Below are positions 1 through 40,013 of a DNA stretch of 40,013 nt, one piece after another. Under the pieces are notes generated by a model. It searched no databases. It saw only the letters and a list, made by a program, of their open reading frames with translations, and was not told where the DNA came from. The translations under genes and the position numbers were made by a program. The DNA comes from Bacteroidales bacterium. Lineage in GTDB: Bacteria > Bacteroidota > Bacteroidia > Bacteroidales > JAOZQN01. Where the stretch lies: the NCBI GenBank assembly GCA_029932195.1, contig JAOZQN010000006.1, positions 1-40,013 of the forward strand, read 5' to 3'. Every line of letters begins with the position of its first letter. Positions within the stretch are counted from its first letter, which is position 1.

Positions 1-323
1 CTAAGGTTTTCTTTTTCGCAAAAGTGTAAAATACTTTGAAAAACGTTGTTTTTTTTATAAATTGCATAAAACGAACTTTTTGTAATACCACCTGTAAGAT
101 ACTCACAGTATGTAAATTAAATGATTTTGTTAAATTTTAATGTAATGACTATTAAGGCATTACGTTTTTACAGTGAAATTATAACTGTCTAATAATCTGA
201 TTATTATGAAGGCAAAAACTTTAGTTTAGAATATCAAAGATATAACTTTTTTTTGCATAAGACAAATAATTGGAGAAAATAAGGGTTTTGAATATTGAAA
301 ATATGATATTTTTTATAAGAGTC

Positions 324-457
324 GAGTTCAAGTTTTTTTGGAGGCTGAAAACAAAAGCGGATACAAATTTCAACCTCTATATTTACTTATTGTAAATGAG
401 TATTTTAAATTTTGTATCTACTTTATTTTTAGCAAAAAAAACTTTTCGAAGTGGACT
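324..457. repeat. R1: degenerate imperfect palindrome, diverged member of the intergenic palindrome family
   Basis: Centre tatttac-ttatt-gtaaatgagtattttaaattttg matches the centres of R3/R4. The right end aaaacttttcgaagtggact matches the R2 terminal stem (cttttcggagtggactc in reverse complement). Confidence 0.55.
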
Positions 458-551
458 AAACCTTATAAAGTAAAATAAATTTGACATAAAATACTTTTTG
501 TTTTTAATAAAATATTATATTTGCATTATCGTTTTAAATATATCTAACTTT

Positions 552-691
552 GAGTCCACTCCGAAAAGCCTCTTTTTACCAAACTCGGCGTTGTAAATCT
601 TTTTTCAATCCTCATTATCAATAAGATAACTGTGGTAAAAAAAAGATTTATGCCTTGATTTTGACAAAAATAGACTTCTCGGAGTGAACTC
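552..691 (-). repeat. R2: ~140 bp imperfect palindrome
   Basis: Left arm gagtccactccgaaaagcctctttttaccaaactcggcgttgtaaatctttttt aligns with the reverse complement of the right arm, gagttcactccgagaagtctatttttgtcaaaatcaaggcataaatctttttttt, over ~54 nt. Confidence 0.85.
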
Positions 692-708
692 AACTTTTAA
701 ATTAATCA

Positions 709-1641
709 ATGATGAAAAAAAAATACTTATTTGTTTTTATTCTTATAATACCACTTTTTTTTACTTCTTGTGAAAAAAAAGGAAATATAGAAATTTATGA
801 CACAGGACATGTTGTGGAAAATTGCACTTCGCCATTTTTTATCCAGTTTTATTTAGATTTATCATTTCAACCAACAGAAATAAATTACACTTGGGATTTT
901 GGCGATGGCACTACATCTAATGATAAAGAGCCTATTCATTCATACTCAGAACCTGGGGTTTACAATGTTAAATTAGTAATAGAAAATTACAAAACCATTG
1001 TAGAGGAAACTATGATTGTGAATGTAAATAAAGATACTCTTGATATTGTTGCAGATATGGATTATGAGACTATTTTTAATCTGATTGCCCCTGCAGAAAT
1101 TCAATTTTATAATTACTCAAAACATGCAACTTCATATTTTTGGAATTTTGGCGACGGTCTTGGTTCAGACGAAGTAGAGCCTATTCATATTTATGAAAGT
1201 TCAGGAACACAAACAGTTGTTTTATACGCAATATGCGAAGGAGACACAACTTCTGCTACCTATAATTTAGAAATTAAACCTGCACCAGAGAAAGTTTTTA
1301 TTAATAATGTTGTTATTTGGTTACCAGAAAGCTATCTCGGAGGAGAATACGAACTTGAGTATTATTACGATATTCACAACGAAACACCAGTAGGGCTTGG
1401 TTCAATAGCACCATCATCATTTCCAATGGACTGGGTATTTGATGAGGAAATATTTTTCTTTAATGGAGATTACGATAGAGATTTTTTATCTTTTGAGATA
1501 TGGGACAGATATGATAACCACTCTCCTGTATATACTTTTCAAACAACAATGTCTAAATTAGCCGAAGAACATTACCCCGAAGTTATGGTTTGGGACGATG
1601 GCAATGGATTTGCGGCAGAAGTATATTTTTCTTATCAATAA
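709..1641 (+). CDS. PKD-domain lipoprotein
   Basis: 310 aa ORF with a lipoprotein signal (FTSCEKKG) and two PKD-like motifs (TWDFGDGTTS, FWNFGDGLGS). Confidence 0.8.
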   Translation: MMKKKYLFVFILIIPLFFTSCEKKGNIEIYDTGHVVENCTSPFFIQFYLDLSFQPTEINYTWDFGDGTTSNDKEPIHSYSEPGVYNVKLVIENYKTIVEETMIVNVNKDTLDIVADMDYETIFNLIAPAEIQFYNYSKHATSYFWNFGDGLGSDEVEPIHIYESSGTQTVVLYAICEGDTTSATYNLEIKPAPEKVFINNVVIWLPESYLGGEYELEYYYDIHNETPVGLGSIAPSSFPMDWVFDEEIFFFNGDYDRDFLSFEIWDRYDNHSPVYTFQTTMSKLAEEHYPEVMVWDDGNGFAAEVYFSYQ

Positions 1642-1766
1642 AAAGCTAAATTATAGAACTAAACTCTACTAATAAACGAATAAATTCCTGACCTATCGTA
1701 AACTAAATTGCCTGTTTTTTTAATACTCAACATTCAATAAAGAATATTCAATTTTCAACAAAAGAA

Positions 1767-1804
1767 CTAATAAACCAATAAACCAATAAACTAATAAATT
1801 AATT
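1767..1804. repeat. Period-8 tandem repeat (YYAATAAA)n abutting a start codon
   Basis: ctaataaa ccaataaa ccaataaa ctaataaa ttaatt immediately before ATG at 1805. Confidence 0.7.
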
Positions 1805-2719
1805 ATGAAATCGTTAAAACTGTCTATTTTAGGAATTATTATTATTCTACTCTCTAATAGTGCTATGGCACAGTCAAATAGAGACTGGTGGAATAGTTTG
1901 TCGCCCGCATGGAAAACTGTTTTTCAAGAACAAGAACTTAAGGGGAAAAATGTTACTCCAAACGACGAACAATTAGAAAGAATTGTTCAAATAACACATA
2001 TTGATTGTTCTTATAATAAGGAAGTTAAAAATTTAAAACCTCTATCAAAACTTTCTTTTTTAATAGAAATAAGATGTGAACATACAAATATTGAAAGTCT
2101 TGAAGGCATAGAAAACTTAACGAACCTTATGGTTATTGATTGTTCTGACAATGATAATATCAATAGCTTAATTCCATTAACAAATAATGTTAATTTAGAA
2201 GAAATAGATTGTAGCAATACTATGGTTAAAAATTTAGCCCCACTTGTGTATTTAAAGAAGCTGAAAAAACTTGATGTTCACTATTGCACCGTGAATAAAC
2301 TCACACAAATAACCAATCTAAAAAGTTTAGAAATTCTTGATGTTTCGCAAAATAGACCTCTTTATGATATAAATGGAGTTGAAGGTCTAACAAATTTGGT
2401 GGAATTTAATATTAGTGAAACAAAAGTAAGAGACCTTTCACCTTTAAAACAGCTTAATAATCTTAAGGTTCTAAACCTTGCAATTACACCAGTAGAAACA
2501 TTAAGACAACTTCAAAATCTTACACAACTTACTGAAATAGATTTTTCTAAAACAAGAGTAGCTTCTGTTAGCTTAGATTATTTATATGGACATTTATCTT
2601 TCAAAATGCTAAGAGCCAGAGAAGTAGATATAACCGATGCTGAAATAAAAACTTTTACTGATTTTTATAAACAAAAAAACCCTAATGCCATCATAATAAT
2701 AACTCCTAAGAAAAAATAG
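1805..2719 (+). CDS. Leucine-rich-repeat exported protein (internalin-like LRR)
   Basis: Signal peptide, then ~22-aa LRR units (LKPLSKLSFLIEIRCEHTNIESLEGIENLTNLMVIDCSDN...). Confidence 0.8.
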   Translation: MKSLKLSILGIIIILLSNSAMAQSNRDWWNSLSPAWKTVFQEQELKGKNVTPNDEQLERIVQITHIDCSYNKEVKNLKPLSKLSFLIEIRCEHTNIESLEGIENLTNLMVIDCSDNDNINSLIPLTNNVNLEEIDCSNTMVKNLAPLVYLKKLKKLDVHYCTVNKLTQITNLKSLEILDVSQNRPLYDINGVEGLTNLVEFNISETKVRDLSPLKQLNNLKVLNLAITPVETLRQLQNLTQLTEIDFSKTRVASVSLDYLYGHLSFKMLRAREVDITDAEIKTFTDFYKQKNPNAIIIITPKKK

Positions 2720-2758
2720 TAAATCTATATATCTTGGAGGACTCGTATTTTTTCACAA

Positions 2759-2794
2759 AAAAAACCGTATAGTTTTACAACTATACGGTTTTTT
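2759..2794. terminator. Bidirectional intrinsic terminator between convergent genes
   Basis: Perfect 16-bp stem aaaaaaccgtatagtt-ttac-aactatacggtttttt with A/T tails. Confidence 0.85.
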
Positions 2795-2798
2795 ATTT

Positions 2799-3197
2799 TT
2801 AATGGAAATCATTTTTTCGTCTATTTTTCTTTTCAGAGTGTTTGCGTTTTTGTTCCAAAATTTTAGCTTTTACATATTTTGAAATTTTATATTTCTTGCG
2901 TTTTTTGGGTTTATATAAACCAATTTTCAATAATTCGTAAAAGCGTTCAATGCAATTTTCCTTATTTCTATGCTGGCTACTATTTACTTGAGAAACTATT
3001 TGTAAAATATTTTCTTGAACTATTCTACTCTTCAAGTTTTTTTTCAACAATTCCTTCTCTTCTTCTGAAAGCAAAACAGAACTGTCAATATTAAAACGTA
3101 ATTCTACTTTTGTCTCCACTTTATTAACGTGTTGTCCACCAGCCCCACTGCTTCGAGAGGTTGAGAACTCTAATTCAGAGGAAAAATCTCGTTTCAT
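2799..3197 (-). CDS. arfB: Class I release factor-like peptidyl-tRNA hydrolase (ArfB/YaeJ family)
   Basis: GGQ motif SSGAGGQHVNKVETKVELRF, short ORF with a Lys/Arg-rich C-terminal tail. Confidence 0.9.
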   Translation of the reverse strand: MKRDFSSELEFSTSRSSGAGGQHVNKVETKVELRFNIDSSVLLSEEEKELLKKNLKSRIVQENILQIVSQVNSSQHRNKENCIERFYELLKIGLYKPKKRKKYKISKYVKAKILEQKRKHSEKKNRRKNDFH

Positions 3198-3283
3198 TGC
3201 TAAAAAATTGTTTAATTGTAATAAGTAGTTAGTTAAAAGTTATCAAACTGAAAGGAATTTACTGAAAATAAGTATCTTATTTT

Positions 3284-3409
3284 AGGCATTTTTCACGAGT
3301 GCCAATTTCGGCGTTACTTTTGAAATTTTAAAATACTCATTTACAGATGTAAACTTCAATTCTAAAATTTATAAAAAAGCCTTGAACTTGACACTCATGA
3401 AAAACGCCT
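3284..3409 (-). repeat. R3: 126 bp imperfect palindrome of the same family
   Basis: Left arm aggcatttttcacgagtgccaatttcggcgttacttttgaaattttaaaatactcatttaca pairs with the right arm (reverse complement aggcgtttttcatgagtgtcaagttcaaggcttttttataaattttagaattgaagtttaca). Confidence 0.88.
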
Positions 3410-3450
3410 TATTTTATTATTATTGTTAAAAAAAATTTGTCATACTACTT

Positions 3451-3510
3451 ATTGCTAAATTGCTGAAAATATATTTTCAACAATTTAACAATTCAGCAAT
3501 ACAACAATTA
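3451..3510. repeat. Period-8 repeat with a 42-nt head-to-head palindrome
   Basis: attgctaaattgctgaaaata / tattttcaacaatttaacaat (2 mismatches in 21), followed by cagcaata caacaatt octads. Confidence 0.7.
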
Positions 3511-3511
3511 T

Positions 3512-6244
3512 TTAATTATTTTGGAAAATAAATGCGTTTGGATATTTAGTTTTTAATCTGTAAAATTCCTCTTGTGCGTCATTAAGTTTATTAAAAGAAC
3601 CTATATAATAGTAATATGTATTATCTTTTTTAAATTCTTTTGTTCCTGCTTCAAAATCAGTAATATTTCTTTTTGTAGCCGATTCCGTAATATTTATAGA
3701 ATATGTAGCATCGTTAGTTTTATCTTCAATAATATACTTCTCAGGAACTACAACCTGTTTTACTTTTAGTTGTTTTTCTGCTCCTTGTTTTGTTACAACA
3801 ATTTCCACTCGTCTATTATAACCAAGTGCATCCCAAATATATTTACCATTTTTGTCTCTATTTTTAGCAATTTGTTTGTCAAATCCTTTTCCTTCCGATT
3901 GTATTTGATTTTTATCTACACCTTTATCTACTAAATAATTTTCCACAAAATTTGCGCGTCTTTTAGAAAGTCGCTTGTTGTAATTAACTGGTCCTTGAGT
4001 ATCCGTGTAACCAATTAATTTTACAGAAGCATCTTTATTTTGAGTAATATACTCTGCAAGTGTATTTAGCTCTTCGTTATATTTGTTTGTTTTATGTTTG
4101 TTTATCTCAAATAAAACATTTGATACAAAAACGACATAAACCTCCTCTGCTATTGTTACTACAGGAATACTCTTTTTTGCTTCTTCTATTGTTATATCAT
4201 CGTAAAGTGTATATTCTAACGAATTTGGGTCAATACTATTTGTAGATAATTTTGTTAAAATTCTATCTTGGCTAATTCCATTTGCAAGAAGATAATTTTG
4301 AGCTACCTCTATTCTATCTTCTCCAATTTTTGTGGTTGGCTCTGTATTTTTTTGTGTAGAAAGATCTACATAAAGATAATCATATTTTTTCATAAAATTA
4401 GAAAGCAAATCTAATTCAAGTTCTTGTTGGTCAGACAATTCATTAGTTTCTAAATCAAAATCCGTAATTCGTGATTGTTTTATTTCACCTCTTATTAACG
4501 TGTCCATTTCTGCTTTGTAAAAAATATCATGATAGCCAGGCTCTAATTCTTCAATATGTTTTATATCAAACATGTGTCCATCTGCCTCATAATAAATAAG
4601 ATGTCTATCTCCTGGACGAATAACAAACATATATTTTCCTGTTCTGTCGTTAGGGTTATACATGTTATCTATCATTTTTGTTTTCACATAATAATCTGCA
4701 ATTATAGTTCCCTCTGGAATTTTACAAAGACTGTCTGTTACAGAAACTTTGTTATTGTCTATAAGCATATCTGTAATTCGTATGCTATCGTTGTAGTTAT
4801 AATCGAAAATTTTGTCTGCACCAATTTTTCGTGTTCCAATTATTACTGTATCTCCTTTAAAACTAACTTCATTTTTTGAAAACTCTTTGGTTTCAGTATT
4901 ACTATCATAAGTAAAACCCGTTACAAGGATTATGTCATTTTCGCTTTCGTATAATTCAACAATATAGATATTTGACGATTCTCCTTCTTGCTGTGAAGAA
5001 TAATATGCTCTATTACCTCTTATTGTTGGAGCAAAAAACACGTCGTTATCAACTGTATTTAATGGAAATCCCATATTTTGTCGATCGATCCAGTTTCCAG
5101 ACTCATCTAATTGAGCTTTATAAATATCAAATCCTCCCATTGTATTATGACCTTGCGAACTAAAAAATAAAGTAGTTCCATCATAATTTAAGAATGGACC
5201 TTCTTCGTCTAATTCCGTATTAATGGTTGGTCCTAAGTTCTTAACATTAACCCATTCTCCTGCATCATTTCGTTCGGCAACGTATATATCCATACCTCCA
5301 TATCCACCTTTACGCTCACTCGTAAAATACAATTTTTTACCGTCAGTAGAAATACTTGCATGCGATTCTCTTTTTCGTGTATTTACATCTCCTTCTAACT
5401 TTTTGGGTGAAGTCCATTCATCTCCATTTGCTGTGCTATAAAAAATATCACCCTTATCTTTTTTTGTAGCCTTATACATAAAAAGTTCATTTCCATCAAA
5501 AGACAACCCACAAGTTGCTTCATGATCATTGGAATTTACGGTAGTATCAACTCTGTATGGTTTGGCATCTAATCCAAGTTTTTTATCATATATATATATA
5601 TCTTCATAAAACTTTTCGTCGTCTGCAATTCGTCCACCTGTGCTACCCTTTCTTCGTGAAGTAAAAATAACCATAGATTCGTCGGCAGTAACAGTAGGGC
5701 TATGGTCTGAATATTCTGAATTTATAACACCTAACTTTATTACCATCATCATTTGAGGATTTTCAAAAAGAGCAATAGCATTTTCACAAACCTTTATTTT
5801 TTTATCTATTTCCTTCTTATCCCCTTTATTTTTTGTTAAACCTTTTAGTTTTATGTAAGTATCTTTTGCAGAGTAAAAATCATAATTTACATAAAAAGCA
5901 TAAGCCAGACCATAATAAGCATCTAATGGAGCATATTTTACTTTCTCCCCAGAGTTTTCAAAGTTGGTTATTACTTTCTCAAAAGGCTCTATGGCTCTCC
6001 AACGTTCTTTTGTATAAAGATAACAAAAGCCGAGTCTAAAATTAACAGCATCATCGTCTGGATTTATTGCTAATAATTCGTTATATATTACTATGGCTTC
6101 TTCAAATTTAGCATCTTCAATGTAATCTTCTGCTTCACTAAACTTGTCTTTGTAAACAGGGTCGTTGTTTTGACCATTGGATAGTTGGGCAAATGATCCC
6201 ATAGCTATCAGAAAAAATGTTAAAATTAATGTAAGGTGTTTCAT
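3512..6244 (-). CDS. TPR - WD40-like (PD40) - OmpA family protein with SPOR-like C-terminus (PorE-like domain order)
   Basis: 910 aa: signal peptide, TPR (AEDYIEDAKFEEAIVIYNELLAINPDD), PD40 repeats (SHASISTDGKKLYFTSERKGGYGGMDIYVAER), OmpA domain (LIGYTDTQGPVNYNKRLSKRRANFVENYLVDKGV), C-terminal YYYYIGSFNKLNDAQEEFYRLKTKYPNAFIF. Confidence 0.85.
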   Translation of the reverse strand: MKHLTLILTFFLIAMGSFAQLSNGQNNDPVYKDKFSEAEDYIEDAKFEEAIVIYNELLAINPDDDAVNFRLGFCYLYTKERWRAIEPFEKVITNFENSGEKVKYAPLDAYYGLAYAFYVNYDFYSAKDTYIKLKGLTKNKGDKKEIDKKIKVCENAIALFENPQMMMVIKLGVINSEYSDHSPTVTADESMVIFTSRRKGSTGGRIADDEKFYEDIYIYDKKLGLDAKPYRVDTTVNSNDHEATCGLSFDGNELFMYKATKKDKGDIFYSTANGDEWTSPKKLEGDVNTRKRESHASISTDGKKLYFTSERKGGYGGMDIYVAERNDAGEWVNVKNLGPTINTELDEEGPFLNYDGTTLFFSSQGHNTMGGFDIYKAQLDESGNWIDRQNMGFPLNTVDNDVFFAPTIRGNRAYYSSQQEGESSNIYIVELYESENDIILVTGFTYDSNTETKEFSKNEVSFKGDTVIIGTRKIGADKIFDYNYNDSIRITDMLIDNNKVSVTDSLCKIPEGTIIADYYVKTKMIDNMYNPNDRTGKYMFVIRPGDRHLIYYEADGHMFDIKHIEELEPGYHDIFYKAEMDTLIRGEIKQSRITDFDLETNELSDQQELELDLLSNFMKKYDYLYVDLSTQKNTEPTTKIGEDRIEVAQNYLLANGISQDRILTKLSTNSIDPNSLEYTLYDDITIEEAKKSIPVVTIAEEVYVVFVSNVLFEINKHKTNKYNEELNTLAEYITQNKDASVKLIGYTDTQGPVNYNKRLSKRRANFVENYLVDKGVDKNQIQSEGKGFDKQIAKNRDKNGKYIWDALGYNRRVEIVVTKQGAEKQLKVKQVVVPEKYIIEDKTNDATYSINITESATKRNITDFEAGTKEFKKDNTYYYYIGSFNKLNDAQEEFYRLKTKYPNAFIFQNN

Positions 6245-6573
6245 AGTCTTCTTTTTCTAAAAATTTTTATAGTCTTCTTAATTTGCAAAGATAGTAAATT
6301 TTCATATAAAAAACATATTTTTTAATAAAAAAATTATACATTCAACTTTACATTTAACGAAAATACAGTAACGACCTAAAAAACAATGTTTTAAAAACAC
6401 GTAAAATGTTTTTAAATAATTACTTTATAATTTACAGAAAGGTATTCTACTGAAAAAGAGCAGTATGATTTAAGTCATTTTTTACAATAATAAAAATCAT
6501 CTTTTAAAGATTAGTTATAATCTACTTTTACTACAAATTTAAAACATATAATAACCACTAAAAAAATATAATT

Positions 6574-7050
6574 ATGGCAGACATAAAAAAAATAGTAAAA
6601 GAAATATCTGCAAAACATGAAGACAAACGGGTTAACTTAATCCCTATACTTCAAGATATTGTAAAAGAAAATAATTTTTTATCAAATGATGCAATGACAG
6701 AAGTCGCAAGAGCTTTAGATATCTCTGCTGCAGAAGTTTATGGTGTTGCTTCTTTTTATTCTTTCCTCGAAACAAAAAATGAAGGAAAATATAAGATATA
6801 TGTGTGCAAATCTATTACTTGCGACATGAAAAACAAAAATAAAATAATAAAAACAGCAGAAGAAATGTTGAAAATAAAGTTAGGAGGAACCTCACCTTGT
6901 AAAGAATTTTCGTTGTTGGAAACTAATTGCCTCGGACTTTGCGATAAAGGACCTGCAATGTTAATTAATGACGATTTTTATACAGAACTTACTCCTACCA
7001 AAATACAAGAAATATTAGGAAAAATAAGAAGAGAAGGAGTATCTTGCTAA
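6574..7050 (+). CDS. hydC: NADH-dependent [FeFe] hydrogenase gamma subunit, NuoE/HydC-like [2Fe-2S] protein
   Basis: 158 aa NuoE fold; AAEVYGVASFYSFLE, cluster cysteines VCKSITCDMK and ETNCLGLCDKGPAM. Confidence 0.88.
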   Translation: MADIKKIVKEISAKHEDKRVNLIPILQDIVKENNFLSNDAMTEVARALDISAAEVYGVASFYSFLETKNEGKYKIYVCKSITCDMKNKNKIIKTAEEMLKIKLGGTSPCKEFSLLETNCLGLCDKGPAMLINDDFYTELTPTKIQEILGKIRREGVSC

Positions 7051-7093
7051 CTATTAGCTATGCAAGGCAACAACAAACACAAATCAGAATAAC

Positions 7094-7135
7094 AAAAAGC
7101 GAAGAGCTAAAAGCAAAAAGCTAATAGCCAAAAGC
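7094..7135. repeat. Six consecutive heptads NNNNAGC
   Basis: aaaaagc gaagagc taaaagc aaaaagc taatagc caaaagc. Confidence 0.8.
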
Positions 7136-7153
7136 TGAAAAAAAACAAACAAA

Positions 7154-8314
7154 ATGACAAATAAACTAAAAAAAGCTGACATAATATTTAGTGAATATTC
7201 AGTTGCTCCATATCAGATATTAAAAGAAACGATAAAAAAATCCGAAGACGATGTAATTCAAGAATTATTAGATTCTGGATTAAAAGGAAGAGGTGGTGCA
7301 GGATTTCCAACAGGTTTGAAATGGAAATTTGGAGCTGCCGAAAAAGGCGATGTAAAATATATTATCTGCAATGCAGATGAAGGAGAGCCAGGAACTTTTA
7401 AAGACCGTAAACTTCTTATGGAAGTGCCTCGTAAAGTTATCTCTGGAATGGCTATATGTGCCTGGGCAACAGGAGGAACACAAGGGTATATTTATTTAAG
7501 AAGCGAATATAAATATCTTATTCCAGACCTAAAAAAAGAATTAGAAATATTTAAAAAATGCTCTAATGAAATGGGATTAGATTTTCCTATTGAAATTTTT
7601 ATTGGTGCAGGTGCTTACATTTGTGGTGAAGAGACTGCTCTAATAGAATCTATGGAAGGAAAAAGAGGTGAGCCAAGAAATAAACCACCATATCCTATCC
7701 AAGACGGATTACATGGCAAACCAACTATTGTAAATAATGTAGAAACTTTTGCTTCGGCATCTATGGTGTGTCGCTATGGTGCAAAAGAATATCAAAGATT
7801 TGGAACATCTGACCAAAGAGGTTCTAAATTATTTTCTATTTCGGGAGATTCACCAAAAGAAGGTGTTTACGAACTGGAACTTGGAATGAGTATTGCTAGT
7901 TTTGTTAAAGAATTTGGCGACGGAGATACAAAAGCAGTCCAAGTTGGAGGAGTAGCTGGTTTTTGCATTCCCCGTAAAGATTTTGAAAAAGCAATTGTAG
8001 GTGAAGGAAATACTTCTGGTGCTTCTACAATGGTGTTCAATAGCACTCGTTCAATGTATAGAGTTTTACATAATTACTTAGAATTTTTTGAAGAAGAATC
8101 ATGCGGACAATGCACACCTTGCAGAATAGGAACACAACAACTTCTAAAAGGACTCGAAGCAGTTAAACATGGTAAAAAACCTGCCGAATACCTCGACCAA
8201 CTTGTTAAACTAAGCGAAACAATGCAAATAACATCTAAATGTGGTCTTGGTCAGTCGGTTACTAATTCATTCACTACTATTGTTGATAACTTTAGAGAAG
8301 AAATGATTTATTAA
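7154..8314 (+). CDS. hydB: NADH-dependent [FeFe] hydrogenase beta subunit, minimal NuoF/HydB-like flavoprotein
   Basis: FMN/NADH motifs GRGGAGFPTGLKW and CNADEGEPGTFKDR; [4Fe-4S] motif ESCGQCTPCRIGT...SKCGLGQS. Only 386 aa, ending shortly after the N3-type cluster. Confidence 0.9.
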   Translation: MTNKLKKADIIFSEYSVAPYQILKETIKKSEDDVIQELLDSGLKGRGGAGFPTGLKWKFGAAEKGDVKYIICNADEGEPGTFKDRKLLMEVPRKVISGMAICAWATGGTQGYIYLRSEYKYLIPDLKKELEIFKKCSNEMGLDFPIEIFIGAGAYICGEETALIESMEGKRGEPRNKPPYPIQDGLHGKPTIVNNVETFASASMVCRYGAKEYQRFGTSDQRGSKLFSISGDSPKEGVYELELGMSIASFVKEFGDGDTKAVQVGGVAGFCIPRKDFEKAIVGEGNTSGASTMVFNSTRSMYRVLHNYLEFFEEESCGQCTPCRIGTQQLLKGLEAVKHGKKPAEYLDQLVKLSETMQITSKCGLGQSVTNSFTTIVDNFREEMIY

Positions 8315-8320
8315 AAAAAG

Positions 8321-8414
8321 GAAAAACAATTGAAAAACGATAGAAATACAATGGAAAATTATAGATAAGTTATGTTACTTACAATTGTATTTCAATTTAT
8401 TACAATCGTATTTC
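8321..8414. repeat. Period-11 tandem repeat arranged as an inverted pair
   Basis: gaaaaacaatt gaaaaacgata gaaatacaatg gaaaattatag ... aattgtatttc aatttattac aatcgtatttc (reverse complement units gaaatacaatt/gaaatacgatt). Confidence 0.75.
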
Positions 8415-8450
8415 ATCCTTTCCCTTAATAACAATTAAACTAAAAAAACT

Positions 8451-10238
8451 ATGTCAAATACAGTAAAATTAAATATAGACGGCATTCAAGTAGAAATAGA
8501 AAAAGGAAAATCTATACTTGATGCTGCAAAACAAGCAGACGTTCGCATACCAACACTTTGTCATCACGAAGACTTATGCGTATCAGGAAACTGCCGAGTT
8601 TGTGTTGTAGAAATTGAAGGAAGAAACAGATTAGAAGCCTCTTGTGCTGTGCCTGCCGAAGATGGTATGAAAGTTATTACATCATCACCAAAAGTGAGAA
8701 GAGCAAGAAAAGATGTTGTTGCACTTCTTGTTTCGGAACACAACACACAATGCACAACTTGTTACCGTAGCACAAACTGCGAGCTTCAAGACCTATCTGC
8801 TGAATATAATATTGATAACGAAATTTATTTAAGTGTTCTTAAAGAAGGAACTACTGTTGATAAATCATCGTGGTCTATAGAAAAAGACGATAGCAAATGT
8901 GTGCGTTGCCAAAGATGTGTTAGAGTATGTGCTGAATTACAACATGTTAATGCTCTTACAGTTGCAAATAAAGGTAAAGATATGAAAATTTCTACCTATG
9001 CCGAACTTCCATTTGCAAGTGTAGTTTGCACAAACTGTGGACAATGTATAACTCACTGTCCAACAGGTGCTTTAACAGAACGCAGATATTTTGATGACAT
9101 TTGGGGTGCAATTGGAGACCCTGATAAACACGTAGTTATAAACACAGCTCCATCAGTGCGAGTGGCACTTGGTGAAATGTTAGACTTCCCAGTAGGTTCA
9201 ATAGTTACAGGAAAAATGGTAACAGCCCTTAAGAAAATTGGATTTGACTCTGTTCTTGATACCGATTTTGCTGCCGACCTCACAATTATTGAAGAGGGAC
9301 ACGAACTACTTGACCGTTTGAAAAAAGCCCTTGTAGATAAAGATGAAACAGTAAAATTACCAATGATAACATCTTGTTCTCCAGGTTGGGTTAAATTTAT
9401 AGAGCACATGTATCCAGACCATTTGGGACATCTTTCTACTTGTAAATCTCCACAACAAATGTTTGGTGCAATGACCAAAACATATTACGCAGAAAAAATG
9501 GGACTAGACCCATCAAAAATTGTTAGTGTAGCAGGTATGCCTTGTGCTGCTAAAAAGTTTGAAGCAAATCGCCCTGAAATGAAAAGTAGTGGTTATCAAG
9601 ATGTTGATGCTGGTCTTACTACTCGTGAAATTGGGCACATGATAAAACAATCTGGACTAAATTTCATGGATTTAGACGACAGCGATTTTGATAGTATCAT
9701 GGGACAATCATCTGGAGCAGGTGTTATTTTTGGAGCAACTGGTGGTGTTATGGAAGCAGCTTTAAGAACTGTATATGAGCTTGTAACAGGAAGAGAAGTT
9801 CCATTTAAAAACCTAAATATTACTCCAGTAAGGGGACTTGAGGGAATAAAAGAAGCAACTATTAAATTTGAAAATTGTCTGTCAGGTTTTAGTTTCTTAA
9901 ATGGGGTTGAAGCAAAAATAGCAATTGCACATGGTCTTAAAAATGCAAGAATTATTATGGACCAAATAAAAGACGGAAAATCACCATATCATTTTATTGA
10001 AATTATGGCATGTCCTGGTGGATGTATCGGAGGTGGCGGTCAGCCAATACCAACCAACGATGAAATTCGCTTAAAACGTATTGCTGCAATTTATGCCGAA
10101 GATGCTGGGAAACCAATCCGTAAATCTCACGAAAATCCTGAAATTACTATGATTTATCAAGATTTCTTGAAGGAACCTTTGGGAGAAAAATCACATCATC
10201 TATTACACACTCATTACATAAAACGTAACAGATATTAA
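8451..10238 (+). CDS. hydA: [FeFe] hydrogenase catalytic subunit HydA (M3-type domain layout)
   Basis: [2Fe-2S] CHHEDLCVSGNCRVC...C, His-ligated HNTQCTTCYRSTNC, two [4Fe-4S] CVRCQRCVRVC and CTNCGQCITHCP, H-cluster motifs TSCSPGW, MPCAAKKFE, EIMACPGGCIGGGGQP, and small-subunit tail EPLGEKSHHLLHTHY. Confidence 0.96.
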   Translation: MSNTVKLNIDGIQVEIEKGKSILDAAKQADVRIPTLCHHEDLCVSGNCRVCVVEIEGRNRLEASCAVPAEDGMKVITSSPKVRRARKDVVALLVSEHNTQCTTCYRSTNCELQDLSAEYNIDNEIYLSVLKEGTTVDKSSWSIEKDDSKCVRCQRCVRVCAELQHVNALTVANKGKDMKISTYAELPFASVVCTNCGQCITHCPTGALTERRYFDDIWGAIGDPDKHVVINTAPSVRVALGEMLDFPVGSIVTGKMVTALKKIGFDSVLDTDFAADLTIIEEGHELLDRLKKALVDKDETVKLPMITSCSPGWVKFIEHMYPDHLGHLSTCKSPQQMFGAMTKTYYAEKMGLDPSKIVSVAGMPCAAKKFEANRPEMKSSGYQDVDAGLTTREIGHMIKQSGLNFMDLDDSDFDSIMGQSSGAGVIFGATGGVMEAALRTVYELVTGREVPFKNLNITPVRGLEGIKEATIKFENCLSGFSFLNGVEAKIAIAHGLKNARIIMDQIKDGKSPYHFIEIMACPGGCIGGGGQPIPTNDEIRLKRIAAIYAEDAGKPIRKSHENPEITMIYQDFLKEPLGEKSHHLLHTHYIKRNRY

Positions 10239-10337
10239 ACTGATTGATTCATGGAATTGTTTAATTGCTATATTGCAACAAAACTCATAACAATTTCATG
10301 AAATAATATAAGCTAAACTTTTGTTATTTAAAATTAT

Positions 10338-10377
10338 AAAAATAGAAATTAGGGTTTTATCCTTAATTTCTATTTTT
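10338..10377 (+). terminator. Intrinsic terminator after the hydrogenase operon
   Basis: aaaaatagaaattaggg-ttttat-ccttaatttctattttttttt; 17-bp stem with one G/T-type difference and a T-run. Confidence 0.8.
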
Positions 10378-10430
10378 TTTTAGAATAATAACCGAAATTT
10401 AATATTTTTGTCAATTATATTTACAAAAAG

Positions 10431-10678
10431 GGCGGTTTTCACGGGTGCCAATTTCAAGGTTTTTTTGTAATTTTAGAATTGAAGTTTACCTTTGGGCACT
10501 CCTAAAAACTCAAAAATCAAGGCTTTCAAAATTCTTAAAGTTTGAGTTTACTCCTGTAAATGAATATTTTACTAATTTTGTATAACGCAGAGTTTGGAGT
10601 TTTTAGGAGTGCCCCTTTGTAAATGAGCATTTTAAAATTTCAAAAATAACGCAGAAATTGGCACTCGTGAAAAACGCC
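10431..10678 (+). repeat. R4: outer palindrome of the same family, split at its apex by R5
   Basis: Left arm ggcggttttcacgggtgccaatttcaaggtttttttgtaattttagaattgaagtttac; reverse complement of right arm ggcgtttttcacgagtgccaatttctgcgttatttttgaaattttaaaatgctcatttac. Near-identical to R3 in inverted orientation. Confidence 0.88.
10494..10614 (+). repeat. R5: 121 bp inner palindrome nested in the loop of R4
   Basis: gggcactcctaaaaactcaaaaatcaaggcttt... / reverse complement of right arm gggcactcctaaaaactccaaactctgcgttat...; 18-nt perfect terminal match and the same core motifs as R2-R4. Confidence 0.88.
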
Positions 10679-10694
10679 ACAAAAAGATATAAAA

Positions 10695-11462
10695 ATGACA
10701 AAAAAAATAGTTATAATAGGCTCAGGAAATGTTGCTACTCATTTATCAATAGCCTTATTTAAAGAGAAATATGAAATTGTTCAAGTTTTTAGCAGAACTT
10801 TAAAATCTGCAAAAATTTTGGCAGAGCAAGTTAATGCCAATTATACCAACTTATCTGAAAATTTATTTCTACATGCTGATTTATACATTATTGCAGTTTC
10901 AGATAATTCGATAAGTGAAATTGTAAATTTTGAGGCACTCAAAAATAAATTTTTGGTTCACACGGCAGGTAGCGTTTCTATTGATATTTTTGAAAATAAA
11001 ATTTCTAATTATGGAGTTTTTTATCCACTTCAAACATTTTCCAAAAATATTTCTGTAAATTTTAGCGAAGTTCCTATTTGCATAGAAGCCTCTGCCCTAC
11101 CCTATCAAAAGTATTTAGAAAAAATTGCTCATAATTTGGGTTGTAAGACTTATTTGATTAATTCTTTAGAACGAACAAAATTGCACCTTGCTGCAGTTTT
11201 TGTAAATAATTTCACTAATTATTTATACTCAACGGCATACAATATTCTTGAAAAAGATAATTTACCTTTTGAAATTTTGCATTCATTAATCAAACAAACT
11301 TCTGAAAAAGCAATAAATAATAATCCGAATAAAGTTCAAACAGGACCTGCTGTAAGGGGAGATGAAACCACAATAAAAAAGCACCTCAAAATGCTTGATA
11401 GTGAGGTGCTTTATAAAGAAATTTATACAGTCATCAGCAAACAGTTAGATATTGGCGGTTAG
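10695..11462 (+). CDS. Rossmann-fold/DUF2520 domain protein (NADP-binding oxidoreductase-like)
   Basis: IVIIGSGNVATHLSIALF nucleotide-binding motif; C-terminal region HLAAVFVNNFTNYLY...TGPAVRGDETTIKKHL typical of DUF2520. Confidence 0.82.
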   Translation: MTKKIVIIGSGNVATHLSIALFKEKYEIVQVFSRTLKSAKILAEQVNANYTNLSENLFLHADLYIIAVSDNSISEIVNFEALKNKFLVHTAGSVSIDIFENKISNYGVFYPLQTFSKNISVNFSEVPICIEASALPYQKYLEKIAHNLGCKTYLINSLERTKLHLAAVFVNNFTNYLYSTAYNILEKDNLPFEILHSLIKQTSEKAINNNPNKVQTGPAVRGDETTIKKHLKMLDSEVLYKEIYTVISKQLDIGG

Positions 11463-11479
11463 CTTTTAGTCGTTGAGAA

Positions 11480-11514
11480 AGCCAAAAACCAACCGCTAAC
11501 AGCCAATAAGCCTA
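11480..11514. repeat. Heptad repeat between convergent genes
   Basis: agccaaa aaccaac cgctaac agccaat aagccta. Confidence 0.6.
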
Positions 11515-11520
11515 AAAAAT

Positions 11521-12696
11521 CTATTCTTCTATTACTCTTCCACCTCCGCCACCTACTGCTCCAAAATTAAAGCCGAGAGTAAAACGAAGTGTTTGTTCAA
11601 GTGGATTGTTTGGAGCAGATGCTACAGGAATAAGGTATGAAAAATCTATAGAAAATACGTTTAATTTTACACCCACTCCTGTTGTTATATATTTTCTTGC
11701 ACCTTTAAATTTATGTTCATGAAAATATCCAGCTCTAATGGCAAACTTATTTGAATACCAATACTCTGTTCCTACTGAATACATTAACTCATGTAACTCT
11801 TCTTTTACTCCAAAGGGGGCATCGTAAAAAGACTGCACAATTGCAACTGGTGCTGCAATATCCTCTTGTCTAACATGATTACCGATAGAATCCATTTGTG
11901 GAGTTGTTACAAGAAGTTTATTTATATCAAAAGCAAATGTAAATTTATTATACTGGTCTAATTCAGTAGTATATGATGCTCCTATTTTCATATTTGCTGG
12001 AATAAAATTTTGCTCCACACCTCCATAAGAAACCTTAGAACCAAGATTACTTAAATTTATACCTGCAGCAAAAAGTGAGGGCATTCCATTTACTTCAAAA
12101 TCTTTTTTATAAAAAAAAGATAAGTCTCCTGCATAGGCTATTCCTGCATGAGTAAGTCCTGCACCAGAAACTTGCTGACCTCCAGTAAGATCTGAATAAA
12201 TAAATCTAAGAGCAATTGCCCCTGATAAATTCTCGGATAATTGTAGAGCATATGCTCCATTAAATGAAAATTCATTAGGATTATGCACTACCGTATTTTG
12301 CCCTTGATCGTTAGTAAATTGAATTTGCCCGATGGTAAAATAAATAAGAGAAAGTGCAACAGTTTGCCGTTTGTTTATTCTTTTAAAACCAGTTAAAGTA
12401 TTGAGACTCATGTCGGTTGTGAGTTTTCGTAACCAAGGAGTATAAGATAATGCTACACCAAAATCTTTTTCAGTAAAAGCATATTTTGACGCATTCCAAA
12501 ATAAAGAATTTTCATCTGGCGAAGTTGCTACTCCTACATCTCCCATTGCTCCTGCACGGGCATCTGGCGTAATAGTTAAAAATGGAACTGCAGTAGAAAT
12601 AGAATTTAATCCTTCTACAAGTTCTTGGGCTTTTGTTATGTTTGCAGTTAAAACTAATATTGTTATTACTGCAAAAGAAAACATTTTTCGTTTCAT
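11521..12696 (-). CDS. porV: Type IX secretion system outer membrane protein PorV
   Basis: ITPDARAGAMGDVGVATSPDENSLFWNASKYAF N-terminal signature; FadL-like beta-barrel; adjacent to porU. Confidence 0.93.
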   Translation of the reverse strand: MKRKMFSFAVITILVLTANITKAQELVEGLNSISTAVPFLTITPDARAGAMGDVGVATSPDENSLFWNASKYAFTEKDFGVALSYTPWLRKLTTDMSLNTLTGFKRINKRQTVALSLIYFTIGQIQFTNDQGQNTVVHNPNEFSFNGAYALQLSENLSGAIALRFIYSDLTGGQQVSGAGLTHAGIAYAGDLSFFYKKDFEVNGMPSLFAAGINLSNLGSKVSYGGVEQNFIPANMKIGASYTTELDQYNKFTFAFDINKLLVTTPQMDSIGNHVRQEDIAAPVAIVQSFYDAPFGVKEELHELMYSVGTEYWYSNKFAIRAGYFHEHKFKGARKYITTGVGVKLNVFSIDFSYLIPVASAPNNPLEQTLRFTLGFNFGAVGGGGGRVIEE

Positions 12697-12948
12697 GATA
12701 ATTGGGGTTTAAAATTAAAAAATGAAAGAATTACTAAATAAGTGTTAAGTTTTTAATGTTGAATTTTAATTGGCTACCGCCTAATCTTACTAACAAAAAA
12801 ACTTATTTTCAGTAAATTCTTATGTTTATTTATCGAAAAATGTAAAATTTTATCATAGGTTGGATTTAAAATTGAATTTTAATAAATATTAATTTGTTAT
12901 TTTGTTATAGACTTTCTTTTTTTTAAAAGGTTGCAAATATAATAAGTA

Positions 12949-15900
12949 TTATTTTAAAATCAATAATTTTTCGTATTTTTCTACATTTTTTCCTGTTGGG
13001 GTTGTTATTTTCAACCTGTAAATATATACGCCACGCCCTATGTTTGCTTCAAAATCATCTGTTCCATTCCATTCTATTGGGTCTGAGCGAAAACCTGTTG
13101 TAAACATTTGAGTGTGTAAAGTTTTCACCACTTTTCCCGATACAGTAAAGATTTGCAACAGCACATCAAGTTCGGTTCCGGGCTGATTATGTTCAAAAAA
13201 GAAAGATGTATTTGTAGTAAAAGGGTTTGGGTAATTAAAAAGTCTATTTATTGTAAACTCGGTTGATTCTACCACCAAAAAACTAATTTCTGCCTCCGAT
13301 GAGTTATTGTAAACGTCCCATGCCTTGAGTGTTAGAGTGTGTTCACCTTCATCTAACTTATAAAGCCCATAATCTACCTTTCCTTTTTGATAACTATTTA
13401 ATTCTGCTTCATAATAATCATTTAAAACAAACATTTGACTTGTGTTTTTATCTACAACTGCCGTTATGTCGTGTCCTATTCCACTACCTGCGGTATTGAT
13501 TCCACTTTCGTCAGATAATTTTGCAAAAACCGAAGGGCTCTGATTTGTCATTCCCCCATTTATAAAAGTGCTATCGTTCATAAATAACTGAATTTCAGGT
13601 CCAATATTGTCTTCTGCCACATTATCGCTTGTGCCTCCTATGATAAAATCTTTAAAATATCCACGTCCATCAACATTTCCATCTTTGGCAAAATAACTAA
13701 TTTTTCCATAACCATAATTATAATAAATATCTTTTGGAACTATAAATGAAAATGAAAAATCGCCATTTGTAACACTTGCTCTTCCTTTAAAAAGTGTATT
13801 GTTTTGATAAAAATAATAAAACGGTTCTTCGCCACCATTTCCGAGAGTTTTAAATTCTTTATTTTTGTCAAGCACTGTAGGATAGACAGTTCCATTAAAA
13901 TTTGTTAATTTATTTCCACTTCTATCTCTAATTTCACCAGTAATTGTAACTAGTTCTAAGGCACTTAAAGTATCGGTTGTTTTTACAGAGTTTCCATTAA
14001 TTGAGGTTGTTATAATTTCATTTTTAGCATAATTTAATTTGAGTGCAGGGTCTCCAAAAAGAGCAAAATATCGTCTGTTTTTTCCAGTAGTTACATTTTT
14101 TGCACGCATGTAAACATCACCAAAGCTATATTGTCCGTCTTCATCTCCTTCAAACATATAGTCGTAGGCATTATTATTTAAGTTGAAATTAGATTGTGAG
14201 TATGAGACTCTTGCAGTAGTAAACATCGCAATTGCTCCTCCTTCTGGATTTAAAAATACATATTCGCCAGCCGATGTAGTAGATTTATTTTCTGTTTGAG
14301 AATAACCATCAAATCTACTAAATTCGCAGGTTCCTGTAAAAAATAAAGATAAACGTTCAAAATTGTTCCAATTATTTATATCATTAATTGTTACAAGTCT
14401 CTCATGTGCAAGAGTTTGTGTACTTCCGTGTCCTGAGTAATTAACAATCAAAGCTCCTTTATTTATCCTATTATTAAGTTCAATAACTGCCTGTGGATAT
14501 TCCTCTCCTACCGCAGAAACTTCCTGGTTATAAGCATCTAAGAATATTTTTTTAATAATAAAAGAAGGATACAAAGTATCAATTTTTGTTGATAACTGCT
14601 CTGCATCATCCATGTGTGTATTAGAATCTTCATCATCACCAACAAAACACAATATATTTTGCCAATCTCCCTTATTATCAGGATTTAAGTAAGAACGAAT
14701 TTTGGCAACCATCTCACTTGCTTCTTCTGGTGTTTTTACAGGAATTCGCCCTACACCAATATCTAGGTTACCTTCAAGCTCGCCTTCATCATCATCTAAA
14801 AGTGCAAAATAATCATCAGAAGTTGTTGTCAATAAATTGCTATCAGATGTATAAGAATGATGTGTTTGATAAGTAAGAATAAAATTAGAATTTATTTCTG
14901 CATCTGGCTCTATATCTGATTTGTTTTTGTAAGAACCATCACCCAAAAGCAACAAATATTTCAGTTTGCTATTATTTTTCCAATATGCAAGTTTCACAAA
15001 ATTTCTGATAGCCGAAATATCTGGAATTCCACTTGAAAATTCGTTGTAAACTGCCTCTGTTGTAGCCACCTTAACAGTCATATTATCGTGGTCTCTATGT
15101 ATTTGTGCAATTTCTTCGGCTTGTGCCAAAAAATCGAGGTGAGTAACAATAATCATTTCAGTATTAGCACTTATCGCATGTAAATCTTGATTTTCAATTT
15201 CTCCCATATTATTTCCTATATAATAAGGTGTCAGAAAATTACTTCCATCGTAGGCTACAAATTCTTTTAGAGTTTCGGTTTCTACTTTAAAATTAAGAGA
15301 TGAACCAGAGTTTGTTACATTAATTTTTTTCGGACGATTAGAATTTGTTATATCCCAAACCACTGTATTTGAGTTAGTTTCAGATAAATTGAATTTTGTA
15401 ATATTTCCTGCTCCTGTGGTGGAAGCATCTCTAAATTGCAATTGTCCGTTTACTAATTTTAACGCACATTTTGCATTATAATCAATAAAATTGAGCCAAG
15501 CATCAGACGAAGGTGCTGGTTTATTGTAATTTATATTCAGATTAATATTATCAGAAGTTGAAGCATTATGAGTATATAAATTTGAAGAAGTTTTTGCATA
15601 AAAGGAACTATGGCTATCTCCTGTTGCAGATGCAATTGAAGTGCTTTTATTCAAATTGTTAGAAGTAAAATTAAACGAACTTACAACCGGAGACCTCGCC
15701 ACAACCGACACATAAAGTTTCATTTCAGAATTATCCACGAGATTAGACATTTCAAAACTAAAATCTTGCGAAGTAGTGGTCTGAAAACTTTCGCCAAGCC
15801 AAATTCTCCCAGAATTTAACAAATTAACACCTTCTTTTTCATGAAAAATGCGAAAATCATAACTATTTATTGATAAGTTATTTGTTCCAGATGCTTGATT

Positions 15901-16776
15901 TTCAGTTTTTATAGAATTACTATAACCAGTATTTTTATCTGTAAGAAAATAATATGCCGTATCGGAATAAATATGCAAGCGGTGCATAAAAATTCCTTTA
16001 TTTTCGTTGTAATCCCAAACAGTTGGAGCTTTTGCATAAAATAAAATATAGTTTGACGCTCGCAAAATATCATTTTCGGTAAGGTCGTCAATATACTCTT
16101 CGGAGTTATTAAAAGGAAGCAATCCCTCGTCGTTGCCAAAAACTCTCACTGCCGACGGATTAGAAAATCCGAGATCTGTGAGTTCTCTATCAGTAATTTT
16201 GTAAATTCCCGACTCAGTTATCCCTATTTTCACCCATTTTCCAGAATTTAAAACCGAATTTTCTACAAGATCTTTGCTTTTTTGTGATTTATTTTCAATA
16301 AATTCTCCTTCTTTTATAACAAGTGTAAAACTTACAAGCCGTTCTATTTTACCATTTTTAAGCCGTAGCGGAACAAAATTTAAACTCAAAAGCGGAACTC
16401 TACGGGCAGAATATATTTTATTTTCAATTTCAATATTATTTTTTATTTCAGATAAATTTCTAACTCCCGACTTATCCGACTCCGAAAGGATTTCGTATTT
16501 TTTATTTTCAAGAGAAATAATAATTTCGCCCCCATTATAATTATATTTTTTCAAATTAATTACTTTTGCAAAATATGGTAGATTATAACTATCGAGATAT
16601 TCCGAGTTTTTAAAATTCAGATGATAAAATTTTTTGGTATTTATTTCGTTTCCATTCTGAACTATTTTTTTATCCGTCCACAATATTTTTTCGTCAGATT
16701 TGTGTAAAATCTGTGCAAAAGTTAATTTACTGATAAAAAGAACAATTAGTATAAATATTATTTTACGATATTTCAT
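12949..16776 (-). CDS. porU: Type IX secretion system sortase PorU (C25 gingipain-like)
   Basis: 1275 aa, C25 peptidase core (YLLLLGDGSYKNKSD, IVNYSGHGSTQTLAHE, LFFTGTCEFSRFD), C-terminal sorting-domain-like region NYPNPFTTNTSFFFEHNQPG...GVYIYRLKI. Confidence 0.93.
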   Translation of the reverse strand: MKYRKIIFILIVLFISKLTFAQILHKSDEKILWTDKKIVQNGNEINTKKFYHLNFKNSEYLDSYNLPYFAKVINLKKYNYNGGEIIISLENKKYEILSESDKSGVRNLSEIKNNIEIENKIYSARRVPLLSLNFVPLRLKNGKIERLVSFTLVIKEGEFIENKSQKSKDLVENSVLNSGKWVKIGITESGIYKITDRELTDLGFSNPSAVRVFGNDEGLLPFNNSEEYIDDLTENDILRASNYILFYAKAPTVWDYNENKGIFMHRLHIYSDTAYYFLTDKNTGYSNSIKTENQASGTNNLSINSYDFRIFHEKEGVNLLNSGRIWLGESFQTTTSQDFSFEMSNLVDNSEMKLYVSVVARSPVVSSFNFTSNNLNKSTSIASATGDSHSSFYAKTSSNLYTHNASTSDNINLNINYNKPAPSSDAWLNFIDYNAKCALKLVNGQLQFRDASTTGAGNITKFNLSETNSNTVVWDITNSNRPKKINVTNSGSSLNFKVETETLKEFVAYDGSNFLTPYYIGNNMGEIENQDLHAISANTEMIIVTHLDFLAQAEEIAQIHRDHDNMTVKVATTEAVYNEFSSGIPDISAIRNFVKLAYWKNNSKLKYLLLLGDGSYKNKSDIEPDAEINSNFILTYQTHHSYTSDSNLLTTTSDDYFALLDDDEGELEGNLDIGVGRIPVKTPEEASEMVAKIRSYLNPDNKGDWQNILCFVGDDEDSNTHMDDAEQLSTKIDTLYPSFIIKKIFLDAYNQEVSAVGEEYPQAVIELNNRINKGALIVNYSGHGSTQTLAHERLVTINDINNWNNFERLSLFFTGTCEFSRFDGYSQTENKSTTSAGEYVFLNPEGGAIAMFTTARVSYSQSNFNLNNNAYDYMFEGDEDGQYSFGDVYMRAKNVTTGKNRRYFALFGDPALKLNYAKNEIITTSINGNSVKTTDTLSALELVTITGEIRDRSGNKLTNFNGTVYPTVLDKNKEFKTLGNGGEEPFYYFYQNNTLFKGRASVTNGDFSFSFIVPKDIYYNYGYGKISYFAKDGNVDGRGYFKDFIIGGTSDNVAEDNIGPEIQLFMNDSTFINGGMTNQSPSVFAKLSDESGINTAGSGIGHDITAVVDKNTSQMFVLNDYYEAELNSYQKGKVDYGLYKLDEGEHTLTLKAWDVYNNSSEAEISFLVVESTEFTINRLFNYPNPFTTNTSFFFEHNQPGTELDVLLQIFTVSGKVVKTLHTQMFTTGFRSDPIEWNGTDDFEANIGRGVYIYRLKITTPTGKNVEKYEKLLILK

Positions 16777-16797
16777 TTTTTATTTACAATTTTAGGA

Positions 16798-16895
16798 TTT
16801 ACGATTTAAGAATTACGATTGGTGGACACCTAATGAATTAAATTTTCTAAATTAGTTTTTCTGGCGTCCGCCAATCGTAAATTGTAAATCGTAAA
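16798..16895. repeat. Inverted repeat of heptads in the divergent porU/porP gap
   Basis: 33-nt arms tttacgatttaagaattacgattggtggacacc (16798-16830) / reverse complement of 16863-16895, tttacgatttacaatttacgattggcggacgcc. Confidence 0.8.
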
Positions 16896-16919
16896 TAATC
16901 CATCATTAACATTTTTTAG

Positions 16920-17945
16920 ATGATTTTAGATTTGCGAATATCAGATATTTTTTTAAAAAAAACAAATATACAACATATTTTAACGTTTATGTTTGTCTTT
17001 TTATTAAATATTTTTCCTGTAAAATCGCAAGATGTTCATTTTTCACAGTTTAAACCAAATCTAATTAATTACAATCCAGCCTTTGCGGGATATGAAAAAT
17101 GTGCCATTTTATCTTTGCATTATAAAAACGAACAAGTTGGAATAAATAATGGTTTTAATACATTACAAACCAGTTACAACCAATATTTTTCGGCACTGCA
17201 CGGAGGAATTGGTATAAATATTGCAAAAGAGCGGTTGGGTGGAAATACATTTAATTCAACTTATGCTAATGCAATGTATTCTTCTCATTTTAAAATAAAT
17301 AGGAGAACAAAATTAGCATTGGCAATAGAATCATCTTATTATCAAAATACTTTTAATGCGAGCCAACTCGTGTTTAGCAACATGATAGATGATTTGAATG
17401 GTGTAATTTTTCCTTCGGTAGAAAATTTTGTAAACGAAGATGTAAAATTTATAGATTTTAGCACAGGAATTTTATTTTATCAAAAAAAAATATTTTTGGG
17501 TATTTCGGCAAGTCATTTGAGGCAATTTATGCTCTCAGGTGAGCAGTATTTTTTGCCCATAAAATACAGTTTTCAAGCAGGTTACAGGCTCTCATTTGAT
17601 CCATTCGATTTACGAAAAGAACAATACGCAATAATGCCAATTTTGGTATATCAGCAACAACAAAAACACCAGTTTTTGAAATATGGTTTTTATTTTATAA
17701 AAAAAAATTGTTCCTTTGGGCTTTGGTTAAAACAAAGTTTTTATCCACATTTCACCAATGATGCAATTATACTTACATTTAGTGTTAAGATAAAAAAAAT
17801 GCAAATAACTTATAGCTACGATGTTCCAACAACACGCCTTTTAAAATCGTCGTTTGGAAACAATGAAATCTCTTTGCTATTTAACTTTAATTGCAAAGAA
17901 AAAAGAAATAATAATACAATAAATTGTCCCGCTTATGAGTTATAA
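16920..17945 (+). CDS. PorP/SprF family type IX secretion membrane protein
   Basis: SQDVHFSQFKPNLINYNPAFAGYEKCAILSLHYKNEQVG signature; beta-barrel pattern. Confidence 0.88.
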   Translation: MILDLRISDIFLKKTNIQHILTFMFVFLLNIFPVKSQDVHFSQFKPNLINYNPAFAGYEKCAILSLHYKNEQVGINNGFNTLQTSYNQYFSALHGGIGINIAKERLGGNTFNSTYANAMYSSHFKINRRTKLALAIESSYYQNTFNASQLVFSNMIDDLNGVIFPSVENFVNEDVKFIDFSTGILFYQKKIFLGISASHLRQFMLSGEQYFLPIKYSFQAGYRLSFDPFDLRKEQYAIMPILVYQQQQKHQFLKYGFYFIKKNCSFGLWLKQSFYPHFTNDAIILTFSVKIKKMQITYSYDVPTTRLLKSSFGNNEISLLFNFNCKEKRNNNTINCPAYEL

Positions 17946-18047
17946 AAGTAGTAAAAAGTTATAAAGTTAAAAGTCATAAAGCTTAACAACTTTTACGAAC
18001 TTTGTAACTTCTAACTTTAAAAATTTTATAACTTTTAACTTTATAAC
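17946..18047. repeat. Degenerate 7-8 nt period repeat forming an inverted pair
   Basis: gttataaagttaaaagtcataaag (17958-17981) vs ttttataacttttaactttataac (18024-18047), 2 mismatches in inverted alignment. Confidence 0.7.
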
Positions 18048-18078
18048 AAACTAATAACTAATTTTAAATTAAAAACAA

Positions 18079-19611
18079 ATGAAAATTAAAGCAAATTTTT
18101 CGCTAATAATGCTACTGGCTATCGTTGTTTCTTTGCTCTCATCTTGTGGACCTTCTTTGGATAGAAAAGCTGGAGAGTCGGGAAAAACAGGCTGGGCATA
18201 CAACGACGTTGACTGGGGAGGTTTTGAAGTAATAGAATACATAGAACAAGAAGCTGGACCTGGTTTAGTGCTAATAGAAGGTGGAACATTTACTATGGGA
18301 AACACCGAACAAGACGTTATGTTTGACTGGAACAGCGTTAGAAGAAGAGTAACAATATCTTCTTTTTATATGGACGAAATGGAGGTTTCTAACTTAGATT
18401 ACTTAGAATATCTACGTTGGACATCAAGAATTTTTATTGAAAATCCAGAAATTTATAGACGAGCTTTACCAGATACACTTGTTTGGAGAAGCAGACTTGC
18501 GTACAACGAACCTTACGTAGAATATTATCTTCGCCATCCAGCATACCAAATGTATCCTGTTGTTGGTGTAAGTTGGGAGCAAGCAAACGAATATTGTATT
18601 TGGAGAACAGACAGAGTAAATGAAAAATTACTTGTTGATGCAGGATTTTTAGAATTAGATCCAGACCAAGCAAGTGCAAACAACTTTAATACAGATGCAT
18701 ACCTTGCAGGTCAATATGATGGAGCTACAGCTGGATTTCAAGACCTTGAAGGCAACGACAGAAATGCAAGAATGGAAGATGGAGTTTTACAACCAAAATA
18801 CCGACTTCCAACAGAAGCTGAATGGGAATATGCTGCACTTGCACTTGTAGGAAACTCCGAACAAGAAAGAATATATACACAAAAAATATATCCTTGGAAT
18901 GGACACTACGTAAGAAACCCAGAAAAAGTAAATAGAGGTCTATTTATGGCTAACAGCGTGCGAGGAAGAGGAGATTACATGGGTGTTGCAGGATACCTTA
19001 ATGACAATGCTGCTCCAACAGCACCAGTTGATGCCTATTGGCCAAACGACTACGGTTTATACTGTATGGCAGGAAATGTAAACGAATGGGTACTTGATGT
19101 TTATAGAGAAGCTTCTTCTATGGATATTGACGAATTTAATCCATTTAGAGGTAATGTTTTTGAAACATTAGAAAGAGATGCAGATGGCAATCCAATAGAA
19201 AAAGATAGTATGGGAAGACTTAGAACAAGAAAAATGGGACAAATAACCCAATTCTCTGAAATAACACAAAATGATGTAAATCACGAAACTGATAGATATA
19301 ATTATAGAAAATCTGATAATAAAAATTATGGTGATGGAGATGCTCGTTCTACTATTGGACCACTTTGGATTGACCCACCAGAAGATAACACACAACAAAT
19401 GTATAACTACGATGGAAACGACCCACAAACTCACCAAGCTTCAACTTCACTTGTAAACGACAATGTTAGAGTATATAAAGGTGGTAGCTGGAAAGACAGA
19501 GTATATTGGTTAGTTCCTGGAACAAGAAGGTTTTTACAAGAAACTCGTAGCACAGATGATATAGGTTTTAGATGTGCAATGATTAGAGTTGGTAGCCCAG
19601 GAGGTTATTAA
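18079..19611 (+). CDS. gldJ: Gliding motility/T9SS lipoprotein GldJ (FGE-sulfatase fold)
   Basis: Lipobox LLSSC; GLVLIEGGTFTMGNTEQDVMFDWN, SFYMDEMEVSNLDYLEYLRW, YKGGSWKDRVYW; synteny with porU/porV. Confidence 0.9.
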   Translation: MKIKANFSLIMLLAIVVSLLSSCGPSLDRKAGESGKTGWAYNDVDWGGFEVIEYIEQEAGPGLVLIEGGTFTMGNTEQDVMFDWNSVRRRVTISSFYMDEMEVSNLDYLEYLRWTSRIFIENPEIYRRALPDTLVWRSRLAYNEPYVEYYLRHPAYQMYPVVGVSWEQANEYCIWRTDRVNEKLLVDAGFLELDPDQASANNFNTDAYLAGQYDGATAGFQDLEGNDRNARMEDGVLQPKYRLPTEAEWEYAALALVGNSEQERIYTQKIYPWNGHYVRNPEKVNRGLFMANSVRGRGDYMGVAGYLNDNAAPTAPVDAYWPNDYGLYCMAGNVNEWVLDVYREASSMDIDEFNPFRGNVFETLERDADGNPIEKDSMGRLRTRKMGQITQFSEITQNDVNHETDRYNYRKSDNKNYGDGDARSTIGPLWIDPPEDNTQQMYNYDGNDPQTHQASTSLVNDNVRVYKGGSWKDRVYWLVPGTRRFLQETRSTDDIGFRCAMIRVGSPGGY

Positions 19612-19620
19612 AATATTATA

Positions 19621-19698
19621 ATATTGTTAAATTGTTGTATTGTTAAAATTGCTACACACTGTTAAATAACAGTTAAGCAATATAACAATATAGCAATT
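19621..19698. repeat. Period-8 ATTGTT repeat, inverted pair with central hairpin, between convergent genes
   Basis: atattgtt aaattgtt gtattgtt ... ctgttaaataacag ... aagcaata taacaata tagcaatt. Confidence 0.7.
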
Positions 19699-20627
19699 TA
19701 ATAGTTTTTTGTAAACTCCTCATAACTATAAAACCAATTAATTTTAGTTCCTTTCTTTTCCATTCTTCTAAACCAAGTCATCTGACGTTTTGCAAACTGG
19801 TGAATTGCAATGTTTAATTTCTCTACCATCTCATCATAAGACAGTTTTCCAAGTAAATATAAAGTTATAAATTTATATTCCAGTCCGTAATAGATTAAAG
19901 TTTCTGTTGGCACTCCTTTCTTAATCAAAGTCTCTACTTCATCAATCATTCCTTCTCTTAATCTCTGATGTAAACGCTCTGTTATTCGTTTTCGTTGAAT
20001 ACTGCGTTCATGTTTTATACCAATAACATAAGAATTTATTTTTGGATATTCAATTATTATTTTTGGATTTTCTTTATAATAAGTCTCTATTTCAATTGCT
20101 CTAATTGCTCTTTTTGCTGTGTCAAATTCAGTTGTATTATGAACTTTTTTTAAAGATATTAAGATTTCTTTTAACTCTTCAATAGATTTATTTTTCAAAT
20201 CTTCTCGTAAAATAGTATTTTCTGGAACTTCAACAAGTTTGTAATTTTTTATAATTGCCTCCAAATACATTCCAGTGCCTCCACACATAATTGCTGTTTT
20301 CTTATTCTTTTTTATTTTATCAAAAGCCCTAAAAAAATCTTTTTGAAATTGAAAAACATTATATTTTTCACCCGCATTTAAAATATCTATCAAATGGAAA
20401 GGTATTTTTTTGCCATTAAAAGCATATTCATCAATATCTTTACCCGTTCCAATATCCATTCCTCTATAAACTTGGCGAGAATCTGCACTTATTATTTCTC
20501 CATCAAAATCAGTTGCCAGATTAGTTGCGAAAGAAGTTTTTCCTCCTGCCGTAGGACCAAGAACTGTTATGAGATTATATTTTTTATCAATAGTTATCAT
20601 ATTGCAAATTAACAAATATTTTTTCAA
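19698..20627 (-). CDS. miaA: tRNA dimethylallyltransferase
   Basis: ITVLGPTAGGKTSFATNLA, GEIISADSRQVYRGMDIGTGK, CGGTGMYLEAI, RRMEKKGTKINWF. Confidence 0.95.
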   Translation of the reverse strand: MKKYLLICNMITIDKKYNLITVLGPTAGGKTSFATNLATDFDGEIISADSRQVYRGMDIGTGKDIDEYAFNGKKIPFHLIDILNAGEKYNVFQFQKDFFRAFDKIKKNKKTAIMCGGTGMYLEAIIKNYKLVEVPENTILREDLKNKSIEELKEILISLKKVHNTTEFDTAKRAIRAIEIETYYKENPKIIIEYPKINSYVIGIKHERSIQRKRITERLHQRLREGMIDEVETLIKKGVPTETLIYYGLEYKFITLYLLGKLSYDEMVEKLNIAIHQFAKRQMTWFRRMEKKGTKINWFYSYEEFTKNY

Positions 20628-20646
20628 ATAAAAAAGTAATTTATTT

Positions 20647-20676
20647 TTTGTATTAAAATAAATTTATTTATCTTTG
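20647..20676 (+). promoter_or_regulatory. Bacteroidota-type promoter for tRNA-Cys
   Basis: TTTG (20647-20650) - 18 nt - TATCTTTG (20669-20676), matching the -33 TTTG / -7 TAnnTTTG consensus. Confidence 0.65.
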
Positions 20677-20694
20677 CAGTTCTTAATTTTTTAA

Positions 20695-20766
20695 GGTCAC
20701 GTGGCCGAGTGGCTTAGGCACTGGTCTGCAAAACCAGCTACAGCGGTTCGAATCCGCTCGTGACCT
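20695..20766 (+). tRNA. tRNA-Cys (anticodon GCA)
   Basis: 7-bp acceptor stem GGTCACG/CGTGACC, anticodon arm CTGGT-CTGCAAA-ACCAG, T arm GCGGTTCGAATCCGC, discriminator U73. Confidence 0.97.
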
Positions 20767-20769
20767 CTC

Positions 20770-20806
20770 AAAAATAGCCTCTCACTTTTAGTGAGAGGCT
20801 ATTTTT
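20770..20806. terminator. Bidirectional terminator between tRNA-Cys and the DUF2461 gene
   Basis: Perfect 16-bp stem aaaaatagcctctcac-tttta-gtgagaggctattttt. Confidence 0.9.
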
Positions 20807-21485
20807 ATAACTTTATTTCAGGTTCGATATCATCAATTATTGAGTTGAAATAATTATTGAAAGGCAACATTGCCTTGCACGTTTTTTCAATATCTGAAAT
20901 TAATTTTTCTGACGAAACTTGCTTTTTTGACAAATCATGCGATACAAAAAAACTTTTAAATCTCAATAAATCAATATCTTTATGGTCTTTGGGATAACCA
21001 CGAGGGGCTGTTTTTAGTTTTTCGCCCTGAACGGCATTAAACGTTTTCACAAAACTATCTGCTCTTACAATTTCTCTCAAAGCTTCTGAATTATACATTA
21101 TTTCTGTTCTTATTGCCTTCAAAATATTTGCTTGTGGCATATAAATTCCTCCTCCCACAAAAGATTTTTCGGGGTCTATATGGACATAAAATCCTGCATA
21201 ACTACTTTTTTTTCCTCCCTTATTAATGTATGCTCCAAAATTAGTTTTATACGGAAGTTTGTTTTTAGAAAAACGAACATCTTTATAAATCCTAAATGTG
21301 CATTCTTTGGCAAAGCCTACATCTATCTGATTATCAACAGATTTTAATACTGGTATTAATTTATTTACAAATAAATCAAACTCTTCTTTTGCTTCTAAAT
21401 ATAAACTCTTATTATCAGCAAACCATTCTCGGTTATTATTTTTTGAAAGTTTTTCTAAAAACTTGTTTGTGTTTTTTAATTGCAT
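20805..21485 (-). CDS. DUF2461 domain-containing protein (TIGR02453 family)
   Basis: FLEKLSKNNNREWFADNKSLYLEAKEEFDLFVNKLI, RIYKDVRFSKNKLPYKTNFGAYINKGGKKSSYAGFYVHIDPEKSFVGGGIYMP. Confidence 0.93.
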   Translation of the reverse strand: MQLKNTNKFLEKLSKNNNREWFADNKSLYLEAKEEFDLFVNKLIPVLKSVDNQIDVGFAKECTFRIYKDVRFSKNKLPYKTNFGAYINKGGKKSSYAGFYVHIDPEKSFVGGGIYMPQANILKAIRTEIMYNSEALREIVRADSFVKTFNAVQGEKLKTAPRGYPKDHKDIDLLRFKSFFVSHDLSKKQVSSEKLISDIEKTCKAMLPFNNYFNSIIDDIEPEIKL

Positions 21486-21523
21486 AAAATATTTTTTCTA
21501 TTGTTACTTGTTTTAAATTTTAC

Positions 21524-21623
21524 TTTTTTTGTCTCAGTCAGGTGTTTTTCACCTGACTGCATTTACACACATTTATCTATTGGTCTGCGTGCAGGTGGAA
21601 AACACCTGCACGAGGCAAAAAAA
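21524..21623. repeat. REP/BIME-like pair of inverted hairpins
   Basis: cagtcaggtg-ttttt-cacctgactg (21535-21559) and cgtgcaggtg-gaaaa-cacctgcacg (21588-21612), flanked by an outer inverted repeat ttttttgtctc/gaggcaaaaaa. Confidence 0.85.
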
Positions 21624-21714
21624 TATTGTGTATGTATTAATTGCATAAATATTACAAATGGCGAATGCCAGAAAAACTATTATTAGGTGTAAACCAAGCG
21701 TAATTTGCAATTCT

Positions 21715-22491
21715 TTAATTCATTATTATTATTATTATTACTGCGTCAATTTCTTTTTTTGTTTGCTTTAGTGTTACTTTTTGTTCAAATCCGTTTATAT
21801 AAATTTCTACTTCATGTGAATATTTTTTATTTGTATTTTTGGGAGAGTCTATAATAAGATAATTATTATTTTTAATAAAACTATCATTTTTTTTATCAAA
21901 TGATAATATTGTTCCAAGTTCGTAATTATCAATGACCTTATCCAAGTTGACAAAAATATTTCCAGTCATTCTTTTTTTAGATACTGGCAATGCTCTCACA
22001 AAAAACTTTCTATTTGGTACATAAATTATCTCTTTATAATTAATCTTTTTATCTTCATGTTCGGAAGGAAAATTATTTTCCTTAATTATCTCATCAATAG
22101 TTTGCACTTCCTTCATATGAAATACGACCTCTACTGTATCTCCCTCATTACCAACCTGCGTATATTCAGGAATAAACTCACCATTTTTTTCACCATCAAC
22201 ATCTTTTGCTCTACAATTAATTTCTCTCCCCCAATCAGTAACCCCATGTAATTCAAACTCTCCCATCTCATTAGAAAAAATACTATCACCCTGAGACATT
22301 GAAGTTCCTACAAAAATATTGGATATTGGAGCATTTGTTTCTTCTGCTACAACTCTTCCTTTTATAAAATAATCTACCATTGGTGCTCCGTATTGGGCAA
22401 TAATTTTATTGGAAAAACCTACAATTATTCCAATTGTAGATAAAACAAATGCTAAAAATTTTAAGTAATAGTATCTTGTTGTTTTTTCCAT
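21715..22491 (-). CDS. Carboxypeptidase-regulatory-like domain protein, similar to radical-SAM-associated putative lipoproteins
   Basis: N-terminal hydrophobic segment then QYGAPMVDYFIKGRVVAEETNAPISNIFVGTS, as in the Bacteroidota rSAM/lipoprotein family; poly-Ile C-terminus from (ATA)n. Confidence 0.55.
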   Translation of the reverse strand: MEKTTRYYYLKFLAFVLSTIGIIVGFSNKIIAQYGAPMVDYFIKGRVVAEETNAPISNIFVGTSMSQGDSIFSNEMGEFELHGVTDWGREINCRAKDVDGEKNGEFIPEYTQVGNEGDTVEVVFHMKEVQTIDEIIKENNFPSEHEDKKINYKEIIYVPNRKFFVRALPVSKKRMTGNIFVNLDKVIDNYELGTILSFDKKNDSFIKNNNYLIIDSPKNTNKKYSHEVEIYINGFEQKVTLKQTKKEIDAVIIIIIMN

Positions 22492-22578
22492 AATAATTTT
22501 AGATTAGATTTTGAACAGACAAATATACAAATTATTTGACAAAAGTTTTTATTTTTATCAAAATATATTTTATTTTTT

Positions 22579-22586
22579 TATCTTTG
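22579..22586 (+). promoter_or_regulatory. Candidate -7 element (TATCTTTG) upstream of trkA
   Basis: TATCTTTG 27 bp before ATG at 22613; no clear -33 TTTG at the expected spacing. Confidence 0.35.
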
Positions 22587-22612
22587 CAATTATCATTATA
22601 AAATTTTAGAAT

Positions 22613-23953
22613 ATGAAAATAGTAATTGCAGGAGCCGGGGAAGTAGGAACATATCTTGCCAAAATGCTCAATAACGACCGACACGATATAGTTGTTATTG
22701 ACATTGATAAAGAAAAACTACAAAATATGTCGTCTCATTTTGACTTACTAACAGTTAGTGGTTCTGCATCTTCCATAAATATTTTAAAAGAAGCACATGT
22801 TTGCACAACAGATTTATTTATTGCAGTAACCGAACGCCAGGAGACAAATATAACAGCTTCTATATTAGCTAAAAAACTTGGAGCAAAACGAACAATTGCA
22901 AGGGTAGATAACAAAGAATACATTGAAACTGAAAATAATAAAATAATAAAAAGTTTAGGAATAGATTCTCTCGTATATCCCGAAATTTTGGCGAGTAACG
23001 AAATAATAAGCCTTGTAAAACATTCAGGATTAGCAAAATCTATAGAATTTTCGTCTGGCAAGTTATCTCTGTTTGAAATAAAAATAGAAAAAGATTCACC
23101 TATTATAAATCTTAGCTTAAAACAGCTTATAGAAAAATATGACTCAGTAGATGCACGTATTGTCGCAATTAACAGAGATGATAAAACTATTATTCCAAGA
23201 GGTGATAATATATTATTAGAAAACGACCTTGTTTACATTGTTACAGATAAAGAGGGAGTAAATAAAATAATTGCATTGTTAGGGATTAAAGACCACGAAC
23301 TTAAAAATGTAATAATTTTGGGAGGTAGCCGAGTTGGGGTAAAAACAGCTCGTCATTTAGAAAAAAACTGCTACGTAAAACTTATTGAAAAAAGCCAAGA
23401 AAAAGGCTTCTCAATAGCAGAAGAACTTGATGAAACTCTTGTTATAAATGATTTAGGAACAAGTGCTGAATTTTTAATAAGCGAAGGAATAGAAAAAACA
23501 GACGCTTTTATTGCCGTTACAGGAAATTCCGAAATTAATATTATTTCTTGTGTGCTTGCCAAAAAACTTGGTGCGAAAAAAACAATCGCAGAAGTGGAAA
23601 ATCATGATTATCTTACTTTGGCAAAAAATATGGGTATTGATATTATGATAAATAAAAAATTGATTGCTGCAAGCCATATTTATTCATTTACAATAAACGC
23701 AGAAGTGGTTAATGTCCAATGCTTTACAGACACAGAGGCAGAAGTTTTAGAATTTGTTGTTCATAAAAATTCTAAAATTACTAAAAAAGAACTGAAAAAT
23801 ATAAAATTTCCAAAAGGAGCAATTATTGGTGGTGTTGTGAGAAATAATAGCAGTTTTATTGCTATTGGAGACTCACAATTAGCAGAAAACGACAAAGTTG
23901 TTGTTTTTGCAATGCCAGAGGTGATAAATAAAGTATCAAAATTATTTAAGTAA
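22613..23953 (+). CDS. trkA: Trk system potassium transporter TrkA
   Basis: Two RCK modules (MKIVIAGAGEVGTYLAKML..., NVIILGGSRVGVKTARHLE...) plus TrkA_C regions. Confidence 0.95.
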   Translation: MKIVIAGAGEVGTYLAKMLNNDRHDIVVIDIDKEKLQNMSSHFDLLTVSGSASSINILKEAHVCTTDLFIAVTERQETNITASILAKKLGAKRTIARVDNKEYIETENNKIIKSLGIDSLVYPEILASNEIISLVKHSGLAKSIEFSSGKLSLFEIKIEKDSPIINLSLKQLIEKYDSVDARIVAINRDDKTIIPRGDNILLENDLVYIVTDKEGVNKIIALLGIKDHELKNVIILGGSRVGVKTARHLEKNCYVKLIEKSQEKGFSIAEELDETLVINDLGTSAEFLISEGIEKTDAFIAVTGNSEINIISCVLAKKLGAKKTIAEVENHDYLTLAKNMGIDIMINKKLIAASHIYSFTINAEVVNVQCFTDTEAEVLEFVVHKNSKITKKELKNIKFPKGAIIGGVVRNNSSFIAIGDSQLAENDKVVVFAMPEVINKVSKLFK

Positions 23954-23959
23954 GTAGTT

Positions 23960-24051
23960 GTAGGTTGCAAGTTACAGGTTACAAGTTTCGCAAAGCGTTG
24001 TAAATTTGCAACTTGTAATATAAAACCTGTAACCTGAAACCTATAACCTGA
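23960..24051. repeat. Heptad repeat (RYARGTT / AACCTGN) as an inverted pair between trkA and trkH
   Basis: gtaggtt gcaagtt acaggtt acaagtt ... aacttgt ... aacctgt aacctga aacctat aacctga, then ATG (24052). Confidence 0.8.
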
Positions 24052-25497
24052 ATGAATTTTAAAATAATAATACGAGCCTTAGGGGCTTTACTACTTATAG
24101 AATCTTTTTTCTTATTGCTATCTCTTGGCGTATCACTAATTTATGGAGAGAGTGATTGGTCTGCACTTTTGTATAGTTCGGGGATAACACTATTTGTTGG
24201 AGCAATTTTGTTGGCAATTTCACATAAAGCTGTTAAAAAAGTAGGTAAAAGGGAGGCTTATATAATAGTAAGTCTTGTTTGGATTGTATTTTCTATATTT
24301 GGCTCATTACCATTTATTTTGAGCGGAGAAATCCCCTCAATTACCGATGCCTTTTTCGAAACAATATCTGGTTTTACAACAACCGGTTCTTCTATTTTAA
24401 ATAATATTGAAGCAATGCCACATGGCTTGTTATTTTGGCGAAGCCTTACACAATGGATTGGAGGAATGGGAATTATAGTAATGTCAATTGCTATTTTACC
24501 AATTTTTGGAATTGGAGGAATGCAATTATTTTCCGCAGAAGTTCCTGGACCAACTGCCGACAAAATTCACCCACGAGTGCGAGAAACAGCAAAAAGATTA
24601 TGGGGTATATACTTGATGTTCACAATAATAGAAACAATTTTACTACTTCTTGGTGGCATGAGTTTATTTGATGCAATAAATCATTCGTTTACAACAATGG
24701 CAACTGGTGGATATTCTACAAAACAAGCAAGCGTTGCTTATTGGAGTTCACCTTACATTCAATATGTTATAACAATTTTTATGTTTATAGCTGGAGCAAA
24801 TTTTAGCTTATCCTATTTTGCAATAAATCTAAAATTTAAGAAAATTTGGCAAGACGAAGAATTTAGATATTATCTTGGTTTTACTTTATTTTTCTCTATT
24901 GTAATAACAGTAATGCTAATTTTTTCCGAAAATCTTGGAATAGAACGCTCATTTAGAGATGCAATTTTTCAAGTCGTATCTCTCATGACTACAACTGGTT
25001 ACGCAACTGCAGATTATATGAGTTGGCTTGTTCCAATTTCTACATTACTTTTTGTAGTAATGTTTTTTGGCGGTTCGGCAGGTTCTACAGGTGGAGGCAT
25101 AAAAATTGTCAGAATAGTAATAATGTTCAAAAATAGCGTTTTGGAATTTAAGCGATTAATTCACCCAAACGCAATTATTCCAGTGAGAATGAACCACAAA
25201 GCTGTTAACGGTAGGGTTGTGCGAAATGTATTGGCATTTATAGTTTTTTATATCATAATATTTTTTGTAAGCACACTAATAATGTCTTTTTTTGGATTAG
25301 ATGTGGAAACTGCAATGGGTTCTGTAATAGCATGTTTGGGAAATATAGGACCAGGAATTGGCTCAGTAGGACCAGCCGAAAATTTCTACACAATCCCCGA
25401 CGCAGGAAAATGGTTTCTCGGATTTCTTATGCTAATTGGCAGATTAGAATTATTTACAGTGCTAATTATTTTAAGCCCAGCATTTTGGAAAAAATAA
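24052..25497 (+). CDS. trkH: Trk potassium uptake system protein TrkH
   Basis: 481 aa multi-TM; ISGFTTTGSSIL, TTMATGGYSTKQAS, MTTTGYATADY, GGSAGSTGGGIKIVR. Confidence 0.95.
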   Translation: MNFKIIIRALGALLLIESFFLLLSLGVSLIYGESDWSALLYSSGITLFVGAILLAISHKAVKKVGKREAYIIVSLVWIVFSIFGSLPFILSGEIPSITDAFFETISGFTTTGSSILNNIEAMPHGLLFWRSLTQWIGGMGIIVMSIAILPIFGIGGMQLFSAEVPGPTADKIHPRVRETAKRLWGIYLMFTIIETILLLLGGMSLFDAINHSFTTMATGGYSTKQASVAYWSSPYIQYVITIFMFIAGANFSLSYFAINLKFKKIWQDEEFRYYLGFTLFFSIVITVMLIFSENLGIERSFRDAIFQVVSLMTTTGYATADYMSWLVPISTLLFVVMFFGGSAGSTGGGIKIVRIVIMFKNSVLEFKRLIHPNAIIPVRMNHKAVNGRVVRNVLAFIVFYIIIFFVSTLIMSFFGLDVETAMGSVIACLGNIGPGIGSVGPAENFYTIPDAGKWFLGFLMLIGRLELFTVLIILSPAFWKK

Positions 25498-25502
25498 AAA
25501 AG

Positions 25503-25521
25503 CCCCCAACCACAAAGGGGG
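25503..25521. other. Short GC hairpin after trkH
   Basis: ccccc-aaccacaaa-ggggg following an A-rich stretch. Confidence 0.4.
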
Positions 25522-25551
25522 TAGCAATAAAGAAGAATAAATTTTTAAAAT

Positions 25552-27105
25552 ATGAAAAAATTTTTTAACATAGCAGGACCTTGCAACGACACGAAACATT
25601 ATATGATTCCAGTTATAGAAAAATATAAAGAATTATTATTTTTGATAAAACAGGAGCAATATTTTGTTATTCATGCTGCAAGGCAAACAGGAAAAACTAC
25701 ACTTATAAAAGCTCTTGTTAATAAAATAAATAGCGAAGACGATTATTATGCACTTTATTGCTCGTTGGAATCTGTGCATGCCTTCAAAGACCCTGAAAAA
25801 GGTATGGTGGAAATAGTCAATACTATTAAAGATGCGTTAAAATATTCTAATTTACCAAATAAAAATAAATTTGCAGAAGATGTAGATATTTCTAAAACTT
25901 CTATACTTATATCAAGTTCTCTTACCGATTTTTCTGTTCTTTTAGACAAGCCATTTATTATATTTTTTGATGAGATAGATGGAATTGAAGACGGAACTCT
26001 AATAACATTTTTGCGTCAGCTACGTAAGGGATACGTGTCTCGCCCAGAAATACCATTTGTGCATAGCATCGCACTTGTTGGAATGAGAGATATAAGAGAC
26101 TATAAATCAAAACTTAGAGATGGTAGAAATACGCTTGGTTCAAAAAGTCCCTTCAATATAATTAAAAAAACTTTTACTTTAGAGAACTTCTCTTTTGAAG
26201 AGGTAATCTCTCTGTATAAGCAACATACAGAAGTAACAAAACAAATTTTTGAAAAATCTGCGGTTGAATATATTTATCAACAATCCAAAGGGCAACCTTG
26301 GTTAGTGAACGCAATTGCCACAAAAATAATAGAAGATTTATTAAAAAACGACCATTCAAAACCTATCACAAAACAACTAGCCAAAGAGGCTATCCAAAAT
26401 ATAATTAAACAACGCCACACTCACATAGATAGCCTTTTAGATAGACTTAAAGACGAAAGAGTGCGTAAAATTATTGAGCCAATACTTATCACAACCAACG
26501 AAAATGATATAGATTTTTTTAACGATGATTTACAATATTGTAAAGATCTTGGCTTGATAAAAGAAGAAAATAAAATCCTAAAACCATCAAACCCAATTTA
26601 TGCCGAAGTAATTATTAGAGAGCTGTCTTACAGCACTCAAGCTCGTCTGCAAACAGAAATAAAAAATACTTGGATAGATAATAATAAAATAAATATGAAT
26701 GGCTTGATGGAAGCATTTCAGGAATTTTGGCGAGAAAATAGCACTATTTGGACAAAAAAATATCAATATCAAGAAGCTGCACCACACCTCATAATGCAGG
26801 CTTTTTTGCAAAGAATTATTAATGGCGGTGGAGATATTTTGAGAGAGTATTCTTATGGAAAAAAACGGATTGATTTATGTGTTCGTTTTGGTGGGAATAA
26901 ATATCCAATAGAATTAAAACTTCATTATGGAAAAAAAACAATCCCCGACGGACTGGAACAACTTGCCGAATACATGGACGGTTTTGGCGAAAAAATAGGC
27001 TGGCTCGTTGTTTTTGACCGAAGGAAAAATAAAACATGGGACGAAAAAATATATTGGAAAACAGAAAATTATAACAATAAAATAATTAATATTGTTGGTT
27101 GTTAA
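25552..27105 (+). CDS. AAA-like ATPase fused to a C-terminal PD-(D/E)XK-type nuclease domain
   Basis: Walker A AARQTGKTTLIKAL, Walker B FIIFFDEIDGI; C-terminal GKKRIDLCVRFGGNKYPIELKLHYGKK fits D-Xn-E-X-K. Confidence 0.8.
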   Translation: MKKFFNIAGPCNDTKHYMIPVIEKYKELLFLIKQEQYFVIHAARQTGKTTLIKALVNKINSEDDYYALYCSLESVHAFKDPEKGMVEIVNTIKDALKYSNLPNKNKFAEDVDISKTSILISSSLTDFSVLLDKPFIIFFDEIDGIEDGTLITFLRQLRKGYVSRPEIPFVHSIALVGMRDIRDYKSKLRDGRNTLGSKSPFNIIKKTFTLENFSFEEVISLYKQHTEVTKQIFEKSAVEYIYQQSKGQPWLVNAIATKIIEDLLKNDHSKPITKQLAKEAIQNIIKQRHTHIDSLLDRLKDERVRKIIEPILITTNENDIDFFNDDLQYCKDLGLIKEENKILKPSNPIYAEVIIRELSYSTQARLQTEIKNTWIDNNKINMNGLMEAFQEFWRENSTIWTKKYQYQEAAPHLIMQAFLQRIINGGGDILREYSYGKKRIDLCVRFGGNKYPIELKLHYGKKTIPDGLEQLAEYMDGFGEKIGWLVVFDRRKNKTWDEKIYWKTENYNNKIINIVGC

Positions 27106-27120
27106 AATTAAGAAAGAGGG

Positions 27121-27324
27121 TTTTAGTTTCTTATTCTTAATATTGTTGTATTTTTTGGCATAATATTATTCAAAACTTCATAATTTCAAAACTTCATAAC
27201 TTTTCCAGCTTGTCTGGCTTAGGAAGGAGGAATTTAGGAGAGAGGAGGGAGGATTTTAGTCTTTTTATCCTGAAAATCGTTGTTTTTTTGGCATAATATT
27301 ATTCATAACTTCATAACTTTTCTA
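27121..27324. repeat. ~70-85 bp direct repeat (two copies) separated by a GGAGG-type heptad tract
   Basis: ttttagt...ttttttggcataatattattca(aa/t)aacttcata...acttttc at 27121-27205 and 27254-27324; between them ggaagga ggaattt aggagag aggaggg aggattt. Confidence 0.75.
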
Positions 27325-27408
27325 CCTGTGCAATTAAAAAAAGCTCTTATCTAAAGTATAAAATTAAACGTAATTATCTAATAATAAAAATATTATATGT
27401 TTTAAAAT

Positions 27409-29751
27409 ATGAAAAAGATATTCATAATAATAGCCTTTATTTTTCTATCAACAAATATATTTGCTCAATACGGCGAAATTGACAGCTTAGAGTTTTTGCT
27501 CGCAAGCGAAACTGTTGATACTACAAAAGTAAATATGCTAAATACGCTTGCCCAAAAATTATCTTATTCCGACTCAGATAAGGCTCATGAGTTTGTAAAT
27601 CAGTCAATTGAATTATGCAACAAAATTGGTTTTGACAAAGGACTTGGAATGGCTTACAAACATCTTGCTATTGTATTTTTTTATAAGGGAGATATAGATA
27701 AATCATTGGAAAGTTTAAACAAAAGTCTTGAAGTTTATCAAAAAATGGACGACCAATCAAGTGTTGCAAAAGTATTAAATAATCTTGGGATAATTTATAA
27801 AGCAAAAGGCGATTATGAAAAATCATTGGAATATTACAAAAAAACAATTGATGTGCTTTCGCAAATAAATGACAAATCTACTCTTGTAACAGCCTATTTA
27901 AATACAGCAAATATTTTCACACTGCAAGGCAATCATAATAAAGCACTTGAATATAATTTTAACGCCCTAAAAATAACCGACGAACTTGATAAAAAAGACG
28001 AAAATGTAATAGTCCAACAAGCATCAATAAATATGAATATTGCAATCATATATAGACAGCAAGAAAACAATGTAGAAGCAGAAAATCATTATAATAAAGC
28101 AAATAAATTATTTCAATCCATAAAAGACAGCAAAGGAATTGCAGATACTTATTTGAATATTGGAACTCTAAAATATGACGAAAAAAATTACACCGAAGCT
28201 ATAAATTTCTATAATAAATCATTAGAATTTTACACAAATGAAAATAAAATAGCACTTGCCAATTACAATATTGGAGATGCCTACAATAAGCAAGCAGATT
28301 ACGAAAAATCCATCACCTTCTTAAATAAAAGTTTAGAAATTTACACCAAAGTTGAAGACCCACGAGGCGTTGCCGTTTGCAAAAGCGGAATTGGTGAATA
28401 TTATTTTATGAACGAAAACTACGAGCAAGCAATTATTTCGTTAGACTCTGCATATCAAATTGCTATGGAGATAGGAAATCCTAAAATTATTGAAGATGTA
28501 ACCGCTTTTTTGAGCCTTGCTTATTCCAAAACAGGGCAGTTTGAACTTGCCTACAAAACTCATCTTGTTTTCAAACAAATGCACGACAGCATTTTTAGGT
28601 CGGAAAACGAAAGAAAACAAACACAAATTGCTATGCAATACGAGTTTGACAAAGAACAAAAAACACAAGAAATTAAGCACGAGGCAGAAAAAGAAGAGCT
28701 AAAAATAGTTATTTTATTTTCGCTTGCTGCCGTTATTTTATTTATTTTATTAAGTATTTTTGCTTATCGTAGTTATAAAATAAAACAAAAAGCAAATCAG
28801 AGTTTAAAGCTCAAAAACGAGGAGATTAATCAACAAAATGAAGAAATAACAGCTCAAAGAGATGAAATTGGTTTGCACAAAAAAGATTTGGAAAAACAGC
28901 ATAAAATAGTTGTAACCCACAAAAGAGAAATAGAATCAAGCATTGTATATGCAAAACGAATACAAATTGCTGTTATTCCAAGTCGTCAGGTTTTGGATAA
29001 GTATTTTTTGGAATATTTTATCTTTTTCAAACCAAGAGATGTAGTTAGTGGAGACTTTTATTGGATTGGTGAAAAAAATAATTCATCCATTATTGTGGCT
29101 GCCGATTGCACTGGGCACGGTGTTCCTGGTGCTTTTATGAGTATGCTCGGAATTTCTTTTTTGAATGAAATTATTAATAAAGATAAAGAGCTTAAAGCAA
29201 ATGAAATTCTTGATAATCTTAGAAAATCTGTAATAAAATCTTTAAATCAAAACAAAGAAGACAACAATGTTACAAAAGATGGAATGGATATCTCTATCAT
29301 TATAACAAACAAAGAATCAAACACTTTACAATATGCAGGAGCTTATAACTCAATGTATCTTTTGAGAAATAAAACGACAGAAATTCCAAATCTGCCTTCT
29401 AAAAGCTATAAAATTTTTGAGAAAGAAAATTGCAAAAATCATATTATTGAAATAAAAGCTGATAGAATGCCAATTGGAGTTCATGTTGGAAAAATTAAAC
29501 CTTTTACAAATAAGGAAATAAAATTACAAAAAGACGACAAAATATATCTATTTTCCGATGGATATGCCGACCAATTTGGAGGAGAAAAAAACAGAAAATA
29601 CACTCAAAAACGATTTAAAAACTTGCTTTTAAATATTAATGAAAATAATTTAGAAAAACAAAAGGAAATTTTACAAACGACTCACGATGATTGGAAAGGA
29701 AAAATAAAACAACTTGATGATATACTTGTTATTGGACTAAAATATAATTAA
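27409..29751 (+). CDS. TPR - transmembrane - SpoIIE-family serine phosphatase
   Basis: Signal peptide, TPR array, TM (IVILFSLAAVILFILLSIFAY), coiled coil, PP2C/SpoIIE motifs (FKPRDVVSGDFYW, AADCTGHGVPGAFMSMLG, LFSDGYADQFGG). Confidence 0.92.
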   Translation: MKKIFIIIAFIFLSTNIFAQYGEIDSLEFLLASETVDTTKVNMLNTLAQKLSYSDSDKAHEFVNQSIELCNKIGFDKGLGMAYKHLAIVFFYKGDIDKSLESLNKSLEVYQKMDDQSSVAKVLNNLGIIYKAKGDYEKSLEYYKKTIDVLSQINDKSTLVTAYLNTANIFTLQGNHNKALEYNFNALKITDELDKKDENVIVQQASINMNIAIIYRQQENNVEAENHYNKANKLFQSIKDSKGIADTYLNIGTLKYDEKNYTEAINFYNKSLEFYTNENKIALANYNIGDAYNKQADYEKSITFLNKSLEIYTKVEDPRGVAVCKSGIGEYYFMNENYEQAIISLDSAYQIAMEIGNPKIIEDVTAFLSLAYSKTGQFELAYKTHLVFKQMHDSIFRSENERKQTQIAMQYEFDKEQKTQEIKHEAEKEELKIVILFSLAAVILFILLSIFAYRSYKIKQKANQSLKLKNEEINQQNEEITAQRDEIGLHKKDLEKQHKIVVTHKREIESSIVYAKRIQIAVIPSRQVLDKYFLEYFIFFKPRDVVSGDFYWIGEKNNSSIIVAADCTGHGVPGAFMSMLGISFLNEIINKDKELKANEILDNLRKSVIKSLNQNKEDNNVTKDGMDISIIITNKESNTLQYAGAYNSMYLLRNKTTEIPNLPSKSYKIFEKENCKNHIIEIKADRMPIGVHVGKIKPFTNKEIKLQKDDKIYLFSDGYADQFGGEKNRKYTQKRFKNLLLNINENNLEKQKEILQTTHDDWKGKIKQLDDILVIGLKYN

Positions 29752-29783
29752 TTTACACTTAGAATCAGAAATTTAATAATAAA

Positions 29784-31628
29784 ATGAAATTTCTAAAAAA
29801 CAATAATAAAATATTCTTTTTTACATCATTATTTATAATAATATCTTTTATTACATTATTGATGCTTTATTCTTTTTATCAAAATAAAGAGATTACAAAA
29901 GAACGAACTTTTATTGGACACAAAATAGGAGGAATAAATCAATCTATATTAAAATCACATATTTATATTGAGAAGGTTATACATAAAGAAAATGAAAATA
30001 GTATAGACAGCCTTATGTCGTATTTTAATTCTGCAAAAAAAGAAATAAATACTCTAATTTTGAAAGATAAACAAAATACATTTAAAGCAAAATTTACTGA
30101 ATTACAAAATGGTATTTTAGAATTTGAAAAAACATCAATATTAAAACTTAAGAATATTGATGACTACGAAATAGATAAAAAATATGATAATGGTTTTGAC
30201 AATATATATATTACCTCTCTAAAAGTAGAGAAAGAAGTAGAAAATTACCTTGTAACTAAACGAAAACAACAAAATAAAACACAATTATATTTAATTTTTG
30301 TCTTATTCTTTTTATTTATTTTTATGATGTTTTTAATCAACTATGTTATAAAAAGATTAATTAAATCAAGAAAAAATTATCAAAAATTATTAAAACAAAA
30401 TGAGACTCTTTTAAAGGCAATTCCAGATATAATTACAGAGGTAGATAATAATAAAATAATTAGATGGACAAATAGTGCAGGTTATAATTTTTTTGGCAAA
30501 GATGTAATTGGCAAAGAAGCAAGCTATTATTTTATTGAAGATAAAGACACGTATAATCAGGTTGCTCCTGTTTTTGCAGGAAACGAAACTACTATTTATG
30601 TGGAAAACTGGCAGCGTCGCAAAGACGGAGAAAAACGATTATTTGCATGGTGGGTTAGGACTCTTAAAAATGAAAAAGGGAATGTTATTGGAGCTTTATC
30701 CACTGCAAGGGATATAACAGAAATCAATGAATCTCAGCAAGAATTGGAAACGTATAAAAATCATTTGGAAAGAATGATAGAAGAAAGAACATTTGATCTT
30801 GTTAGTACAAACCAAGAATTATACACCAAAATTAAAGAAAAAACACGAGCCGAACGAAAGATAAAAAAACAAAAGGACTTAATAGATGCAACTAATACAG
30901 AACTAAGAATAGCATTAAATGAAGAGAAAAAATATTCAAGAATTAAAAATAATTTTGTTGCTCAAACATCTCATGAATTTAGAACACCACTTGCAGCAAT
31001 AGGTTTTGCGGCAGGTTTTCTGAAAAAATATTATCACAGACTTGATGATACCGTTATAAATAAAAAACTTGCAAAAATAGAAAATGAAATTCAAATATTA
31101 CTAAAATTATTAGATAATGTATTAAATTTAGAGAAGTCAAATTCTAAAAAATATAATTTTGTAAAATATAATTTAAACGAATTTTTAGAACCAATAATAG
31201 AAGAAGTTAAAGCAGCAACTCAAGGAACACACGAAGTTTTATTTCTTAACTCAAACGGCAATACTAAAATATACATAGATTACGATATTGGCAGAAATAT
31301 CTTCATCAATTTACTTTACAATGCAATCAAATTTTCACCAGAGCAAGCACATATTGAAGTTGAGTGTATAGTTAATAATGATTTCACAACAATAAGTATA
31401 AAAGACTATGGTATAGGACTTAATAAAAGAAAATTATTAAATCTTTTTGAACCTTTTAATCGTGGTATAAATGTTGGAGATATAACAGGAACAGGGCTTG
31501 GCTTAGCAATTGTGAAAGAGGCTTTGGATAAATGCAAATGGCAACTTGAAGTAGAATCAAAAATTGGAGAAGGAAGTACGTTTACTGTAAAAATTCCGAA
31601 AAAATATGAAAAAAATATTAATAATTGA
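29784..31628 (+). CDS. PAS-domain sensor histidine kinase
   Basis: Two TM segments, PAS (LLKAIPDIITEVDNNKIIRWTNSAGY), H-box TSHEFRTPLAAIG, N-box NIFINLLYNAIKFSP, G-box GTGLGLAIVKEAL. Confidence 0.94.
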   Translation: MKFLKNNNKIFFFTSLFIIISFITLLMLYSFYQNKEITKERTFIGHKIGGINQSILKSHIYIEKVIHKENENSIDSLMSYFNSAKKEINTLILKDKQNTFKAKFTELQNGILEFEKTSILKLKNIDDYEIDKKYDNGFDNIYITSLKVEKEVENYLVTKRKQQNKTQLYLIFVLFFLFIFMMFLINYVIKRLIKSRKNYQKLLKQNETLLKAIPDIITEVDNNKIIRWTNSAGYNFFGKDVIGKEASYYFIEDKDTYNQVAPVFAGNETTIYVENWQRRKDGEKRLFAWWVRTLKNEKGNVIGALSTARDITEINESQQELETYKNHLERMIEERTFDLVSTNQELYTKIKEKTRAERKIKKQKDLIDATNTELRIALNEEKKYSRIKNNFVAQTSHEFRTPLAAIGFAAGFLKKYYHRLDDTVINKKLAKIENEIQILLKLLDNVLNLEKSNSKKYNFVKYNLNEFLEPIIEEVKAATQGTHEVLFLNSNGNTKIYIDYDIGRNIFINLLYNAIKFSPEQAHIEVECIVNNDFTTISIKDYGIGLNKRKLLNLFEPFNRGINVGDITGTGLGLAIVKEALDKCKWQLEVESKIGEGSTFTVKIPKKYEKNINN

Positions 31629-32211
31629 TGATTATAAACCTTTATTAGAAGAGATTGTAGAATTTCTGAAATTTGAAGGATATAATGCTATTGCTGCAAA
31701 AAATGGAGCAGAAGGAGTTCAAAAGGCACAGGATTTTTTGCCAGATTTAATAATCTGTGATATTAATATGCCGAAAATAGACGGTTATCAGGTCTATAAA
31801 GTATTACAAACTTTTCCTGAAACCATAAATATTCCATTTATTTTTCTTACAGCAAAAGTTCAAACAGAAGATTTTAAAAAAGGACTAAGACTTGGAGTTG
31901 ATGATTATATAACAAAACCTTTTAAAATTGAAGAAATCTTAAATTCTATTGAAAAAAGAATCCAAAAATATGATAGACTAAAAAATATAAATAAACCAGA
32001 AATAAAAACACATAATATAAGTCTAACAAAAAGGGAATACGAGGTCTTAGAATTAATTTGTAAAGGACTTACAAACAACGAAATATCAGAAATGTTATTT
32101 ATAAGTAACAGAACAGTTGGCAACCATAGAGCAAATATTTTGTTAAAAACAGATACTAAAAATACAGCAAATCTTGTAGCATTTGCAATAAAAAATAATT
32201 TTGTAAAATGA
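31606..32211 (+). CDS. Response regulator, REC + LuxR-type HTH
   Basis: KKILIIDDYKPLL, DLIICDINMPKIDG, LTAK, LTKREYEVLELICKGLTNNEISEMLFISNRTVGNHRANI; overlaps the kinase gene by 23 bp. Confidence 0.95.
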   Translation: MKKILIIDDYKPLLEEIVEFLKFEGYNAIAAKNGAEGVQKAQDFLPDLIICDINMPKIDGYQVYKVLQTFPETINIPFIFLTAKVQTEDFKKGLRLGVDDYITKPFKIEEILNSIEKRIQKYDRLKNINKPEIKTHNISLTKREYEVLELICKGLTNNEISEMLFISNRTVGNHRANILLKTDTKNTANLVAFAIKNNFVK

Positions 32212-32960
32212 ATATAGAAATAAAAAATTTACTCAACGAAAAATATAATCAATTTAATAATACCAATTTTATACAAACCGACCCAATTCAAATTCCTCAC
32301 CAATTTTCGCAAAAAGAAAATATTGAAATATCTGCATTTCTAACCTCAATAATTGCTTGGGGAAATAGAAAAATGATTATCAACAATGCCAACAAAATGA
32401 TGAATCTTTTAGATAACAATCCGATAGATTTTATCCAAAATGCAAATAAAAAAGATATTGAAAACCTACCAGATTTTAAACATAGAACATTCAATGAGGT
32501 TGATTTTAAATTCTTTATAACTTCATTACAAAATATTTATAAAAATTATGGAGGGCTTGAAACTGTTTTCACAAAAGGCTACCAGACAGACAATACGGTA
32601 AGAAATTCAATAATATATTTCCGTGAAATATTCTTCTCAATTCCATTTCCCGAACGCACAACAAAACATATTGCCAATGTAGCAAAAAACTCCGCCGCTA
32701 AACGTATTAACATGTTTTTAATGTGGCTTATTCGAAACGATAACAGAGGAGTGCATTTTGGTTTGTGGCAAAATATTCCTGCGTCTGCACTTATGCTACC
32801 AATAGATGTGCATAGCGGAAATACGGCTCGTCGTTTGGGCTTGCTCACCCGAAAGGCAAACGACTGGAAATCAGTGGAAGAGATTACAAAACATCTCCGA
32901 AAACTTGACCCAAAAGACCCCATAAAATACGATTTTGCACTTTTTGGAATGGATATTTAA
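32208..32960 (+). CDS. TIGR02757/DUF2400 family protein
   Basis: EISAFLTSIIAWGNRKMIINNANKMM, RWNKFLMW-like RINMFLMWLIRNDNRGVHFGLW, LPIDVHSGNTARRLGL; ATGA overlap with the response regulator. Confidence 0.9.
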   Translation: MNIEIKNLLNEKYNQFNNTNFIQTDPIQIPHQFSQKENIEISAFLTSIIAWGNRKMIINNANKMMNLLDNNPIDFIQNANKKDIENLPDFKHRTFNEVDFKFFITSLQNIYKNYGGLETVFTKGYQTDNTVRNSIIYFREIFFSIPFPERTTKHIANVAKNSAAKRINMFLMWLIRNDNRGVHFGLWQNIPASALMLPIDVHSGNTARRLGLLTRKANDWKSVEEITKHLRKLDPKDPIKYDFALFGMDI

Positions 32961-32964
32961 TTGA

Positions 32965-33696
32965 TTAATCTACGTCGTCAATATTTTTTTGTCTGTATAT
33001 AAATGATTTATCAACATCAAAACAAATTAAACTACCAAAAGAGTCTTTTTTTATATAAAAACAACCATTATCAAGATTAATTACCTGTTTGTTTTGCTCT
33101 ATACTACATTCAATTTCAGATAATTCCGTTGGAGTATGACCATGTATAATTTTATATTTAAAATCATCTTTAGGAATAACAGGTTTACGCATCCACAACA
33201 TATTTTCAAAATCAAGAAAATGGTTTTCTGCCTCAAAATTTAACCCTGCATGGACAATTAAAAGATTATCAATAATATAATAAACAGGTAAATTAAAAAT
33301 AAAATTTAAAAACTCTTCAATTTCTGACTCTTCATAATCGTCCTCGTCAAAATCAAAATCATAAATTTTAATAAGCCCCCACTTCAGATAAGTCTCAATT
33401 AATTCCTGTTCATGATTTCCTTTTATAGGAAAAACATTATAATCATTTTTTATTAATTCTAAAATAATATCAACAACACCAATACTATCTATCCCCTTAT
33501 CAATATAATCTCCTAAAAAAAACAGATAATCATTTTTTGTCAAATTCAACTTTTGAATTAAGGCAAGTAATGTTTTTGGAGAGCCATGAATATCTGGAAT
33601 AATCAATATTCTTCCATCCCCTTTTCGCTCAATTTTAAAATGAGAATAAAGAACTCTATCGTCTTGTTTTAATATCTTTTTTAATAAATTACTCAC
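32965..33696 (-). CDS. Metallophosphoesterase (serine/threonine phosphatase-like)
   Basis: RILIIPDIHGSPKTLLAL, LFFLGDYIDKGIDS, FPIKGNHEQEL, IIHGHTPT. Confidence 0.93.
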   Translation of the reverse strand: MSNLLKKILKQDDRVLYSHFKIERKGDGRILIIPDIHGSPKTLLALIQKLNLTKNDYLFFLGDYIDKGIDSIGVVDIILELIKNDYNVFPIKGNHEQELIETYLKWGLIKIYDFDFDEDDYEESEIEEFLNFIFNLPVYYIIDNLLIVHAGLNFEAENHFLDFENMLWMRKPVIPKDDFKYKIIHGHTPTELSEIECSIEQNKQVINLDNGCFYIKKDSFGSLICFDVDKSFIYRQKNIDDVD

Positions 33697-34388
33697 AATA
33701 TTAATAAATTACTCAAAATAAGTTCATTTTTTAAATTTGCAATTGCCTGTTTTTCAAAGTCATTTCTAATTTCTGGAGTTTTAAAAATAGGTAAATTTGA
33801 CAACGTATTTTTAACAAAAACTACCCTACCCTTTTGAAATTCCAAATCTGAATATTGAGAATATTCCTGTCTTATTTTTTGCAAATATTTTTTGTAATTT
33901 TCAGGAGGACTTCCTAGAATAGACATATCAAAATCTAAGAAAAATAGCAAATCTTTGTCTGAATTATTTGTAGAAGGATTATGATTTTTTGTTGCAATAA
34001 TATAATTGCAACTTTTTTCTATCAAACTTTTTGGAAAACTGCTATTTTCAAAACTCTGTTTTAATTTTTCGGCAGACTGAAATTCATTATCATTTTTTTT
34101 AGGAAAATAATAAAAATCGTGATAAAAAATTGAAAGTAAAACCGTATTTTTATCAATAATTTTAGATTCGTGTTTTTCAAATAAACCATACATCTGAAAA
34201 AGATGATCTAAATTATGATAAAAACGATTTTTTGAGGTATAATTTTCAACAATTTCTTTCCACAATTTCTTTGCGAAATTTTCATTTTTATAATACGAAA
34301 AAATCAGCTTAAAAAATACTTCTTTTAATATGGCAATATGGTGTTCCTCCTGTTTTTTCATAATAATTTTGATGTTTTTCTTCGGCAT
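33693..34388 (-). CDS. HD-domain-like hydrolase (predicted metal-dependent HD superfamily)
   Basis: RFYHNLDHLFQMYGLF, LSIFYHDFYYFPKKNDNEFQSAE, YIIATKNHNP. The start is probably internal (e.g. Met at 34361); the ORF overlaps msrA. Confidence 0.78.
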   Translation of the reverse strand: MPKKNIKIIMKKQEEHHIAILKEVFFKLIFSYYKNENFAKKLWKEIVENYTSKNRFYHNLDHLFQMYGLFEKHESKIIDKNTVLLSIFYHDFYYFPKKNDNEFQSAEKLKQSFENSSFPKSLIEKSCNYIIATKNHNPSTNNSDKDLLFFLDFDMSILGSPPENYKKYLQKIRQEYSQYSDLEFQKGRVVFVKNTLSNLPIFKTPEIRNDFEKQAIANLKNELILSNLLIL

Positions 34389-34788
34389 TCCAAAATTTTG
34401 ATGCTTTTGTCAATTTTGTTGCTACAAAATAACCCTTTTTTGTCAAAATTGCTATAAGTTCCTGTGCAATAGATTTTTGTTTTTCTGAAAAATAAAAAAT
34501 TTCCGAACGGTATTGCTCTCCAATATCTGGACCTTGCCCATCTATTTGCGTAAAATTATGAGTTTCAAAAAATAATTTTGTCAGTTTGTGATAACTAATT
34601 ATTTCAGGATTAAATTCCACAAGCACAGCCTCAGCATGTCCTGTTGTGTGCGAACAAACCTCTTCGTAAGTTGGATTTTCTTTTGCGCCTCCAATGTAAC
34701 CAACCTTGGTAGAGACAACACCTTCTTCTTTTTCAAAATAAAATTGAGTTCCCCAAAAACAACCTGAGGCAAATATTGCTTTTTCCAT
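34309..34788 (-). CDS. msrA: Peptide-methionine (S)-S-oxide reductase MsrA
   Basis: IFASGCFWGTQFYFEKEEGVVSTKVGYIGG, YEEVCSHTTGHAEAVLVEF, FFETHNFTQIDGQGPDIGEQYRSEIFY. Confidence 0.95.
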   Translation of the reverse strand: MEKAIFASGCFWGTQFYFEKEEGVVSTKVGYIGGAKENPTYEEVCSHTTGHAEAVLVEFNPEIISYHKLTKLFFETHNFTQIDGQGPDIGEQYRSEIFYFSEKQKSIAQELIAILTKKGYFVATKLTKASKFWNAEEKHQNYYEKTGGTPYCHIKRSIF

Positions 34789-34972
34789 AATTATTAGTTG
34801 AAAGTTAAACGCCGTCAGGTCTTGCAGACGCTTTCGGGTTTTACGAAGACTTAAATACCATTCGGGTTCTTCCGAGAAACTTGCTTATAATTTTCATTAA
34901 GAAGTTAAAGAACAATAGTTATACTCGTCCAGGTATCCGAAAAATTATTAATTGTTCATTATTAATTATTAT

Positions 34973-35422
34973 TTACTTTTTCTCTTTCTTTTTTTCCTCT
35001 TTTTTGAACAGAGAGAAGACTATTAAACCAACATAAACACCAAAAGCACTTTCTATTATTGCAATTATTTGTTGCAAACCATCTCCTGAGAAAAACTCGT
35101 TTCCCTGTGCTGTTTGATTTATACTCATTACAATTGCCAAAAAATACACAGGAAAAACGATAAAAGTTATTAGAGATATGGACGATTTAACTCGCACTAC
35201 TTCTGTCTTCTTCTTTTTTGTTTTGTAAGGATTATCTACAATATCTTTTATCATAACTGTCAGATACACAGTAAAAAGTGGCAAAATTAAAGTAAATGCC
35301 GAAATTGTTTCACTTTTAGTTAAACCTTGTGTAGCAGAATGGAATAATATTACTCCCATCGTGAATATTTTTGCAATAAGCATAAATATTAATATAATAT
35401 TTTTTAATTTATTTTTTTTCAT
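34973..35422 (-). CDS. Small multi-pass membrane protein, hypothetical
   Basis: 149 aa with four hydrophobic segments and Lys-rich ends; no family recognised. Confidence 0.6.
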   Translation of the reverse strand: MKKNKLKNIILIFMLIAKIFTMGVILFHSATQGLTKSETISAFTLILPLFTVYLTVMIKDIVDNPYKTKKKKTEVVRVKSSISLITFIVFPVYFLAIVMSINQTAQGNEFFSGDGLQQIIAIIESAFGVYVGLIVFSLFKKEEKKKEKK

Positions 35423-35425
35423 TTA

Positions 35426-36391
35426 TTACAGACTTGTTAATTTATTTATAATTTCTTCTATAACCTTATCTTTCAAATATTCCTTAATATATTTAGGAAA
35501 ACCCTCGTCCATGTCGTTCATTTTTTCCCAACTGCAATTGTTATAGTAACCAGAGCTATACCTACCAATTATCTCTACATTCAACTCCATTTGATTAGTG
35601 TTCTTATTTGGCTCTATTTTTATTTTAAATTTTAGACTTTCGCAAGGAATAAATTCTCTATCATACAACAGTTCAAGTATCTGATAAACAACATTTTCAC
35701 CCGAGTCATGTAATACTTCTTTTTTTAGATTAGAAACTTCAAATTCTAAAATTTTATCCCCCTCTCTGTATCTTGACTTAAATTTTGCATTTTTACTATT
35801 TCCTTCAAAACCTCCATCTTTTTCGTATAAATCTTTAAAATACTGATTTAGTCGTCTGTAATAAACTCCGATGGCAATGTTTTTATTTTCTAAAATATAA
35901 TCTTTTTTAAAATAAATAAACGAGTTTAATAATATTTCGTTGGAATATTCCGCCATACAAATTTTCTCTTTTTCGTCGCCTGTAAATTCGTTGGTGTCTT
36001 CGTTAAAATAAAATTGGATAAATGGGCAATCCTCATTTATATACGATTGACGAATTTCTAATAATACATCTTTGGGCTTTGTTATCTGAAAAACATTGAT
36101 ACTATAAAAATATAAATATTGACGAATATCCTGATTTTTTTGCTCACGAAAATCTGTTTTTAGCATTCTCCAAAGTGTATCGTTTAGAGCTGCATCTGTT
36201 GAAGCAAAATTAAATTGAATACGAATAATATCATTTTCCTCATCAACTATAACATCTTTAAATTTAATTACCTGCGAAATTCCCGTTTCATTAAGTTCTT
36301 TGTTTAAAACGCCAATTGTAGTTTCGTTTACTGTTTGCGAAAACAAGTAACTGCTAAGTAAAATTAATATTATTGTTATTGATGTTTTCAT
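35426..36391 (-). CDS. Exported hypothetical protein
   Basis: Signal peptide MKTSITIILILLSSYLFSQ starts at 36391. The upstream ORF extension to 36574 runs through repeat DNA. Confidence 0.65.
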   Translation of the reverse strand: MKTSITIILILLSSYLFSQTVNETTIGVLNKELNETGISQVIKFKDVIVDEENDIIRIQFNFASTDAALNDTLWRMLKTDFREQKNQDIRQYLYFYSINVFQITKPKDVLLEIRQSYINEDCPFIQFYFNEDTNEFTGDEKEKICMAEYSNEILLNSFIYFKKDYILENKNIAIGVYYRRLNQYFKDLYEKDGGFEGNSKNAKFKSRYREGDKILEFEVSNLKKEVLHDSGENVVYQILELLYDREFIPCESLKFKIKIEPNKNTNQMELNVEIIGRYSSGYYNNCSWEKMNDMDEGFPKYIKEYLKDKVIEEIINKLTSL

Positions 36392-36436
36392 AATTTTATT
36401 TTGTTTTCTATAAATAATTGAGGTTTTATTTGTTTT

Positions 36437-36508
36437 TGCACCAGCGGTGCAATATATTGATAGAAATATATAAAACATTACAAACAGCACCCCAGCGGAG
36501 TAAGGTGT
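36437..36508. repeat. GCACC...GGTGC-type repeat pair
   Basis: tgcaccagcggtgcaatatattgatagaaatatataaaac...gcaccccagcggagtaaggtg; two diverged GCACC-CAGCGG copies. Confidence 0.6.
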
Positions 36509-36586
36509 TAATAATTTGATGTTTTTGGAAAAGAAGTTCCCCCAGTTTTTGTATCTGTCTATAAATAAATGCAATACAATAATCAG

Positions 36587-36727
36587 TTGCCTCGACCTTT
36601 AGGTCGGGGATAAAGATAAAATTTGATTATTAGGGCTTCAGTCCTTTTTTAACGGCATAGAAAGTAAAGGACTAAAGCCCTAGTCAGTGGGTTTATTGCA
36701 TTATCCCCGACCTAAAGGTCAGGGCAA
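36587..36727. repeat. Nested REP/BIME-like inverted repeats
   Basis: Outer 27-nt arms ttgcctcgacctttaggtcggggataa / ttatccccgacctaaaggtcagggcaa (2 mismatches); inner 17-nt arms tagggcttcagtccttt / aaaggactaaagcccta (1 mismatch). Confidence 0.9.
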
Positions 36728-36750
36728 TTTTAAAAATATATTGACAATTA

Positions 36751-36858
36751 CTAAATTACAAATGTTTTTAATTCTTTTTGTATATATTGAAGGTGTTCGT
36801 CAATAGAAATAATACCAACTTTTATATCGGTCAAGTATTTTTTAATTTTATTATCCAT
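36751..36858 (-). pseudogene. Truncated HEPN (DUF86-like) toxin remnant, 35 codons
   Basis: MDNKIKKYLTDIKVGIISIDEHLQYIQKELKTFVI*; its ATG overlaps the MNT stop (ATGGATAA) as in MNT/HEPN operons, but the catalytic RX4-6H region is absent. Confidence 0.6.
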
Positions 36859-37153
36859 AAATTTTTATTTTTGTTTGATTTATTTCTTCTATAAAATATG
36901 GATTTGTAAGATTATTTTCGCTAATAATATCAATATTTCTGCTAAAAATATCTTTTAGTCCATAATAAATATTCCACCATTTTTCGCCCAATACTACAGG
37001 GTCTTTTATTTTTTTGAAATTTATTACAAAATCTAAATCGCTGTTTTCGTTAAAGTTGTTGGTAATAACCGAGCCAAAGATATAAGCATTTGAGACAGAG
37101 TTATCTTCAAACAATTTTACGTATTCTTCTTTTTTAGTTTCAATTATTTTCAT
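36851..37153 (-). CDS. Minimal nucleotidyltransferase (MNT) domain protein
   Basis: AYIFGSVITNNFNENSDLDFVINFK ... RNIDIISE: GSx(9)DxD plus third Asp. Confidence 0.88.
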   Translation of the reverse strand: MKIIETKKEEYVKLFEDNSVSNAYIFGSVITNNFNENSDLDFVINFKKIKDPVVLGEKWWNIYYGLKDIFSRNIDIISENNLTNPYFIEEINQTKIKIYG

Positions 37154-37157
37154 AGTT

Positions 37158-38552
37158 TTATTTTTTTATAAATAAAAATGTTGCTTTTGGATTGTCTGAT
37201 ATATCTACTTTGCCCGCTTTAATATCATAATCAATTTTATTTATTATTTCTTTATCTGTAAGTATGTTATGTTTTCCTTTGCCGTATTTTAATATTTCAA
37301 TTAGTGCTTTTGTGAAATCAGATAAACCATCTTTTTTTATTGTGCCTTCTTTATCTCCCGAAGTAAATATATGAAGAGCTGGTTTCTCTGTAAATAATCC
37401 TGAAATATACTCTTCTTTATTTTCTTTATAATCAGGAACGTCATCTCCTATTCCTGTATAAAGTGAATAACCGCTATAACAAGCATCAAGCACTAATAGA
37501 ATATGATTACAATTATTATCAATAGAGAAGGTTGTAAAAGAAGCATGGGGCATTTTTGTTTTATTGGCACATAATAAATTACCAGTAGTTTTATTTCTTA
37601 CAGTATTCTTACTACCATATCCCGAAAAATAAATTAAAAGTTGGTCGTTGTCATTGTAGTTTTTATTTGTTTGTTTTTTTATTTCATCTTCTATTTGTGT
37701 TGCTGTATAATTTGCAAAAACATGCGTTTCAAAACCATAGTCATTTTTTAGCACCACTTCTAATTGTTTGGCATTTTTATCTGTGCTTAGATTTGCCATA
37801 CCACTACCTTTATAATCACTAACGTAAAAAATTAGAGCATAGTCTTTGCGTTGGGGATTGTAAGTAATTATTATTTTTACTTCTTCTTCGTTATCTTCTT
37901 TGTCTTCGGCTTTTATGGTAAAAATATTTTCACCTTCTTTTAACACAACATTAAAGTTAAATTTAGAATTTTGTGTATAATCTTTGGCATCTCCCGACAA
38001 GAAAATATTATTTATCCCACTCTCATCGCTTGCTGTGCCACTTATGGTAAATTCTTTTTTCTCCGAACTAATATTTGTGCCATGATTTAATAAAATAATT
38101 GGATCTTTGTTGTCTTTTGGTTCTACAACTACTATTTCTTTTTTAGTATAAACAATGGTAATTTCTTTTTCTGTTGAGTTTTTTCTGTTGTCTATGGCTT
38201 TTAGGATAAATTTATTAGTGCCTACTGCCAACAACACATTTTTACTAAAACTGTTTTTTCCAATTTTTTTGCCATCAAGTAATACTTCTTTTATTCCGCT
38301 TTGGTCGCTTGCTATACCTTTTATTGTAAAATTATTTTCAGAAACCTCTTCGTAATAATTATGATTTAAAGATATTGTTGGCGGTAATTTATCCTCTTCT
38401 CCCAAAATATGAATTTCGCCTTTTGGGCTTGTGTTTGTCCAGCTTGTGGGCAGGGGAATATGCAATTCGCCTTTGGGAGAAACGGCTGATTGCTGGGCAA
38501 AAATTCCTCCTGATAACAGTGTAAAAATTAGGATAATTATATTTTTTTTCAT
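37158..38552 (-). CDS. Exported caspase-fold (C14) protein with two Ig-like repeats; catalytic His replaced by Tyr
   Basis: Signal peptide; two repeats PPTISLNHN...FTIKGIASDQSGI / DPIILLNHG...FTISGTASDESGI; caspase strands DYALIFYVSDYKG, LLIYFSGYGS, LLVLDACYSG. Confidence 0.85.
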   Translation of the reverse strand: MKKNIIILIFTLLSGGIFAQQSAVSPKGELHIPLPTSWTNTSPKGEIHILGEEDKLPPTISLNHNYYEEVSENNFTIKGIASDQSGIKEVLLDGKKIGKNSFSKNVLLAVGTNKFILKAIDNRKNSTEKEITIVYTKKEIVVVEPKDNKDPIILLNHGTNISSEKKEFTISGTASDESGINNIFLSGDAKDYTQNSKFNFNVVLKEGENIFTIKAEDKEDNEEEVKIIITYNPQRKDYALIFYVSDYKGSGMANLSTDKNAKQLEVVLKNDYGFETHVFANYTATQIEDEIKKQTNKNYNDNDQLLIYFSGYGSKNTVRNKTTGNLLCANKTKMPHASFTTFSIDNNCNHILLVLDACYSGYSLYTGIGDDVPDYKENKEEYISGLFTEKPALHIFTSGDKEGTIKKDGLSDFTKALIEILKYGKGKHNILTDKEIINKIDYDIKAGKVDISDNPKATFLFIKK

Positions 38553-38613
38553 AATGCAAATATAATAATTATTTTTTGAAATAGTTTTTTTTTATTAGTT
38601 AGACTCCGAGACA

Positions 38614-38733
38614 AACACGTTTCCAACTGCCGAAAAGGCAGGTTGGAAAGTGTGTGGATGAAAAAAAATTCGATTCCATATTTTCTAAGTCCACACTTTC
38701 TAACGTGCCTTTTCGGCACTTAGAAACGTGTGA
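38614..38733. repeat. REP/BIME-like pair of inverted bulged hairpins
   Basis: cacgtttccaactgcc-gaaaa-ggcaggttggaaagtgtgtgga and tccacactttctaacgtgcc-ttttc-ggcacttagaaacgtgtg; the second is an inverted copy of the first. Confidence 0.88.
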
Positions 38734-38876
38734 ATTTTATAAAGATAAAGATAATATTTTTTTTATTATTAGTTAGCCATTACGACAAATATGAGTGTTT
38801 TTACACACTATACTCTTAGTTTTTGTTATTAATTTATTATTATTTATCTCAAAACAAAGCAGGAAACTGTATTAAA

Positions 38877-39956
38877 CTAAGGGCGACGTGCAAGGCGGAA
38901 ACCCAAAATACTGTGCCTGCGGGCAGGATCAAAGGGGCGATAAGCAACACGGCATCCGTAACTGTTATCCTTCCAACTACCACCACGATAAACACGGTAA
39001 GAGCTATTTCCAAATTCCCAAGCAGAGCCATCTTTTGGTGCATTTTTATAATTATCGTGCCACTTATCTTCACACCACTCCCACACATTTCCACTCATGT
39101 CGTAAATTCCGAGTTCGTTTGGTTTTTTTGTTCCTACTTTGTGGGTTGTGCTGTTAGAATTTGAGGAATACCACGCATAATTTTTAAGCTCGTTTTCTTT
39201 GTTTGTTCCAGCCCATTTATTATGTGTAGAACCTCCACCTGCGGCGTATTCCCATTGTGCCTCTGTTGGTAGACTGTAGATTTCGCCTGTTTTTTTATTT
39301 AGCCATTTGCAATAGGCTGTTGCATTATTCCAACTTACTCCAACAATGGGTTTAGTATAATCATCTACAAAATTTTTATAGAAATCTTTGTTTTGTCCAT
39401 TTTCATTTATGTTATACGAATTTCCTTTTTCTAACCATTCTGGGTAATTAGAATTTGTTTCATCTACAAATTGCATGTATTGTTCTATTGTTACCTCATA
39501 TTTCCCCATATAAAAATCGGAAACGGTTACATCGTGTATTGGTTTTTCATTATCAGGACCATCTTCGCTCCCCATTTTAAAAGTTCCACCTTTTACAAAT
39601 ACCATTTGTGGTGCTATGTTTTTGCTTACAGTTACTTTAAACACAAAATTGTAGCCGTCGAGGGTGTTGCGATCGCTTTTTACTCGCCATAGGGCTGTGT
39701 TTTTGTCGTTTTGCAACTCTACGCCTTGCCCTACTGCACCGCTTATGGTTTTTGGTGTAATACCAAAAGTGCCTCCTCCATTTTCGGAGCAAAGTATTTT
39801 AACGTCAAATAGTTGCCCTTCTTGTATGCCACTCATTTGGTAGTGTATTTTTACGTTGTTGCCATCTTGCTCAAAACTAACGCTACCAAGTTTTTGTGCC
39901 TGCAAATTGCTTATTGCAAACAGGCTTATTATTATAAAAAATAGTTGTTTTTTCAT
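38877..39956 (-). CDS. Exported formylglycine-generating enzyme/sulfatase-modifying-factor fold protein
   Basis: Signal peptide; MVFVKGGTFKMGSEDGPDNEKPIHDVTVSDFYMGKYEVT, YSLPTEAQWEYAA, VWEWCEDKW, RVYRGGSWKDN...GFRLARRP. Confidence 0.9.
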   Translation of the reverse strand: MKKQLFFIIISLFAISNLQAQKLGSVSFEQDGNNVKIHYQMSGIQEGQLFDVKILCSENGGGTFGITPKTISGAVGQGVELQNDKNTALWRVKSDRNTLDGYNFVFKVTVSKNIAPQMVFVKGGTFKMGSEDGPDNEKPIHDVTVSDFYMGKYEVTIEQYMQFVDETNSNYPEWLEKGNSYNINENGQNKDFYKNFVDDYTKPIVGVSWNNATAYCKWLNKKTGEIYSLPTEAQWEYAAGGGSTHNKWAGTNKENELKNYAWYSSNSNSTTHKVGTKKPNELGIYDMSGNVWEWCEDKWHDNYKNAPKDGSAWEFGNSSYRVYRGGSWKDNSYGCRVAYRPFDPARRHSILGFRLARRP

Positions 39957-40013
39957 GTTTTAATTAACTGAAGTTTCTGACTTTCTAAATCGGTGATAAT
40001 AAAATTGTTAGAA

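Follow-up and report, generated by a model that had tools for sequence, protein, structure and literature searches.

The enterobacterial repetitive intergenic consensus (ERIC) has been known since 1990-91 and is in worldwide use for strain typing, and both its movement and its function are unsettled. A review places ERIC exclusively in the Enterobacteriaceae and Vibrionaceae (PMC10969869), and ERIC RNA is reported to act on transcripts in Yersinia (PMC2229807). Two further kinds of short bacterial repeat are relevant here, i.e., MITEs of the MITEAba12 and RUP type, which are mobilised in trans (PMC6382973, PMC2229807), and REP/REPIN, whose units measure 20-40 bp (PMC3733652) and are tied to Y1 transposases (PMC2817692). 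The repeats described below, from a 40,013-nucleotide stretch of Bacteroidales DNA (the window), are ERIC-superfamily MITEs whose core is homologous to that of E. coli ERIC; as they lack the TA ends of the latter, they are classed within the ERIC superfamily and not as ERIC proper.

The first-pass annotation had reported four near full-length palindromes with shared motifs (R2 to R5) and a diverged fifth (R1), and all of the sequences described for R2 to R5 were found in the window. The elements and their target duplications are the following:

319 to 457, plus strand: R1, a decayed type-C element, with its core at 343-436, approximate outer limits and a blastn match to type C at 348-457.
547 to 550: left target duplication of R2, ACTT, read from the sequence.
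551 to 692, minus strand (core sense): R2, type C2, with ends TGAGTCCACTCCG and CGGAGTGAACTCA.
693 to 696: right target duplication of R2, ACTT, also read from the sequence.
3277 to 3284: left target duplication of R3, TTATTTTA.
3285 to 3408, minus strand (core sense): R3, type A, with ends GGCATTTTTCACGAG and CATGAAAAACGCC.
3409 to 3416: right target duplication of R3, TTATTTTA.
10423 to 10430: left target duplication of R4, ACAAAAAG.
10431 to 10678, plus strand: R4, type A, interrupted by R5; R4 proper comprises 10431-10493 and 10619-10678.
10490 to 10493: left target duplication of R5, CTTT, within R4.
10494 to 10614, plus strand: R5, type B, with ends GGGCACTCCTAAAAAC and GTTTTTAGGAGTGCCC, located in the apex of R4.
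10615 to 10618: right target duplication of R5, CTTT.
10679 to 10686: right target duplication of R4, ACAAAAAG.

R2 to R5 are complete elements, each with an exact target duplication. R4 and R5 are not overlapping siblings, since R5 is nested in the R4 apex and flanked by type-A halves (10431-10489 and 10618-10678), an arrangement absent from the first-pass annotation. A covariance model, with R3 and R5 in its training set and R1 and R2 outside it, matched R3 (E=3e-16), R5 (7e-16), R2 (2.5e-11) and R1 (8.5e-7, at 343-436). The sequence AACGCMGARWTTGG occurs exactly at 579-592 (minus), 3302-3315 (minus), 10584-10597 (plus) and 10648-10661 (plus), while six matches are found against 1.4 expected when two mismatches are allowed. 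No ORF of at least 100 aa covers any of R1 to R5, in agreement with the earlier view that coding sequence does not explain the palindromes. At the Rfam gathering score the window yields only a tRNA, so that the palindromes match no Rfam family at this score; a named relative does exist, however, in ERIC, which had been overlooked in the first-pass annotation.

Further copies in the host genome, which had been proposed as a check on the family, were found in their hundreds, and fall into three end-types (A, B and C). Among the scored candidates, at least 40 copies are R3-like, at least 40 are R5-like and at least 15 are closely R2-like, with additional distant R2-like ones; the elements are 121-144 bp long, in line with palindromes of about 120-145 bp. 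Type A (terminus GGCGTTTTTCACGAGTG) carries a duplication of exactly 8 bp in 25 of 32 copies, type B (terminus GGGCACTCCTAAAAAC) one of exactly 4 bp in 24 of 33, and type C (terminus TGAGTCCACTCCGA) one of 4 bp in 27 of 38 (C 16/23, C2 11/15), where crossed flanks give an expectation of 0.06-1.2 for duplications of those lengths (types A, B, C and C2). The elements are thus MITEs: they possess terminal inverted repeats and fixed-length target duplications far above the crossed expectation, and they are short, multi-copy, mostly intergenic and devoid of a transposase gene. The dependence of duplication length on end-type argues that one core rides on unrelated transposases. The differences between the stems of individual members likewise track duplication length, i.e., different transposases, an observation absent from the earlier reading.

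Insertion has occurred into AT-rich intergenic DNA (95 of 103 copies are intergenic) and also into other copies, as with R5 in R4 and a type C element in a type A element at locus L081. Copies lie nearer to stop codons (median 57 bp) than to starts (149 bp) and exhibit no orientation bias relative to genes (31 same, 23 opposite), for which reason a cis-regulatory role is not favoured. Types C and C2 are identical at 79 of 83 positions of their outer arms as against 43 of 64 in the inner part, the break falling at CAAGGC/AACGC.

The host genome, G143 and G153 yielded no autonomous transposon bearing these ends, a weak negative given that the assemblies are drafts broken at repeats, and end-pattern searches of the same genomes and of a Halomonas record returned only MITE-sized pairs or orphans. 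Several candidates were discarded: an end pair 1.5 kb apart on contig C237 encloses ordinary genes, the DDE_Tnp_1 matches of the host genome are without these ends, and type-B ends at contig starts proved to be collapsed MITE copies and not IS ends. For type C, an IS3-like relic (C441:17492) has a similar end, shared over about 25 bp, and carries a fragment from the C-terminal part of a transposase (Pfam rve_3, E=0.022); no relic or partner was found in the host genome for types A and B. Deletion derivatives of 105 bp and 60 bp, which lack most of the core, carry target duplications, and in G143 the same ends also flank an unrelated interior; as such derivatives have transposed, the ends alone suffice for movement.

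The core itself forms a hairpin with covarying stems (CAAGGC - P2 - CCGGAG-stem-UGAG - P2' - AACG), a structure obtained from an anchored alignment, whereas a plain alignment with variable stems gave none. The core stems covary beyond shuffled alignments, with 90.7% of cells paired versus 67% shuffled and a covariation score of 0.58 versus 0.16 shuffled and at most 0.17 slid, as for a structured RNA, although template switching without selection could account for part of this covariation. Together with the exact 8-bp or 4-bp duplications, these data uphold the previous description of a conserved core with swappable stems that is MITE-like or RNA-structured. In RNA folding the core-sense strand is the more stable in 38 of 42 representatives, an asymmetry that is also seen when the variable stems are taken by themselves (31 to 7, p=1e-4), and this predicted preference suggests a function as folded RNA or ssDNA; the excess of G.U over A.C in the host genome does not reach significance in a count of independent events (45:36). 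The unpaired, asymmetric loop motifs (CAAGGC, AACG and GAG/UGAG) are nearly invariant between phyla, while the stems are fully replaced, as is the apical stem in L237, L243 and L247.

Combined with other ends, this core is found across the Bacteroidota and Gammaproteobacteria and reaches 150 or more copies in a genome, with relatives in Halomonas, Modicisalibacter, Pseudomonas and others, and the ends found in other species are associated with duplications of 4, 5 or 8 bp. It is patchily distributed, being present in 8 of the 148 Bacteroidia sampled; the phages searched yielded no copies, the core was present in 3 of 2.9 million viral contigs, and literature text searches on the core sequence returned no relevant paper. 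When 200 kb of E. coli K-12 were scanned with a covariance model that had no enterobacteria in its training, each of the four ERICs present was retrieved, with no other match at E<=10; in three further E. coli stretches the ERIC was likewise the sole match. Furthermore, a single covariance model covers the Bacteroidota and Halomonas elements as well as full-length E. coli ERIC, without false matches.

The most probable reading is that these elements are non-autonomous MITEs of the ERIC superfamily, in which a transposase would act in trans on the ends and the core would be a passenger. A DDE transposase supplied in trans would recognise only the ends, excise the element and insert it, and the core would persist because the transcript read in core sense, or the corresponding single strand, folds into a hairpin in which two internal loops are conserved. 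A conserved host factor or nuclease may contact these loops and thereby make insertions near the 3' ends of genes tolerable or useful, as has been reported for ERIC transcripts in Yersinia. Following loss of its transposase, the core would survive by gaining other ends, probably through nested insertion or hairpin-hairpin exchange and subsequent arm-to-arm copying.

The differing duplication lengths, the likeness of type C ends to the IS3-like relic and the similar ends around unrelated interiors in G143 would also be compatible with types A, B and C being independent IS-derived MITEs, whose interiors and likeness to ERIC arose by convergence or chance. This is, however, highly improbable in view of the one covariance model that spans Bacteroidota, Halomonas and E. 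coli ERIC, and of the 82 loci picked by apical pattern only, among which 69 carry AGGC upstream (3.5 expected) and 53 possess both flanking motifs (0.9 expected). Rather more weight, although this reading is still unlikely, may be given to a core that acts as ssDNA and not as RNA, e.g., as a strand-specific hairpin in replication, recombination or transposition: the strand-specific fold stability fits ssDNA equally, G.T being milder than A.C in both, and the copies are without orientation bias to genes, yet insertion is of a double-strand type with 4-8-bp duplications, derivatives without most of the core still moved, and ERIC RNA is reported to affect Yersinia transcripts (PMC2229807).

That the core is functionless, i.e., junk filler dispersed by transposases with stem covariation arising only from template switching in replication, appears unlikely: the sufficiency of the ends for mobility, the exchange of interiors as blocks (C versus C2) and the patchy distribution agree with it, but the near invariance of the loop motifs between phyla despite full stem replacement does not, and strand asymmetry is unexpected under strand-symmetric copying. 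Fixed, immobile structured ncRNA genes or terminators might display the same covariation, hairpin form and position near 3' ends; this reading is refuted by the perfect target duplications, and the nested insertions and end-specific subfamilies of near-identical copies also contradict it, so that its likelihood is negligible.

Beyond the MITE interpretation, we lean towards a view in which ERIC belongs, as a single branch, to an ancient superfamily of hairpin elements that crosses phyla. Here a selfish RNA or ssDNA core would outlive its transposases by swapping whole modules of ends and stems, with two internal loops conserved between them, and would parasitise many unrelated transposon families. 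A core found with duplications of 4, 5 and 8 bp, and in ERIC with TA ends, would represent an unusual parasite of several transposase families. Relatives of ERIC with clean target duplications in living families render mobility testable, while comparison of the core across phyla could reveal what is under selection. The presence of an ERIC-type core in the Bacteroidota lies beyond the Enterobacteriaceae and Vibrionaceae limits (PMC10969869).

Among known systems, IS-related MITEs such as MITEAba12 and RUP are likewise short and without an ORF, with terminal inverted repeats and target duplications, but they carry the ends of one IS, whereas here one core is joined to ends of many unrelated kinds and accompanied by duplications of several lengths. 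REP/REPIN are also high-copy intergenic palindromes; no sequence likeness to the window elements was seen, and REP/REPIN are not known to carry such target duplications. Integron attC sites were dropped from consideration on account of the target duplications. Two Rfam families show some resemblance: sX9 (RF02228, Xanthomonas) aligns over its full length with the reverse strand of L162, a proteobacterial element (22.9 bits), and V_AS5 (RF02818, Vibrio) gives an alignment of 25.8 bits with an E. coli ERIC, scores that are far under the respective gathering scores (44 and 96). Rfam files the former as an sRNA and the latter as an antisense RNA, neither as a mobile repeat, which is how entries such as sX9 may need to be re-read. 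ERIC differs in that its own ends are a short TIR whose termini are TA (PMC2229807), in place of which the elements described here have other ends and 8- or 4-bp duplications, and in its hosts, here Bacteroidota instead of Enterobacteriaceae or Vibrionaceae. With ERIC (IRU/RU-1) the elements nevertheless share the conserved central palindrome of an imperfectly palindromic, intergenic and multi-copy element of about 127 bp, and the order and spacing CAAGGC - stem - GGAGYTTAC nnn GTAARTGA - stem - CAACGC.

The five intergenic palindromes of the window (R1-R5), proposed in the first-pass annotation, proved to be genuine, and exact limits with exact target duplications could be assigned to four of them. 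Elements are classed by their terminal sequences into types A, B and C, with C2 a variant of C.

Limits and flanking duplications of R2-R5 in the window
R2, type C2: 551-692, duplication ACTT
R3, type A: 3285-3408, duplication TTATTTTA
R4, type A: 10431-10678, duplication ACAAAAAG
R5, type B: 10494-10614, duplication CTTT

As R5 is located within the apex of R4, it jumped into a pre-existing element. R1, previously regarded as a diverged member, is a decayed type-C copy (covariance-model match, E=8.5e-7), and gene-sized ORFs cover none of the five, as had also been asserted. An Rfam search of the window at the gathering score returned tRNA only and no match to the palindromes. The region directly upstream of the R4/R5 nest (6574-10238) holds a putative NuoE-, NuoF- and [FeFe]-hydrogenase-like gene cluster. 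The type-A outer stem GGCGTTTTTCACGAGTGCC (3285-3303) resembles an inside-out version of the type-B stem (10494-10511; GAGTTTTTAGGAGTGCCC), with a shuffle p of 1e-4.

Further copies were retrieved in large number from the source assembly (6.73 Mb in 944 contigs, the window being one contig) with each of R3, R5 and R2 as query; end-pattern counts gave 221 type-B and 291 type-C ends, i.e., very roughly 110 and 145 elements, respectively. In 415 kb of larger contigs, picked partly for having matches, 24 full and 18 partial copies were present, and 23 of the full copies lie outside ORFs. Elements neighbour gene 3' ends (median 57 bp to a stop codon versus 149 bp to a start), without orientation bias relative to genes (31 same, 23 opposite). 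For the 103 full copies that have flanks, 25/32 of type A show a duplication of exactly 8 bp, and 24/33 of type B, 16/23 of type C and 11/15 of C2 one of exactly 4 bp, versus 0.06-1.2 for crossed flanks. These unlike lengths imply different transposases, despite which one core is common to A, B and C.

This core reads [end + P1 stem]-CAAGGC-P2-CCGGAG-apical stem GTTTAC/GTAAAT-TGAG-P2'-AACGCnGA-[P1' + end]. Among 22 diverse members, 90.7% of cells are paired, compared to 67% in shuffles and at most 41% with slid partners, and covariation is borne out by a score of 0.58 against 0.16 for shuffled alignments; no shuffle matched the real pairing or score. The apical stem is invariant in this alignment because loci were fetched by the apical pattern, while Bacteroidia copies L237, L243 and L247 have it swapped for TCCCGA/TCGGGA with the surrounding loop bases kept. 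For 82 loci retrieved by the apical pattern alone, which leaves the flanking motifs free of ascertainment, AGGC stood at the right distance upstream in 69 (3.5 expected) and both flanking motifs were found in 53 (0.9 expected). In A and B copies at L082 1744-1846 and L102 320-412, AACGCCGA is changed to AACATGCC(A/G)TTAGGCA, which adds a small hairpin at the 3' loop.

The elements insert with target duplication and into one another, and their ends suffice for mobility: in G143, another genome searched, duplications still flank 105-bp copies that have lost the P2 strand on the 5' side, as well as a 60-bp copy from which nearly the whole core is missing. In G143 loci L265, L267 and L268, the same GGGxATCTCTAA(A/T)AAC ends surround a 142-bp palindrome of unrelated interior (GCCACTAAGGCACC...), and thus the transposase also mobilises other cargo. 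No autonomous transposon for A or B was found in the draft assemblies of the source genome, G143 and G153, an absence that is weak evidence because drafts break at these repeats; contigs in the source draft start inside type-B copies. Source contig C441 carries a C-terminal fragment that is IS3-like (Pfam rve_3, E=0.022), together with an end resembling type C. At L119 15543-16021 and 17492-18032 on this contig, C-type ends are nested together with a B element and the relic of an IS3-like transposase, possibly a graveyard of the type-C partner IS.

Among the GTDB matches listed, the apical-pattern search placed the core with other ends in Bacteroidota (Bacteroidales, Flavobacteriales, Chitinophagales, Cytophagales), and also in Halomonas, Modicisalibacter, Pseudomonas, Cycloclasticus, Piscirickettsiaceae and others. 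Of 148 other Bacteroidia genomes, drawn evenly, at least eight hold the element (a lower bound).

Copies per genome (E<=0.001)
GMC8 Bacteroidales MAG: at least 150
Prevotellaceae: 44
Modicisalibacter ilicicola DSM 19980 (isolate): 40
Flavobacteriales: 36
Halomonas: 17 and 27
Alistipes: 17
Thiopseudomonas and Chitinophagales: 1 each

Ends and duplications in other genomes
G143: GGGCATCTCTAAAAAC, 4 bp
Flavobacteriales: AAGACCGTTTCAAAA, 5 bp (5-bp readings elsewhere come from single copies)
Proteobacterial MAG: GGAAGCTCTGAAAAA, TTAA or TTAG, an IS5-like combination
GMC8: GGCGTTTTTCAYRAGTG, 8 bp

In two Halomonas genomes (L207, L209) the element apparently occupies the same site, both of its flanks being similar between the two; this would be an old insertion that they share.

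Strand-specific folding is supported by structure predictions: 38 of the 42 representatives had the more stable RNA fold on the core-sense strand (mean -8.3 kcal/mol), as did 31 of 38 informative cases after removal of the conserved core (p=1e-4, optimistic, as are all these p-values, given partial relatedness among members and the double counting of one pair). A G.U versus A.C test in the source genome was not significant by events (45:36). Such predicted folding suggests that folded RNA or single-stranded DNA is a functional form of the element, beyond its double-stranded DNA ends.

C and C2 are identical at 79 of 83 positions in the outer arms and 43 of 64 in the hairpin top, the switch falling at CAAGGC/AACGC, and the source genome's type-C core is 58% identical to its own type A and 68% to that of Halomonas; we infer from these alignments that modules have probably been exchanged. 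A conserved host factor may bind the core, insertions near gene 3' ends would be tolerated, and modules would pass between elements.

The relationship to ERIC (enterobacterial repetitive intergenic consensus) was tested because the core looked ERIC-like; E. coli ERIC loci were retrieved with an ERIC consensus. Model R1, a covariance model trained on 22 members, no enterobacterium included, matched only ERICs, at full length, on three E. coli stretches (E=1.7e-5, 0.031 and 0.58). On 200 kb of K-12 MG1655 it gave four matches at E<=10 (6.5e-5, 0.076, 1 and 3.1), exactly the four ERICs located independently by the ERIC motif. The argument for homology is this specificity, four of four and nothing else, several E-values being weak alone. 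Of the Rfam families, the Xanthomonas sRNA sX9, which PMC9029176 lists with the annotated sRNAs of highest abundance, aligns over its whole length to the reverse strand of proteobacterial locus L162 (22.9 bits, under its cut-off), and V_AS5 aligns with an ERIC, also under cut-off. ERICs have short TIRs and TA termini, and in Yersinia they affect transcripts upstream of them in an RNase E-linked way, according to a 2007 review (PMC2229807); a 2024 review gives their range as Enterobacteriaceae and Vibrionaceae (PMC10969869), and non-enterobacterial relatives may have been noticed earlier beyond the open-licence literature. The present elements are members of a MITE (non-autonomous DDE-type transposable element) superfamily that includes ERIC and whose ends are swappable, a cross-phylum link through which ERIC mobility and function become testable.
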